Assembly: GCA_021739695.1 (NCBI GenBank)
Contig: JAIPBM010000006.1
Span: forward strand, 62,001-126,000
Source of the DNA: Flavobacteriales bacterium
GTDB lineage: Bacteria > Bacteroidota > Bacteroidia > UBA10329
DNA: 64,000 nt
Reading direction: 5' to 3'
Below the pieces are notes generated by a model that was not told where the DNA came from, searched no databases, and saw only the letters and a program-made list of their open reading frames with translations. Positions 1-64,000 of the stretch are shown one piece after another. How positions within the stretch are numbered: position 1 is the stretch's first letter; each line of letters opens with the position of its first letter. The position numbers were made by a program, and so were the translations under genes.

Positions 1-217
1 TGAAGCGACTACGTTCAACTGATCCGAATAAATTCGAAACCGCACGAAATTTCGAGCCTTTCACGTTCTCGAACAACAGTGCTGGACCATTATTTTCAAA
101 AACACGAAGATGAATGGCAGCCATCTCCAAATTGGGATCAACTTCCTCTTTGATCCGAACCAAATGACCGTGCTTTTCCAGATCAATTACACACTTCTCT
201 AACGTGCTGTATCCCAT
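1..217 (-). CDS. ubiD: UbiD-family decarboxylase, N-terminal 72 residues (truncated by window edge)
   Basis: Reading the minus strand from the ATG at 217 gives an open frame to the window edge. It starts MGYSTLEKCVIDLEKHGHLV, followed by RIKEEVDPNLEMAAIHLRVF and then ENVKGSKFRAVSNLFGS. This matches the N-terminus of Bacteroidota UbiD-like (de)carboxylases, which use prenylated FMN to decarboxylate aromatic acids such as 3-octaprenyl-4-hydroxybenzoate. Only the N-terminal part is visible; the active-site region lies outside the window. It is divergent from the glycosyltransferase gene that starts at 265, with 47 bases between the two start codons. I see no full promoter consensus there, only a TATTTTAG box on the minus strand at 223-230. 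The family assignment rests on recognised sequence pattern; the substrate is unknown. Confidence 0.8.
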   Translation of the reverse strand, partial: MGYSTLEKCVIDLEKHGHLVRIKEEVDPNLEMAAIHLRVFENNGPALLFENVKGSKFRAVSNLFGSVERSRF

Positions 218-264
218 GCGTGCTAAAATAACCACTAGCTTGGCGACTTGTTTATTTTCGCTTG

Positions 265-4149
<3,885 letters not shown>

Positions 4150-4166
4150 CTATTCTTGGGTTTGGG

Positions 4167-4174
4167 CAAAAATA
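4167..4174 (-). promoter_or_regulatory. Possible -7 box for carA-eno
   Basis: On the minus strand these bases read TATTTTTG, a perfect match to the Bacteroidota -7 consensus TAnnTTTG. They lie 18 bases upstream of the carA start codon and directly after the rplQ terminator stem. No TTG is found at the right -33 distance, and the T-rich terminator tail could produce this match by chance, so the call is tentative. Confidence 0.35.
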
Positions 4175-4207
4175 AAAAAGGACGAACCTTAATCGGTCCG
4201 TCCTTTT
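4175..4207 (-). terminator. Intrinsic terminator ending the ribosomal superoperon
   Basis: On the minus strand AAAAGGACGGACC and GGTTCGTCCTTTT pair into a stem of about 13 bp (one G-U pair) closed by a short loop, followed directly by TTATTTTTG. It lies 26-58 bases after the rplQ stop and before carA. It should end most transcription of the ribosomal genes and uncouple them from carA-eno. Confidence 0.85.
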
Positions 4208-4232
4208 ATCAACTTTTAAACACGTTTTAAAA

Positions 4233-4781
4233 TCAAGCCTCTTTCGATTCTTCTCCTTCTTCTTTCTCAGGAGCTTCTTCTGCTGCAGGTGCTTCTTCAG
4301 CAACTTCAGCTTTCGGCTCTTCAACAACGACTGCAGGTGCAGCAACTGTTTCAGATTTAGCTCCAGAACCAGCTCTTCTGCTTCTTCTTGCTTTTTTAGG
4401 CTTAGCTTCTTTTATAAGAAGTTCGTTGAAGTCAACCAACTCAATCAATGCCATATCTGCATTATCCCCAAGACGGTTCTCGAGCTTAATGATTCGAGTA
4501 TAACCACCTGGACGGTCAGCTACTTTAGGAGAAACTTCTTTAAAAAGCTCTGCAGTTGCTTCTTTATCATTCAAATAGCTAAAAACTACTCTACGTGAAT
4601 GTGTAGCGTCATCTTTCGATTTGGTGATAAGCGGTTCGATGTATGACCTCAACGCTTTGGCTTTTGCCAAGGTAGTTGTGATTCTCTTGTGCACGATAAG
4701 AGAACTCGCCATGTTAGCAAGCAATGCTCTTCTGTGCCCCTTCTTTCTCCCTAAATGGTTAAAACCTTTTCTGTGTCTCAT
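4233..4781 (-). CDS. rplQ: 50S ribosomal protein L17 with long acidic tail
   Basis: A 182-residue large-subunit protein that lines the peptide exit tunnel region. The conserved core begins [20 protein letters not shown] and runs to about residue 125. After it comes an extra tail of about 55 residues made almost only of Ala, Glu, Pro, Val and Lys. E. coli L17 has 127 residues; a low-complexity extension of this kind is common in Bacteroidota. It is the last ribosomal gene of the superoperon. It lies 77 bases after rpoA, across a gap that holds a hairpin (4814-4834), and is followed by a terminator. Confidence 0.97.
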
Positions 4782-4813
4782 TACTGTAGTTCAACGTTCA
4801 AAGTTTGAGGTTC

Positions 4814-4834
4814 AAAGGTCTAAAAAAGACCTTT
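4814..4834 (-). other. Hairpin between rpoA and rplQ
   Basis: A perfect 8-bp inverted repeat (AAAGGTCT / AGACCTTT) encloses five A's on the plus strand, so the minus-strand transcript has a U5 loop. No T-run follows it, so it is not a normal intrinsic terminator. It sits in the longest gap inside the ribosomal superoperon before the rplQ terminator, and could be a processing or stabilising element. Its function is inferred only from position. Confidence 0.5.
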
Positions 4835-4858
4835 AATCCGCTACTTGAAGCTCTATAA

Positions 4859-5851
4859 TTAATCTTCGTCTAGTCTGTATTTGGCAAGGTTCATTCCGAA
4901 CGTCAAGTTCTTTGCGTGTACCAGATCGTCCAATTCAGTAAGCGATTTCTTACCGAAGTTTCTGAACTTCAATAGATCGTTCTTATTGTAAGAAACAAGA
5001 TCACCCAAAGTTTCAACGTCAGCTGCTTTCAAGCAATTCAATGCTCTAACAGAAAGATCCATGTCAACCAACTTGGTTTTCAACAATTGACGCATATGCA
5101 TTGCATTTTCGTCAAATTCTTGCTCTGGTTTCTTCACCTCATCTTCCAACGTGATTTTCTCATCAGAGAAAAGCATGAAGTGATGAATTAGAATCTTAGC
5201 TGCTTCTTTCAATGCTTCTTTTGGATGCACTGAACCGTCAGTTGTGATTTCCATCATCAATTTCTCGTAGTCAGTCTTTTGCTCAACACGGAAATTGTCG
5301 ATTGAATATTTCACATTCTTGATCGGAGTGAAAATAGCATCAATTGCAATAGTTCCAACTGGTGCGCTAGCAGGTTTGTTCTCCTCTGCAGGAACATAAC
5401 CACGACCCTTATCAATCGTAATGTCCAAGTTCAGTTTTACTGACTTTTCCATATGACAGATAACGTGATCTGGATTCAACACTTGGAAACCAGTAAGGAA
5501 TTTACCTATGTCTCCAGCAGTGAATTTATCTTGACCAGAAATGCTAACAGAAACTCGTTCGCTTTCTTGAGTGTCTATCTGACGTTTGAACCGTACTTGC
5601 TTCAAGTTAAGTATCATCTCGGTCACATCTTCAACAACACCGCTAAGTGTTGAGAATTCATGATCCACTCCATCCAGTCGAACAGAGGTGATTGCGAAAC
5701 CTTCCAATGAATTGAGAAGGATTCTTCTCAAAGAATTACCGATAGTGATACCGTAACCTGGTTCAAGTGGGCGGAATTCGAATTCTCCAACACGCTCATC
5801 TGAATTGAGCATGATCACTTTATCAGGTTTTTGAAAATCAAGTATTGCCAT
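4859..5851 (-). CDS. rpoA: RNA polymerase alpha subunit
   Basis: A 330-residue subunit that nucleates RNA polymerase assembly and contacts activators and UP elements. The N-terminal domain (about 1-230) contains [19 protein letters not shown], the dimerisation region. A linker rich in Glu and Lys follows, then the C-terminal helix-hairpin-helix domain (about 250-320) with [16 protein letters not shown] and [13 protein letters not shown]. Normal length. It follows rpsD by 26 bases in the alpha segment of the superoperon. Confidence 0.98.
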
Positions 5852-5877
5852 GATTGTTTGTTGCCTTTTAGCAGTTA

Positions 5878-6483
5878 TTACTTAGAATACAATTCAACAA
5901 TGAGTTGCTCATTGATGTTTTCTGGAATTTCGTCTCTTGTTGGATAATGCATGAACACACCTTCCATACTTGAAGGGTTCCAAGTTAACCAAGCACTGTC
6001 GCATGAATTTGAAGACAATGAATCACTTACAACTTCCAGTGCTTTTGATTTTTCCCGAACAGCAATTCTCTGTCCTGGTTTAATTGAACATGAAGGAATG
6101 TTGCAAACTGCTCCATCAACAGTAATGTGACGATGAGAAACCAATTGACGAGCTGCAGCGCGAGAGTTGGCAATGCCTAATCTGTAAACCACGTTGTCCA
6201 ATCTTGCTTCGCAATACTGAAGAAGTACTTCACCGGTAATTCCTGATTTGCTAGATGCTTTCTTGAACAAGTTCTCGAATTGCTTCTCAAGCATTCCGTA
6301 AGTGTACTTCGCCTTTTGCTTTTCCATCAACTGCACACCGTAGTCAGAAAGTTTCTTTCTACGTCTGTTGTTACCATGCGCTCCTGGAGGATAGTTTTTC
6401 TTCTCCAAGTACTTGTCTGGTCCGTAGATAGCTTCTCCGAACTTACGTGCAATCTTTGATTTTGGTCCTGTATATCTGGCCAT
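5878..6483 (-). CDS. rpsD: 30S ribosomal protein S4
   Basis: A 201-residue primary 16S rRNA-binding protein of the small subunit, important for decoding accuracy. It starts [17 protein letters not shown] and contains the S4 RNA-binding domain ([12 protein letters not shown] followed by [13 protein letters not shown]). Family length is about 200-206. It lies 22 bases after rpsK in the alpha segment rpsM-rpsK-rpsD-rpoA-rplQ. In many bacteria S4 represses this segment; I see no specific binding structure that would show this here. Confidence 0.98.
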
Positions 6484-6505
6484 GTTCGCTTAAATAATGC
6501 GTGTA

Positions 6506-6895
6506 TTAAACTCTTCTTTTCTTAGGTGGACGACATCCATTGTGCGGTTGTGGAGTAACATCAACGATCTCAGTCACTTCAATTCCATTTGCATGGATGT
6601 TCCTGATTGCTGATTCACGGCCGCCTCCTGGTCCTTTCACAAACACCTTTACTTTTCTCAAACCTGCATCATATGCAACTTTGGCACAATCGGCCGCAGC
6701 TGTCTGAGCAGCGTAAGGTGTATTCTTCTTAGAACCTCTGAAACCTTGCTTACCTGCAGATGACCAAGAAATAACTTCGCCTTTTGTGTTAGTAAGTGAG
6801 ATAATGATGTTATTGAATGTTGCATTGATATGCGCTTCTCCAACTGCATCAACCTTAACGGTTCTTTTTCTTGTTGTTTTTGATGTCTTTGCCAT
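6506..6895 (-). CDS. rpsK: 30S ribosomal protein S11
   Basis: A 129-residue protein of the small-subunit platform. Recognised from [15 protein letters not shown], the glycine-rich [13 protein letters not shown] segment and the C-terminal [13 protein letters not shown], all diagnostic of S11. Normal length. It lies 25 bases after rpsM. Confidence 0.98.
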
Positions 6896-6920
6896 TTCCT
6901 CGAATTATCGAAGTCTATTA

Positions 6921-7295
6921 TTACTTGGTTACCTTCTTCTTGTTGGCAACTGTTTTTCTCTTTCCCTTTCTGGTTCTTGAGTTATTCTTAGTCCTTTGTC
7001 CACGAAGTGGAAGACCTGAACGATGACGGATTCCTCGGTAACATCCGATATCCATCAAACGCTTGATGTTCATTTGGGTCAGTGAGCGAAGTTCACCTTC
7101 GGTTTTAATAAGACCGATAGCTTCACGGATTGCCGACTGCTCATCGTCATTCCATTCTTCCACCTTTTTATCGCGGCTGATATTGGCGTTATCCAATATT
7201 TTACCAGCGGTTACTCTGCCAATACCGTAGATGTAGGTAAGTCCTATCTCACCTCTCTTATTCTTTGGAAGATCTATTCCTGCAATTCTTGCCAT
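6921..7295 (-). CDS. rpsM: 30S ribosomal protein S13
   Basis: A 124-residue protein of the 30S head that contacts the P-site tRNA and the 50S subunit. It starts [19 protein letters not shown] and has the helix-hairpin-helix [14 protein letters not shown] and the basic [18 protein letters not shown] tail. Normal length. It lies 33 bases after rpmJ. Confidence 0.98.
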
Positions 7296-7328
7296 GCTAT
7301 TGTTTCTATACTATTAGTAAGACGGCTA

Positions 7329-7445
7329 TTAACCTTGTCTTTGCTTAAACCGTGGATTTTTCTTGTTGATCACATAGACCCGTCCCTTTCTCTTAACGAT
7401 CTTGCAATCTTCACTTCTCTTTTTTACTGACGCCCTGACTTTCAT
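7329..7445 (-). CDS. rpmJ: 50S ribosomal protein L36 (zinc-free form)
   Basis: The minus strand from the ATG at 7445 encodes 38 residues, starting [20 protein letters not shown] and ending [10 protein letters not shown]. Length, start and end all match L36. The usual zinc ribbon needs three Cys and one His; here only one Cys (residue 14) is left, with Ser or Glu, Asn and Phe at or near the other ligand positions. It is therefore the C-minus paralogue type, which is common in Bacteroidota. It sits in its standard place, 7 bases after infA and 33 bases before rpsM. Confidence 0.95.
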
Positions 7446-7452
7446 CTTGCAA

Positions 7453-7671
7453 TTATTTATATCGGTATGTAATACGTCCTTTTGAAAGATCGTAAGGACT
7501 CATTTCTACTTTCACTTTGTCTCCTGGTAGGATCTTAATGTAATGCATTCGCATCTTTCCTGAAATATGTGCCGTGATAACATGACCATTTTCCAATTCA
7601 ACACGAAACATGGCATTTGATAATGCTTCCACTACTGTTCCGTCCTGACCTATTGATGCTTGTTTCGCCAT
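7453..7671 (-). CDS. infA: Translation initiation factor IF-1
   Basis: A 72-residue OB-fold protein that binds the ribosomal A site during initiation together with IF-2 and IF-3. Recognised from [18 protein letters not shown] and the following [21 protein letters not shown]. Normal length (71-73 residues). It lies 6 bases after secY and 7 before rpmJ, its usual position. Confidence 0.98.
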
Positions 7672-7677
7672 TTATGA

Positions 7678-9027
7678 TTATGCTGACATACTCATTGATG
7701 AACGACCCTTAATTCTACCAGACTTCATCAATCCATCATAATGACGCATTAACAAATGACTTTCAATTTGTTGCAGTGTATCCAATACAACACCTACCAT
7801 GATCAACAGTGAAGTTCCTCCATAGAACTGAGCGAATTGTGCATTCACTCCGAAAACCATGGCCACTGATGGAAGGATGGCTACAATACCAAGGAAAATA
7901 GATCCTGGTAGTGTAATCCTTGACATGATATTGTCGATGTATTCTGCTGTTTTCTTTCCTGGTTTCACACCTGGAATGAATCCACCATTACGTTTCATAT
8001 CCTCAGCCATTTGGTTTGGATTGATAGTAATTGCAGTATAGAAATACGTGAACACAATGATCAACAAGAAGAACGTGATATTGTAAGTTGGTCCTGTGAA
8101 ATCAGAAAATGCTGTTACAAACCAAGATGCGCTTTCTCCGGCAAACCCTCCAAGAGTAATTGGAACAAACATGATTGCCTGAGCAAAGATGATCGGCATA
8201 ACACCAGCTGCATTTACTTTAAGCGGAATGTACTGACGTGTTCCTCCCTGAGGCAATGCTTGACGACCTGAAATAGCAGCTCTTGCAACTTGAACCGGAA
8301 TTCTTCGTGTTCCTTGAACCAAAAGAATAGAGAATACAATTACCAAGAACAGGAACACCAATTCTACTAGCAAGAACACCGGACCTCCAGAACCTGTAGT
8401 GTCCAATTTAGATAGCGCTTCTGCTACGAAAGAGAATGGCAAACGTGCAATGATTCCTACCATGATGAGTAGTGAAATACCGTTTCCAATTCCTTTATCA
8501 GTGATCCGTTCTCCCAACCACATTACGAATACAGTACCTGTGATCAGAATAAGCCAAGCTGTAAACCAGAAAAGACTTGGAGATGTTAGGAACGCATCAG
8601 ATGGCAATTGAGATTGTAGATTCGCTATGTAACCAGGAGCTTGACCTGCAGTGATCAAGATTGTCAGATAACGTGTGTACTGATTTATCTTCTTTCTTCC
8701 GCTCTCTCCTTCCTTCTGCAACTTCTGCAATGCAGGAACAGCCATACCGGCCAACTGCAACACAATAGAAGCCGAAATGTAAGGCATAATACCCAAGGCG
8801 AAAATGGAAGCGTTAGAGAACGCACCTCCAGAGAACATATTCAACAGTCCAAGGATACCATCCGAAGTTTGTGCCTGAAGCGCACCCAATTTTGCTGGGT
8901 CCAATCCTGGCAACACTACGAACGAACCTATTCTGTAGATAAGAATGAAACCTAAGGTGTTGAGTATCCTCGTCCTTAGATCTTCAATCTTCCAGATGTT
9001 CTGAAGTGTATTTAAGAAATTCTTCAT
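7678..9027 (-). CDS. secY: Preprotein translocase subunit SecY
   Basis: A 449-residue channel protein of the Sec translocon in the inner membrane, with about ten transmembrane segments. The N-terminal helices contain LGFILIYRIGSFVVLPGLDP; the conserved cytosolic loop has GERITDKGIGNGISLLIMVG, and the C-terminal region contains MAEDMKRNGGFIPGVKPGK. Normal length. It lies 6 bases after rplO, as in the standard spc operon. It is needed for Sec-dependent export of the several signal-peptide proteins in this window. Confidence 0.98.
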   Translation of the reverse strand: MKNFLNTLQNIWKIEDLRTRILNTLGFILIYRIGSFVVLPGLDPAKLGALQAQTSDGILGLLNMFSGGAFSNASIFALGIMPYISASIVLQLAGMAVPALQKLQKEGESGRKKINQYTRYLTILITAGQAPGYIANLQSQLPSDAFLTSPSLFWFTAWLILITGTVFVMWLGERITDKGIGNGISLLIMVGIIARLPFSFVAEALSKLDTTGSGGPVFLLVELVFLFLVIVFSILLVQGTRRIPVQVARAAISGRQALPQGGTRQYIPLKVNAAGVMPIIFAQAIMFVPITLGGFAGESASWFVTAFSDFTGPTYNITFFLLIIVFTYFYTAITINPNQMAEDMKRNGGFIPGVKPGKKTAEYIDNIMSRITLPGSIFLGIVAILPSVAMVFGVNAQFAQFYGGTSLLIMVGVVLDTLQQIESHLLMRHYDGLMKSGRIKGRSSMSMSA

Positions 9028-9033
9028 CTAATC

Positions 9034-9480
9034 TTATAGCGTAACAACTGTTCCTCCAGCTGCCTCGATTGCACTTACTGCTGTTTTAGAGAATCCGTGA
9101 GCTGTAACCTCAATTTTGGCTTTCAGCTCTCCTCTTCCCAATATTTTAACAAGCTCGTTCTTTCCAGAAAGACCATTTTCAACCAACAATTCAGGAGTGA
9201 TTGTTGTGAATTTCTTCTCATCAACCAATTTCTGAAGAGCATCAAGATTGATTCCGTGATATTCCACTCTGAAAGGATTCTTGAATCCAAACTTAGGAAC
9301 ACGTCTTTGAAGAGGCATTTGTCCACCTTCAAAACCTACTTTCTTCTTGTAGCCGGAACGAGACTTAGCTCCTTTGTGACCACGTGTAGAAGTTCCGCCT
9401 TTTCCGCTTCCTTCTCCTCGTCCAATTCGTTTTCTACTTTTTGTAGAACCCGTTGCTGGTGTTAAATTACTTAGACCCAT
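9034..9480 (-). CDS. rplO: 50S ribosomal protein L15
   Basis: A 148-residue 23S rRNA-binding protein. The Gly/Lys/Arg-rich N-terminus ([18 protein letters not shown]) and [20 protein letters not shown] are family hallmarks. Normal length. It lies 19 bases after rpmD. Confidence 0.98.
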
Positions 9481-9499
9481 CGTTCTAAATCCTTATCAA

Positions 9500-9676
9500 T
9501 TACTTAATTACTTCCACCATGTGGCTGACCTTCGCTACCATTCCCAAAATTGCTGGGTTGGCTTCGTGCTCAACTACTTGATTCAATTTTCTTAGGCCTA
9601 GTGCCTGAAGCGTCAACTTTTGTCTTAATGGACGGTTGATAGCGCTTTTTACTTGTTTTACTTTGATAGTAGCCAT
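9500..9676 (-). CDS. rpmD: 50S ribosomal protein L30
   Basis: The minus strand from the ATG at 9676 encodes 58 residues, starting MATIKVKQVKSAINRPLRQK and continuing LTLQALGLRKLNQVVEHE, ending VSHMVEVIK. This is the L30 pattern, with the invariant LGLRKLN segment and the usual length of 58-60. It fills the gap between rpsE (22 bases upstream) and rplO (19 bases downstream), its standard position in the spc operon. Confidence 0.96.
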   Translation of the reverse strand: MATIKVKQVKSAINRPLRQKLTLQALGLRKLNQVVEHEANPAILGMVAKVSHMVEVIK

Positions 9677-9698
9677 TTGCTTTATCTCCTTAGACGGT

Positions 9699-10202
9699 TT
9701 ATCCGTTGAATACTACGTCTAGTTTAACTCCTCTTTGGTTAGATACCGCAATGGCATCTCTCATTTCGCTTAGGCAAAGGAACGTTGCTTTTACCACGTT
9801 GTGTGGATTTGACGAACCTTTTGATTTGCCAAGAACGTTTTTTACACCTGCAGCTTCAAGCACTGCACGCATTGCTCCTCCTGCAATAACACCGGTACCA
9901 AGAGATGCAGGCTTCATGAAAACTCGAGCACCGCAATACTTGTTCTCTTGTTCGTGAGGAACAGTTCCGTTGATGATAGGCACACGGATAAGGTTTTTCT
10001 TAGCATCATCAATTCCTTTGGCAATTGCCTCTGTAACCTCTTTTGCTTTTCCAAGACCGTGACCAACAACTCCGTTCTCGTCTCCAACAACTACAATAGC
10101 TGAGAAGCTGAAAGTTCGTCCACCTTTGGTAACCTTCGTTACACGCTGAATACCAACTACGCGGTCTTTCAGTTCAATATCAGTTGCTTTAACTTTTTTC
10201 AT
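9699..10202 (-). CDS. rpsE: 30S ribosomal protein S5
   Basis: A 167-residue small-subunit protein that acts in mRNA unwinding and decoding accuracy. The double-stranded RNA-binding-like N-terminal half has [21 protein letters not shown]. The C-terminal half has [20 protein letters not shown] and [10 protein letters not shown]. Normal length. It lies 19 bases after rplR. Confidence 0.98.
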
Positions 10203-10221
10203 CTTTTCTGTCGTGCTGCGA

Positions 10222-10575
10222 TTAGAACTTCAATCCTTCTTCTCTTGCACCTTCGGCCAACGCTTTTACGCGACCATGGTACAAGTATCCGTTTCTATCG
10301 AAAACAACATTCTCGATTCCGGCTTCTTTCGCTCTCTCAGCAATAAGTTTACCTACAAGAGTTGCCACTTCTGTCTTATTGATCTTTTCAGCAGCAATTC
10401 CTTTATCTGCAGAAGACGCTGCAAGAAGTGTCTTTCCTTCAAGATCATCAACCAACTGAACGTAAATCTCTTTGTTGCTTCTGAACACAGACATTCTTGG
10501 TCTTTGAGCTGAACCAGAAACAATGCTTCTGATTCGCTTCTTGATCTTCTCTCTTTTATCTTTCTTAGTAGCCAT
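10222..10575 (-). CDS. rplR: 50S ribosomal protein L18
   Basis: A 117-residue 5S rRNA-binding protein of the central protuberance. Recognised from [31 protein letters not shown] and [20 protein letters not shown]. Normal length. It lies 5 bases after rplF. Confidence 0.98.
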
Positions 10576-10580
10576 TCTAC

Positions 10581-11138
10581 TTATTTTTTACTAGCTGATT
10601 TACCAGCTTTTCTTCTAACCAATTCTCCAACGAAACGAATACCTTTTCCTTTGTAAGGCTCAGGTTTTCTCAATGAGCGGATCTTTGCTGCTACCTGTCC
10701 GATCAACTGTTTGTCATGAGACTTCAATGTGATCGTTGGATTCTTACCACGCTCCATTGCAGTTTCAATTTTGATCTGCTCTGGTAGTAAGAAGATAACG
10801 TTGTGAGAAAATCCCAATGAAAGCTCCAATTGTTGACCGTTATTGCTAGCGCGATAACCAACACCTACAAGCTCCATCTTCTTTTCCCAACCTTTGGAAA
10901 CACCTGCAACCATGTTGAAGATAAGTGAGCGATAAAGACCATGAAAAGCCTTTGTCTGCTTCATTTCATTCAGGCGAGCCAACTCTAATGTTCCGTCTTT
11001 CAATTCCATTTTAATAGAACCATCAACTTTCTGAGTCAATGTTCCCAAAGAACCTTTAGCGGTAACCGTGTTGTCTTCACCTATGGTTATCTCAACTCCT
11101 TGAGGTACTTCAATCGGTGCTAATCCTATCCTAGACAT
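10581..11138 (-). CDS. rplF: 50S ribosomal protein L6
   Basis: A 185-residue protein with two L6 repeats, near the factor-binding site of the 50S subunit. It starts [27 protein letters not shown] marks the repeat junction, and the C-terminal signature is [20 protein letters not shown]. Normal length. It lies 20 bases after rpsH. Confidence 0.98.
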
Positions 11139-11158
11139 CGTTCTGTTTCTTTCTGTTC

Positions 11159-11554
11159 TTAGTAAACGTAGCAGAGAACTTCTCCCCCTACATTAAGCGT
11201 TCTTGCTTCCTTATCGGTCATTACTCCTTTTGAAGTTGACACAACTGCAACACCTAGTCCGTTTTTCACACGAGGAATCGTTCCCGCTCCTGCGTATTTT
11301 CTCAAACCAGGCTTACTTGCTCTTTCCAATCCTTTGATGGCGTTAACCTTCGTTTGTGGATTGTATTTAAGTGCAATTTTAATGCTGCCTTGCACACCTT
11401 CTTCCTCAAACTTGTAGTTAAGGATATATCCTTTTTCGAAAAGGATCTTGGTAATGGCTTTCTTAATGTTAGAGGCTGGGATATCCACAACCTTGTGATT
11501 CGCTTGAATCGCGTTTCTAACTCTTGTTAGGTAATCTGCTACTGGATCTGTCAT
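11159..11554 (-). CDS. rpsH: 30S ribosomal protein S8
   Basis: A 131-residue primary 16S rRNA-binding protein and, in E. coli, the translational repressor of the spc operon. It starts MTDPVADYLTRVRNAIQANH. The conserved C-terminal half contains IPRVKNGLGVAVVSTSKGVM followed by TDKEAR. Normal length. It lies 19 bases after rpsN. Confidence 0.98.
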   Translation of the reverse strand: MTDPVADYLTRVRNAIQANHKVVDIPASNIKKAITKILFEKGYILNYKFEEEGVQGSIKIALKYNPQTKVNAIKGLERASKPGLRKYAGAGTIPRVKNGLGVAVVSTSKGVMTDKEARTLNVGGEVLCYVY

Positions 11555-11573
11555 AATCTTTCGAATAAATCGC

Positions 11574-11843
11574 TTACCAACTTGCCTTTTTAACTCCAGG
11601 GATAAGACCAGAATTGGCCATTTCTCTGAACTGGATTCTGCTGATGCCGAAATCCCTCATGTAACCTTTAGGACGACCGGTAATGCTACATCTGTTGTGC
11701 ATTCTGATGGCGGCACTGTTCTTTGGCATACGAGCCAAAGCTTGGTAATCGCCTTCTTCCTTTAGTCTGGCTCTTTTTTCAGCATATCGCGCTACCATTG
11801 CGGCACGCTTACGCTCTCTTGCTTTCATTGATTCTTTGGCCAT
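11574..11843 (-). CDS. rpsN: 30S ribosomal protein S14 (zinc-free long form)
   Basis: An 89-residue protein of the 30S head. The signature is [20 protein letters not shown] followed by [17 protein letters not shown]. The length and the absence of paired CxxC motifs show the zinc-independent form, not the short zinc-ribbon form (61 residues). It lies 6 bases after rplE. Confidence 0.98.
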
Positions 11844-11849
11844 GTCAGC

Positions 11850-12398
11850 TTACTTTTTAAATGGCATTCCGAACTCTTTCAATAGAGCGAGTCCTTCTTC
11901 GTTAGTTTTGGCAGTTGTCACGAAAGTGATGTCCATACCAAGTATCTTGTTTACTTTCTCAATATCAATCTCTGGGAAAATGATCTGCTCGGTGATTCCA
12001 AGGTTATAGTTACCTCTTCCATCAAATCCTTTTGGGCTTACTCCTCGGAAATCTCTAACTCGTGGAAGAGCAACCGCTACCAGTCTTTCCAAGAATTCAT
12101 ACATCTTATCTCCTCTAAGAGTAACACGTGCTCCAATTGGCACACCTTTACGCAATTTGAAGTTAGAGATGTCTTTCCTAGATACGGAAGCAACAGCTTT
12201 CTGTCCAGCGATCATTGTCATATCAGCAAGAGCAGACTCAAGAATCTTCTTATCTGATACTGCTTGACCAAGTCCTTGGTTAAGGCAGATCTTTTCCAAT
12301 TTTGGAACTTCCATTACACTTTTGTACTGGAACTTCTCCCTCAGTGCAGGAACTATCTCTGCCTGGTACTTTGCTTTAAGAGTTGGTGTAGTACTCAT
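11850..12398 (-). CDS. rplE: 50S ribosomal protein L5
   Basis: A 182-residue 5S rRNA-binding protein that contacts P-site tRNA. Recognised from [53 protein letters not shown] and EQIIFPEID. The ATG at 12398 is preferred over the GTG codon at 12401. With this start the A of the ATG is also the last base of the rplX stop codon, a TGATG arrangement that suggests translational coupling. Confidence 0.97.
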
Positions 12399-12715
12399 CA
12401 CTTAATTACTTCTCCCGATTTCTTAGAATATCTTACAAGCTTACCATCAACCAGTTTTCTACCAGTTCTAGTAGGTTCACCTGTTTTAGGATCAACCAAC
12501 ATCAGGTTAGATAGTTGGATTGAAGCTTCTTTCTCTACAATACCTCCGTTAGGATGTGCTGCGTTTGGTTTGGTGTGTCGTTTTACGATGTTCACACCTT
12601 CAACCAAGGCTCTGTTCTTGGTTGGGTAAACCTCAAGAACTTTACCCTCTTCTCCTTTAGACTCTCCGGAAATCACTTTTACCGTGTCGCCTTTCTTTAT
12701 ATGAAACTTTGCCAT
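12398..12715 (-). CDS. rplX: 50S ribosomal protein L24
   Basis: A 105-residue assembly-initiating protein near the peptide exit. The KOW motif is at the N-terminus ([20 protein letters not shown]), followed by [18 protein letters not shown]. Normal length. It lies 17 bases after rplN, and its stop codon overlaps the rplE start by one base. Confidence 0.98.
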
Positions 12716-12732
12716 TGCTTTGCCTCTTTATA

Positions 12733-13101
12733 TCAAAGCACCTCTGGTGCCAATGATACGATCTTCATGTATTGTTTCTCTCTCAACTCACGGGCAACAG
12801 GTCCGAAGATCCGTGTTCCTCTCATCTCGCCAGCTGCATTCAACAGAACCACTGCGTTATCATCAAAACGGATATAAGAACCGTCTTGTCTTCTTGTCTC
12901 TTTCTTAGTTCGAACAACAACCGCTTTAGAAACAGATCCTTTTTTCGCATTTCCAGAAGGAACTGCGTCTTTTACTGTTACTACAATTGTGTCTCCGATT
13001 CGAGCATATCGTTTTCTTGTTCCTCCAAGAACACGGATGCAAAGAACTTCTTTAGCACCACTGTTATCCGCGACCTTAAGTCTTGATTCTGTTTGTATCA
13101 T
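12733..13101 (-). CDS. rplN: 50S ribosomal protein L14
   Basis: A 122-residue protein at the subunit interface. It starts [20 protein letters not shown] and carries [20 protein letters not shown] and [13 protein letters not shown]. The exact usual length is 122. It lies 3 bases after rpsQ. Confidence 0.98.
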
Positions 13102-13104
13102 GGC

Positions 13105-13368
13105 TTATTTGGCTTTTTCAATGATTTCTACCAATCTCCAGTTCTTAGACTTGCTCAATGGACGTGTTTCCATAATTCGAACAGTGTCACCGATTCCGCA
13201 GTCATTCTTCTCATCATGAGCATGGAATTTCTTGGTCATCTTTACGAACTTTCCGTACATCGGGTGCTTCACTTTACGCTCAACACTTACGGTAATGGTT
13301 TTATCCATTTTGTCGCTAACGACAACCCCGATTCTTTCCTTTCTAAGGTTTCTTGCTGTATTCTCCAT
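13105..13368 (-). CDS. rpsQ: 30S ribosomal protein S17
   Basis: An 87-residue OB-fold 16S rRNA-binding protein. Recognised from [20 protein letters not shown] and [20 protein letters not shown]. Normal length. One base separates it from rpmC upstream. Confidence 0.98.
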
Positions 13369-13369
13369 C

Positions 13370-13567
13370 TCAGCTAACTACTTTGCTTCTAGAAGTTCGT
13401 TCGGTCATCAACCTTGCGATTAATCTTCGGGCGTGTTTAAGTTCTTGCGGGTTCTCTATAGGAGATACCGCATGATTCATTTTCAATTTAGCAAGTTTCA
13501 GTCGCTCTTCGGCCAATCGGTCCAAAAGCTCTTCGCTTGACAATTCTTTTATTACTGCGTTTTCCAT
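13370..13567 (-). CDS. rpmC: 50S ribosomal protein L29
   Basis: A 65-residue, two-helix protein near the exit tunnel. It starts [20 protein letters not shown] and contains [19 protein letters not shown]. Normal length. It lies 14 bases after rplP. Confidence 0.97.
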
Positions 13568-13581
13568 TGTCCTCTAAAATC

Positions 13582-14004
13582 TTAGGCTCCTGTGTAATCT
13601 CTTCTCACCATGAATTTGGTGGTAATCGGCAGTTTTTGAGCTGCCAATCGAAGTGCTTCTTTGGCTGTTGCCATGTCTACACCGTCAATTTCGAACATCA
13701 CGCAACCAGGTTTTACAACCGCTACCCAATATTCTGGAGAACCTTTACCCTTACCCATCCTTACTTCGGCTGGTTTCTTAGTAATCGGTTTGTCTGGAAA
13801 CACTTTGATCCAAACTTGTCCTTCTCTCTTCATGTATCTCGTTACCGCGATACGTGCTGATTCGATCTGACGAGCGGTGATCCATGCACCTTCTTCCGCT
13901 TTTATACCAAATGAACCAAAGGCCAACTGATTGCCACGATTGGCAACACCTTTCATCTTCATTTTATGCATTTTGCGGAACTTCGTCCTTTTTGGCTGTA
14001 GCAT
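13582..14004 (-). CDS. rplP: 50S ribosomal protein L16
   Basis: A 140-residue protein that organises the A-site tRNA contact in the 50S subunit. It starts [20 protein letters not shown] and carries [20 protein letters not shown] and [19 protein letters not shown]. Normal length. It lies 29 bases after rpsC. Confidence 0.98.
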
Positions 14005-14033
14005 AGCTTTGCTGTTCTTCCTGTTCTACCTAA

Positions 14034-14735
14034 TTATTGCTTTCTGTCTCGTTTGGCCAAACGTGCTGGTTTCTTGCTTTGAACGGTTGAGTTCGGAGCA
14101 AGATCTCTCTTACCATAAACCTCACCTAGCATGATCCATACTTTTATTCCAAGTCGACCATAGGTTGTGTGTGCCTCCACGTGAGCGTAATCAATATCTG
14201 CCCTGAATGTGTGAAGTGGAATTCTTCCATCCTTATACATTTCAGAACGTGCCATCTCAGCTCCACCCAATCTTCCGCTCACTTGCACTTTAATTCCTTC
14301 AGCTCCCATTCTCATGGTTGAAGCAACTGCCATCTTAACCGCTCTTCTAAAAGAGATACGACCTTCCAATTGGCGTGCAATGCTTTCTCCTACTAACCGA
14401 GCATCAAGCTCTGGTCTTTTAATTTCGAAGATGTTGATCTGAACCTCTTTACCAGTGATTTTTTTCAACTCCTCTTTCAATTTGTCAACCTCGCTACCAC
14501 CTTTTCCGATAATGATTCCTGGTCTAGCAGTGTTTACCGTAACGGTAACTAACTTAAGGGTACGCTCCACAATGATCTTAGAGATACTTGCTTTTGCCAA
14601 ACGCGCACGCAGGTACTTACGGATTTTGTAATCCTCCTCAATTTTTGCTGGAGTGTCTTTACCACCATACCAGTTGGAATCCCAACCTTTGATGATTCCC
14701 AGTCTATTACCTATCGGATTTGTCTTCTGTCCCAT
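14034..14735 (-). CDS. rpsC: 30S ribosomal protein S3
   Basis: A 233-residue protein at the mRNA entry tunnel. It starts [20 protein letters not shown]. The type II KH domain has the motif [15 protein letters not shown] at about residues 75-90. The C-terminal domain has [20 protein letters not shown] and [10 protein letters not shown]. Normal length. It lies 7 bases after rplV. Confidence 0.98.
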
Positions 14736-14742
14736 GCGTCAA

Positions 14743-15135
14743 TCAGTTCTTGCTATCTAAAACAAGTGTTACGTGGTTTGATCTTTTTCTAATTCTATGT
14801 GCTCGGCCCTGTGGAGCTGTCTGCAATCTTTTCAATGCTCGTCCACCGTCTACCGAAATCTCCTTCACAAAAAGTGTTGAAGCATCAACGGTTCCGTTGC
14901 TTTTCTGCTCGAAATTTGAAAGAGCAGAAAGCAAAAGCTTTTCAATTCTTCCTGATGCTTCCTTCGGATGGAGTTTCAACGCGTATAGCGCCTTATCAAC
15001 TTCCATTCCTCTCACCATATCGGCCACCAATCTCATTTTCCTTGGTGATGTAGGCACATTTTTCAATGAAGCGAAGTACTGCGTCTTTCGCGCTTCCTTC
15101 ATTGCATCTGCCATCAGTTTTTTTCTCTTTCCCAT
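14743..15135 (-). CDS. rplV: 50S ribosomal protein L22
   Basis: A 130-residue protein that contributes a loop to the exit tunnel. Recognised from [37 protein letters not shown] and SNHVTLVL. It is slightly longer than the E. coli protein (110) because of extra N-terminal residues. It lies 27 bases after rpsS. Confidence 0.97.
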
Positions 15136-15162
15136 TGCTTTAAGCTTGGAGATACGCTTTTA

Positions 15163-15429
15163 TTACTTCTTACCTTTTCCGTGTCCACGGTATGTTCTCG
15201 TTGGCGAGAATTCACCGAACTTGTGACCTACCATGTTCTCAGTTACATAAACAGGGATAAACTTGTTCCCGTTATGCACAGCAATAGTAAGACCTACAAA
15301 ATCTGGACTGATAACTGATCTTCTTGACCAAGTTTTGATCACAGTCTTCTTTTTGCTTTCTTGGGCTTCAACAGCTCGTTTTTCAAGCTTGAAATCTATA
15401 AAAGGCCCTTTTTTAAGTGATCTTGCCAT
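15163..15429 (-). CDS. rpsS: 30S ribosomal protein S19
   Basis: An 88-residue protein of the 30S head that partners S13. It starts [37 protein letters not shown] and [17 protein letters not shown] are family signatures. Normal length. It lies 7 bases after rplB. Confidence 0.98.
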
Positions 15430-15436
15430 TACCTAA

Positions 15437-16261
<825 letters not shown>

Positions 16262-16267
16262 GGTCTA

Positions 16268-16558
16268 TCAGATATTGCTATAAAAATCAATGGATTGTCC
16301 TTCGGCCAGCGTAACAATAGCTTTCTTCACTGCAGATGTTCTTCCTACAATAAATTTGCTTTTGGTGTTTCTGCTTCGCTTTTTCCCTGGAATAATCATT
16401 GTGTTAACAGACTCAACATTAACGCCATACATCTTCTCCACGGCCTGCTTTACTTCAACCTTATTGGCCTTTCTATTGACAACGAAACCGTACTGACCGA
16501 GCTTAGCGCCCATGTCCGTCATTTTCTCAGTTATCAAAGGTTTAACAAGAACTTCCAT
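16268..16558 (-). CDS. rplW: 50S ribosomal protein L23
   Basis: A 96-residue protein at the exit tunnel rim, the docking site for trigger factor and SRP. Recognised from VLVKPLITEKMTDMGAKLGQ, YGFVVNRKANKVEVKQAVEK and YGVNVESVNTMIIPGK. Normal length. It lies 7 bases after rplD. Confidence 0.97.
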   Translation of the reverse strand: MEVLVKPLITEKMTDMGAKLGQYGFVVNRKANKVEVKQAVEKMYGVNVESVNTMIIPGKKRSRNTKSKFIVGRTSAVKKAIVTLAEGQSIDFYSNI

Positions 16559-16565
16559 CGCTTTA

Positions 16566-17192
16566 TTAGCTTAAACTTTTCTCAATTGTCGCAATTGCAC
16601 TCTCCGAAAGGAGTAGATTATTTGCGTTTAAAATACCGTAAGTGTTTAATTCTGACACAGTTACGACTTTCGCACCCTTCAAATTTCGGGAGGACAAATA
16701 TATGTTTTTATCCTGCTCATTTAGAACTAGCAAAGTTTTTTTGTCTGATAGCTTCAAATTAGCCAAAAACTGAATGTATTCTTTCGTTTTTGCGGCATCG
16801 AATTTGAAGTCCTCAACCACTGTAATGGCATTATCATTGGCCATTAGAGACAAAGCTGATCTACGAGCTGCTTGCTTCAGCTTTTTGTTCAACTTGAAGC
16901 TGTGATCGTTTGGACGTGGACCGAATACTCGACCTCCACCTCTCAACAATGGGCTTTTGATGTCCCCAAAACGCGCTCCACCAGATCCTTTCTGCTTTCT
17001 GATCTTACGTGTACTTCCACGTACTTCAGATCGCTCTCTAGAGCTGCTGGTACCTTGGCGTTGGTTGGCCAAATATTGCTTTACGTCTAGGTAGATGGCA
17101 TGCTCATTCGGAGTTATTCCGAAAACGTCTGCGCTCAACTTCACTTTTTTGGAAGTTGCCTTACCTGCTTTGTCTACTACTGCTAATTCCAT
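16566..17192 (-). CDS. rplD: 50S ribosomal protein L4
   Basis: A 208-residue protein whose extended loop lines the exit tunnel. That loop is visible as [20 protein letters not shown] followed by [19 protein letters not shown]. In E. coli L4 represses the S10 operon; no leader structure for this is evident here. Normal length. It lies 2 bases after rplC, suggesting translational coupling. Confidence 0.97.
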
Positions 17193-17194
17193 TA

Positions 17195-17830
17195 TTACTT
17201 CTCTACAATAATGTATGAACCTTTAGCTCCTGGAACAGCACCACTCAAAACAAGTAGATTTCTTTCTGCATCCACAGCCAAAACCTGAAGGTTCTGAACT
17301 TTAACTCTTTTATCACCGGTCTGTCCACCCATTCTAAGGCCTTTGAAAACCCTAGCAGGATAAGAACATGCACCAACTGAACCCGGGTGACGTGCCCTGT
17401 TGTGCTGACCGTGAGTGGCTTGACCAACTCCAGCGAATCCATGACGTTTTACAACACCTTGAAATCCTTTTCCCTTTGATTTGGCGACAACATCCACGTA
17501 ATCTCCTTCTACGAAGATATCTGCTACTCCGATCTCAGCTCCCAATACGGCAGACTCAAATTGTGTGTAGCCATGTGTTGTTCTGAACTCCACCATCTTA
17601 CGCTTCGGCTCTGTTTTGGCCTTTTTGAAGTGACCATTGAGCGCTGAAGTAGTTCGTTTGGCTTTGCGTTCGCCAGTTCCTAATTGAATAGCTGTGTAAC
17701 CATCTGTCTCAGTAGTTTTTACTTGAGTGACAGCACACGGTTCAATTTCGAGAACGGTACATGGAATGTTCTTACCTGTAGCATCGTACAAGCTAGTCAT
17801 TCCTATTTTCTTTCCTATAAGTCCAGACAT
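17195..17830 (-). CDS. rplC: 50S ribosomal protein L3
   Basis: A 211-residue protein whose long loop reaches the peptidyl transferase centre. It starts [20 protein letters not shown] and has the signature [20 protein letters not shown] followed by [20 protein letters not shown]. Normal length. It lies 30 bases after rpsJ. Confidence 0.98.
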
Positions 17831-17860
17831 GACCTAATTATTTACTGGTTAACTCTAACG

Positions 17861-18166
17861 TTATACTTTAATCTCCACTTCTACTCCACTTGGCAATTCC
17901 AGTTTCATCAACGAATCAACTGTTTTAGCCGTGCTGCTGTAGATATCCAACAGTCTCTTGTAAGAGCTGAATTGGAACTGCTCTCTCGACTTTTTGTTAA
18001 CGTGCGTAGAGCGAAGCACCGTGTAGATCTTTTTGTGTGTTGGCAAAGGAATCGGTCCACTAACGATGGCTCCGGTTGCTTTTACTGTCTTCACAATTTT
18101 CTCAGCGCTCTTGTCAACCAAGTTATGGTCGTACGATTTGAGCTTTATTCTTATTCTCTGTGTCAT
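17861..18166 (-). CDS. rpsJ: 30S ribosomal protein S10
   Basis: A 101-residue protein of the 30S head, also the NusE transcription antitermination factor. It starts [37 protein letters not shown] and [12 protein letters not shown] are diagnostic. Normal length. It lies 41 bases after fusA, so here S10 is inside the str-type cluster transcript instead of heading its own operon. Confidence 0.98.
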
Positions 18167-18207
18167 GATTCTTATTGACTAGTTAGGGTTTGAGGCATCA
18201 AACCCCT

Positions 18208-20310
18208 CTACACTTTTTCTCCTTTTACACGTGCAATTACTTCTTCAGAAACGTTTCTTGGACATGGCTCGAAGTGATCGAATTCCATGGTAGATGTCGC
18301 TCTACCTGAAGTAATCGTTCTCAATTGAGTAACATATCCGAACATCTCTGAAAGTGGCACAAGACATTTAACAACCTGAGCTGTTCCTCTGCTGTCCATT
18401 CCTTGCATCTGACCACGTCTTCTGTTAAGGTCACCCATAACGTCTCCCATGTTCTCTTCTGGAGTAACAACTTCAACCTTCATGATCGGCTCAAGCAGCA
18501 CTGGACCTGCTTTTCTAGCAGCTTCTTTGTAAGCGATCTGCGCGCAGATTTCAAACGAAAGGGCATCCGAGTCAACCGCGTGGAATGATCCATCATTCAA
18601 GGTCACTTTCATCGTGTCCATTTTGAAGCCAGCCAATACACCATTGTTCATGGCCATTTTGAAACCTTTCTCAATAGATGGGATGAATTCTCTTGGAATG
18701 TTACCACCGCTGATCTTGTTTTCAAACTGAAGACCTTCTCCAACGAAATCTGCATCAACAGGTCCCAATTCGAATTGGATATCAGCGAATTTACCACGAC
18801 CACCAGATTGTTTCTTGTAAACCTCGCGGTGTGCAACCTTACCAGTGATAGCCTCTTTATAAGTTACCTGTGGAGCTCCTTGATTAACCTCAACCTTGAA
18901 CTCTCGTCTCAATCGGTCGATGATGATCTCAAGGTGAAGCTCGCCCATACCAGAGATAACTGTTTGACCAGAATCTTGATCTGTGTGTACAACAAAGGTT
19001 GGATCTTCTTCTGCCAATTTACCAAGAGCAACACCCAACTTATCCATGTCGGCCTGTGTCTTAGGCTCGATGGCCAATCCGATCACTGGCTCTGGGAAAT
19101 TCATTGATTCCAGAATGATAGGAAACTTCTCATCGCAAAGCGTATCGCCTGTTTTGATGTCTTTGAAACCTACCGCAGCACCTATATCACCTGCTTCGAT
19201 GAATGGAATTGAGTTCTGCTTGTTTGCGTGCATTTGGAAGATACGTGATATACGCTCTTTCTTCCCTGTACGTGTATTGAATACGTAAGAACCAGCCTCC
19301 AATCTTCCAGAATAAGCACGGAAGAAGCAAAGACGACCTACGAATGGATCGGTAGCAATTTTAAACGCAAGTGCTGAAAATGGCTCTGAAACCTCTGGTT
19401 TTCTGCTTACAGGCTCATCCGTGTCTGGATTGGTTCCTGTGATGTTCTCCATGTCAAGCGGGCTTGGCATCAATTCCATCACGTAATCCAACATGGTCTG
19501 CACACCTTTGTTCTTGAAAGCAGAACCGCACAACATAGGGATTACCTTATTGGCTACACATGCTTTACGAAGAGCCGAAATAACTTCAGCCTCTGTAATA
19601 GATGCTGGATCATCGAAGTATTTCTCCATCAAGGTATCATCGAAATCAGCAACTGACTCCAACAATTTCTCTCTCCACTCATCTACTTCAGCCTTCATAT
19701 CAGCAGGAATTTCTACTTCCTTGAAGGTCATTCCATGATCATCCTCGTTCCATACCATTGCACGGTAGTAAACAAGGTCAACCACCCCTTTGAAGGTCTC
19801 TTCTGCTCCGATAGGCAATTGTAATGGAACTGCATTACCACCCAACATTTCGCGCACTTGCTTAACGACTTTCAAGAAGTCAGCGCCTGAACGGTCCATC
19901 TTGTTTACAAAACCAAGACGTGTAACGTTGTAATTATCGGCCAATCTCCAGTTAGTCTCTGATTGTGGCTCAACACCATCAACAGCAGAGAAAAGGAATA
20001 CAAGACCGTCCAATACACGTAGCGAACGATTTACCTCAACGGTAAAGTCAACGTGTCCTGGTGTGTCAATGATATTAATCTTGTAATTGTCGTCTTTGTA
20101 TTTCCAAAAACATGTAGTAGCAGCTGAAGTAATGGTGATACCACGCTCCTGCTCTTGCTCCATCCAGTCCATAGTAGCGGCACCATCATGCACCTCACCT
20201 ATCTTGTGATTAACACCTGCATAGAAAAGGATACGCTCAGTAGTTGTTGTCTTACCCGCATCAATGTGGGCAGCAATACCAATGTTCCTTGTATATCTTA
20301 AGTCAGCCAT
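18208..20310 (-). CDS. fusA: Elongation factor G
   Basis: A 700-residue GTPase that drives ribosomal translocation and, with RRF, recycling. The G domain has [20 protein letters not shown] (P-loop), [12 protein letters not shown] (switch II region), DTPGHVDF and the guanine-recognition motif [10 protein letters not shown]. Domains II-V follow in normal order, ending with [15 protein letters not shown]. It is the only EF-G-type gene in the window; EF-Tu is not next to it. It lies 18 bases after rpsG. Confidence 0.98.
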
Positions 20311-20328
20311 CTTCTTTCTACTACCTTA

Positions 20329-20802
20329 TTAGAACTTGAAATGAGAGAAGGCTTTATTTGCCTCTGCCATTCTCAATGTATCTTCTTTCTTCTTGTAAGC
20401 TGCGCCTTCTTCTTTTGCAGCAGCAATGATCTCTGCAGCCAATTTTCTGGCCATCGATTTATCATTACGTTTTTTAGCATACATGATCATCCATGTAATA
20501 CCCAATGCCAATTTTCTTTTTGGACGAACTTCGATAGGAATTTGGAAGGTAGACCCACCTACTCTTCTACTTTTCACCTCAACAGGAGGCATGATATTGT
20601 TCAATGCTTTTTTGAACACATCCAACCCGTTCTCCTCTTCGCCTGCTTTTTGATCAACGATAGCAATGGCATCGTAGAAAACAGTAAGCGCTACACTTTT
20701 CTTTCCATCAAGCATTAAGCTATTGACGAAACGAGTTACCAAAGTATCCTTGAATTTAGGATCTGGAACTAACTCTCTTTTTTTAGGAATCGACTTTCTC
20801 AT
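20329..20802 (-). CDS. rpsG: 30S ribosomal protein S7
   Basis: A 157-residue primary 16S rRNA-binding protein of the head. It starts MRKSIPKKRELVPDPKFKDT. VNSLMLDGKKSVALTVFYDA and KSRRVGGSTFQIPIEVRPKR are family signatures. Normal length. It lies 20 bases after rpsL. Confidence 0.98.
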   Translation of the reverse strand: MRKSIPKKRELVPDPKFKDTLVTRFVNSLMLDGKKSVALTVFYDAIAIVDQKAGEEENGLDVFKKALNNIMPPVEVKSRRVGGSTFQIPIEVRPKRKLALGITWMIMYAKKRNDKSMARKLAAEIIAAAKEEGAAYKKKEDTLRMAEANKAFSHFKF

Positions 20803-20822
20803 TGTCTATAGACTCTTAATGC

Positions 20823-21206
20823 TTATGCTTTTTTCACCTTTGGACGTTTCGTACCATACTTGGAACGACCTTGTTTTCTATCACCAACACCTGCAGTATC
20901 CAATGCACCACGAACGATGTGGTAACGAACACCTGGAAGGTCTTTTACTCTACCACCTCTTACCAACACAATAGAGTGCTCTTGTAGGTTGTGTCCTTCT
21001 CCACCGATATAAGAGTTAACCTCTTTACCATTGGTTAGACGAACCCTTGCTACTTTTCTCATAGCTGAATTCGGTTTCTTTGGAGTGGTTGTATATACTC
21101 TAATACAAACACCTCTTCTTTGCGGACAAGAATCTAATGCAGCCGATTTACTTTTATTAGTAATCGTCTTTCTTCCGTTCCTTACAAGCTGCTGAATCGT
21201 AGGCAT
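20823..21206 (-). CDS. rpsL: 30S ribosomal protein S12
   Basis: A 127-residue decoding-centre protein and the first gene of the superoperon. It starts [20 protein letters not shown] and contains [20 protein letters not shown], whose Lys is the site where streptomycin-resistance substitutions arise; the wild-type Lys is present. [14 protein letters not shown] follows. A consensus promoter lies at 21258-21287. Confidence 0.98.
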
Positions 21207-21257
21207 AGCGCGGCTTTCGTTGATTTTTAGTTCAATACCCTATTATTTAAGGGTCGG

Positions 21258-21287
21258 CAAAAGTACAAACTTGTTGCTAAAAAACAA
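21258..21287 (-). promoter_or_regulatory. Main promoter of the ribosomal superoperon
   Basis: On the minus strand a TTG (21287-21285) is followed after exactly 19 bases by TACTTTTG (21265-21258). This matches the Bacteroidota primary sigma-factor consensus TTG, 19-21 bases, TAnnTTTG at every fixed position. Transcription would begin near 21250, giving a leader of about 45 bases before rpsL. It is the clearest promoter match I found in the 21-kb block. Confidence 0.85.
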
Positions 21288-21350
21288 GCGGAAATAGATT
21301 AAATGCAAATTCTTTTTCTCACATGTGATTTTTAGATCGCCCTGAAATAC

Positions 21351-21376
21351 AAAAACCCGCTGAAAAGCAGGCTTTT
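21351..21376 (-). terminator. Second terminator-like hairpin upstream of rpsL
   Basis: On the minus strand AAAAGCCTGCT pairs with AGCGGGTTTTT through 11 positions, two of them G-U, around a TTTC tetraloop, and ends in a T-run. The G-U pairs only work on the minus-strand RNA, so the direction is clear. It lies about 130-150 bases downstream of the terminator at 21502-21526, protecting the rpsL promoter from readthrough or ending a short transcript. Confidence 0.65.
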
Positions 21377-21387
21377 AAGTCTTTACA

Positions 21388-21477
21388 TCAGGTATCTCTT
21401 GACTCAGATAAAACATTCATAGACTTAGCCCATCGATTATGACCTTGAGCAATTAAATCAAGCGAATGACCATCCAT
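21388..21477 (-). other. 29-codon open frame between two terminators
   Basis: From the ATG at 21477 the minus strand encodes MDGHSLDLIAQGHNRWAKSM and nine further residues, stopping 11 bases before the hairpin at 21351-21376. No family is recognised. The position between two minus-strand terminators makes a short transcript or small peptide possible, but a frame of this length can arise by chance. I see no promoter consensus just upstream. Confidence 0.2.
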
Positions 21478-21494
21478 AATGCATGGCTCGTGCT

Positions 21495-21526
21495 TAAAAA
21501 AAGAAAGCCGCTATACAAGCGGCTTC
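21495..21526 (-). terminator. Intrinsic terminator of the SprB-repeat gene
   Basis: On the minus strand AAGCCGCT and AGCGGCTT form a perfect 8-bp stem with a 5-base loop, followed by TCTTTTTTT. It begins about 23 bases after the stop codon of the secreted-protein gene ending at 21549 and is correctly oriented to end that transcript. Confidence 0.88.
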
Positions 21527-21548
21527 TTTATTCATTATGAATACGATT

Positions 21549-24500
21549 CTATCTGATAAGCGTCACGTCTCCGTTAAACTTATAGTCGGTTACTTTTTCT
21601 CCGTCCACTCCTTTGGCAGTGATGACATAGAAGTAGGTTCCGCTATTGAGTTCAAGTCCGCTGGTAGAACGTCCATCCCAACCTGCAAGCGGTTGTGTCC
21701 ATTCGTACACCTTCTCTCCCCATCGGTTGAATATCTCTCCTCTGAAATCGTAGATGTTACGGATCTTGAATGGGAAGAAGTCATTCTCAATCGGGTCTAT
21801 CGGAAACATGTCATTCAGTCCATCGCCATTAGGTGTAATAACGTTTGGAACAATGATCAACGAAGTTGGCTCTACGGAAACACCATCTGTGATGGTCATG
21901 GTATCGGTACAACCCGTTACATCGTTGTAAGCCACCAAAGTGAGGCTGAAAGTTCCAGAATCGGCATAGAGGAATTGGAACGAAGCTGTATCGTACGTGG
22001 TGATGGTGTTTCCATCGCCAAATATCCATTGGTATGCAGTTCCTCCTTCGGAAAGGTTGGTTACAGTTATTTCAAGTGGCTGCAAACCTGCCTGTGGGCT
22101 TAGGCTGAAATCTGCGTTAAGCACAAATGCAGGTGGGTTGATGGTTGCTGTGGCCTGTGCAGTACATCCGTTGCCATCTGTAACTGTTGCAGTAAAGCTG
22201 CCTGCTGGAAGCCCCAACGCTGTACTTCCTGTTTGATTGTCTGGATCATTCCAAGAATAACTGTACGGCAAGGTTCCGCCTGACACTTGTGTTTCTGCCA
22301 TTCCATCTTCAGAATAATCGCAGGTAATGGAAGTGGTAGATGTGACAGTGATAACCAATGCGTCTGGCTCGGTAATGTTGACATTCAACCACTGTGCAGT
22401 GCAACCGTTAGCGTCTGTAACTAATGCCGAGTACGTTCCAGGAGGCAGTCCACCTGCCAACGCGGTTGACTGTGCCGTTGGGTCGTCCCACAGATACGTA
22501 TAGCCTGGAGTTCCTCCTAAGGCACTCACTTCTGCCAAACCATCGGATGCACCATTGCAACTGACGTTCTGTGTCTGAGCAAGGGAAAGTACGATCGGTA
22601 ATGGTTCTTGTACCAAGATGTTCTGAAAATCGGCCGTGCAGTTATTGGCATCGGTAACGGTTACAGAATAAGATCCGGCAGGAATACCCGTGAGCGGATT
22701 TCCTGAAATGTTACCCGGATTCCACGTATACTGATATCCGGGAGTTCCGCCTGAAACAATTGCTTGGATGGATGCATCTGAAAGACCATTACAACTGGCG
22801 TTATCAATAGAAACAGCTATCGACATGGCGGAGGCCTGTGTGATAGTGACCGAGCCTGAAGTGGTGCACAGATTAGCATCAGTAACGATTACGTTGTATG
22901 TTCCTGCTGCAAGACCTGTAGCACTTGCGGTTGTTTGCAGGTTCGGGTCATTCCACTGATAAGAGAATGGAGCTGTTCCGCCCAAAGTAGTGGCAAGCGC
23001 AATACCATCGCTTCCACCATTACAAGACACTTGTTGATTTTGAACCGCAAGCAAGGTGAGAACTGCAGGCTCAGTTATGACCACCGTGATCGTAGTATCG
23101 CAGGTTTGAGAAGATGCCACTGTTACATTATAGGTTCCAGCTGCAAGACCAGAAGCTGTAGCTGTTTGCTGCGATGCAGGGTCATCCCAAGAATAACTAA
23201 GATTGGATCCATTGGCAGAAACCGTGGCCTGTCCGTTAGATTGTCCAAAGCAAGCTACTTGCTGATCGATAGTGACACTAGCAGCAAACGGAGCTGGCTG
23301 GCCTGTGACGACCGTATCGGTTGCCACGCATCCATTTGCATCTGTGACCTGGGCAACCCAAGAACCTACAGGTAGGCTTACTGCTGTAGCTGTATTCTGC
23401 GTTTGAGGATCATTCCATAGGTAAGTGTAAGGAGATGTTCCGCCAAAGCCCATCACAGAAGCTTCGCCTGTATTAGAACCGAAGCAGTTTGCATCGATGG
23501 TTCCGAAGACCTGTGCCGTCAAAGTATCTGGCTGTGGAATGACCACTGATTGCGTGACCATACATCCGTTAGAATCGGTCACCATCACATCGTAAGACCC
23601 TGCAGCTAAGTTGGTGGCAGTTGCAGCATTTCCTCCAACAGGCAACCAAGAATACGTGAATGGTGCTGTTCCTCCCGAAATACTTACGGTTGCTGCACCA
23701 TCAGCCAATCCAAAACAACTAACGCTATCCACCACTGCTGTAAGCGTTGGAGGAATGATAACGGCAATATCGCCTAAGTGATATGTGCCGTCTGCGGCTA
23801 CTCCGCCAAAACCAGTTCCACCATTGATAAGCACACTTGCACTGATCACGTTCGGTTGGCAAGGGCTTTGGAAAATTTTGATTCGACCGCCTGAACCGCC
23901 ACCTCCAAGATTACCACCAGTTCCAGCATTTGCAGAACCACTGCTACTTCCGCAAAACAGAGCGCTGTAATTGCATCCTGAAGTTCCTGTTCCTCCTGTT
24001 CCACCATTTCCTCCGTTTCCACCAATAGAACGAAGCGTACCTGTAATAGTTGAAATGCCATTGGCCTGAAGAAGGATTCCACCACCAGAACCTCCACCAG
24101 CGCCTCCGCCACCGCCAGCACCTGATGAAAAAGTACGTTCAGCGCAATCGTTGCAAGCATCAGAACAGCAATCGGTTGTTGTACCTCCGTTTCCTCCATT
24201 TCCGCCTACTCCACTTGTAGACCCATTGACAGAGATGTTTCCAGCTACGGTAAGGTCGCCAGTGGCGTAGAGAGCAACAAGGCCGCCTCCTGCCCCACCA
24301 ACAGCACCAGTCGCGCCATTGGAAGCACTCTTACCTCCACCACCTCCTCCAGCTCCACCAGAACCAAGGTCTATATCTGGACCAGTAGTTGTTCCGTACG
24401 TTCCTCCGATGACCCCACCTGTACCACCTGTACCTGCAGTTGGGCTAGCGCAACCAGTTATACTCATTCCTGAAAAGTTACCTGAATTGTATGCTGCACC

Positions 24501-25076
24501 TGCACCACCAGCTCCGCCTTGCAAGGCCAAACCTCCATAGCTTCCGCCTCCAGCACCACCAGCACCTCCAGCTCCGCCAACAAATCCATATTCATCGCCA
24601 AAATTCTGACAGGCCTGTTTTGGTCCCATGCCAAGAGAACCACCATTTCCAGAAGCCCCTGAACCTGGCCCAGAACCAGCAGCCCCTGCGGCACCACCAT
24701 TGACATCAATGACCAAACAGTTGTCTTTATCCAAACATCCGGTAAGTGCACCAACGTTGTTTCCTGCAGCACCGCCCGTACCACCGGCTCCTCCTAAAAA
24801 TCCAGCACCATCAGCAATGATATCTCCAATGACCTCAATATCTGAGGCATTGATTATCAGCTCCCCACATCCTCCACTTGAATAAGGCGTGACGGTGCAA
24901 ACCACACCAGCGTCAACCCTAAAGGTTCCTGTGATGTTGTAGGTGCCTGAAAGCGATGTATTGGACGAAATAATAAGGTCTCCTGCAATAGGCGTTGTTC
25001 CGCACTGCGCGAACAAAAGATTCACGTTAAGCAGCAACGAAAGGCTTAGTATGGCTAGAAAATAAATTTTTCTCAT
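21549..25076 (-). CDS. Large secreted SprB-repeat / PKD protein with T9SS type B sorting domain
   Basis: A 1175-residue exported protein. I chose the ATG at 25076 because it starts a clear signal peptide (MRKIYFLAILSLSLLLNVNL, then LFAQ) and lies 44 bases downstream of a -7 box; an in-frame codon at 25115 is too close to that promoter. Order of parts: signal peptide; a region of about 350 residues extremely rich in Gly with many short GGAGG-type repeats and scattered Cys; seven SprB-type repeats of about 70-75 residues, each with a variant of VSCNGxxDG and ending GTYxVxVTDxNGC; one PKD-like domain with FGDG; and a C-terminal gliding-motility-associated (type B) sorting domain with TPNGDGLNDMFPI and FNRWGEKVYEW. 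It should be secreted by T9SS and displayed at or released from the cell surface, plausibly as an adhesin. Its target is unknown. Confidence 0.85.
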   Translation of the reverse strand: MRKIYFLAILSLSLLLNVNLLFAQCGTTPIAGDLIISSNTSLSGTYNITGTFRVDAGVVCTVTPYSSGGCGELIINASDIEVIGDIIADGAGFLGGAGGTGGAAGNNVGALTGCLDKDNCLVIDVNGGAAGAAGSGPGSGASGNGGSLGMGPKQACQNFGDEYGFVGGAGGAGGAGGGSYGGLALQGGAGGAGAAYNSGNFSGMSITGCASPTAGTGGTGGVIGGTYGTTTGPDIDLGSGGAGGGGGGKSASNGATGAVGGAGGGLVALYATGDLTVAGNISVNGSTSGVGGNGGNGGTTTDCCSDACNDCAERTFSSGAGGGGGAGGGSGGGILLQANGISTITGTLRSIGGNGGNGGTGGTGTSGCNYSALFCGSSSGSANAGTGGNLGGGGSGGRIKIFQSPCQPNVISASVLINGGTGFGGVAADGTYHLGDIAVIIPPTLTAVVDSVSCFGLADGAATVSISGGTAPFTYSWLPVGGNAATATNLAAGSYDVMVTDSNGCMVTQSVVIPQPDTLTAQVFGTIDANCFGSNTGEASVMGFGGTSPYTYLWNDPQTQNTATAVSLPVGSWVAQVTDANGCVATDTVVTGQPAPFAASVTIDQQVACFGQSNGQATVSANGSNLSYSWDDPASQQTATASGLAAGTYNVTVASSQTCDTTITVVITEPAVLTLLAVQNQQVSCNGGSDGIALATTLGGTAPFSYQWNDPNLQTTASATGLAAGTYNVIVTDANLCTTSGSVTITQASAMSIAVSIDNASCNGLSDASIQAIVSGGTPGYQYTWNPGNISGNPLTGIPAGSYSVTVTDANNCTADFQNILVQEPLPIVLSLAQTQNVSCNGASDGLAEVSALGGTPGYTYLWDDPTAQSTALAGGLPPGTYSALVTDANGCTAQWLNVNITEPDALVITVTSTTSITCDYSEDGMAETQVSGGTLPYSYSWNDPDNQTGSTALGLPAGSFTATVTDGNGCTAQATATINPPAFVLNADFSLSPQAGLQPLEITVTNLSEGGTAYQWIFGDGNTITTYDTASFQFLYADSGTFSLTLVAYNDVTGCTDTMTITDGVSVEPTSLIIVPNVITPNGDGLNDMFPIDPIENDFFPFKIRNIYDFRGEIFNRWGEKVYEWTQPLAGWDGRSTSGLELNSGTYFYVITAKGVDGEKVTDYKFNGDVTLIR

Positions 25077-25119
25077 GGTATCAAATAAAACAACACTTAA
25101 GTGGTTGTCACGCAACGAG

Positions 25120-25127
25120 CAAAGCTA
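25120..25127 (-). promoter_or_regulatory. -7 promoter element of the SprB-repeat gene
   Basis: Reads TAGCTTTG on the minus strand, a perfect TAnnTTTG match. It puts the transcription start about 37 bases before the ATG at 25076 and supports that start codon. No TTG is seen at the ideal -33 distance. Confidence 0.6.
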
Positions 25128-25257
25128 TGATTTTTAGATAGATGTGATACACCACCTGCGCACGTGAGGCGCGACCATCGAAAGTGTTGAAAACCAATAC
25201 AAAATGAGGATTCGAATGGTGATCATTGAATCTTCGATTCCTAATTTTACCGCCAAT

Positions 25258-27600
25258 ATGGAGTATTTAAACGAACTGAACCACGAACAGCGAAGAGCTG
25301 TTGAACAGATAGAAGGTCCCGTAATGATTATTGCTGGAGCGGGATCTGGAAAAACAAGGGTGCTGACCTACAGGGTTGCACACCTGATCAACAATGGATT
25401 TGACCCCTTCAACATTCTGGCGCTGACGTTTACGAACAAGGCTGCGAAAGAAATGCGTGCTCGAATTGAAGCCATGGTAGGTGCCGAAGCTCGAAACATT
25501 TGGATGGGCACGTTCCACTCTGTGTTCGCCAAGATCCTTCGTTTTGAAAGTGAACGACTAGGCTATCCTTCCAACTTTACCATTTACGATACGGCAGACT
25601 CCAAAAACCTTATCAAAGCCATTCTCAAAGAAGAGGCTTTGGATGACAAAACCTACAAGCCAAGTTTGGTTCTTAACCGAATATCAGCGGCAAAGACGAA
25701 TCTCATTTCTGCCAACGAATACCTAAAAAATGATGAGCTCATCACGGAAGACCGTATGAGCGCAAAGCCAAAGTTGGGTATCATTTACAAAAAGTACTCA
25801 GACCGTTTGTTCAAATCAGGTGCAATGGACTTTGACGACCTACTCTACTGGACGAATGTTTTGCTTCGCGATTTTCCTGACGTTCTGAACAAGTATCAGA
25901 ATCGGTTCAAAGCCATTATGGTTGATGAGTATCAGGATACCAATTATGCGCAATATCTTATCGTAAAGCGCCTTGCTGCCAAGTTTGAAAACATCTGCGT
26001 GGTAGGAGATGACGCACAATCGATCTACGCTTTCCGCGGAGCGAATATTGAGAACATTCTGAATTTCAAGAAGGATTATCCTGACGTTCGAACGTTTAAA
26101 CTGGAGCAGAACTACCGTTCAACCAAACATATTGTAGGCGCTGCCAATCATGTAATTGAACAAAATCAGGACAGACTGAAAAAAACGGTTTGGACAAGTA
26201 ATGATGATGGTGAACGCATAAATGTGGTCCGCACACTGACGGATAATGAAGAAGGCATGTCTGTGGCCCGTTCGATCTTTGAAACAAAGATGAACAACCA
26301 AGCAACCGAAAAGGATTTCGCCATTCTCTATCGCACCAACGCCCAATCGCGTTCTATTGAGGAGGCACTTAGAAAAATGAATTTGCCATACCGCATCTAC
26401 GGTGGTCAAAGCTTCTATCAGCGTAAAGAGATCAAAGACCTTGTATCTTACTTTCGAATGGTCATCAATCCTCAAGATGAGGAAGCGTTGAAACGCATTA
26501 TCAATTATCCTGTACGTGGCATAGGTAAGACGACCATCGAAAAGGCCATTGTACTTGGTAATGATTGGAACAAGGATATCTGGTCCATTATCAGCGATCC
26601 TCAAATATTGTATTCGCAATTCAACGCTGGAACGGCAAAAAAACTGGAACTCTTCGTCAATATGATCCGCAGTTTTCAGTCGGAATTAAAAACCACAGAC
26701 GCCTATGAGCTTGGATCAAGGATCGCTTCGTCCTCTGGAATATTGCGCGACCTTCATGCGGACAAATCTCCTGAAGGAGTAAGCAGATACGAGAACATTC
26801 AAGAGCTTTTGAACGGTTTGAAGGAATTCGTGGAAGATGTGCCATCCGAAGACGAAGTTGTTACTGAACCGGAGCCAAAGACGCTTGATCGCTTCACAGC
26901 TGATATTGCCCTTTTAACAGATGCCGACAAAGACAATGACCCTGAAAATCGGGATAAAGTATCGCTGATGACCATCCACGCCTCGAAAGGACTTGAGTTT
27001 CCATACGTGTACATCGTTGGGTTGGAGGAGAATTTGTTCCCATCTCAGTTGTCATTGAGTTCGCGTCCGGATCTGGAAGAGGAACGGAGATTGTTTTATG
27101 TAGCTCTCACAAGAGCAGAGAAACAAGTGAGTTTGAGCTACGCTGTAAGTCGCTTCAGATGGGGAAATCTTGTACATAGCGAACCAAGCAGGTTCATAGA
27201 AGAAATACCGGAAAAACATCTGAACGTAACCGCCTCAAAACCAACGATCAATAATAATTCCATACCTTCATCGCCTTGGACTAAAAAGCCCCAATTCAAC
27301 ACTACAAACAATCAATCAGGAACCGTGAGCAGAGCAGACATCAAATCCAGGAATCTTACCAAATACGATGATAGTAGAGAACCAGGAGAGCTTGACACAG
27401 GAGGTGGCACAAGTGAGCACTTGAACCGAATGACCCTTGGCACCGAAGTAATCCATGATAAATTTGGAAAAGGTGAGATTATCGCAATGGAAGGTATTTC
27501 CCCAAATATTAAGGCTACGGTGTTTTTTCAAGGAGCAGGAAATAAACAACTGCTTTTGAAATTCGCCAAACTTAGAATAGTTGGTAAGGCGAAGCAATGA
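25258..27600 (+). CDS. pcrA: UvrD/PcrA-family ATP-dependent DNA helicase
   Basis: A 780-residue superfamily 1A 3'-5' helicase for DNA repair and for removing proteins and RNA polymerase from DNA. I chose the ATG at 25258 because the protein then starts MEYLNELNHEQRRAVEQIEG, the normal family start; the open frame extends 18 codons further upstream. Motifs in order: Walker A GAGSGKTRVLTYR, motif Ia ALTFTNKAAKEM, Walker B DEYQDTNYAQY, motif III GDDAQSIYAFRGA, motif IV QNYRSTKHI, motif V MTIHASKGLEFPYVYIVGLE and motif VI LTRAEKQ. The C-terminus has VIHDKFGKGEIIAMEG, the Tudor-like RNA polymerase-binding fold. The stop overlaps the next ATG by 4 bases. UvrD and PcrA cannot be separated by sequence reading alone. 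Confidence 0.95.
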   Translation: MEYLNELNHEQRRAVEQIEGPVMIIAGAGSGKTRVLTYRVAHLINNGFDPFNILALTFTNKAAKEMRARIEAMVGAEARNIWMGTFHSVFAKILRFESERLGYPSNFTIYDTADSKNLIKAILKEEALDDKTYKPSLVLNRISAAKTNLISANEYLKNDELITEDRMSAKPKLGIIYKKYSDRLFKSGAMDFDDLLYWTNVLLRDFPDVLNKYQNRFKAIMVDEYQDTNYAQYLIVKRLAAKFENICVVGDDAQSIYAFRGANIENILNFKKDYPDVRTFKLEQNYRSTKHIVGAANHVIEQNQDRLKKTVWTSNDDGERINVVRTLTDNEEGMSVARSIFETKMNNQATEKDFAILYRTNAQSRSIEEALRKMNLPYRIYGGQSFYQRKEIKDLVSYFRMVINPQDEEALKRIINYPVRGIGKTTIEKAIVLGNDWNKDIWSIISDPQILYSQFNAGTAKKLELFVNMIRSFQSELKTTDAYELGSRIASSSGILRDLHADKSPEGVSRYENIQELLNGLKEFVEDVPSEDEVVTEPEPKTLDRFTADIALLTDADKDNDPENRDKVSLMTIHASKGLEFPYVYIVGLEENLFPSQLSLSSRPDLEEERRLFYVALTRAEKQVSLSYAVSRFRWGNLVHSEPSRFIEEIPEKHLNVTASKPTINNNSIPSSPWTKKPQFNTTNNQSGTVSRADIKSRNLTKYDDSREPGELDTGGGTSEHLNRMTLGTEVIHDKFGKGEIIAMEGISPNIKATVFFQGAGNKQLLLKFAKLRIVGKAKQ

Positions 27601-28568
27601 GCAACGATTTGTTTTCTCCAGAAGAGGAAGCCGAAGATCTGATTGTTGGAGGAACATCGCTGGATGCAGCGATTCCTGTAGTTGCAGCCAAAAAGAAGAA
27701 TATTGAATGGATTGAACTGATCGGTTCATCCTTCCTCTATGCTTCTGCTTACTTACTCCTCTACATTTTTTATGATTTTATTACAGCCTTGGCTGCCGCC
27801 CACTTTGGATTGCAGCCAATTCTGAAATACGACACGATTATTTACACTGGCGGTGAATGGTATCCACATTGCGTTAAACGTACGTTCGTGGTTGGTGCAG
27901 TTGCCATCGGGATCTTAGGGTTTCTGTTTTATGGCTTTTTTCTAGCCTTGCGAAAATCGTACATCTTCGTTCGTCTGTTTCTTCTTTGGGGCAGCCTCAT
28001 TTCTTTCGCAATCCTCGCCCAGCGTATGATTGCTGTTCCTTTTGCGGGTAATTTCGAGTACCGGAGATTGGATTCCATTGCATTTGAACTAGCAATTTTC
28101 GCGTCCTATATGTACTATAAACCAAGTACCGAATGGGCTATTGGCTTCTTGGGTTTACTGCTTACCGTTGGAATAGGGATTCTATACGCGAAACCATTTC
28201 TTCAAACAGCTTGGTCATCAAAACAAATAGGGTCAGAACTTGAGCGTTACCGCTTTTTGAGATACCAAGTATTACTTCCAGTCGTTTTTGGCGGATTGCT
28301 GGTTATCGTTGTTGTTTATCCTGTTAATCTTATCCCTAACACGATCACGTTCATCGTATCTCTTGTAAGCTTATTGATGATGATTATCCATGCTATGCTG
28401 ATGGGTTCTTTCAAAATACCCCGTCAACAAACTTGGGAACGCTGGCCTATTGTTCCAACAATTGTTTTTGTCCTTGTCATTATCCTCATAAAGACGGTGC
28501 TAACAGAAGGTATTGAGATTCCGAATCTGAATCTGTACAAGTTCATTGGTCCATCAACCGATCTTTAA
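27597..28568 (+). CDS. Unrecognised membrane protein with about eight transmembrane segments
   Basis: A 323-residue protein I do not recognise. The first 35 residues are acidic and likely cytosolic. About eight hydrophobic segments follow, starting near residues 40, 88, 123, 160, 182, 224, 250 and 282. There are no obvious catalytic motifs. Its ATG overlaps the helicase stop (ATGA), so it is translationally coupled to pcrA. Its 3' end overlaps the convergent TonB-receptor gene by 15 bases. Coupling to a helicase suggests shared expression, but gives no clear functional clue. Confidence 0.75.
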   Translation: MSNDLFSPEEEAEDLIVGGTSLDAAIPVVAAKKKNIEWIELIGSSFLYASAYLLLYIFYDFITALAAAHFGLQPILKYDTIIYTGGEWYPHCVKRTFVVGAVAIGILGFLFYGFFLALRKSYIFVRLFLLWGSLISFAILAQRMIAVPFAGNFEYRRLDSIAFELAIFASYMYYKPSTEWAIGFLGLLLTVGIGILYAKPFLQTAWSSKQIGSELERYRFLRYQVLLPVVFGGLLVIVVVYPVNLIPNTITFIVSLVSLLMMIIHAMLMGSFKIPRQQTWERWPIVPTIVFVLVIILIKTVLTEGIEIPNLNLYKFIGPSTDL

Positions 28569-30863
28569 CGTATACTGTAAGGTAAAACTTCGGGGCGCTT
28601 CCATTATCCCTGGCCGTAACGAATAAAACTCGTTGAGAAAATTCTTAACGATAAAACCAGCTGTAGACCTTTTGGAAATGCGGAAAAGCAGCCTTGCGTC
28701 CATCGCCCAAACACCTTTCTTATTAAGCGCCCTATATTCGGTAAAGCCAGGTAAGAACGTTTCAAATTCAGAATCGATTCTGTTCATATAGCTATTGTAC
28801 GCCACAGTGTATCCAACTGTGAATTTCCAAAGATCCATTTCAACATCCGCTTTGAATACGTTAGTGATTCTGTATTTAAGGATGCTGGACGTAGCTGTCA
28901 ATGAATCGCTATGCCTGATACTACTGAAGAAATTCTGAAGATATACTTCAACGTTCTGTTGAGTAGTATCTGTTTGAAGATCTGCAGGATAATTGAATGT
29001 ATAGCCTAAATATGCTCTTACTGGAATTGACCCCAGTTTCCCTTCACCCTGAAGACCAAATTCAACACCGGCAACACGGGCCTTACTTACGTTAAACGGC
29101 TTGAAGCCTAAGATCGGCCCATTAGGATCTCCAACATCGAAGATCCCGAATCTGTACTCGACCATATCTCGGAATTCCATCCAAAATAATGCAAAATCAA
29201 AATTGGCGTTCCAATTAGATAATCGAAATCCTTGCTTCAGCCCCAACTCTGCTGACCATCCATGCTCGGATTTAAGCTCGCTGTTAGGCAAAACCTTGAT
29301 CGGCCCTAAACTGGCATCAATGAATTTCTCTCCGATACTGGGGAACCTGAACGACTGACCGAACGAAGCCCTAATATTTGTCTTTTTAGCCACTTCAAAA
29401 TTAGCCCCTACGCGAACAATCGGAAGACTCGTTTCTTTTCGAAGAGTGACGACTTCATTCCATTCATTTCGGATACCGACCAATAACGAGATCTTATCAA
29501 TAAATTTCTTCTCCACTTGAGCGTACACAGATGGGTTGTGTGTTACGATCGTTCCTGCTTCTGGATAAAGTGAACTAAAGCTCCATACATATTGATATTG
29601 AACCCCAGCGGTGACCCTGAAATTATACTTGAACTCATTCTGATAACGAACATCGAAGAACATCACGTTCGATGCAGACGGGTCTTCCCAATCATCATTC
29701 CTTCTCTCAACTCGGTAATAGCGGCTTTTGAGAGAAAAGATACCGATCTTACCTGCGGTGTATTGAACCCAAGGATCAATATTCACGAATGTGTACTTAT
29801 CCGTAGATGAAGTTCCATCAAGCGGTTTATAGGCTCCGTCTGTGTTGTTTGCCCAAAGGGTAAATCTGCCCGACTGTTGATATTGACCAGAACCATTGAG
29901 ACCATACGACAATCCTTGAATTTTAACACTCTGAACCCTGGTTTTGAAATTGAGCCTGAATGCCTGACGATGACCTCTCTGCAAATAGGTCAAATCTGAG
30001 CTACCATGAGCTCCGATCACGAAATCAACGTTCTTAACCTTCTGCCTATGCGAAAAGAACACACCTGTAAACACTGGACTGAAGGTCTTATCCCACCATC
30101 GAGCTTCTTCCACTTTAGGGTTACCGTAAATTCCCTGATAAATCCGGAACGTGGTTTCAGGTTTTTCCGTTCCCCAACCTGTTCGGACATTTATAACGCC
30201 ATTCATTGCGCCTGACCCGTACAAAACGCTAGACGAACCTTTCACTACTTCAATTTGCTGCGCAGTCTCCATTGGAATGGCACTCCATTGAATATCTTTC
30301 AAGTCACCAGTAAGCAAGGGCACGTCATCAACTACCAATTGCACACGGCTTCCTACACCATAGCTATAGCCGCCACCCCCTCTGATCGAGGCCTGCCCGT
30401 CCAAAATGGTAACCCCAGGAACTTTACCTACGGCTGCTTTAAGGTCGGGCGATGCTGTATTTTCAACCAAATAAGGTTGAACAACATCAACACTCACCAT
30501 CTCTTCACTTAACTTCTTCTCATATTGACTTCCTGTTATTACCACCAAATCCAATGTGGTACTTTCAATAGCCAATTTTGTATTGAACTCTATTGTTTCA
30601 CCCTCTTTGAAAACAAAGGACTTCTTCAATGTCTCATACCCGATGAATTTGAAAGTGATATTCTGCTGTCCGGGTTTTAACTGTAGCGAAAAGTTTCCAT
30701 CAATGTCAGTCGAAGTACCCACATTATCTTGGTTGAAGATATTGACCCCAATCAGCGTTTCGCCATTAGCGTTATCTGTGATTTTTCCTTTCAGCGTTTG
30801 CGAAAAAACAGATATCGGTAGTAATAAAACCAGTAGTACAATCGTTAAAACAGACTGCCTCAT
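28554..30863 (-). CDS. TonB-dependent outer-membrane receptor
   Basis: A 769-residue outer-membrane transporter powered by TonB-ExbBD. Signal peptide (MRQSVLTIVLLVLLLPISVF, then SQ); a carboxypeptidase-regulatory-like beta-sandwich (about 23-105, GKITDNANGETLIGVNIF) as is usual in Bacteroidota; a plug domain (about 115-235) with GVTILDGQASIRGGGGYSYG, VDDVPLLTGDLKD and VKGSSSVLYGSGAMNGVINV; then a 22-strand-type beta barrel ending in a terminal strand with SFTLQYTLKIG. No SusD partner is adjacent, so it is more likely a metal-chelate or vitamin receptor than a glycan-uptake SusC. The substrate cannot be told from the sequence. Confidence 0.93.
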   Translation of the reverse strand: MRQSVLTIVLLVLLLPISVFSQTLKGKITDNANGETLIGVNIFNQDNVGTSTDIDGNFSLQLKPGQQNITFKFIGYETLKKSFVFKEGETIEFNTKLAIESTTLDLVVITGSQYEKKLSEEMVSVDVVQPYLVENTASPDLKAAVGKVPGVTILDGQASIRGGGGYSYGVGSRVQLVVDDVPLLTGDLKDIQWSAIPMETAQQIEVVKGSSSVLYGSGAMNGVINVRTGWGTEKPETTFRIYQGIYGNPKVEEARWWDKTFSPVFTGVFFSHRQKVKNVDFVIGAHGSSDLTYLQRGHRQAFRLNFKTRVQSVKIQGLSYGLNGSGQYQQSGRFTLWANNTDGAYKPLDGTSSTDKYTFVNIDPWVQYTAGKIGIFSLKSRYYRVERRNDDWEDPSASNVMFFDVRYQNEFKYNFRVTAGVQYQYVWSFSSLYPEAGTIVTHNPSVYAQVEKKFIDKISLLVGIRNEWNEVVTLRKETSLPIVRVGANFEVAKKTNIRASFGQSFRFPSIGEKFIDASLGPIKVLPNSELKSEHGWSAELGLKQGFRLSNWNANFDFALFWMEFRDMVEYRFGIFDVGDPNGPILGFKPFNVSKARVAGVEFGLQGEGKLGSIPVRAYLGYTFNYPADLQTDTTQQNVEVYLQNFFSSIRHSDSLTATSSILKYRITNVFKADVEMDLWKFTVGYTVAYNSYMNRIDSEFETFLPGFTEYRALNKKGVWAMDARLLFRISKRSTAGFIVKNFLNEFYSLRPGIMEAPRSFTLQYTLKIG

Positions 30864-31014
30864 GTTGAATAGATTTGGGGCGCAAGTTAGATAACAGCTG
30901 TAAAGACCCTGTTGATGTATTCGATTATTTATGAAATAAAAAGTGTTAATACATCGCCTTAAAACTGAGCATATTCACAGCCTGTGAGTAAAGATTCCCG
31001 TTTGAAAAAAAATG

Positions 31015-31022
31015 TAGTTTTG
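31015..31022 (+). promoter_or_regulatory. -7 promoter element before the DUF3822-rsmD cluster
   Basis: TAGTTTTG matches TAnnTTTG perfectly and lies 38 bases before the ATG at 31061. No TTG occurs at the usual -33 spacing. It would drive the three-gene plus-strand cluster 31061-33199. Confidence 0.5.
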
Positions 31023-31060
31023 CACGCATCCGTAAAATTTGACTTTCTAGCAGTAAGTAA

Positions 31061-31825
31061 ATGAAGAATATTGGCAAAAACATAGGCGACATTGTAATTG
31101 TAGCACTGGTAATCCTTTTTGGTGGATTGATTTTTTTCTCCGCAGTGGTTGGACGACAAAATGAATATCTGATGCTTGGTGGCGGACTGATCCTGATCAT
31201 TGGAATTTTTGCCGTATTGATCAAGATGGGATTGCTGAATAACACGATTCAAAAAGTACTTTTCTTTACCTTCCTACCACTTGCTGCTGTTACGGGGTAC
31301 TTCGCTTACCGTTCTATTCAGGCTCCTATTGAATTCAATATTGAAAAGGAAAAGAGATACGCTAAGGTGGAGGCCAGACTGAAAACAATCAGAGATTGGC
31401 AACTTGCTTATAAGTCTGTCTATCGCACATACGCTTCAGATTTCGATACGCTCATCAATTTCGTGAACACAGATTCATTCCCAGTTATTAGAGCGTTAGG
31501 AACTGTGCCTGATTCATTGACAGAGCAGCAAGCCGTTGATATGGGATTGGTTACCCGTGACACGATGCACGTCAGCGTTCGCGATTCGCTTTTCAAATTG
31601 GGTGGAGACATTAACGATGTGAAGTTCATTCCTTATAGTAAGTCACAGCCATTTGCAATGGAAAGTGGTATCATAGAAAAAGGTCAAGTTAAAGTTCCGG
31701 TATTCCAAGTGAAAGCATCCAACGTGTACATATTCGATGGTATTGCGCCAGAATATTACGACCCACGTCTAGGCTTAGAAGTCGGCTCAATGACCGAACC
31801 GTCAACTAGCGGAAACTGGGAATAA
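31061..31825 (+). CDS. Conserved Bacteroidota hypothetical membrane protein
   Basis: 254 residues. Three hydrophobic segments lie near the N-terminus (about 10-28, 36-55 and 64-82), followed by a soluble domain of about 170 residues (starting EFNIEKEKRYAKVEARLKTI, then RDWQLAYKSVYRTYASDFDT) ending before a Ser/Thr-rich tail. I recognise it only as a protein typically placed before a DUF3822 gene and rsmD in Bacteroidota. The charged stretch after the last helix could form a short coiled coil. No catalytic motif is seen. It has its own -7 box at 31015-31022 and lies 4 bases before the next gene. Confidence 0.75.
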   Translation: MKNIGKNIGDIVIVALVILFGGLIFFSAVVGRQNEYLMLGGGLILIIGIFAVLIKMGLLNNTIQKVLFFTFLPLAAVTGYFAYRSIQAPIEFNIEKEKRYAKVEARLKTIRDWQLAYKSVYRTYASDFDTLINFVNTDSFPVIRALGTVPDSLTEQQAVDMGLVTRDTMHVSVRDSLFKLGGDINDVKFIPYSKSQPFAMESGIIEKGQVKVPVFQVKASNVYIFDGIAPEYYDPRLGLEVGSMTEPSTSGNWE

Positions 31826-31829
31826 GCGT

Positions 31830-32669
31830 TTGACTTCTTCCATTTTCAAACAAGAGTTTCATCTGAAGGCCGATAACGAGCAGGAAACTGCTGGTGTCGG
31901 TCTTCTTTCGTTTGTCAATATTTCAAGGTCTGGTGTACAGCTTTTAAAACGAACAAAAGCATTCAAAGCTGTAGAATTCCAATCGTTCCTCTTTCCATAT
32001 TCCAGTGTTAATTCAATTTGGGCTCAGAACGTTCTTGAAGTACTTAAGCATCCTGAATTCGTAACAATAGAAGGAACCGAACCGTCCTACTTTATTTCTG
32101 ACCGTTTTAACACGCTTATTCCTGCCCCGCTATTTTCAGAAAAGCAACAAACGAAGAATTTTGAATTTGTATTTGGTGAGTTGGAAAGCGTGAACGTTGT
32201 ACAACAAACTATGACCAGTTCTGATTCGGTTGGTCTTTTTACTATTCCAACGGAGATTGCAAATGTTACAGGAACAGCTATTTCATCTTCATTCCTTACT
32301 TGGATTGATGCAGGTTCAGAAAAACCGACAAAAGCAGTTGCGAATGTGTTGGTGGAAGATCATCAGTTCGCGTTGGTCATTTTCAAAGAAGGAAAACTCG
32401 CGTGCTCAAATTGGTTCCAAATCAATAAAGCCGATGATGTTCTTTACTTTTTGATGGCAGCCTTGGAAACCCTCAAAATTCTTCATTCTGAAATTGAAGT
32501 TGTTTTAAGTGGTAATGTATCAAAAAGCGATGAAGTCCATACATTGCTGAATAAGTTCATTTCGAAATTATCTTTTTCCAAGCGCCCTAAAAATTTGAGC
32601 TATAGTTATTCTTTCGCCCAACTTCCAGAACACAGATATCCATTCATATTTGCTGCAGCATGCGCATAA
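31830..32669 (+). CDS. DUF3822-family protein
   Basis: 279 residues, soluble, no signal peptide. It resembles DUF3822 proteins, a Bacteroidota family of unknown function with an actin/ASKHA-like look that is regularly found next to rsmD. The start is a TTG codon, 4 bases after the previous stop; no in-frame ATG or GTG lies between, and homologous N-terminal sequence (FKQEFHLKA) begins right after it. Its stop overlaps the rsmD start by 10 bases. A role together with RsmD is suggested only by gene order. Confidence 0.65.
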   Translation: MTSSIFKQEFHLKADNEQETAGVGLLSFVNISRSGVQLLKRTKAFKAVEFQSFLFPYSSVNSIWAQNVLEVLKHPEFVTIEGTEPSYFISDRFNTLIPAPLFSEKQQTKNFEFVFGELESVNVVQQTMTSSDSVGLFTIPTEIANVTGTAISSSFLTWIDAGSEKPTKAVANVLVEDHQFALVIFKEGKLACSNWFQINKADDVLYFLMAALETLKILHSEIEVVLSGNVSKSDEVHTLLNKFISKLSFSKRPKNLSYSYSFAQLPEHRYPFIFAAACA

Positions 32670-33199
32670 TCAGTGGTTATCATAAAGGACGCACCATTCG
32701 TCCACCAAAGAATTTGCCTGTTCGCCCGACAACAGACATGGCCAAAGAGGGCTTATTCAACATCCTGAACAATCTAGTCGATTTTGACGAGCTGAACGTG
32801 CTAGATCTTTTCTGTGGAACGGGAAACATCAGTTTCGAATTCGTTAGCAGAGGAGCCGTTGCGGTTACAACCGTGGATATGAATGCGAGATGTGCTGGTT
32901 TTGTAAAATCCACCTTCGATGAACTTCAATATAAATCAGGAACGGTTGTTAAAGCGGATGCATTGAGATTCGTGGAATCTTCGAAAAGCAAGTGGAACAT
33001 GATCTTTGCGGACCCTCCATATAGCTACGAGAATTATCAGGAACTAGTGAAGACAATTTTGGAAAAAGGCCTGTTGGACGCAAACGGACTTTTGGTGGTT
33101 GAGCATCCGGCCGAAGTCGACTTCAGCACCATTCCAGCGCACACTCAAACCCGCAAATACGGGCGTGTGCATTTCAGCTTCTTTGAATTAGAATCGTAG
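32660..33199 (+). CDS. rsmD: 16S rRNA (guanine966-N2)-methyltransferase
   Basis: A 179-residue SAM-dependent enzyme that methylates G966 of 16S rRNA. It starts MRIISGYHKGRTIRPPKNLP; the SAM-binding motif I is LDLFCGTGNISFEFVSRG, and the catalytic motif IV is DPPY in MIFADPPYSYENY. Normal length. It overlaps the DUF3822 gene by 10 bases and the convergent trmN6 gene by 12 bases at its 3' end. Confidence 0.95.
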   Translation: MRIISGYHKGRTIRPPKNLPVRPTTDMAKEGLFNILNNLVDFDELNVLDLFCGTGNISFEFVSRGAVAVTTVDMNARCAGFVKSTFDELQYKSGTVVKADALRFVESSKSKWNMIFADPPYSYENYQELVKTILEKGLLDANGLLVVEHPAEVDFSTIPAHTQTRKYGRVHFSFFELES

Positions 33200-33901
33200 G
33201 AAGAAATCCTTGGTCAATTCCTTATACTCGTCAGAATAATCGTGGCGTTTATCCGATTTCTCAATCATGAAATCCTTTCTGCTCGGTTCGCCAACGTTTT
33301 CCTTCGTGAAATTCACTAATAACCGAATCTCAGGATAATCAGGCTGTGGAAATACATCCAGCACATCTTTAGGGAAGAATCCTTCAGCTTTTGCTGACCG
33401 ACAAAAAACGTCATACTCCGTTTTTGGAAAAATAACTGCAAACCTTCCTTCGGGATTGAGCAGTTTGCTCACGTGCGAAAAAAGATCTTGCGGCTTAAGC
33501 GTTATTGTATGTTTCGCTAAGCGGATGGAAACATCTTTGGAAGGCTGCGAATGCGAGAAGAACGGAGGATTGCAAACCACTAGGTCGTAGTGCTTCTCGC
33601 GCTTCACGAATTCAGCAACATCCTCATTATACACAAACATATTCGAGAAAGGCGAACAGGAGACATTCCTAATAGCTTGCGATGCCGCAATCGGATTGAT
33701 CTCAATCGAATCAATGGATACCTTGGCCCGTTGTGCTATCATCAACGATATCAGCCCTGTTCCAGTGCCAATATCAAGCACCTTATCCCCGTCCAATACT
33801 GGAGCCCAAGCGCCAAGCAATACGCCATCTGTCCCAACCTTGAAACCACCGGCCGAATGGTACACCCTGAACTTCTTGAACTGAAAATACGGTTCAGCCA
33901 T
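33188..33901 (-). CDS. trmN6: tRNA1(Val) (adenine37-N6)-methyltransferase
   Basis: A 237-residue SAM-dependent N6-adenine methyltransferase of the YfiC/TrmN6 family, acting on A37 of tRNA-Val. It starts MAEPYFQFKKFRVYHSAGGF; the SAM motif is VLDIGTGTGLISLMIAQRA and the catalytic motif is NPPFF (LVVCNPPFFSHS). Its start overlaps the end of rimM by 8 bases, so it is the third gene of rpsP-rimM-trmN6. The family is clear, the exact target nucleotide inferred. Confidence 0.9.
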   Translation of the reverse strand: MAEPYFQFKKFRVYHSAGGFKVGTDGVLLGAWAPVLDGDKVLDIGTGTGLISLMIAQRAKVSIDSIEINPIAASQAIRNVSCSPFSNMFVYNEDVAEFVKREKHYDLVVCNPPFFSHSQPSKDVSIRLAKHTITLKPQDLFSHVSKLLNPEGRFAVIFPKTEYDVFCRSAKAEGFFPKDVLDVFPQPDYPEIRLLVNFTKENVGEPSRKDFMIEKSDKRHDYSDEYKELTKDFFLRF

Positions 33902-34412
33902 TCACGTAAAGATCGATCAGACCATCAGGTGCCTCGATATGGATCGTTCGGGCATCCTCATCCACTTCTTTAACAATAGCTTCAACCCACGGAATAAGAA
34001 TGGTCTTTTCCCCGTGGCTAATTTCCAAAATTGGATGCTGAGGGTTTTCCAGAACGCCAGAAACCACACCAATTAAGCCTTTCTCTTCATCAAACACCTC
34101 AAAACCGAACAACTCATCAGAAGCATCTGCTTCGGGAGCTTCAAATCGCTCGCGCTCCAGAAAAAGCTCCTTCCCTATCATCTGCTCTGCTTTGTCCAGC
34201 GAATCGACACCTTCAATCTTCATGATCAACTTATCGCGCGTTGCAAAAGAGCATTCTTCCACAAAAAAAGGAACCGGTCCACCCTGTAATTGGATGAAGA
34301 CCGGTTCGTCTTTTTCTAGTGCCGGAACTCCAGCACTCTGTATGTTTACTTTAAAAGCTCCTTTAAGTCCATGAGACCGAATAATGGTTCCAAGGACCTT
34401 CAGATCAACCAC
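33894..34412 (-). CDS. rimM: Ribosome maturation factor RimM
   Basis: 172 residues. The N-terminal beta-barrel starts at VLGTIIRSHGLKGAFKVNI, followed by a PRC-barrel domain (about 95-168) with ELFGFEVFDEEKGLIGVVSG and ILIPWVEAIVKEVD. It binds S19 and assists maturation of the 30S head. It lies 2 bases after rpsP, the usual pairing, and overlaps trmN6 by 8 bases. Confidence 0.95.
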   Translation of the reverse strand: MVDLKVLGTIIRSHGLKGAFKVNIQSAGVPALEKDEPVFIQLQGGPVPFFVEECSFATRDKLIMKIEGVDSLDKAEQMIGKELFLERERFEAPEADASDELFGFEVFDEEKGLIGVVSGVLENPQHPILEISHGEKTILIPWVEAIVKEVDEDARTIHIEAPDGLIDLYVNG

Positions 34413-34414
34413 GC

Positions 34415-34963
34415 TTATTCAGCTGGTTTTTCTTCCTCAGATGCTTCTGCAGCAGGAGCTTCTTCAACTGCTTCTTCCGTAGCAGCTTCCACTTCTTCCG
34501 CAAGCGGAGAGTTTTTAGCAAGTACTTTAGCGGCAATCGCAGCTTTCTTAGCCTCTTCAGCTTTCAAAGCATCAGCTTTTGCTTTCTCTTTTGCTTTCAC
34601 AATAGAGTCAGCTCCAGTTTGGATCTTCGAAGACTTATCGTTCAACCACTTTTCAAATTTGGCATCAGCCTCTTCCTGAGAAAAAGCACCTTTCTTAACT
34701 CCACCCAATAGGTGTTTCTTATAGAGAACTCCCTTGTAAGAAAGAATTGCCCGACACGTGTCGGTAGGCTGAGCTCCATTCTCCAACCACGTCAACGCAC
34801 TATCAATATTAAGCTCGATAGTAGCTGGGTTCGTGTTCGGATTGTAAACTCCCAACTTTTCAATATTCTTCCCATCTCGTGGGGCGCGCGAATCGGCTAC
34901 TACAATATGAAAAAATGCGTAGCTTTTTCTTCCGTGTCTCTGCAATCTAATTTTAGTTGGCAT
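34415..34963 (-). CDS. rpsP: 30S ribosomal protein S16 with long Ala/Glu-rich tail
   Basis: 182 residues. The core (about 1-80) starts [20 protein letters not shown] and has [21 protein letters not shown]. coli S16 has 82 residues; here about 100 more follow, first a basic helix-rich part ([20 protein letters not shown]) and then a tail dominated by Ala and Glu. Such extensions are common in Bacteroidota S16. The tail composition is very like that of L17 in this window. It is first in rpsP-rimM-trmN6, with a promoter at 34998-35028. Confidence 0.96.
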
Positions 34964-34997
34964 ATGACTTTATTAATTGTTTAAAAATTTCGGGCTG

Positions 34998-35028
34998 CAA
35001 AAATGCGATAATCCTTACGAATAAACAA
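34998..35028 (-). promoter_or_regulatory. Promoter of rpsP-rimM-trmN6
   Basis: On the minus strand TTG (35028-35026), then 20 bases, then CATTTTTG (35005-34998). This matches the Bacteroidota consensus TTG-N19-21-TAnnTTTG except for the first base of the -7 box. Start of transcription would be near 34991, about 28 bases before the rpsP ATG. Confidence 0.65.
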
Positions 35029-35069
35029 GCACCTTTTCCAATTCATTTTCAGCAAGTTAAAAATCTCCT

Positions 35070-35165
35070 CATTTGGGGGTTCCCCCAAGCTGCGCAAGGG
35101 GTCGGGCTTTCCGCTCATACTCCTCGCTACGCTGCGGGGTATCCGCTCCAATCCCTAACCCACGC
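35070..35165. repeat. GC-rich intergenic repeat-like element
   Basis: A stretch of about 95 bases much richer in G and C than its surroundings. It opens with a perfect palindrome TTGGGGGTTCCCCCAA (35073-35088). It then has two related short units, GGGCTTTCCGCTC (35104-35116) and GGGGTATCCGCTC (35136-35148), and ends ATCCCTAACCCACGCGG. I associate this CGGGCTTTCCGCT...AATCCCTAACC pattern with dispersed intergenic elements in Bacteroidota genomes; only one copy is visible here. The rest of the gap between rpsP and dnaE (35166-35466) shows no gene I can support. Confidence 0.45.
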
Positions 35166-35466
35166 GGCCAATAATCGTCATTACTTCATTCCAACCTCAC
35201 CTTCGTTAAAAAAAACCTGAACATCGAACAATAACCAACGAAACCTTGTCGTTTAAATAAGCAAACGCACGGTCATGATACTCGCTTATGTCGTTTTCTC
35301 AGCAGCACTTTTAGCCCTTGCGGTAGACGTGGTCACTAACGACTGAACCTATTGGTTCGCGTGCTATTTCGTGCTCAATCATCTTCTTTCATCAGTTTTC
35401 AACATGCCTAATTCGAGGCTTTCAAAACCCTAACTTCGGCTGTCTGTTTACTAAGCCGAATCATTC

Positions 35467-38400
35467 ATGTTTTTGATCTACGATACGGAGACCACTGGTC
35501 TTCCGAAAGACTACAATGCCCCCATAACTGACGCAGATAATTGGCCACGACTGGTACAATTGGCGTGGCAGTTGCACGCGGCTGATGGTTCGTTGATCGA
35601 AGCTGACAATTTCATCGTGAAACCAGATGGTTTCGACATTCCGTACAACTCAGAAAAGGTTCACGGCATTTCTACCAAAAAGGCGTTGGAGGAAGGAATT
35701 CCGCTTCAGGAAGCCTTGGACCGATTTACAGAAGTGCTTGGCAAAACTAAAGTAGTTGCAGGCCACAACATTGAATTCGACATCAACATTATGGGTGCCG
35801 AATACATGCGAATGGGCGATTCGGAACCGCTCACCTCCATTCCTGCAATTGACACTAAGAACGAGTCAACCGAATTCTGCGCCATTCCAGGTGGTCGTGG
35901 AGGACAGTTCAAATGGCCAAAACTGACCGAACTTCACGTAAAGCTGTTTGGTGAAGCATTTGACGAAGCGCACAATGCAGCTGCAGACGTGGCAGCAACA
36001 TCTCGTTGTTTCCTCGAATTGGTAAGGCTTCAGATCATTCCTACTTCAAAAACAGGATTAACCACAGATGAATTCAAGGTATTTCAAGATGTCAATCCAA
36101 ATCCGTTCAAAACGGAGGATATTGACGTTGGAAATCAAGTTGCCGCGTCCAAAAAAGCGGCAATCAAAAAAATCGAAACGGCTGCACCGAAAGTTGAGAT
36201 AACACACGATTTTGCTCACTTACACTGCCATTCGCAGTTCAGCGTACTTCAGGCAACCATTCGTATTAAGAATCTGGTTACTCGTGCTGTTGAGTACGGA
36301 ATGCCAGCAGTTGCGCTCACCGATCACGCCAATATGTTCGGCACATTTCATTTCGTCAATGAAATTGAAGCCGCCAACGCCAGTGTTGCCGATCATAATG
36401 CAAAAATTGAAGCTGGCGAAGCTCAAGGACAGCTTAAAAAGCCGATCAAAGGAATCGTTGGCTGCGAGTTTTATGTGACCGATGATCACAAGGACAGAAC
36501 GCGACAGAACAACGGTTATCAAACGGTACTTCTAGCCAAAAACAAAAAGGGCTATCACAACTTGGTTAAGCTGAGTTCCATTTCCTATGCCGAAGGTTTC
36601 TATTATGTGCCACGTATTGACAAGGAACTGTTGCTCAAATACAAGGACAACCTGATTGTTAGCACCGGTGGACCTGGAGGCGAAGTGCCGAATTTGATCT
36701 TGAACGTTGGAGAAAAACAGGCGGAAGAAGCATTCATTTGGTACAAAGAGCAGTTTGGCGAAGACTTCTACGTAGAGCTCGTTGACCACGGATTGGAAGG
36801 CGAAAAACGCGTCAATCAGGTGTTGTTGGAGTTTGCGAAGAAGCATGGCGTCAGTTACTTCCCGAGCAATAACGTCTACTATCTATCTCAGAAAGACAAA
36901 CGTGCGCACGACATTTTGATGTGTTTGAAAGAAGGCGTCAAAATGGAAGATGACTCACGCGGTCGAGAATTCATCAAGCGCCTCTTTCCAAACGATCAAT
37001 ACTATTTCAAAGGTCAACAGGAAATGAAGCAGATCTTTGCTCATTTACCTGAGGCATTTGAGACGATCACGGAAATTGTAGAGAAGATCGAACCATTCAG
37101 ACTGAAGCAAGATGTGTTGCTTCCTGTGTTCGATATTCCATCTGAATTTCTGGATCCTGCCGATAAGGAAGATGGCGGTAAGCGTGGAGAAAATGCCTAC
37201 CTGCGCCATCTGACCTACGAAGGTGCTGTAAAGCGCTACGGAGAAGTGACTGATGAAATCCGTGACCGGATAGATTTCGAACTTCAAACAATTGCCAATT
37301 CAGGTTATCCTGGCTACTTCCTCATTGTTCAGGATTTCACCTCGGAAGCTCGAAAGATGGGTGTGGCAGTCGGTCCTGGTCGTGGATCAGCAGCTGGTTC
37401 TGTAGTGGCTTATTGCGTTGGAATTACCAATGTGGATCCAATAGCATACGACCTACTCTTTGAGCGTTTCTTGAACCCTGACCGTGTATCGCTACCGGAT
37501 ATTGACATCGATTTTGATGATGAAGGTCGAGGGAAGATCATTGATTGGGTTGTTGCCAAATACGGCAAGAATCAAGTGGCGCAGATCGTTACTTACGGCA
37601 GCATGGCGGCCAAATCGGCCATTCGAGATACCGCACGCGTTCTGAATCTTCCTCTGTCGGATGCTGACCACATCGCGAAGCTAATTCCCGACATCAGCCT
37701 TGCCAAGATCTTTGACCTTTCTGAGAAAGAGCTGAAGTCAAAATTGGGCGATTCTGAGAAAGTGGAACAGGCCATGCAGCTTCGGAAATATGCTGAAGGC
37801 AATGATGAAATTGCCCGAACAATTAACGAAGCGCGCGTTCTCGAAGGTTCCATCAGAAATACGGGAATTCACGCCTGTGGCGTCATCATCACACCGGATG
37901 ACATCACCAACCATATTCCTGTAACTACTGCCAAAGACTCCGAACTTTCCGTCACGCAGTTTGACAATAGTGTGGTAGAATCTTCGGGTATGCTGAAGAT
38001 GGACTTCTTGGGTTTAAAGACCTTAACCATCATTAAAGATGCCATCAAACTGATCAAAGCCCGGCATGGCATCGATATCGATCCGGATGAAATTCCGCTT
38101 GATGATGAGAAGACCTACAAACTTTATCAGCGCGGACAGACCAATGGAACATTCCAGTTCGAATCTGCTGGAATGCAGAAGCATTTGCGCTCGCTGAAAC
38201 CAGACAAGTTTGCGGATCTTATTGCGATGAACGCACTTTATCGCCCAGGTCCATTGAAGTACATTCCGAACTTCATTGCCCGTAAAAATGGTGAGGAAGA
38301 AATAACCTATGATCTTCCAGAAATGGAGGAATACCTGGCTGAAACCTACGGTATTTCAGTCTATCAGGAGCAAGTAATGCGGCTTTCGCAGAAGCTTGCA

Positions 38401-39819
38401 GGTTTCTCGAAAGGCGATGCGGACGTTCTGCGAAAAGCGATGGGTAAGAAGATCTTTGCCCTGCTGGCAAAGTTGAAACCTCAGTTTTTGGCAGGCTGTG
38501 AGAAAAACGGTCACGACCTGAAAATTGCAGAGAAGATCTGGAGCGATTGGGAAGAATTTGCGGAATACGCATTCAATAAATCGCACTCCACCTGTTATTC
38601 AGTTGTAGCGTTTCAAACAGGATATCTGAAAGCGAATTATCCTGCCGAATACATGGCTTCGGTAATGACCCACAACATGAACGACATCAAAAAGGTGACG
38701 TTTTTCATGGACGAATGCCGCAGAATGGGCATGGCGGTTTTAGGACCAGATGTGAATGAAAGTCAATTCAAATTTGCTGTAAACGATAAAGGCGAAATCC
38801 GTTTCGGACTAGGCGCCATCAAAGGTGTTGGCGAAGGTGCTGTGGAAGCAATCATCGCGGAGCGAACCTCTAATGGAAATTTCAGCTCCATTTTTGACCT
38901 TACAAAACGTATCGATCTTCGCGCAGCAAACAAGAAAGCATTGGAAAGTCTTGCCATTTCTGGAGCGTTTGACTCGTTCGAAAACAGCCATCGCGCACAG
39001 TATTTCTTTGACGATGGCTCTGGCCCGTTCCTCGAAAAGGCGATCAAATACGGCTCAAGCTTCCAATCAGCAGAAAACAGCTCGCAGGTTTCACTCTTCG
39101 GAGAAGCTTCAGATGTTCAGCTTCCAGAACCGCAGGTTCCGAAGTGCGAGAAATGGGGGAACATTCAGGAATTAAAAGCCGAAAAGGAAGTGGTTGGCGT
39201 TTACATTTCCGGCCATCCGCTTGATGACTTTGAATTGGTGATGCAGCGTTACTGCAACATCAACCTTGGCATTCTCGAATCGGAAGAAGCCAAGAAAAAC
39301 CCGAACGAATATAAGTTTGCCGGAGTCGTTTCAGCGGTTCAGCACCGCATGTCAAAACAGAACAATCCGTACGGGATCTTCGAAATTGAAGACAAACAAG
39401 GGTCGATGGAATTCCGGCTTTTCGGAGAGGATTACACCAAATTCCGTCAATACCTCGACATGGAGTTTTTCTTATTCGTACGAGGTGTTTGGAAGGAAAA
39501 ACGTTGGGGATCTGCAGAAGGTGTTCCTGCAGAAAAGGAATTCAAACTCAACAGTATTGAACTACTGAACGACATGTTGGAGAAGAAAACCACCAGCATC
39601 ACCATCACTATGCCGCTAGAAGAAGTGAAGCCTGAGAACATTTCAGAACTCCAGTCGTTTCTGGAAGGACATCCGGGCAGTTGCAAGGTGAATATGAGAG
39701 TAATAAATAAGCAAGGTGTTTGGGTTGATATGCACTCTAAAAAGGTGCGTGTGAAACCGGAACAAAAGCTGATCTACGATATTCGGGAACAACTTGGCTT
39801 GGAAGTTTCGTTCAAATGA
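35467..39819 (+). CDS. dnaE: DNA polymerase III alpha subunit fused to an N-terminal 3'-5' exonuclease
   Basis: A 1450-residue replicative polymerase. Residues about 1-190 are a DnaQ/epsilon-type exonuclease: Exo I is YDTETTGLP, Exo II is AGHNIEFDINIMG and Exo III is EAHNAAADVAATSRCF. Residues from about 250 form the PHP domain (HLHCHSQFSVLQATIRIKN, then ALTDHANMFG). The polymerase core has GPGRGSAAGSVVAYC and the catalytic Asp residues in LPDIDIDFDDEGRGKIIDW, then HACGVIITPDD. A helix-hairpin-helix region, an OB-fold (FAGVVSAVQHRMSKQNNPYG) and a tail follow. E. coli DnaE has 1160 residues; the extra length is the fused proofreading domain, a known layout in Bacteroidota. The promoter was not identified. 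Confidence 0.96.
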   Translation: MFLIYDTETTGLPKDYNAPITDADNWPRLVQLAWQLHAADGSLIEADNFIVKPDGFDIPYNSEKVHGISTKKALEEGIPLQEALDRFTEVLGKTKVVAGHNIEFDINIMGAEYMRMGDSEPLTSIPAIDTKNESTEFCAIPGGRGGQFKWPKLTELHVKLFGEAFDEAHNAAADVAATSRCFLELVRLQIIPTSKTGLTTDEFKVFQDVNPNPFKTEDIDVGNQVAASKKAAIKKIETAAPKVEITHDFAHLHCHSQFSVLQATIRIKNLVTRAVEYGMPAVALTDHANMFGTFHFVNEIEAANASVADHNAKIEAGEAQGQLKKPIKGIVGCEFYVTDDHKDRTRQNNGYQTVLLAKNKKGYHNLVKLSSISYAEGFYYVPRIDKELLLKYKDNLIVSTGGPGGEVPNLILNVGEKQAEEAFIWYKEQFGEDFYVELVDHGLEGEKRVNQVLLEFAKKHGVSYFPSNNVYYLSQKDKRAHDILMCLKEGVKMEDDSRGREFIKRLFPNDQYYFKGQQEMKQIFAHLPEAFETITEIVEKIEPFRLKQDVLLPVFDIPSEFLDPADKEDGGKRGENAYLRHLTYEGAVKRYGEVTDEIRDRIDFELQTIANSGYPGYFLIVQDFTSEARKMGVAVGPGRGSAAGSVVAYCVGITNVDPIAYDLLFERFLNPDRVSLPDIDIDFDDEGRGKIIDWVVAKYGKNQVAQIVTYGSMAAKSAIRDTARVLNLPLSDADHIAKLIPDISLAKIFDLSEKELKSKLGDSEKVEQAMQLRKYAEGNDEIARTINEARVLEGSIRNTGIHACGVIITPDDITNHIPVTTAKDSELSVTQFDNSVVESSGMLKMDFLGLKTLTIIKDAIKLIKARHGIDIDPDEIPLDDEKTYKLYQRGQTNGTFQFESAGMQKHLRSLKPDKFADLIAMNALYRPGPLKYIPNFIARKNGEEEITYDLPEMEEYLAETYGISVYQEQVMRLSQKLAGFSKGDADVLRKAMGKKIFALLAKLKPQFLAGCEKNGHDLKIAEKIWSDWEEFAEYAFNKSHSTCYSVVAFQTGYLKANYPAEYMASVMTHNMNDIKKVTFFMDECRRMGMAVLGPDVNESQFKFAVNDKGEIRFGLGAIKGVGEGAVEAIIAERTSNGNFSSIFDLTKRIDLRAANKKALESLAISGAFDSFENSHRAQYFFDDGSGPFLEKAIKYGSSFQSAENSSQVSLFGEASDVQLPEPQVPKCEKWGNIQELKAEKEVVGVYISGHPLDDFELVMQRYCNINLGILESEEAKKNPNEYKFAGVVSAVQHRMSKQNNPYGIFEIEDKQGSMEFRLFGEDYTKFRQYLDMEFFLFVRGVWKEKRWGSAEGVPAEKEFKLNSIELLNDMLEKKTTSITITMPLEEVKPENISELQSFLEGHPGSCKVNMRVINKQGVWVDMHSKKVRVKPEQKLIYDIREQLGLEVSFK

Positions 39820-39856
39820 TTGTCGGGAAAAAGATAACGGCTGGCAGTGAGTTTTA

Positions 39857-39864
39857 TACTTTTG
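39857..39864 (+). promoter_or_regulatory. -7 promoter element of trxA
   Basis: TACTTTTG, a perfect TAnnTTTG match, 39 bases before the trxA ATG. No TTG at the usual -33 distance. Confidence 0.5.
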
Positions 39865-39903
39865 GCAGCACTTGGTTGAATTAATAGATAAACAATAGAT
39901 ACA

Positions 39904-40221
39904 ATGGCATTAGAATTAACAGACGCGAATTTTGAAGAGCTTGTAATGAAGTCAGACAAGCCTGTTTTAGTGGATTTTTGGGCAGTTTGGTGCGGACCGT
40001 GTAGAATGGTCGGTCCAATCGTTGAAGAATTGGCTGGCGATTACGAAGGAAAAGCAATCATCGGAAAAGTTGACGTGGACAACAACCCTGAAACTGCTGC
40101 CAAATTCGGAATCAGAAACATCCCTACTCTACTCTTCTTCAAGAACGGAGAGATCGTAGATAAGCAAGTTGGAGCTGCGCCAAAGCAGACTTTTTCGGCA
40201 AAGCTTGATGCTTTGATTTGA
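39904..40221 (+). CDS. trxA: Thioredoxin
   Basis: A 105-residue cytosolic disulfide reductant. The active site is WCGPC in [14 protein letters not shown] (about residues 28-32), the buried Asp is in VLVDFWA, and the cis-Pro loop is [13 protein letters not shown]. Normal length, no signal peptide. It is separately transcribed from a -7 box at 39857-39864. A palindromic element (40241-40296) follows it. Confidence 0.97.
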
Positions 40222-40240
40222 TTTCAACAATAACATTCTT

Positions 40241-40296
40241 GGACTGCCGTCCTATGCTCCAACGCAATTGCGATATTTGAAGCAGGACGGCAGTCC
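40241..40296. repeat. Nested palindromic element between trxA and the DUF58 gene
   Basis: Two 13-base arms, GGACTGCCGTCCT (40241-40253) and AGGACGGCAGTCC (40284-40296), are perfect inverted copies. Each arm is itself a small palindrome (GGAC....GTCC). The 30-base spacer between them holds the palindrome CGCAATTGCG (40263-40272). TATTTT follows the right arm. It could act as a bidirectional terminator or be a REP-like mobile repeat. The right arm ends 8 bases before the DUF58 gene's ATG. Confidence 0.6.
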
Positions 40297-40304
40297 TATT
40301 TTCC

Positions 40305-41246
40305 ATGAACAGCATTTCATTACATAGTCAGCGCGTTAAGCAATTCAGCAAGCTCGAACTCATTGCCAAACAGGTGGTTGAGGGATTTATTACGGGGTTG
40401 CACAAAAGCCCATTCCATGGGTTTTCGGTTGAATTTGCAGAGCACAGACTGTACAACAATGGCGAATCAACCCGCCACATCGATTGGAAACTCTATGCTC
40501 GCACAGAAAAACTTTTCGTAAAACGGTACGAGGAAGAAACCAATCTACGCTGTCAGATCGTAATCGACACTTCATCTTCCATGTATTTTCCGATCAAGGA
40601 AAACGACTCTGAATTGGATGAGAATAAGATCGGGTTTTCCACTTATGCCGCAGCTTCGCTGGTTCATCTGCTAAAACGACAACGCGATGCTTTCGGCCTA
40701 TCACTTTTTTCGGATAAAGTAGAAATCCATACCGATACGAAATCAACAACTACGCATTCGCAGTTGGTTTTTGGCGAGTTGGAAAAGTTACTCTTACCAC
40801 TTGGAAAAGAAACCAGTAAACGAAGCTCAGGCGCTCAGGCGCTTCACGAAATTGCCGATAAACTCAAACGAAGATCGTTGGTCATCCTCTTCAGCGACAT
40901 GATTGAGAATTCAGAGAAAAGTCAAGATGACCTGTGGAATGCGCTCCAACATCTGAAGCACAACAAACATGAAGTAATTCTTTTTCACGTTACAGATAAA
41001 AAGAAAGAGTTGGATTTTGATTTCGAGAATCGTCCGTACCGTTTCGTTGACATGGAAACGGGCGAAGAATTGAAGTTGAATCCGATAGAAGTTCGCGAAG
41101 CATATCAAAAATCTATGCAAAAGTTTGAGCATGATCTGAAACTGAAATGCGGTCAATACAGTATAGACTTGGTGCACGCAGACATCTCAAAGGGATTTGA
41201 CCAAGTTCTGTTGCCTTACCTATTAAAGCGCAAAAAACTATATTGA
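40305..41246 (+). CDS. DUF58 domain protein (von Willebrand A-like)
   Basis: 313 residues, soluble. The DUF58 signature STRHIDWKLYARTEKLFVKR lies near residue 55. It is followed by a vWA-like fold with a MIDAS-type motif IDTSSSMYF and IGFSTYAAASLVHLL, and LVILFSDMIEN further on. Such proteins are typically encoded with a MoxR-type ATPase and Bat proteins, where they help metal insertion or protein assembly; here no MoxR gene is adjacent. The next gene starts on the last base of its stop codon (TGATG). Confidence 0.85.
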   Translation: MNSISLHSQRVKQFSKLELIAKQVVEGFITGLHKSPFHGFSVEFAEHRLYNNGESTRHIDWKLYARTEKLFVKRYEEETNLRCQIVIDTSSSMYFPIKENDSELDENKIGFSTYAAASLVHLLKRQRDAFGLSLFSDKVEIHTDTKSTTTHSQLVFGELEKLLLPLGKETSKRSSGAQALHEIADKLKRRSLVILFSDMIENSEKSQDDLWNALQHLKHNKHEVILFHVTDKKKELDFDFENRPYRFVDMETGEELKLNPIEVREAYQKSMQKFEHDLKLKCGQYSIDLVHADISKGFDQVLLPYLLKRKKLY

Positions 41247-42004
41247 TGAGAATCTTAATTGTCTTTGTATTGCTTCTCCAAACCACCGTTTCGTTTGGAG
41301 TGGATTTCTCCAAACTTTCACGAAGCGAGCCCATTACCACTTTATATCCAGCAAACTTCAAATGCTATGTGGACGTTTCGCTTTTTTTGAATGTTCTTGA
41401 CGCCTACAAAGGCCCTGTTTTCCTTCGTGTAAGCTACGTGATCGGTAACGATACACTGAACGATAACCTAGAGATAAACGGCAGTTTCAATGGAGTGATC
41501 AAGCAAATATTTCTTGATGAAGGTGAACGATTAACTGCCTTCATTCACTTGAACAACGGGGAAACCGAAGAAATCGATGGAATTGAAGGTTCGCTTAGAA
41601 TCGTTCGTAATCCTGACTTCAAACCTACTGAAGAACAAGGAAAAAGCACATTTTTGAGCGGTGTATGGAAATCTGATCAAACACCTCTTTTTCGAGTTGC
41701 AGTCAATGATTCAACACCAAAGCTTTTTCGTCTCAAACTAACAGTTGATGAGAATTTTGAATTTGATAAACTGTATTTTAAGATGAAGGTCATTAGTCCT
41801 GCGGTTGGGATACTGATGCTTAACAAGCAAATTAGCGTGAACGAAGGCGCAGCTTTGGATCTGCGTAAGAAATCATTCAAAGTAGACTTAGAAGAAATTA
41901 ACCTGTCAACCGTAGGCACTTACTACTTTCAGGTTATGCCAGACATGAATGCGATGCGCCTGAATGGAGTTCGGAAAATCGAGTACGAAATAGTCGCAGA
42001 ATAA
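41246..42004 (+). CDS. Secreted or periplasmic protein of unknown function
   Basis: 252 residues. I chose the ATG at 41246 over the TTG at 41243. A signal peptide (MRILIVFVLLLQTTVSFG) is followed by a domain rich in beta strands (about 25-252) with no recognised family and no cysteine pairs or T9SS sorting tail. It is probably periplasmic. It overlaps the DUF58 gene by one base, so the two are coupled and may act together. It is the last gene before the tRNA. Confidence 0.7.
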   Translation: MRILIVFVLLLQTTVSFGVDFSKLSRSEPITTLYPANFKCYVDVSLFLNVLDAYKGPVFLRVSYVIGNDTLNDNLEINGSFNGVIKQIFLDEGERLTAFIHLNNGETEEIDGIEGSLRIVRNPDFKPTEEQGKSTFLSGVWKSDQTPLFRVAVNDSTPKLFRLKLTVDENFEFDKLYFKMKVISPAVGILMLNKQISVNEGAALDLRKKSFKVDLEEINLSTVGTYYFQVMPDMNAMRLNGVRKIEYEIVAE

Positions 42005-42040
42005 TTTTTTCACATTGCTTTCTGATTTGACAAATTAAAT

Positions 42041-42048
42041 TACATTTG
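42041..42048 (+). promoter_or_regulatory. -7 promoter element of tRNA-Asp
   Basis: TACATTTG matches TAnnTTTG and lies 20 bases before the tRNA 5' end. The nearest upstream TTG (42015-42017) is 23 bases away, slightly long. The initial bases GCAGCCC after the box are also seen after the rpsP -7 box. Confidence 0.6.
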
Positions 42049-42067
42049 CAGCCCAAGAAATTACTAT

Positions 42068-42141
42068 GGTTCGGTAGTTCAGTTGGTTAGAATACCTGCC
42101 TGTCACGCAGGGGGTCGCGGGTTCGAGTCCCGTCCGGACCG
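42068..42141 (+). tRNA. tRNA-Asp (anticodon GUC)
   Basis: The 74-base cloverleaf is complete. Acceptor stem GGTTCGG / CCGGACC (one T-G pair). D-arm with AGTTGGTTA. Anticodon stem CCTGC / GCAGG around loop CTGTCAC, so the anticodon GTC is at 42102-42104. The T-arm loop is GTTCGAGTC (CGGG/CCCG stem). The discriminator base is G, as expected for tRNA-Asp. The CCA end is not encoded. A strong terminator follows at once. The accessory island begins next to it, so its 3' end is a candidate integration site. Confidence 0.97.
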
Positions 42142-42152
42142 CATTGAGAATC

Positions 42153-42195
42153 AAGCAGTTACATCGATAAAAGATGTAGCTGCTTTTTCTTTTTA
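42153..42195 (+). terminator. Intrinsic terminator of tRNA-Asp
   Basis: AAGCAGTTACATC pairs with GATGTAGCTGCTT through 13 positions with a single T-G pair and a 7-base loop, followed by TTTTCTTTTT. It begins 12 bases after the tRNA. Confidence 0.9.
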
Positions 42196-42330
42196 GGGCG
42201 TTTGCGTGTGTTTTGCGTGTCTTCTGAGAACTAGGGCTTGAACGTTTCACAACCATAATGACTCGGTTAGTAACTTTCTAAAGGTTCTATCAACCAAGTA
42301 TTAAACAAGAGTGACTCATTATTTTCGTGT

Positions 42331-44982
42331 TCATTGTTTACCACTTAAGAAGCTCCTATTCTTTATTAACGAGATTAAAACTCTTTCCGAATAATCATAA
42401 ACTGAGTCACGATTGTCTTTTCTCGTCGATGGAAGTTGGTGCAATTCAAATGCGATTCTATTATCTTCGAAGACTGAAACAACTTTATTTAGGATATTCC
42501 TCTGTATTTTAGTCCCTATCTCCGAAGTCCAGATACGCAACGCACTGTCAGCCTCGTCTATCGACTTCCTAGTAACATTGAGTTCAAACCTAGCATCACC
42601 GAAGAAATTCGCGATACCAGAGCACGTCCCAATTGGAGCAATATTGCTACATCTTATAGGTAATCGAATCCCATCTTGATAAACACCATTGTGGCGTTCT
42701 TCAGAACTAAGAAAGTTACTTAAATACCCAATGTCATCAAGGAACTCGGAGTAACTCCCATCCATATCCTCAACGAAATAATGCATCATATCATACCTTT
42801 CAACAGTATTCGAAACTAAATCTGCAACCATAAAATTTGTTTCCCCTTCAACTAATTTGGAATTTTCAAATAAAAGAGACCTGTCATGAAAAAGCGAGTC
42901 GCGATTCTCCCCTCTTAGGGCTTTCATCATTTGCTCTACTTTATCGTGTACCGTTTCGGTCACGTCATCATCAAGGTAATCACCAATAAGTTCAATCCCG
43001 TTCTCCACCCATTCATCGGAACTGGCAATTACTGACTCAGCAAGACCACTTTGCCCCTCAAAGGTTTGGGTAATAATATCCTTCTTATATAGGTAATCAT
43101 GAATAATGAAGCCATGAACTGAGTACCATTCGATGCCAATTTCAGGCATGTTAATCTCGATTGGGATATACAGCAAAGACACATTACTGGAGTTAGAACT
43201 CTCATATTTAGTTGAAACTTGTTCAACCTGGAAATTTTCATCCAACTTCAAAAACAATGGCTTATCAATCGCTAAACTCTCTAAACCCCTTTTTGATGGA
43301 ATCGTTAGTGTCAAATCTGAAACAAACGGTAAACCATGTGTATCCATGTCTCCTCTTACGTGTGAAGCCATCTTAAACAATTCTTCATAATCAGACGCAG
43401 AACTACAGTGGGCAAGCTCTTTTTCCAATCTGTCCACCATTCCCGCTCTTTCAAAGATATTGGCCAGTCCATCATAATCGAAGAATACTAAGGGCACGGA
43501 GGGGGAATAAAAGGTAGAGCCAACGTAGTTGACAAGTCGACCAAAATCTAAGTTGGTTTTCAGCTTGGTTGTCACCTTGGTTCCAAAATCGACTGAAGCT
43601 TGAGCACAGAATGTATTCAGAGACTCCGTCCTGAGGACAACCTCCCTGCCAATTTCACTCGATTCCTTTCTTGAGCGCGTTTCTATAATTACCGTATTTG
43701 CTTTGGTGAGACATGCGACAAATCCGATACCAAACTTTGCAATTGAAGGAAATTTTATTTTTTGAAAATTCTGTATTTCTCCGTATCCAGTGCTTGCCAC
43801 GTTGAATAGAAATTTTTTCAAATCGGCCACTTCCATGCCAATACCGTTATCAGTAACAGACAACTCAGCTCCATTACCCCGTAAACAAACAACCGTGCAA
43901 GGCGAGTACCCCTCCAACTTCCAGTGTTTAGGATTAACAGTATCTAAGTTCGACCCATTGCTTTCATAAATCCATCTTAAACATGCATCAATACTATTTT
44001 GAATAAGCTCCCTAATGAAATCATACTTTCCAGTATAAACTGATTTAGATATCACATCCCAAATTCTTCCTTTTTCATCAATTTCGAATCTAAGTTGCCA
44101 TAGCTCGTAATTTGCTCCTTCTGCACGTTTAATATCAAACTCAGGTTTAGGTAATGCGAAAATCTTGAGGTTACCGGTAAGAACATATGTATTGGCATGA
44201 ATGATATCTTGTTTCAAATAACCAAACCACTCTGTCCAAATCGTGTGTTCTTCTATTGAACTTGCTTCTACTTCTATTTGAATTTGGGTACTATCGTAGT
44301 TAAAGTGTCTAACCCCTTTGTGGCGATGGTGGTGAGCATTAGACTCTTCATTCGGGAAACTGTTCTCCATGAATCTTTTTACAGGGTCGCAACTTCTTTC
44401 CGAATCCAAATCCATTAGATCACCCACCCTTAGAAGTATAGCAAGTAATCCTATCCTAAACTCTTGGTCAAAAACTCTTTCGGTCTGAGTAAATAATCGC
44501 GAAGAATTCAATTCATCCCATGTCAATCCGTGGGCCCGCGCCACAAATCCAATACAAGCAGATAATCGAGGTATATATTCACTAATTGATGCACATCTCT
44601 CAACCAAAAATTCCTGAATAAACTTATCTGACTCGACATGATGATTTCTTCTTAACAAATCCAAATCACCCGTTGATTGAATCATTCCTACATCGTGAAA
44701 CCCAGCAGAAACAAGTAAACCGAATATCTCAACAGATGTTAGGTGTTCTTTCGCTTCATCAGTTAAGATACATTCTATTTTCCTGAGAATCCTAAGTGAA
44801 TGTTGAATATCATGACTTGTAAAACTTGGGTAATTTTTCCTCACGAACCCGAGCAACTCTGCTGCATCACCAAACAATGACGTAGCCAAGCCCAATAATA
44901 CGGTAGCTTCCTTTTCTCCATCTACAGAACGACATTGTAACTTCTTAAATAACGTAAGCTGACCTAATTCTACTGGCACCAT
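42331..44982 (-). CDS. HD-domain plus GHKL (Hsp90-like) ATPase protein
   Basis: 883 residues, no signal or membrane segments. Residues about 50-200 form an HD phosphohydrolase-like domain, with SHDIQHSLRIL (His57), GFHDVGM (HD at 96-97) and RVGDLMDLDSER (Asp188). Residues about 310-520 form a GHKL ATPase: N box RELIQNSIDAC (Glu325, Asn329, Asp332), G1 box TDNGIGM (378-383), and a lid/G2-like region GYGEIQ and FGIGFVACL. The rest (520-883) resembles the middle part of Hsp90/MORC-like proteins but has no motif I know. The combination fits proteins seen in prokaryotic defence islands. It is divergent from the CBASS operon across a 404-base gap. An anti-phage role is inferred from context; the biochemical role of the HD domain (nucleotide cleavage?) is unknown. 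Confidence 0.75.
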   Translation of the reverse strand: MVPVELGQLTLFKKLQCRSVDGEKEATVLLGLATSLFGDAAELLGFVRKNYPSFTSHDIQHSLRILRKIECILTDEAKEHLTSVEIFGLLVSAGFHDVGMIQSTGDLDLLRRNHHVESDKFIQEFLVERCASISEYIPRLSACIGFVARAHGLTWDELNSSRLFTQTERVFDQEFRIGLLAILLRVGDLMDLDSERSCDPVKRFMENSFPNEESNAHHHRHKGVRHFNYDSTQIQIEVEASSIEEHTIWTEWFGYLKQDIIHANTYVLTGNLKIFALPKPEFDIKRAEGANYELWQLRFEIDEKGRIWDVISKSVYTGKYDFIRELIQNSIDACLRWIYESNGSNLDTVNPKHWKLEGYSPCTVVCLRGNGAELSVTDNGIGMEVADLKKFLFNVASTGYGEIQNFQKIKFPSIAKFGIGFVACLTKANTVIIETRSRKESSEIGREVVLRTESLNTFCAQASVDFGTKVTTKLKTNLDFGRLVNYVGSTFYSPSVPLVFFDYDGLANIFERAGMVDRLEKELAHCSSASDYEELFKMASHVRGDMDTHGLPFVSDLTLTIPSKRGLESLAIDKPLFLKLDENFQVEQVSTKYESSNSSNVSLLYIPIEINMPEIGIEWYSVHGFIIHDYLYKKDIITQTFEGQSGLAESVIASSDEWVENGIELIGDYLDDDVTETVHDKVEQMMKALRGENRDSLFHDRSLLFENSKLVEGETNFMVADLVSNTVERYDMMHYFVEDMDGSYSEFLDDIGYLSNFLSSEERHNGVYQDGIRLPIRCSNIAPIGTCSGIANFFGDARFELNVTRKSIDEADSALRIWTSEIGTKIQRNILNKVVSVFEDNRIAFELHQLPSTRKDNRDSVYDYSERVLISLIKNRSFLSGKQ

Positions 44983-45386
44983 AAACAGAAGATTTTATAC
45001 TCGTTGACAACGCACCAATTTAATCATATGTATGCAAAACCAAGCCTCTTAATCAAGTCCTTTATTCGTTGGTCAGTACCGTCCCCTTGTTCATGTTATT
45101 TCAAAGGAAACAATCAACGATTTCTGAAGCTCATAGTAATGGGAGTTGCCTTTACATTTCCATGAATTTATGTAGGATTGAAACCTAAGATTGGACACTT
45201 GGGTTGCTTGACTACAACTTTTGAACGTTTCAACACATACTCTGTCAGTTACAAACCTGACAAAATTTCCTATCTCTACGGGTCTGGAGAAAAAATAACC
45301 GCTAAACAATGCCCAATAATAGTTTGGCATCAATAATGACGGTGGGTAAAGTGCCATAGCAATAGAAACCAATAAACGGACCTCCA
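44983..45386. other. Divergent intergenic region between the HD-ATPase gene and the CBASS operon
   Basis: A 404-base region with no gene I can support. A 100-codon minus-strand frame (45091-45393) exists, but it lacks recognisable features and overlaps the CBASS start. No full TTG-N19-TAnnTTTG promoter was found on either strand; the closest on the plus strand is ATAGTTTG near 45319. The control elements of both divergent transcription units should lie here. Confidence 0.5.
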
Positions 45387-46334
45387 ATGCCAACCAACAA
45401 AAGTGAATACCTACAAGACGTACTCAGTTCTCATAAAATGAATCATGTCCAGACCCTAATGGACAAATACCTTACAAAGCGAGACTTTGTAAAAGCCGCT
45501 CTTAGTCTTAAGTACTCTGACAAGAAGGCAACAGAACCTATAAATTCTGGATCCTATGCCAAGCATACAGCAATCAACACAAAATTTGACATCGATGTTT
45601 GTATTCCATTTAAACGAAACAGTTTTGATACGTTGGAGAAAATGGCAGATGATGTTTACACCTACTTCCAAAATGAGTATGTCGATTCACAACTGATAAA
45701 ACCAGTGCGAAAGCAACGAGTTAGTGTTGGACTCACATTTGTCATAGATGGTGAAGAAATACAAATGGACATCGTTCCAGGGAGAGAAATCAATGTGGAC
45801 GAGTATTCGAATACAAATGATTTGAAACTATTTGTCAGGAAAAAAGATGAAATCCCTGCTTCCGAGACAAAAACCAATATTAAAAAGCATATCGATCATG
45901 TCAGTGGGAAGAATGCTGAACGCGATATAACCAGACTGCTCAAAATTTGGAAAGTCTCGAATAGTAAAAAGTATAAATCATTCTTCATCGAATTGTTCAC
46001 GATTCGAGCGTTTGAGTATAACTCAAGCAGCATTCCAAACGGATTGTGGCCAAAATTGGAAATGGTAATGAAATTCATTAGAGAGAATGCAGAGACCATT
46101 CAATTAAAAGATCCTGCTAACTCAAACAATATTGTTTCTGACACGCTAACTGCGGGAAAGAAAACCAGCCTTGCAAACGACATGAAAAATATGTTGCGAA
46201 AAATTGAGGAGGACAGTGACAACATTAGACTATACTTCCCTATCAACGATGATTTTGGAAGTCATCCAAACTCCAGTAATGAGCAATCAAAAAATACGGG
46301 GCCTTCAGTTTTGAAAACACGAAGCTTTGGTTAG
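45387..46334 (+). CDS. CBASS CD-NTase 1 (cyclic oligonucleotide synthase, CdnC/CdnD-like)
   Basis: 315 residues. Nucleotidyltransferase core: GS motif SGSYAKHT at Gly55-Ser56, metal ligands Asp68 and Asp70 in KFDIDVCIPF, and third ligand Asp128 in IQMDIVPG. The helical C-terminal part has RLLKIWKVSNSKKYKSFFIE and the DPANSNN signature typical of OAS-type cyclases. On phage infection such enzymes make cyclic di- or trinucleotides that switch on an effector. The last 25-30 residues are polar and disordered-looking and end in Gly (KTRSFG), suitable for conjugation through the C-terminus by Cap2. First gene of the operon; its stop codon directly abuts the Cap2 ATG. The product is predicted to be cyclic tri-AMP because the effector is NucC-like; that is inference. 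Confidence 0.85.
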   Translation: MPTNKSEYLQDVLSSHKMNHVQTLMDKYLTKRDFVKAALSLKYSDKKATEPINSGSYAKHTAINTKFDIDVCIPFKRNSFDTLEKMADDVYTYFQNEYVDSQLIKPVRKQRVSVGLTFVIDGEEIQMDIVPGREINVDEYSNTNDLKLFVRKKDEIPASETKTNIKKHIDHVSGKNAERDITRLLKIWKVSNSKKYKSFFIELFTIRAFEYNSSSIPNGLWPKLEMVMKFIRENAETIQLKDPANSNNIVSDTLTAGKKTSLANDMKNMLRKIEEDSDNIRLYFPINDDFGSHPNSSNEQSKNTGPSVLKTRSFG

Positions 46335-47957
46335 ATGGTGGACAAAATTGTCCTTTACAACGAATTTTTCTCCGCTCAGGAGAGAATTGAACTATACTCG
46401 GTTTTCGCACAAAAAAGCGAGAATGTATCAGGACAAATAATCGTTCAAACCGAAAAAGGCCCACTCCCTTTTTCCGTAGAAATACCCTTAGGCTATCCAT
46501 TAGGGAATTCTAGGACATCAATTGTGTTTACCTGTGATAGCATTTCTGGATATGAACATCAGAATTTTGACAATTCCATATGCCTCCACCCCTCTCCGAC
46601 CAACTGCATAGAAGAAAAGCTACAAGAGGAAATCAATCTCCTATATGAGTGGATTGACTACTATTATGTTGAAGAGAGTCGTGATTCCAATTATGGTTAT
46701 CTTCTTACAAGCCCAAACAACGTTTGTTTGCTCTTTGACGAAACCCCAAATAGCCTAATCAAAAATGATTCTGGGTATTTCTTATTCAAGTCGTTTGGTA
46801 GGGATTCGCTGACGGGGGTTGAACGAATAATCGTTACTAAGATAGGAGTTCATGATGCGGGTTTTGCTAACCACTTTTTGGAGTACAAACAAGAAAAGCC
46901 GCTAGAAGGCATATGGATTTACATTAAGGATGAACCCGTTATAGAAAGACGAAAAGCCGTATTGTCTTGGGAAGATTTGCAACCATATCTGACATCTACG
47001 AATGTTGATTCCATCTACCAGTATCATCGTGATGTCATGCGTGGTAGAAATAAGCCGGATAATTTCCTTGTGCTTCTCGGTCATGATATCCCCACAGATA
47101 ACGGACACGAGATACATTGGGTATGTGTACGAATAAACACATCTAATCTACCTATTGAAGGTGTCAAAATCAGTGGAGAATGGCGAGGTCAGTCTACCAA
47201 CCAACGGCTGGATTGGTGTAGCACAGTAAATTGTTCATATGCGCGTTATTTTGGAAGAGGCAAGCTGTCTGATGCTATTACCTTAAAAAACATCCTTCTA
47301 ATTGGAACTGGAGCGATTGGAAGTAGTCTGGCTAAAACATTGGTAAGAGGTGGAATTAGACGCCTAACAATCATAGATTTTGATGTGGTTGAAGCTGGAA
47401 ACATATGTCGTTCAGAATTTACCTTGAATGACATCGCTCATCCCAAAGTATATGCACTCATTAGCAAGCTGATTGCTATATCTCCATTCGTTGATGTTAA
47501 GCCTCTTTTACATCTCGATAAACGACTGCCAGATGACCCACATTATATTCAAACAAAAGAGTTCCTCAACAGTTTCGAATTAATTTTTGATTGCTCTACC
47601 GATATGGAAATTGCTTACATGATGGACAAGATGAGCCTAAGTGCTGAAATTTTCAATTTGTCGATAACGAATAAAGCGAATGAACTTATTTGTGTTCACG
47701 GGAAAACAACCATTTCAAAACAAAAGCATCAGATTTTCGAAACCCTTTCCCCGGAAAGCCAACAAGCCAATTTCTACCCTGAGGTCGGATGTCAGTACCC
47801 GACTTTTGAGGCTGGGTACACCGATCTTAATGCGCTACTTCAATTTGCAGTAAAGAACATTAATCACAAATACGAGAAGGGGTTTTCCCAAAGCACTTTC
47901 GTCCTTCGCCCAATCGAATCTGAACACAACTACAAAATTGTTGTAGATGAATATTAA
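46335..47957 (+). CDS. cap2: CBASS Cap2-type E2-E1 ubiquitin-like conjugating enzyme
   Basis: 540 residues. The N-terminal E2-like part (about 1-130) has a candidate catalytic Cys83 in NSICLHPSP, the usual cysteine-His-Pro style E2 motif of this group. A linker of unknown fold follows. The C-terminal E1/ThiF adenylation domain (about 295-530) has the ATP-binding GxGxxG at 324-329 (LIGTGAIGSSLAK), TIIDFDVVEAGNICRSEF, and a candidate E1 catalytic Cys486 in EVGCQYPTFEAGY. Cap2 enzymes attach the CD-NTase C-terminus to other molecules and thereby prime it. It starts directly after CD-NTase 1 and overlaps the JAMM gene by 11 bases. Slightly shorter than the best-studied Cap2 (about 600). Confidence 0.85.
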   Translation: MVDKIVLYNEFFSAQERIELYSVFAQKSENVSGQIIVQTEKGPLPFSVEIPLGYPLGNSRTSIVFTCDSISGYEHQNFDNSICLHPSPTNCIEEKLQEEINLLYEWIDYYYVEESRDSNYGYLLTSPNNVCLLFDETPNSLIKNDSGYFLFKSFGRDSLTGVERIIVTKIGVHDAGFANHFLEYKQEKPLEGIWIYIKDEPVIERRKAVLSWEDLQPYLTSTNVDSIYQYHRDVMRGRNKPDNFLVLLGHDIPTDNGHEIHWVCVRINTSNLPIEGVKISGEWRGQSTNQRLDWCSTVNCSYARYFGRGKLSDAITLKNILLIGTGAIGSSLAKTLVRGGIRRLTIIDFDVVEAGNICRSEFTLNDIAHPKVYALISKLIAISPFVDVKPLLHLDKRLPDDPHYIQTKEFLNSFELIFDCSTDMEIAYMMDKMSLSAEIFNLSITNKANELICVHGKTTISKQKHQIFETLSPESQQANFYPEVGCQYPTFEAGYTDLNALLQFAVKNINHKYEKGFSQSTFVLRPIESEHNYKIVVDEY

Positions 47958-48429
47958 GTTCCAACAACCAAAGCTAGGTCTCACCTTGCTTTTACCTGAA
48001 AAAATTCTTCAGCAAATTCAACATTTGGCCAGCCAGCACTACCCAAAAGAATTTGGAGGCATTTTTCTCGGTTCCTCGGTTGATGAGACTACAACTCTCA
48101 TTTCATGTAGCGTCATCCCTGATAAGTACGTGAGTGACAAAACCAGTTTTACCCGACACCCTGACAACTTGAATGATGAAATACACAGAGCTTATAATGA
48201 ATCAAATGGTCAAATCAACTATTTAGGAGAATGGCACACACACCCAGATGGAAGCCCTAACTACAGTACAAAAGACCTAAATACAATGAGGGACATTGGG
48301 GAATCTGATACAGTGGTCACGGACCATCCACTCCTGCTAATCATGGGAATAAAACGTTCCAAGTGTGCTATCAAACTTTATATATTACACAATAAATCAT
48401 TATTCGAATATGGGCAAGCTAGACATTAA
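47947..48429 (+). CDS. cap3: CBASS Cap3-type JAMM isopeptidase
   Basis: 160 residues. The complete JAMM/MPN+ zinc protease signature is visible: Glu35 in KEFGGIFLG, then His97-Thr-His99-Pro in GEWHTHPDG, Ser107 and Asp110 (YSTKD). Cap3 removes the CD-NTase from its conjugates and so restrains CBASS signalling. It overlaps Cap2 by 11 bases and the nuclease gene by 20 bases, consistent with tight translational coupling. Confidence 0.9.
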   Translation: MNIKFQQPKLGLTLLLPEKILQQIQHLASQHYPKEFGGIFLGSSVDETTTLISCSVIPDKYVSDKTSFTRHPDNLNDEIHRAYNESNGQINYLGEWHTHPDGSPNYSTKDLNTMRDIGESDTVVTDHPLLLIMGIKRSKCAIKLYILHNKSLFEYGQARH

Positions 48430-49147
48430 GCAACTCTTCCTAGGTCTTCAGCGCGAGATGATCGCTGAAATGCAAACTATTAGGGAAAATATCGACCACG
48501 CCCCAACTATGGGAGACGGTTCTGAAAGTGTTTGGGCAACTTGGTTACGAACCAACCTTCCGAATAGATATAACGTTGACAAAGCGATTGTCATAGACCA
48601 TGAGGGAAATCAAAGCGAAGCCATCGATGTAGTTATTTACGATCAACAATACACCCCTTTTGTATTGTCCAAGAACAGCGTTAAGCTAATTCCAGCAGAA
48701 AGTGTTTATGCGGTATTTGAGGCGAAACAGGATATAGATAAGGCTCATATTCTTTATGCCGGTGGGAAAGCAAAAACCGTGCGGTCGCTAAAGCGAACTT
48801 CAGCCAAAGTTGTGGACAAAGGGGTTGTTAAGGATGCTCCAGTGTTATTCACAATAATGGCTGGAATCCTGACTCTTGGAAACGGATGGAAAAAATCCTT
48901 GCCCGATAATACTTTCTTCTCAAATGCAATGGGTGAACTCAAATCAGGAGAAGAATTAAATCTCGGTTGTGTCCTTATGGGTTCTTCCTTTGACGCTAAA
49001 TACAATCCTTCGCTTGAAATTAAGTTTAGTACCGAAGAAGAAAGTCTAATATTTTTCTTTCTAAGACTTACTGAAGAACTACAGAAGCTTGGCACCGTTA
49101 GGCCTATTGACTTGAGAGCATATAGTCAAGCCCTAGATTCAATATAA
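48410..49147 (+). CDS. nucC: NucC-type CBASS effector endonuclease
   Basis: 245 residues from the ATG at 48410 (the open frame begins further upstream inside the JAMM gene). It closely follows the NucC pattern: GDGSESVWATWLRTNLPNRY, then EAIDVVIYDQQYTPF, then PAESVYAVFEAKQ. The PD-(D/E)XK catalytic residues fall at Asp73, Glu104 and Lys106, the same numbers I recall for E. coli NucC. NucC assembles as trimers, binds cyclic tri-AMP, pairs into hexamers and cuts double-stranded DNA without sequence specificity, killing the infected cell. NucC is best known with HORMA/TRIP13 (type III) CBASS; here it follows Cap2 and Cap3. It overlaps the Cap3 gene by 20 bases and ends 4 bases before the second CD-NTase. 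Confidence 0.9.
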   Translation: MGKLDIKQLFLGLQREMIAEMQTIRENIDHAPTMGDGSESVWATWLRTNLPNRYNVDKAIVIDHEGNQSEAIDVVIYDQQYTPFVLSKNSVKLIPAESVYAVFEAKQDIDKAHILYAGGKAKTVRSLKRTSAKVVDKGVVKDAPVLFTIMAGILTLGNGWKKSLPDNTFFSNAMGELKSGEELNLGCVLMGSSFDAKYNPSLEIKFSTEEESLIFFFLRLTEELQKLGTVRPIDLRAYSQALDSI

Positions 49148-49151
49148 ATCC

Positions 49152-49940
49152 ATGATAGGAGATGCCCACATATTAAAAGTCATCAAGCAGAAAAAACTAG
49201 AGCCGCTAAGCAAGACTGACCCAAGGCTTAAACCACTACTGAATACCTTAAAATCTTGGGCGGGAGAATCTTTAGCAGGCAACGTTACTTCTGGAATTAA
49301 GGTGTCTGGATCGACAGCAAAAGGAACAGCTTTAAAAGGAAAAGCTGATCTTGATTTGCTTATTTCCTTAAAGGATTCTACCAAAGGCACATTAGAAGGC
49401 AGATACGACTCTCTGTTCAAATATTTGCAAATTCATGAAGAGAGACTCGGTATCACGAAGAGACGAAGACAAAATGTCTCCATTCGTGTCTATACTAAAG
49501 ATTATAAAATAGATCTCGTTCCAGCCAAAAAATTACCAGGCGTGCATAATTGGCATTATATACTCGTCAGAAGAGATTCCAAAAATCGTACTAAGACTAA
49601 TGTAGATTTACATATTCAAACGGTTAAAAAGTCTGGTAGACAAAATGAGATTCTTGCCACTAAAATTTGGCGGGACAATTTAAAATTAGACTTTCCTTCA
49701 ATCTATCTTGAACTTGTCGTAATAGAGAGTCTTCGTAACAAAGGAAAAGACCAAATTGCTCTAAACTTCACCAGAGTACTTGAGTATTTGAGTACTGACT
49801 TTGTCGACAAAAAAGTTGTAGATCCCGCAAATGCCGCTAATACAATTTCAAACCTGCTGAGTAAAACTCAGAAAAAGACTATCGCCACTCAAGCTAGACA
49901 AACACTCAAGGAGCGTTTTTGGGTCAACAAAATCTGGTAG
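49152..49940 (+). CDS. CBASS CD-NTase 2 (second nucleotidyltransferase of the operon)
   Basis: 262 residues. The nucleotidyltransferase core is intact: GS motif SGSTAKGTAL at Gly53-Ser54, Asp66 and Asp68 in KADLDLLIS, and third Asp121 in YKIDLVPAKK. The C-terminal half has EILATKIWRDNLKLDF, PSIYLELVVIESL and the DPANAANTI signature also seen in CD-NTase 1. So this is a full, apparently active-site-complete enzyme, not a remnant. It differs strongly from CD-NTase 1 in sequence and is shorter by about 50 residues. It ends RFWVNKIW, with no flexible Gly-ended tail, so it may not be a Cap2 target. It starts 4 bases after nucC. Function alongside CD-NTase 1 is unknown. Confidence 0.8.
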   Translation: MIGDAHILKVIKQKKLEPLSKTDPRLKPLLNTLKSWAGESLAGNVTSGIKVSGSTAKGTALKGKADLDLLISLKDSTKGTLEGRYDSLFKYLQIHEERLGITKRRRQNVSIRVYTKDYKIDLVPAKKLPGVHNWHYILVRRDSKNRTKTNVDLHIQTVKKSGRQNEILATKIWRDNLKLDFPSIYLELVVIESLRNKGKDQIALNFTRVLEYLSTDFVDKKVVDPANAANTISNLLSKTQKKTIATQARQTLKERFWVNKIW

Positions 49941-49975
49941 ACGAAGCATCATTGCTCTTATCTTTATCATACACA

Positions 49976-50245
49976 ATGGACGTAATTTGTTTACAAGAAG
50001 AAGCCTTTTACAAACTTATTGAAACAGTAGTTGACCGTATCAATGAGAAGAAAGGTATTTCCGAGAATCGCTGGATTCGTGGTGAAGAAGCCATGGAGGT
50101 GTTAGGCATCAAGAGCCGGACTACGTTGCAGAAACTTCGTGATGATGGTTGGATTCGCTTTTCGCAGCCAAATAAGAAGATAATCATGTACGATAGAGCT
50201 TCCATATTGGAATACCTTGAGAATCACGCAAAAGACTCATTCTGA
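49976..50245 (+). CDS. Small helix-turn-helix (excisionase-like) protein
   Basis: 89 residues from the ATG at 49976; the open frame extends back to 49919 inside CD-NTase 2, but family proteins begin near MDVICLQEEAFYKLIETVVD. The C-terminal half has the MerR/excisionase-type wHTH pattern WIRGEEAMEVLGIKSRTTLQ and DGWIRFSQPNKKIIMYDRAS, common in Bacteroidota accessory elements. It probably binds DNA and could regulate the operon or act as an excision factor. Its stop overlaps the next ATG by one base (TGATG). Confidence 0.75.
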   Translation: MDVICLQEEAFYKLIETVVDRINEKKGISENRWIRGEEAMEVLGIKSRTTLQKLRDDGWIRFSQPNKKIIMYDRASILEYLENHAKDSF

Positions 50246-50532
50246 TGACTGACAATGACGGTAATGAAATGGATGCATCTGAGCTCGAGGACGACTTTGA
50301 TGAAGTCGAATTCGAGGTCGGATTCAATCAAGGATATACGATGAGTGAATTAGACTCTGAGCTTGCTCTAGAGCTTGATAATGGCATAAAAGAAGCTACT
50401 AGTCATTCGAGTGGTTTTGTGGCTGGCATTCGGGAGTTCTTGCGGTCTCGGGAGGTTCAAAAAAGTCGTGAAGATGAATTGAATGAATTACGTAACGGCA
50501 AGACAAATCGGAATCTGAACAGAGACCGATAG
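50245..50532 (+). CDS. Small acidic protein of unknown function
   Basis: 95 residues. The N-terminal half is strongly acidic (many Asp and Glu, about residues 1-45) and the C-terminal third is basic and polar, ending in an Asn/Arg-rich tail. No family is recognised. It is translationally coupled to the HTH gene by a one-base overlap, so it probably partners it or belongs to the same operon. An acidic DNA mimic or inhibitor is conceivable but unproven. Confidence 0.6.
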   Translation: MTDNDGNEMDASELEDDFDEVEFEVGFNQGYTMSELDSELALELDNGIKEATSHSSGFVAGIREFLRSREVQKSREDELNELRNGKTNRNLNRDR

Positions 50533-50633
50533 GGATTACGTGTTTGCTCTAGGTAAAACTGGACGGTTCCGTATTTAACAGGTAGAATGAGTAGTAAGGA
50601 ATGGCATTCAATTTTTTTGACCATTACTGGTTA

Positions 50634-50705
50634 AACTTAAAATAGCACAATTCCTTATTTTAAGTTCGTCAACTAAGTTAAAATAACGTCCTTTGTTATT
50701 TCAAC
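50634..50705. promoter_or_regulatory. Inverted-repeat array upstream of the Fic gene (putative operator)
   Basis: Two consecutive inverted repeats share one motif. The first is AACTTAAAATA (50634-50644) and TATTTTAAGTT (50656-50666), perfect over 11 bases with an 11-base spacer. The second is GTTAAAATAAC (50677-50687) and GTTATTTCAAC (50695-50705), 10 of 11 bases with a 7-base spacer. All four half-sites are variants of AAGTTAAAATAA. The array ends 10 bases before the Fic ATG. The Fic protein has a C-terminal winged-helix, so autoregulation at these sites is plausible. Confidence 0.6.
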
Positions 50706-50715
50706 TTCAAATCCT

Positions 50716-51840
50716 ATGAAACCTTTCAAATCAGGCAAATTCATACAACAGTATAAGTACAAGAGTTTCCTTCCAACATTATTGAAGGAGACTTTTGATT
50801 GGAGGAGTGCAACTGTCCTTAGTCTATTGGAAAAGGCATCAGCCCAGTTAGGAGAATTGAACTCGTATAGTAAAACTGTGCCTGACATCAACTTCTTTAT
50901 TGAGATGCATAAGGCAAAGGAAGCTACCACCTCAAGTAGAATTGAAGGAACCCGAACAAGTATTGATGAAGCGGTTCTCTTTGAAAGTGATGTGAATCCT
51001 GAAAAGAGGGATGATTGGGAAGAAGTTCAGAACTATATCAAGGCTCTTAATCACTCGCTGGCAAGATTAGGCGAACTTCCCCTTTGTATTCGTCTGTTAC
51101 GAGAAGCACATGAAATATTGCTTTCAGGTGTTCGTGGTGAGAATAAGTTGCCCGGAACTATTAGAACAAGTCAGAACTGGATTGGTGGTGCAGATATTAA
51201 AAGTGCCATGTTCATTCCTCCACATCATAATGACCTTTCAGACCTTCTGACCGACCTTGAGAATTTTTGGCATGAAGAATCTTCGGAAATGCCTTTGCTT
51301 ATCAAAACAGCAATCAGTCACTATCAGTTTGAGACAATCCACCCTTTTCTTGACGGAAATGGAAGGATTGGCCGATTGCTTATTACCCTACAATTGCTGG
51401 ACTCACAGCTTTTGGACAGACCAACATTATATATTTCAGACTTCTTTGAAAAGAACCGTTCTGCGTACTATGATGCACTTATGACAACTCGTGAATCTAA
51501 CGACATGGATCATTGGTTGCGGTTCTTTCTTACTGGTGTTATCGAAACTGCTAAGAGTAGTAAAAAGACATTCGTTCAAATTGGAGCATTACGCAAATCA
51601 TATAATGAACGAGTTGCACAGTTAGGTAGAAGGTCAAAACTAGCCGATGCTTTAATTCTGAAAATGTACTCAAACCCAATCATGTCTCCTAGAGAGGTTG
51701 AAAGTGAATTGGACATTGCACCTGCTACAGCAAATAGCTTACTTAAGGCAATGGAAGAAATTGGACTAGTTGAAGAAAAATCAGGAAGAGCAAGAAACCG
51801 ACTGTACGTGTTGCATGAGTATTTGGGGATTTTTGAGTAA
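50716..51840 (+). CDS. Fic-family AMP-transferase with N-terminal inhibitory motif and C-terminal wHTH
   Basis: 374 residues. The Fic motif HPFLDGNGRIGR is at about 209-220 with catalytic His209. The inhibitory motif [S/T]xxxE[G/N] is seen upstream as SSRIEG (Glu77), so this is a class II (self-inhibited) Fic enzyme. The C-terminal 80 residues form a winged helix (SPREVESELDIAPATANSLL, then KAMEEIGLVEE). Fic proteins usually transfer AMP from ATP to Ser, Thr or Tyr of target proteins. No separate antitoxin gene is needed because the inhibitory helix is in the same chain. Flanked by an inverted-repeat array that could be its operator. A toxin or regulatory role in defence is inferred from context. 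Confidence 0.88.
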   Translation: MKPFKSGKFIQQYKYKSFLPTLLKETFDWRSATVLSLLEKASAQLGELNSYSKTVPDINFFIEMHKAKEATTSSRIEGTRTSIDEAVLFESDVNPEKRDDWEEVQNYIKALNHSLARLGELPLCIRLLREAHEILLSGVRGENKLPGTIRTSQNWIGGADIKSAMFIPPHHNDLSDLLTDLENFWHEESSEMPLLIKTAISHYQFETIHPFLDGNGRIGRLLITLQLLDSQLLDRPTLYISDFFEKNRSAYYDALMTTRESNDMDHWLRFFLTGVIETAKSSKKTFVQIGALRKSYNERVAQLGRRSKLADALILKMYSNPIMSPREVESELDIAPATANSLLKAMEEIGLVEEKSGRARNRLYVLHEYLGIFE

Positions 51841-52285
51841 CCATACTTCAACTAGTATTATGGAGGGTTTTGGTTTATAAACAAACCCTTTACAAATCTC
51901 AACGACCATTGAGGTTTCTTGTTCGTTTGTTTCTAAGCTGAACCCAATGTGTCTGACTTTCATCCTGTCTCCCCCGGAATAGTACGTAGTACCGTGCAAC
52001 CTATCCTCATCCAAGCTCCAAAAGTTGTCTGATTTGAACAAGATATTATCATGCCGGAGAAGAATAGAACTTCGACTGTATTGACCAAAGCTTTCATTGT
52101 ACAAATGACATATTACTTCTAGGCGGCTCCTTATCGATTTCAAGTCCAATACAGACCACCAAATTTTGAGAAACGATGTCATCGACATCCAAGAGAACCA
52201 AAACCTTGGATATCTCCTCCATATTATGTTGAAGATTTCCGGTTGGTCTTACTACGATTTCCTGAAGTTGGTGAATCAGTTGCAT
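51781..52285 (-). pseudogene. Probable frameshifted small gene of unknown function
   Basis: Two overlapping minus-strand frames look like halves of one protein. The first runs from the ATG at 52285 (starting MQLIHQLQEIVVRPTGNLQH) to near 52094. The second continues in a different frame from about 52130 to 51781 and includes SRLEVICHLYNESFGQ and GFSLETNEQETSMVVEICKG. Joined near 52120, they would give a protein of about 165 residues. Its 3' end overlaps the Fic gene. No family recognised. It could be a real frameshift, a sequencing error, or coincidental open frames. Confidence 0.35.
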
Positions 52286-52392
52286 AACACTTCTCTAATA
52301 TATTTATCAATTATTTAGCTGCCCATTCATTTTAATTCGGCACTTGTTTCTTACCATAAATGGTTGGACAAAGCCACAATTACGCTCAAAAG

Positions 52393-55300
52393 TTACCGCA
52401 CATTAAAAGCGGCAACCCCATTCCGCTTAAGTGATGGGAAAGAAACTAGCGGTAAAGGGCTTTTTTCTTTTGCTAGATAAATCACTGGAAGATCGGTTGA
52501 TGTTAAGAGTAAAGAGACGATTTTAAACTTTTCGGGATTTTCCACAAATTCCCCAAGCAAATTTTGGTTTTTCAATAGCCATTCATGTCTTCTTGCATGC
52601 TTGTGAACCCATGAATCAGCCTCTGTCCTACCCAAGTACTTATCCATTTCCGTCTTCATTTCATGCATGACCCTCGCCCCAACAGTATTTTTACATTCTA
52701 TGGAGTAGAATACTCTACGTGTTTTATCGATTGCCGCAATATCAATGTCGCCAAACTTTCGGTCTTCGTCCAGCCCGCTTAATCTGAAGGGTTTAACCTC
52801 ATGCGGAACTATTTCCAATGAAGTTTCTTGACCGAGCCAAGTCGCAACATCATTCCTAAAATCCTTTCCTTTTTGAACATTGACCCCCTTGATGAAGGCA
52901 CTCAGTTTACCGCCATCCTTAGCCTTCAATCTTCCGGTCTGAATTAGGAATTGGAGATTGTGAACACAGTCTATCATATGTCGATAACTCCAAAGACATT
53001 TGTCATTTAAGTCTCGGATGATTGGTTTACGTAGATAGGACAATTCTCTATTATATCGCCATGGATATATGTCTCCTTGCTCAAAACCTTTCGGGACTTT
53101 GACTATTGACTTGCGAGGGTACAAGCTCAACAGTTCTATTGCCGTGTCCACTTCCGATTCAGCCATGCTTTTCATCTTTCCTGTCAATTTCGCTAAATCA
53201 TCAACATCCTTAATTGCTACTGAATCACCTCCATCGATAGCTATCTCTGCTAAGGCCCACATAACCTTTAACAGAGCGGTATACTCAATCCCAAATTCCT
53301 CTTTAAACGCTTCATCCAGCTTAGTGGCCATTAATGGCTTGTCACGAGGTTTTTCGCTTACCTCTGGTCGACCTTCAAACGCAACATCAAAATTCTCTTG
53401 AAAGTTGACAATGGACGATTCTGCCATGGCATGTGAAAACGGTTTCAGGTAATTGGATAGAAACTCCGATTCCGTTCCAATTTGACCAGAAGGCAGTAAG
53501 CCCATTTGGGGATCATCCATCCCAAGTTCTATTGAATCCGACATCATCCCCCATTGGAATACCTGTTCCATAAGGGCTATCAACTCATCTAGGTCATCAA
53601 GGTTCACCCATTTGTCACCCGTTCCAGGCTGCGCGGCCACAAATTCTATCAAGCAACGAACAGCGAGTGTAGTTTGTACAAACTCCTTATTAGTCTTTAC
53701 TAGTTTTCCCACTTCCGAAGCAAAGTCACTGCAACAGGAAACTTTTGCTGGAATATCTATTTCCTGATACTCTCGCTTCTGAATACAGCCTTCATGCATA
53801 CTCATAAGCCATTTCAAGAGGGTTTCGCTTGGATATTTTTGCATTTTGAGGACAATCTCGTCCACCAACTTGGCCACGATTCTGTTGCAAAGTTTCTTTT
53901 TGTCTTCAATGTTGTCGATTGTCTCTGGTATTGGCGATTCCAAGTCCAGTTTGTCTACTAAGTTTTCTAGAATGTGTGACACATCACTTTCTTGAATCGC
54001 TCTAAAAGGTAGAATCCACCTGTTATCCAGTCGAAGGTCTCGGCTAGAATCTACAACGATTATCATTTTAGCCGAGGTTGGTATCATGATCTTCTTGACC
54101 CATGTATCAACCAAGTCTATTTCTGGGTATTCAAGTTCAGAGGATTTAAGTAAATCCGACATCCCGGAAAGGACACTTCTCATTATTTTTTGCTCCCCCA
54201 CATTGTTTGACTTCATCAGGTCAAACATGATTTTTTCGGATAACTTAACCATAAGAGAAAGACTCTCGGGCAAACACTCAACTTCAATGTCCGTTTTTGA
54301 ACTCTTTATCTCATCAACAACAGATGGGTGAATAATACCGTCTTCCAGTTCTATCTCGATTTCGACAGGTTGATTGGCCGTAAATTGATTTAGATACGGC
54401 TTCAACTCGTCTTTCATTCTGAAAATCCAATAGACTATGGCCTCGGAGAAAATGTTTATCATCCACTTATCAGCTGGCTGCTTCGCTTGCGTATTTTTAA
54501 CCCACAACGGAGAAGAAAAACATTCAAGAACCAATTCGTGTCTGGCGCCATTTTGTTCTCTAAGTCCATAAATCGGTGCAAAGTCCTTATACCTGGTAAC
54601 CGGAGCCAACCTTATTTCTCCATTGAAACGCTGACGAACGGAGTGTTCATCTCTATGCCCCTGCACCTCCCTTTCAAAATCATTGGACAAACCAACGGAG
54701 AAGCTCATAAATGACATTTTTGGAGCATCTGATGGAGTAAGTGATTGTCCATTGGTCCTGTAATATGAATACGAATCAAGTATTCCAAACAACGGCATAG
54801 ATGGAACCGAAGAGTTAGAGTACGTAGCTGTTCGAACGTTCGCAAACTTCCATAGACCTAAAGCATCTAACTCCTCAGAATGCACAAGAGTCTCCAGCTC
54901 ACCGTATTTGAGAACAAGCAGTTGGTCCAAATCATTTTTTGAGCCGTTTGTAGAAAACGAATAATAATCAACTGTAAAACTCTCGCCAAGAATATTGAGA
55001 ATGAAGTATCTGTATGGATAATCAACATTCAGTTCATTTCTTAAGAAGTCTATTACGACATTGACTCGCTTATCCCGAGGCTTTCTTTTTCCCTTACCAA
55101 TATTCTCAAATGCATTGCGTTGGTCTTCCGGATTACTCATCCCCGGCATAATGAAACGGACGTAGGCCAACTTGTCGTTATCAAACCTGTATACGCTTTC
55201 AAAAAGTTTAGACTCTGAGGGGGGAAGTTGTATACTCGTTTCAGCCCAGTCAATCTTTGTCAATAGCTTTTTTGAATTATCCCATTGTGTTCCAGCAATA

Positions 55301-56196
55301 AGTTCCAAGAGCATATCTTGACAACCAAATTCCATCGATTGCTCTTTTAAATACTGTAATAGGCAGTCAACAATTGCTGTAGGCAAAGCAAAAACATATT
55401 CACCATCAATAGTTTTGACAATCGGTCTTCGTAAAAGTGGGTTGGAATCGGCATCGTCACCATACAAGTCCTTATCCTCCCTATCAACAACAAATGCCTC
55501 AAATGCTTGAATTGATGAATTGACGGTATTAACCAAGTCTTTTATCTCATCTTGACTAAATGTCACAACCTGCTTGAGAAATTCCAGTCGACTTCTTTCA
55601 GGAATTTCGATTTCTGTTTCTATCGGTTCTTCAAAAAGATTTCGGGTTAGGCCAGCATTGGAGGTAATGCTTTCGCTAATTGCAAGAATAAGGGTAGTAG
55701 CTTGCCCTATTCTATGTTTAAATTGGATTGGCAACTGGTTCTTTTGCAAAAAGATTGCCTCTAGGGTGGTTCGCAGAATTCTTGTCCCGCCTGTGGTAAG
55801 TCCAGGGAGGACCGTGTGGTCTCCTCCATACCAACTAATGTTCTCAGAGAAAAAAGAACTTACTGGATCTTCTAAATAATGATCTGTCAGGTTCTCTTTG
55901 AAGAACTTTAACAAACTAGAAAATTGAATTTCAGGCTTAACAGATGTCTGAATAGATCGTGTCAGTTGCCTTGCAATAATTTCGAAACGAACATTCTTGC
56001 CATGGTTCTGAGGAACCAGTTGGCAAGCAGCGTTAATTTTCAGTAGATCATCCGTGTCATACCGTGATATTAAATCTCCCAACGGAGTTGAGGAGTTCGG
56101 TTTCGAGAACTGTTGCTCCTTTTTGATACAACATTTCTTGAACTTTTTTCCACTACCGCAGGGACAAGGGTCGTTTCTTCCAATCTTAGCCGCCAT
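52393..56196 (-). CDS. Giant SEC-C-motif protein with C-terminal PD-(D/E)XK-like nuclease motif
   Basis: 1267 residues, soluble. The N-terminus is a SEC-C zinc motif ([17 protein letters not shown], about 6-23), as found at the end of SecA and in many nuclease or toxin proteins. The long middle part (about 30-1100) shows no recognised domain. Near the C-terminus, GDIDIAAID (Asp1150, Asp1152) and FYSIECKN (Glu1167, Lys1169) form the D...ExK pattern of restriction-endonuclease-like folds, followed by a helical end. It lies alone on the minus strand in the defence island. A DNA- or RNA-cleaving defence protein is plausible; the target and trigger are unknown. Confidence 0.7.
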
Positions 56197-56296
56197 TCGT
56201 CATCTTTTAAACCATCACATATACTTCAATTTCAGAACACTCGCCTTCAAGATTTTCAATTCTGTCGATACGTTCACAATGTAACAACAACTTAGC

Positions 56297-56804
56297 TTAT
56301 ATGTCAGACAGGAATTTAGTCAAAACTTCCGTGCATAGTTCATTCGGAATCTTCGACCTTTCATAATTCCCTTTCAATCCTTGAGTTCCACTATGACTTC
56401 CCTTCGGTGCTGATTCATGACACTTCGCCCGAGGCTTGCACATCGGCCTTGGTTTCCAGTTCGAGTTGTTCGTCCAGATGTCAGTTGGTTTCATTCGGAA
56501 GTCTCCGTATTGGCAATACGTGACCGTATGCCTGAACGGTAGGTTCTGCATGAATTTTTGATGCCTCAGTTTACCGCGTGGATTCTCGATGTACCAGATA
56601 AGGTTCGGGTTGAGCTTCTGGTAATATCGGATGAGTTTGAGTGTCTTCTTGACCAGCTTGATTCCAAGCAAAGCTGTATCTGTTACGGGAACAGAGTTTT
56701 CAACTTTTCCCATTCAATGCTTCCAAGGAGAAGATTTTTATATTCAATTTTTCTGCGGCCTTGCCGACACCTCCGCTGCCGGCAAATAATACTAAAGTAT
56801 ACAC
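56297..56804 (-). pseudogene. Decayed DNA cytosine-C5 methyltransferase
   Basis: Two pieces in different frames. The 5' piece (56804-56700) encodes VYTLVLFAGSGGVGKAAEKL, the SAM-binding motif I of a C5 methyltransferase, then hits a stop. The 3' piece (56713-56297, 138 codons) encodes IENPRGKLRHQKFMQ, VTYCQYGDFRMKPTDIWTN and a C-terminal stretch rich in His, Lys and Gly with GTQG and IPNELC, as in phage-type C5 enzymes. The catalytic Pro-Cys segment and about 80-100 residues between the pieces are missing. So the gene is frameshifted and internally deleted, and is almost surely inactive. It marks the right edge of the accessory island. Confidence 0.65.
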
Positions 56805-57178
56805 ACCACCAAGCTGGCATGATCAGAACGCGAATTCCAGAATTCAAATATTGTCAAACGAACATTTACCCTCCGCTATGATCAACTAATCTCCAATCCC
56901 ATTTTTAAAAACACCACGCTAAGCGCGACTAATTTTTGAAAAAGCAATTTCCGGTAGAAAAGCGGTTGAAACCGTTTCGGAACTGAATTCTTCCAATTGA
57001 TTTCCAAAACCATTTCAAATACATTACCGCATTTTCCTAATACGTTGATTACACCAACAGCATTAGAAAAATGCTATGGCGGAGCCAATTCTCTTCTGTG
57101 GCTCACTTCTGCCAAAGCAGCAAATTAAAATCGGAAGTCATGAATTACAAACATTAGATAATCTGTCTTCCTCTTGAC
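56805..57178. other. Gap between the methyltransferase remnant and the T9SS gene cluster
   Basis: 374 bases with no gene I can support. A 43-codon minus-strand frame (56882-57013, starting MVLEINWKNSVPKRFQPLFY) is present but unrecognised and could be chance. No tRNA-derived direct repeat, integrase, promoter consensus or terminator was found here, although it should contain the right junction of the accessory island. Confidence 0.4.
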
Positions 57179-58522
57179 CTATAGATCTTGTTTCACGACC
57201 GTAAAACTCCGAATCGCCTCTCCAATAAATAACTGCCCGAAATAGATGCCCTGTGCAAGATTGGACATGTCAATCTCAAGCTTTCCTGCTTCTTGAGCAA
57301 TTACAGATGGCGTCAATTGACGGCCGCTGGCATCATACAGATGTAGCTGGTAATTGCCATGGCTTTGACCTTGCCAAGTGAGGGTAGTGGCTGAGTTTGT
57401 GGGGTTGGGGTATATTGTTAATTCGGTTGAGTTGGTCTCTACCTCTTCTACTACAGAAAGTGTACCGCACCGGTCTGTGAAATCGTCACCTACCCATTTG
57501 GCCACCCGAAGGATGGTATCATTATTTATGGTTCTGAAGCCCCCTCCGATATAGAGTTCTCCTTGATGAACAGTAATCGCGCCAATAGTATTGTCGAATA
57601 CATCACCGAAGCCACACCATTCTTCTCCATCCCACTTGGCAACATAGAGGGCATCCACTCCTCCTGCCTGTTGGCAAGTACCTACAGCGTAGAGTTCACC
57701 TTCAAACACTACCATGTCGCGCACATCGCAGCCCAAACCTCCGGGTTCATAGATGCCGCCTCCCACATCCAACCATTCCTGTCCATTCCAACGGGCGATG
57801 TTCGGCCCTGGATTACCGTTTCCGGCAAAGAACCGACCACCGACAAACAGGTATCCCTGATAGATCTCGAAGCAGTTGACAGAAGCGATTCCACCACGAA
57901 TGCCGTTACCCACCTTGTGCCATTGAGAACCATCCCATCGGGCAATGCGGTCAATGTCAAGTTCAGTATTATGCATATTGCCTCCGATGTATAGATCTCC
58001 CTGATATTCTATAGCACAAGCCGTTGCACTAACGCCCCATTTTGTTGTATCGATGGCACTCCATTGCTGACCGTCCCATCTAGCTACCCGACTTGCAGCA
58101 ACTGAACCTATGGTGTCGAACCAACCAACGGCAATAAGATCATCCTCAAAAATACCCATGCCCAATACAGCTGAATTGCTGCCGCCTCCGAGTAACGACC
58201 ATGCTGAACCATTCCAGTATTGTATATCACAGCTTCCTGCCGCAATCAGGTTTCCGTTGAATTTGGTAATAGCCAAAACAGGTCCCATTCCACATCCATT
58301 GTCTATCGAATCCCATTCCATTCCATTCCATTTACTGATTGGGTTATGTGAGTTATTATAAACCTCAGTCCCCACGTACAATTCAAGTCCATCCGAATAC
58401 ATCACTCTAGGATTCAACGACAACCCTGTATCAACTGATTGCCAATTCTGTGCCCTAATATTTGCAGAATAGGACACCAGAATACATTGAAACAAACCGA
58501 ACCATCTGGTTATCTTATCCAT
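57179..58522 (-). CDS. Secreted beta-propeller-like protein with T9SS type A sorting domain
   Basis: 447 residues. Signal peptide (about 1-25, ending ANIRAQ), then about seven repeats of roughly 50 residues built around W(D/N)GxxW (for example WNGMEWDSIDNG, WDGQQWSAIDT, WNGQEWLDVGGGI), each with a stretch like GDLYIGG. This looks like a beta-propeller. The final 80 residues are a type A sorting domain (LTIYPNPTNSATTLTW, LHLYDASGRQL, LAQGIYFGQLFIG). It should be exported by Sec, then by T9SS, and anchored on the surface or released. Its start overlaps the end of the upstream gene by 8 bases. Ligand unknown. Confidence 0.85.
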   Translation of the reverse strand: MDKITRWFGLFQCILVSYSANIRAQNWQSVDTGLSLNPRVMYSDGLELYVGTEVYNNSHNPISKWNGMEWDSIDNGCGMGPVLAITKFNGNLIAAGSCDIQYWNGSAWSLLGGGSNSAVLGMGIFEDDLIAVGWFDTIGSVAASRVARWDGQQWSAIDTTKWGVSATACAIEYQGDLYIGGNMHNTELDIDRIARWDGSQWHKVGNGIRGGIASVNCFEIYQGYLFVGGRFFAGNGNPGPNIARWNGQEWLDVGGGIYEPGGLGCDVRDMVVFEGELYAVGTCQQAGGVDALYVAKWDGEEWCGFGDVFDNTIGAITVHQGELYIGGGFRTINNDTILRVAKWVGDDFTDRCGTLSVVEEVETNSTELTIYPNPTNSATTLTWQGQSHGNYQLHLYDASGRQLTPSVIAQEAGKLEIDMSNLAQGIYFGQLFIGEAIRSFTVVKQDL

Positions 58523-61500
58523 GTTTAATCACTTTTTTCGTAACCATTATGTCCCCTGCAAGAACCCTGATGAGATATGTGCCTTGCGGAAAACCAGTAA
58601 AATCAATCTCCTCACGCACCTGACCATATCGTTTTCCCATGTTCAACGTTTGCATTCTCCTTCCCTCAATGGAATAAATTTCCATTTGCACTTTTTGCGA
58701 ACCATCAATCTCAAACTCAACGGTAACGGAATAAGAGGTGGGATTTGGATAAACTGCAACTGGAAATGCGAAGTTTACATTCTCCATGTCTTCGACACTC
58801 ATAAAATGGGTATTGGCACTAAACCTTACGAGGAATGAATTACCTGGTAACCCGTTGTTTGATGGGGTTAAATATGCATTTGGACAGCAATAGAGGTAAT
58901 CGCCACCTCCATGACTGGCGTATCTATTGAAGTCATCGCTCGCGGTATAACCCGTAAAATAGTAAAAGCGATTATTCGCATCCGTACTGTAAACTGTCAG
59001 CGCATTAGCCCGATCCAAATTATTCATTCCATAAAGTGTAGAGTATATCCGAACAGATGGGTCGGTTTCAAATATTCCAAAAAGACCATCTGATAAACCT
59101 GCACGTTCAAACTGTTTGTACCAGAATGATCCGCCCTCGTTACACTCCAATACCAGATCCCCATTCAAATCATCATCAGGATAACTATAAGACTCACCGC
59201 AGAATAATAAACGGTCGGTATATTCCTCAATATCTAGGTCATAAATGGCATCTGCCAACTCTCCGCCATAGTAGGTGGCCCACGTAAGATCCAATGAAGG
59301 ATTGAACTTTGCGAAAAATCCATCAGAATCACCACCACGGTAATGTCCTAATCCAAGCACGCTGTTCCCTTGGAAATAACCTCCGGATTCTGGACACTGT
59401 GGAAAATGACCCGTAGTGGGAACTTCACAAAGACAAGTTGAACAAGCTGCTGTAGAACTTGAGGTAGAACCGGCAACATAAATGTTGTTCTGAGCATCGA
59501 TTTCAATGGCGTAGCCTGCATCATCTCCATTCCCTCCATAATAGGAACAGAAATCGAGCACCAAAGAAGAAGTGAATTTACCTATGAAAGCATCCTTACC
59601 GCCTCCGTGGTCATTCTGATCATACCCTCCTCCATCGCTAATCGGAAAACCTGAAGCACTATACGTCTCTCCTGTTATAAAAAGGTTTCCAGTTCCGTCA
59701 AAGGTCAGGTCATGGATCTCATCAAATGCACTTCCACCGTAGAACGAACTCCATTGCAGCTGCCCTGTGGTGCTGAAGCGGGCAATGAAGCCATCGGTTT
59801 CTCCTCCAGTTGCAACTGAATTATCATAACTGCTGGAAGTATTGCATTTAGGGAATCCAGCATCGCCAGTGGCAGGAACTGCACAAGTGGTGGAAGCATA
59901 GGCATCGGTGGAGGTAGAGCCGACCACATAAATGTTGCCAGAACCATCTGCGGCAATAGCTCTCCCTATCTCGTTTCCGCTACCACCGAAGTACGTACTC
60001 CAACGATCACCTAGTATTCCACCGTCTAGATTGTCGAGGGAAATGAGAAACGCATCTTGTCCTCCTCCAAGCGAACCGTCAAAATAACTTCCAGTTTCAT
60101 TAAAGGTTGAGAAGTCAAGGCTGCTGGTATACCCTGTAATATAGACGCTGCCCGTTTCACCGTCTCCCACGTTGACTGAGGCATATGCTCTGTCATTATC
60201 TGTACCGCCCCAGTAGGTGGTCCATTCAAGTTGATCAGCATTTGAGACCACCCCTAGTGTTGCTCCGTCAGCGGATCCGAAACGAGCGATGTAAGCGTCC
60301 TCGCCACCTCGGTTGTACCCAAATACTGCTCCTATCGAAGTTGGAAAATCAGGACTGCTTGTAACCCCACAGTTATACAAGTTCCCGTCCTCATCCAATG
60401 AAAGACTAAATCCTTCATCATACTCTCGTCCTCCAAATTGAGTTGACCATTCTGGATTACTGATGTGTCTTGGTTCAGCAACATATTCCTCACCCAAAGT
60501 AAAGATCAACACCTCTGCGGGGTTGTAACTTCCGATATTGACAAACCGCACCGTATCTCCGGTAACACTCAGATCCCAATCAGGTTGCCAGCCAAGTTCA
60601 ACTGCCGCACCCACGGTATCTATTTTCAAGGCGGTGGGTTTGGGGAAAATGTAGGTACCGATACTGCTGGTCACAATCAGCAATCCCAATGACTGTATCA
60701 CCTCCACGTTATCTGCTCCTTCAAAGGTCATGAGTATATCTTCCGGGTCGCCACCGGGGTGTATCACAAATTCAAACTTCATCCAACTGTTATTGCCTTT
60801 TATGTGAAGGTCGGTATTTTCATACAACTCAGGATAGACCACTCTGTTGTACGAAGGTGTAAGGGTCACGCCATCGGGGCAATGGGCGTAATAGTAATTG
60901 TAATGATGCGAGTTGAGTCCCATGCCCAAGGGTTCGGCCTCTCTGAACGTTTCGAGGAAGTGGATGTCCACCCGCGCCAAGGTATCGGGTATGGCGGCCA
61001 CGGTATCTATCTTGGCGTGGACGAATGATAGGCGATTATCTCCGCAATACATCATGGGGCTGGCCTGATGGCTGTAGATGCCAACGTCTGGTCGCGGTGC
61101 ACCATCGGTATCTATTATCTGTCCGTTGTTCACCACAAAATCGAGCGATGAACGGGCAGTGTCCTCCGGCAATACCGTTATGTATACCACCAAGGTGTCC
61201 GTGGCCACGCAGCTATTTTCTCCAGTCACTTCCAACACATATTGGGTTTTGGTGGTAGGGTAGGCGCGTGTGATGGCCGAATCAGACTCTTCCACGGTGG
61301 CAGAGGGTACCCATGTGTAATCCCAATCTGGTTGCACCATGACTCCGATGGCTACGGTATCGCCTGCTACCATCACACGATCGGGCCCTGCATCGGCACT
61401 GAGACCGCTGAAGTTGCCCCATGTGTATGCACCATATATGGATGTGGTCTTTTCGGTACGTGCCGTTCCTGTCACCACTGTTCCGGCCTCTGCGCCATTT

Positions 61501-63386
61501 CCCAGATTTTTCCATTGCGTACCGTTCCAAGCGCAGACGTCAGGGTCGCTGATACTAGAGATGCCGCAGGCTACATCGCGCCAACCCAGTGTAACGTAAA
61601 CATTTCCAGTGCCAGCGATCCTGTTGAACATCCAATACTGCGAACGGTCGAGATAGGCAATAGATCCGTCACGGTTGCTGTGGATGTAGTCGGGGTCAGA
61701 ATCCTCGTCAAAGTATTCAGCTCGGAAGGCATGAGAGGTGGAGCTGGGCGCGCTGATCGTTAGCGGCTGGTAGATACCGTTCCGGCCAATAGGAAAGGAA
61801 AAGCCATCGTTCCCCACCTTCTCCACGGGGCCTTGCACATGGCTGGCATCGGAAGCAGACGAAACAGTAGTGTTGTCCAGTACTTTTACAAGACCTGTGT
61901 CAACTGCATGAATTACTCCTTGCATCAGGACCATTGAGTTGCTTACCTGCATGGTGCCAGTCAGCCGTGCGTACCCAGACGGTTTATTAAAAGTGATGGT
62001 CTGCACATCGCAGACCCCACTTTGCTCCAAAGCGAGGGTTTGTACACCTAAGCCCGCCACTATGAAATCGCCTCCCGAAGTACCTCCCAGTATGATGTCG
62101 CCCGACTGTTGATCGCAGTAAATGCTTCCCATGGCCACGAACTCATCATAGGCTCCAAGAATGAGGTCATTGGAGGTGGTAGTTCTGAGTTGAAGGGTGG
62201 AAAATGCCGTGTCAGGGTTGGTGTAGGCAAACTGCATTTCAGCTGAGCCAGATTGGACAATGGTGGTCGGGCCGCGGAAAACATTGCCCCCATTATTGTT
62301 GGTATTACCCCCTTTTTTCTCTAGGTACGCTGAGGAATTGAATTGATTGTTGGTCACTATCAACGAATTAGCAGAGATATTAGCAGGTGCATTTACCACC
62401 GCCCCATCAATGGTCACATCATCGAGGTCAATGGTCAGACTTCCGATGTTCGGGCCATATGTGCCTTCTGAGAGATAGAATTCCTGCGCATCGGCACCTT
62501 TGTTCAATATCACGCCTCCCCCAGTTCCTTGCTGTGTCAGTCCCATGATCTTCAGAAAACCATCCGTATATCCCGTACTTCCGTCAATTACGCCATTGCC
62601 ACTTGTTTGGATCAGTTCGCAGGTACCGGAGGTTACAGCGATGTTCAGATCGCCTACACCGCTCTTGTTGATGATAATGTTGCCATCGACCTTCATCTTG
62701 GCCGAGCCATTTCCACCTGCCAATCCGAAACTGGTTCCTGAAGGTCCTTCATCATTGATCACCACATCCTCCTGAACATAATTATACGGGTATTGATAGG
62801 CCAAACGTATCCTTCTTCCAGAAATAGTTAATCCTGCAAAGCATGAATCTGCAGGATTGTTCCCCATGTTCATGTTGGCATTGGATGTGTTCTCCACATC
62901 CACGTGACCATAAAATTTATTTCCGCGCCACCAGGTAGACCCGCTGCCAGTGGTCTGATGGATCTTGACACTGTCTGTACATGTAGCGTATTGAACCGTA
63001 ACGGTCGTGGCGGTCAGGTCCAACTTACAGTTCACTGTGGCATTGGTAATGGTCGTACTGTTGGTAGCACTCTGAACAATCTTTCCAGATGTTGTAGTTC
63101 CACCGTACATCAGCAGTTGGTCATTGACCGTCAGTGTATGATTATTAAGGTTCATCATACCGCTGTTGATACGATATCGTTCTATGGTCTTATCACTTGT
63201 CAGCGTAAGGTTATTGGATGCTGAATTAATGACAATGTAATCAGACGAACTTGGAACTCCGTTCGGACTCCAGTTAGTAGACGTGCCCCACGAAGTGTTC
63301 GTGGAACCTGTCCACGTATACGAAGTCTGAGCAAATAGAGAGAGGTTGAATACCGTGAGCGGAAAGAGGAGGAGAAGATTTTTCAT
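58515..63386 (-). CDS. Very large secreted SBBP-repeat protein with T9SS type A sorting domain
   Basis: 1623 residues from the ATG at 63386 (a TTG two codons upstream is less likely). Signal peptide (MKNLLLLFPLTVFNLSLFAQ); a beta-rich N-terminal region with TWTGSTNTSWGTSTNWSPNG; a PKD/Ig-like domain near residue 670 (DAGPDRVMVAGDTV); a domain near 770-960 beginning FVVNNGQIIDTDGAPRPDVG, typical of the module that precedes SBBP repeats; several SBBP-type repeats of about 60-70 residues (WSTYFGGSGNEIGRAIAADG, WSSFYGGSAFDEIHDLTFDG); and a type A T9SS sorting tail (VAVYPNPTSYSVTVEF, LIRVLAGDIMVTKKVIKHG). Probably a surface protein or adhesin. It overlaps the downstream gene by 8 bases. Confidence 0.85.
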   Translation of the reverse strand: MKNLLLLFPLTVFNLSLFAQTSYTWTGSTNTSWGTSTNWSPNGVPSSSDYIVINSASNNLTLTSDKTIERYRINSGMMNLNNHTLTVNDQLLMYGGTTTSGKIVQSATNSTTITNATVNCKLDLTATTVTVQYATCTDSVKIHQTTGSGSTWWRGNKFYGHVDVENTSNANMNMGNNPADSCFAGLTISGRRIRLAYQYPYNYVQEDVVINDEGPSGTSFGLAGGNGSAKMKVDGNIIINKSGVGDLNIAVTSGTCELIQTSGNGVIDGSTGYTDGFLKIMGLTQQGTGGGVILNKGADAQEFYLSEGTYGPNIGSLTIDLDDVTIDGAVVNAPANISANSLIVTNNQFNSSAYLEKKGGNTNNNGGNVFRGPTTIVQSGSAEMQFAYTNPDTAFSTLQLRTTTSNDLILGAYDEFVAMGSIYCDQQSGDIILGGTSGGDFIVAGLGVQTLALEQSGVCDVQTITFNKPSGYARLTGTMQVSNSMVLMQGVIHAVDTGLVKVLDNTTVSSASDASHVQGPVEKVGNDGFSFPIGRNGIYQPLTISAPSSTSHAFRAEYFDEDSDPDYIHSNRDGSIAYLDRSQYWMFNRIAGTGNVYVTLGWRDVACGISSISDPDVCAWNGTQWKNLGNGAEAGTVVTGTARTEKTTSIYGAYTWGNFSGLSADAGPDRVMVAGDTVAIGVMVQPDWDYTWVPSATVEESDSAITRAYPTTKTQYVLEVTGENSCVATDTLVVYITVLPEDTARSSLDFVVNNGQIIDTDGAPRPDVGIYSHQASPMMYCGDNRLSFVHAKIDTVAAIPDTLARVDIHFLETFREAEPLGMGLNSHHYNYYYAHCPDGVTLTPSYNRVVYPELYENTDLHIKGNNSWMKFEFVIHPGGDPEDILMTFEGADNVEVIQSLGLLIVTSSIGTYIFPKPTALKIDTVGAAVELGWQPDWDLSVTGDTVRFVNIGSYNPAEVLIFTLGEEYVAEPRHISNPEWSTQFGGREYDEGFSLSLDEDGNLYNCGVTSSPDFPTSIGAVFGYNRGGEDAYIARFGSADGATLGVVSNADQLEWTTYWGGTDNDRAYASVNVGDGETGSVYITGYTSSLDFSTFNETGSYFDGSLGGGQDAFLISLDNLDGGILGDRWSTYFGGSGNEIGRAIAADGSGNIYVVGSTSTDAYASTTCAVPATGDAGFPKCNTSSSYDNSVATGGETDGFIARFSTTGQLQWSSFYGGSAFDEIHDLTFDGTGNLFITGETYSASGFPISDGGGYDQNDHGGGKDAFIGKFTSSLVLDFCSYYGGNGDDAGYAIEIDAQNNIYVAGSTSSSTAACSTCLCEVPTTGHFPQCPESGGYFQGNSVLGLGHYRGGDSDGFFAKFNPSLDLTWATYYGGELADAIYDLDIEEYTDRLLFCGESYSYPDDDLNGDLVLECNEGGSFWYKQFERAGLSDGLFGIFETDPSVRIYSTLYGMNNLDRANALTVYSTDANNRFYYFTGYTASDDFNRYASHGGGDYLYCCPNAYLTPSNNGLPGNSFLVRFSANTHFMSVEDMENVNFAFPVAVYPNPTSYSVTVEFEIDGSQKVQMEIYSIEGRRMQTLNMGKRYGQVREEIDFTGFPQGTYLIRVLAGDIMVTKKVIKHG

Positions 63387-63445
63387 GGTCAATATGTTTA
63401 GGTTCTGGTTGTCCTGCGTTGATGACGGGCGTTACTTTTTAATGG

Positions 63446-63856
63446 TTATGGATATGTGCCTTGGGCGACAGTAGGCCCTACCAAAGGGGTATTGGCATTG
63501 ACCAATTTCACCCTGAAGGCAGAAACATTTTCGAACTGCCCTAGACCTATGGTCCATGCTCCCGGTTTTCCATATACATAGGTACTGTCCGGAAATGCCT
63601 GTACTTCCAATGGGAATACCCGGTCAACATAGTTGGTAAGTCCGTCAGGGCTTTCCATGATCACTCTGACGCTTGGTGCAGAGAAATGAAAATCGATCAC
63701 GCACTCCTTTGGAGCAGCCTCCAGTGACGAAAGAGAGAGACTATTCGCATCAACATTTCCTGCCACATGGTAGTCGATACTCACAGGTGCCTGGGCGTTT
63801 GTGTTGAAGGAGATGATGGCCAAGGCCAACGTGATGAATGAGGATAACAGTTTCAT
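63446..63856 (-). CDS. Small secreted protein of unknown function
   Basis: 136 residues from the ATG at 63856, chosen because it starts a signal peptide (MKLLSSFITLALAIISFNTN, then AQ); the open frame extends 28 codons further upstream. The mature part has about 115 residues, is rich in beta strands and has a single Cys and no sorting tail. No family recognised. It lies 59 bases upstream of the giant SBBP-repeat gene on the same strand and is probably co-expressed with it. No promoter consensus was seen between it and the window edge. Confidence 0.65.
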   Translation of the reverse strand: MKLLSSFITLALAIISFNTNAQAPVSIDYHVAGNVDANSLSLSSLEAAPKECVIDFHFSAPSVRVIMESPDGLTNYVDRVFPLEVQAFPDSTYVYGKPGAWTIGLGQFENVSAFRVKLVNANTPLVGPTVAQGTYP

Positions 63857-64000
63857 GGTCAAGTGGTTTTGATTATAGACGTCCACAATGTCATAATTTT
63901 GACCGTATAGAACAGTCGATTTACCGTTACGAGTTATCAACGATCTGACCAGACGGATATTAACTGACTGTTATGTACTAATGCGTGCAACAATTCTGTC

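What the first reader, a model, noticed from the sequence alone, without database searches (positions are those of the whole stretch)
49152..49940. Second CD-NTase is divergent, shorter, and lacks a conjugatable tail
It keeps the GS motif, all three acidic metal ligands and the DPAN signature, but shares little other sequence with CD-NTase 1 and ends RFWVNKIW instead of a Gly-terminated flexible tail. This suggests it is not a Cap2 substrate and may be controlled differently, or that it regulates CD-NTase 1.
Basis: partly seen in the sequence, partly recalled or inferred. Interest (0 to 1): 0.7.

Follow-up and report, generated by a model that had tools for sequence, protein, structure and literature searches.

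The report
Tail-less second cyclase sharing NucC
A bacterial anti-phage operon carries two different alarm-signal enzymes but only one DNA-cutting executioner; the second enzyme belongs to a family that elsewhere runs the executioner by itself, without the ubiquitin-like machinery that the first enzyme depends on.

Summary
ORF 49152-49940 (NT2, 262 aa) is a genuine CD-NTase with GS, Asp66/Asp68/Asp121 and DPAN, ending in an ordered ...FWVNKIW. It is the fifth gene of a type II CBASS operon: NT1 - Cap2 (E1-E2) - Cap3 (JAB) - NucC (Pfam DUF6602) - NT2.

NT2 is neither a decayed copy nor a duplicate of NT1; an AU test rejects in-place duplication (p 2e-6). It sits inside a widespread family of ~250-aa tail-less CD-NTases. 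In 74 of 92 loci of that family, NucC lies immediately downstream and no Cap2 or Cap3 is present: minimal type I CBASS. The missing tail is therefore a family trait. All 12 NT1s with a full Cap2 end in -FG, whereas 2 of 81 NT2s end in G.

The five-gene composite recurs in two other Bacteroidota genomes (L049/L152, L149). Its NucC belongs with type II NucCs, so NT2 joined a complete type II operon as a lone gene. Each of the three composite genomes has one NucC.

Best reading: two separately controlled cA3 synthases, one Cap2-dependent and one Cap2-independent, feed one NucC. "Not a Cap2 substrate" is well supported. "Regulates NT1" has no support here. Product, activity and independence are inferred, not shown.

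The parts
45387..46334 (+). NT1: CD-NTase 1, 315 aa, ends ...KTRSFG; presumed Cap2 substrate
   Evidence: PDLC00803 2e-79; -FG end in 12/12 relatives with full Cap2; S54-G-S, D68, D70, D128 invariant in 17/17
46335..47957 (+). Cap2: E1-E2 protein (ThiF), 540 aa
   Evidence: PADLOC E1-E2 PDLC00852 2.5e-137; Pfam ThiF 1e-18
47947..48429 (+). Cap3: JAB isopeptidase, 160 aa
   Evidence: PADLOC JAB 3e-39; Pfam Prok-JAB 1.5e-14
48410..49147 (+). NucC endonuclease effector, 245 aa (ATG at 48410; the mechanical ORF start is GTG 48365)
   Evidence: PADLOC CBASS effector NucC 5e-85 and NucC 2e-51; Pfam DUF6602 1e-29; the only NucC in the genome
49152..49940 (+). NT2: second, tail-less CD-NTase, 262 aa, the feature in question
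   Evidence: PDLC00803 1e-67; AlphaFold2 pLDDT 95 with EcCdnC/PaCdnD as best PDB matches; tree nests it in the minimal NT2-NucC family
49305..49316 (+). S52-G53-S54-T55, the XGSX motif of NT2
   Evidence: first X = Ser in 76/81 NT2 homologues and 17/17 NT1
49347..49355 (+). D66-L-D68, metal-ligand pair of NT2
   Evidence: D66 in 77/81, D68 in 81/81 homologues
49512..49514 (+). D121, third metal ligand of NT2
   Evidence: 80/81 homologues
49821..49832 (+). D224-P-A-N227 signature of NT2
   Evidence: D224 80/81, N227 81/81

Best explanation
NT2 is a catalytically competent CD-NTase of the short, tail-less family that elsewhere forms two-gene type I CBASS with NucC. It has been added as a single gene to the 3' end of a complete type II CBASS operon. 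Shown here: family, intact active-site residues, ordered non-Gly C-terminus, nested phylogeny, recurrence of the five-gene order in three genomes, and one NucC per composite genome. Inferred: NT2 is active and makes cyclic tri-AMP, its activity does not depend on conjugation by Cap2, and it responds to its own infection cue, so that two differently controlled cA3 sources (NT1 via Cap2/Cap3, NT2 without them) converge on one NucC as an OR-type input.
For: 74 of 92 NT2-family loci have NucC immediately downstream with no Cap2/Cap3/HORMA/TRIP13 within 6 kb, in Proteobacteria, Bacillota, Bacteroidota, Acidobacteriota and others. So NT2-type enzymes evidently serve NucC as the only cyclase. NT1-type enzymes also occur as the only cyclase with Cap2, Cap3 and NucC (L024, L147, L175, L176 and others). 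The composite recurs in L049/L152 (NT2 64% identical) and L149 (44%). Exactly one NucC in each composite genome. NucC of window/L049 and of L149 group with type II NucCs, not with NucCs of the minimal NT2 systems. In-place duplication rejected, p 2e-6. dN window vs L049: NT1 0.21, NT2 0.29, NucC 0.41, Cap2 0.46, Cap3 0.56, so NT2 is more constrained than the effector. First residue of XGSX is Ser in both enzymes; that residue is proposed to set product choice, and the cA3 enzyme EcCdnC has SGSL (PMC13424991). Nearest solved relatives EcCdnC, BcCdnD, PaCdnD are all cA3 makers according to that paper. NucC is activated by cAAA (PMC10419184). A C-terminal Trp blocks conjugation in E. coli cGAS (PMC10097602).
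Against: No biochemistry: product, activity and phage dependence are inferred. dS is saturated, so dN/dS could not be computed. Only three composites are known, one at a contig end (L049). NT2 of L149 is a long branch, so its joining the other two is less sure. 17 of 92 NT2-family loci show no NucC nearby (several in Patescibacteria), so the family is not tied to NucC absolutely. Cap2 could still bind NT2 non-covalently.
Confidence: 0.68

Rival explanations
1. NT2 and NT1 form a heteromeric cyclase, or NT2 acts as an allosteric regulator (activator or brake) of NT1; the pair is one signalling unit rather than two inputs.
For: Two CD-NTases are kept side by side in three genomes, and another NTase-like family (NTTM) takes the same 3' position in L146, L171 and L174, so type II NucC operons repeatedly carry a second NTase.
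Against: NT2 relatives stand with no NT1 nearby, NT1 relatives with no NT2. Catalytic residues are intact, which a pure regulator would not need. No interface could be predicted with the tools at hand.
Confidence: 0.12
2. NT2 makes a different cyclic oligonucleotide, serving another effector or antagonising NT1 signalling.
For: NT1 and NT2 are only 21-28% identical; some NT2-family loci have no NucC, so other products or effectors may exist in the family.
Against: Ser at the product-determining first position of XGSX in both (PMC13424991); the closest minimal relatives L151 and L052 (100/96 support) are paired with NucC; no other effector in the operon.
Confidence: 0.1
3. NT2 is a passenger: a chance insertion of a foreign cyclase downstream of a complete type II operon, without lasting function.
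For: It is the last gene, and its absence from seven single-cyclase full type II relatives shows that it is dispensable; eight other genomes of the genus lack the system.
Against: The same order in three genomes with NT2s diverged to 44-64% identity and open frames; lower dN than NucC, Cap2 and Cap3.
Confidence: 0.07

Closest known systems
Minimal type I CBASS made of a short CD-NTase and NucC (for example Sinorhizobium meliloti pEm1132b, Cupriavidus taiwanensis plasmid I, Paenibacillus rhizovicinus plasmid; loci L041, L043, L040)
   Same: NT2 is a member of this cyclase family by sequence, length, tail-less end and active site; its partner is NucC
   Different: Here NT2 follows NucC instead of preceding it, sits in a type II operon, and the NucC comes from the type II lineage
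Type II CBASS with Cap2, Cap3 and NucC (L024, L147, L175, L176)
   Same: NT1, Cap2, Cap3 and NucC in the same order
   Different: Those operons have a single cyclase; here a second one is added at the 3' end
E. coli MS115-1 CdnC (PDB 6p80/6p8v/6u7b), type III CBASS with NucC
   Same: Best solved relative of NT2 by sequence (A5 profile, 6e-15) and fold; NucC partner; SGS motif
   Different: Regulated by HORMA/Trip13; 321 aa; about 20% identity in the fold alignment; CdnC relatives lie outside the NT1/NT2 group in the tree
Bacillus cereus BcCdnD (PDB 9sa4/9sa5), type II CBASS
   Same: cA3-making CD-NTase, related to both NT1 and NT2
   Different: Its effector is Cap4, and one cyclase is described for the operon

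Membership tests
[quoted passage not shown]
   G53-S54, D66, D68, D121; conserved in the family
[quoted passage not shown]
   PDLC00803 1e-67; NCBIfam CBASS_cyclase_a 1.6e-15, below its 200-bit cut-off, against cca_archaeal 6.5e-8; Foldseek top hits EcCdnC, PaCdnD
[quoted passage not shown]
   needs biochemistry
Short NucC-associated type I CD-NTase family | nests in the family tree | tested here: met
   with L151/L052 at 100/96, inside the NT2 family
Short NucC-associated type I CD-NTase family | NucC immediately downstream, no Cap2/Cap3 (as an operon) | tested here: not met
   NucC is upstream and Cap2/Cap3 are in the operon; the protein belongs to the family, the operon is not a type I operon
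Cap2 conjugation substrate (type II CD-NTase) | C-terminal Gly or Ala | tested here: not met
   ends Trp; Gly-to-Trp abolishes conjugation in E. coli cGAS (PMC10097602)
Cap2 conjugation substrate (type II CD-NTase) | flexible C-terminal tail | tested here: not met
   C-terminus is an ordered helix in a confident model
Type II CBASS (whole operon) | CD-NTase with Cap2 E1-E2, Cap3 JAB and an effector | tested here: met
   NT1 ends -FG
tRNA/aminoglycoside nucleotidyltransferase | closer to these than to CD-NTases | tested here: not met

The most novel reading that the evidence does not exclude
A distinct two-cyclase class of CBASS in which a conjugation-controlled and a conjugation-free CD-NTase work as one unit (direct cross-talk, for example hetero-assembly or Cap2 attaching NT1 to NT2) to set the threshold of a single NucC. 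The recurrent appearance of another NTase family in the same 3' slot would then be the same principle reached twice.
Probability: 0.12. Interest if true: 0.8.

Novelty: new variant of a known kind. Interest (0 to 1): 0.52.

Why it matters
What activates CD-NTases and why only some are conjugated by Cap2 are open questions. This operon offers an internal control: two cyclases, one with and one without a Cap2-ready tail, reporting to the same NucC. It makes testable whether carrying a Cap2-independent cyclase protects against phages that defeat the Cap2 route, and whether infection cues differ between the two enzymes. I found no description of two-cyclase CBASS operons in the held open-licence papers; subscription papers were not searchable, and I have a vague, unverified memory that early CBASS surveys mention operons with two cyclases.

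Tried and rejected
In-place duplication of NT1: rejected by AU test. NT2 as decaying pseudogene: open frame, intact motifs, low dN. NucC-NT2 pair imported together: NucC groups with type II NucCs. HTH (49976-50245), ORF95 and Fic as parts of the system: L049 has no such gene in the 289 bases left after NT2, and in L149 the next gene downstream is on the other strand. L107 as a further composite: the NT2 fragment begins beside what looks like an insertion-sequence end, so it is uninformative. dN/dS: dS saturated. NT1 structure: model unusable. Phage collection and single-sequence viral scan: no hits. Promoter and terminator scan: no excess over shuffles. NTTM proteins as equal 'second cyclases': set aside, see noticed items. 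A plasmid search with NT1 found NT2-type NucC-linked cyclases, judged by the overlap with the NT2 search, and no second NT1 system.

Full report
Observation. The ORF at 49152-49940 encodes 262 aa. It carries G53-S54, D66-x-D68, D121 and D224PAN227 and ends RFWVNKIW, as reported. It matches the same PADLOC oligonucleotide-cyclase model as NT1 (PDLC00803; 1e-67 and 2e-79) and is a significant though distant homologue of NT1 (28% over residues 52-253, E 3e-13; 21% globally).

Surroundings. The operon is NT1 (45387-46334), Cap2 (46335-47957), Cap3 (47947-48429), NucC (48410-49147) and NT2 (49152-49940); successive genes overlap, abut or lie at most four bases apart. The gene before NT2 is Pfam DUF6602, which PADLOC identifies as the CBASS effector NucC (5e-85).

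Fold. With a 50-sequence alignment NT2 is modelled at pLDDT 95.1 and pTM 0.91; the last residues form a helix. The best solved matches are E. coli CdnC and P. aeruginosa CdnD; CCA-adding enzymes and OAS score lower. The profile of the family finds EcCdnC (6e-15), BcCdnD (1e-11) and PaCdnD (5e-10) in the PDB.

Relatives. A plasmid search, a scan of 85,000 species genomes and a viral scan gave about 90 NT2-family loci. In 74 of 92 loci examined NucC lies immediately downstream and no Cap2, Cap3, HORMA or TRIP13 is within 6 kb; 17 have no NucC nearby; one, L049, has NucC, Cap2 and Cap3 upstream (the count includes L151). The 74 are minimal two-gene type I CBASS operons in Proteobacteria, Bacillota, Bacteroidota, Acidobacteriota and other phyla. 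In 81 aligned members D68 and K57 are invariant, D121 is kept in 80, D66 in 77, and the first residue of XGSX is Ser in 76.

The composite recurs. L049 (=L152, an uncultured Flavobacteriales MAG) has the same five genes in the same order, NT2 64% identical and NT1 71%. L149 has them too, with NT2 44% and NT1 45% identical. Of 16 NT1-type loci whose neighbourhood could be read, 3 carry NT2, 4 carry another NTase-like protein (NTTM, see noticed items) and 9 have NT1 only. Each of the three composite genomes has one NucC and no more.

Origin. In a tree of 109 CD-NTases the three composite NT2s join (100/89), next to minimal-system NT2s of Bacteroidota L151 and L052 (100/96), inside the NT2 family; NT1s form their own group (99/97). 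A second tree agrees (composite NT2s 99/93, with L151/L052 100/96; NT1s 87/88), and an AU test rejects NT1 and NT2 of window and L049 as one clade (p 1.8e-6). NT2 of L149 is a long branch, so its position carries a caution. The NucCs of window and L049 group with NucCs of type II operons (100/98) and that of L149 with another set of type II NucCs (100/96), not with those of minimal NT2 operons. NT2 therefore joined complete type II operons as a lone gene, and it is found behind two different NucC lineages.

Tail. All 12 NT1-type enzymes in operons with an E1-E2 Cap2 end in -FG; the 4 in operons with only a short E2 protein do not; 2 of 81 NT2-family members end in G. In E. coli cGAS the terminal Gly is needed for conjugation and Gly-to-Trp abolishes it; C-terminal G/A is conserved only where full-length Cap2 and Cap3 are present (PMC10097602). 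NT2 ends in Trp. So the missing tail is a family trait, and NT2 is very unlikely to be a Cap2 substrate.

Mechanism. NucC is activated by cAAA (PMC10419184). The first residue of XGSX is proposed to decide the product, and cA3-making EcCdnC has Ser there (PMC13424991); NT1 and NT2 both have Ser. NT2-type and NT1-type enzymes each occur elsewhere as the sole cyclase with NucC. The simplest reading is two cA3 sources under separate control sharing one NucC. The cues, the product and the independence are inference.

Constraint. Between window and L049, dN is 0.21 for NT1, 0.29 for NT2, 0.41 for NucC, 0.46 for Cap2 and 0.56 for Cap3; dS is saturated. NT2 shows no sign of decay.

'Not a Cap2 substrate' and 'controlled differently' stand, the second by inference. 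'Regulates CD-NTase 1' is unsupported but not excluded.

Novelty. The enzyme is a new member of a known kind; the two-cyclase operon is a new variant of type II CBASS as far as the held literature shows. The paper searches found no description of it, but that library lacks most subscription papers.

Noticed in passing
L146:7127-8191, L171:10928-11992, L174:5339-6409, L150:4945-6018, L172:287-1345, L179:7732-8799: A family of ~355-aa proteins (NTTM) joins a hydrophobic, glycine-zipper-like N-terminus to a CD-NTase domain (PDLC00803 1e-25 to 4e-38) with GS and all three Asp kept but the conserved Lys after GS lost. They sit after NucC in type II operons, upstream of NT1 in L150, or after CdnC-HORMA-TRIP13, and G474 (L150) has no NucC match anywhere in its genome, so they may be membrane effectors or receptors rather than cyclases.
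   Followed up: partly
L095, L096, L097, L098, L101, L108: Patescibacteria and related genomes carry NT2-family CD-NTases without NucC; the partner gene is unidentified.
   Followed up: no
L025:9280-9927, L173:8863-9510, L146:9033-9674, L171:9534-10187: E2-only proteins (with a C-terminal SEC-C motif, tested in L025) replace full Cap2; the NT1 of these operons lacks the -FG end.
   Followed up: partly
L148:4821-6089: A Cap3 (JAB)-NucC fusion protein in one reading frame, 422 aa, as judged from its sequence.
   Followed up: no
L066:268-3749: An NT2-family gene in a Clostridia contig appears split by an insertion of about 2.9 kb with two ORFs on the other strand.
   Followed up: no
window 42331-44982 (-): 883-aa protein with an HD-CE domain followed by an Hsp90-like ATPase domain, next to the CBASS operon; no PADLOC match.
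   Followed up: no
window 49976-51840: HTH_17 protein, a 95-aa acidic ORF and a SoFic-type Fic protein follow NT2. Fic relatives also lie near the NT1 operons of L146 and L171.
   Followed up: partly
window 52393-56196 (-): 1267-aa protein with an N-terminal SEC-C motif, otherwise without a family match.
   Followed up: no
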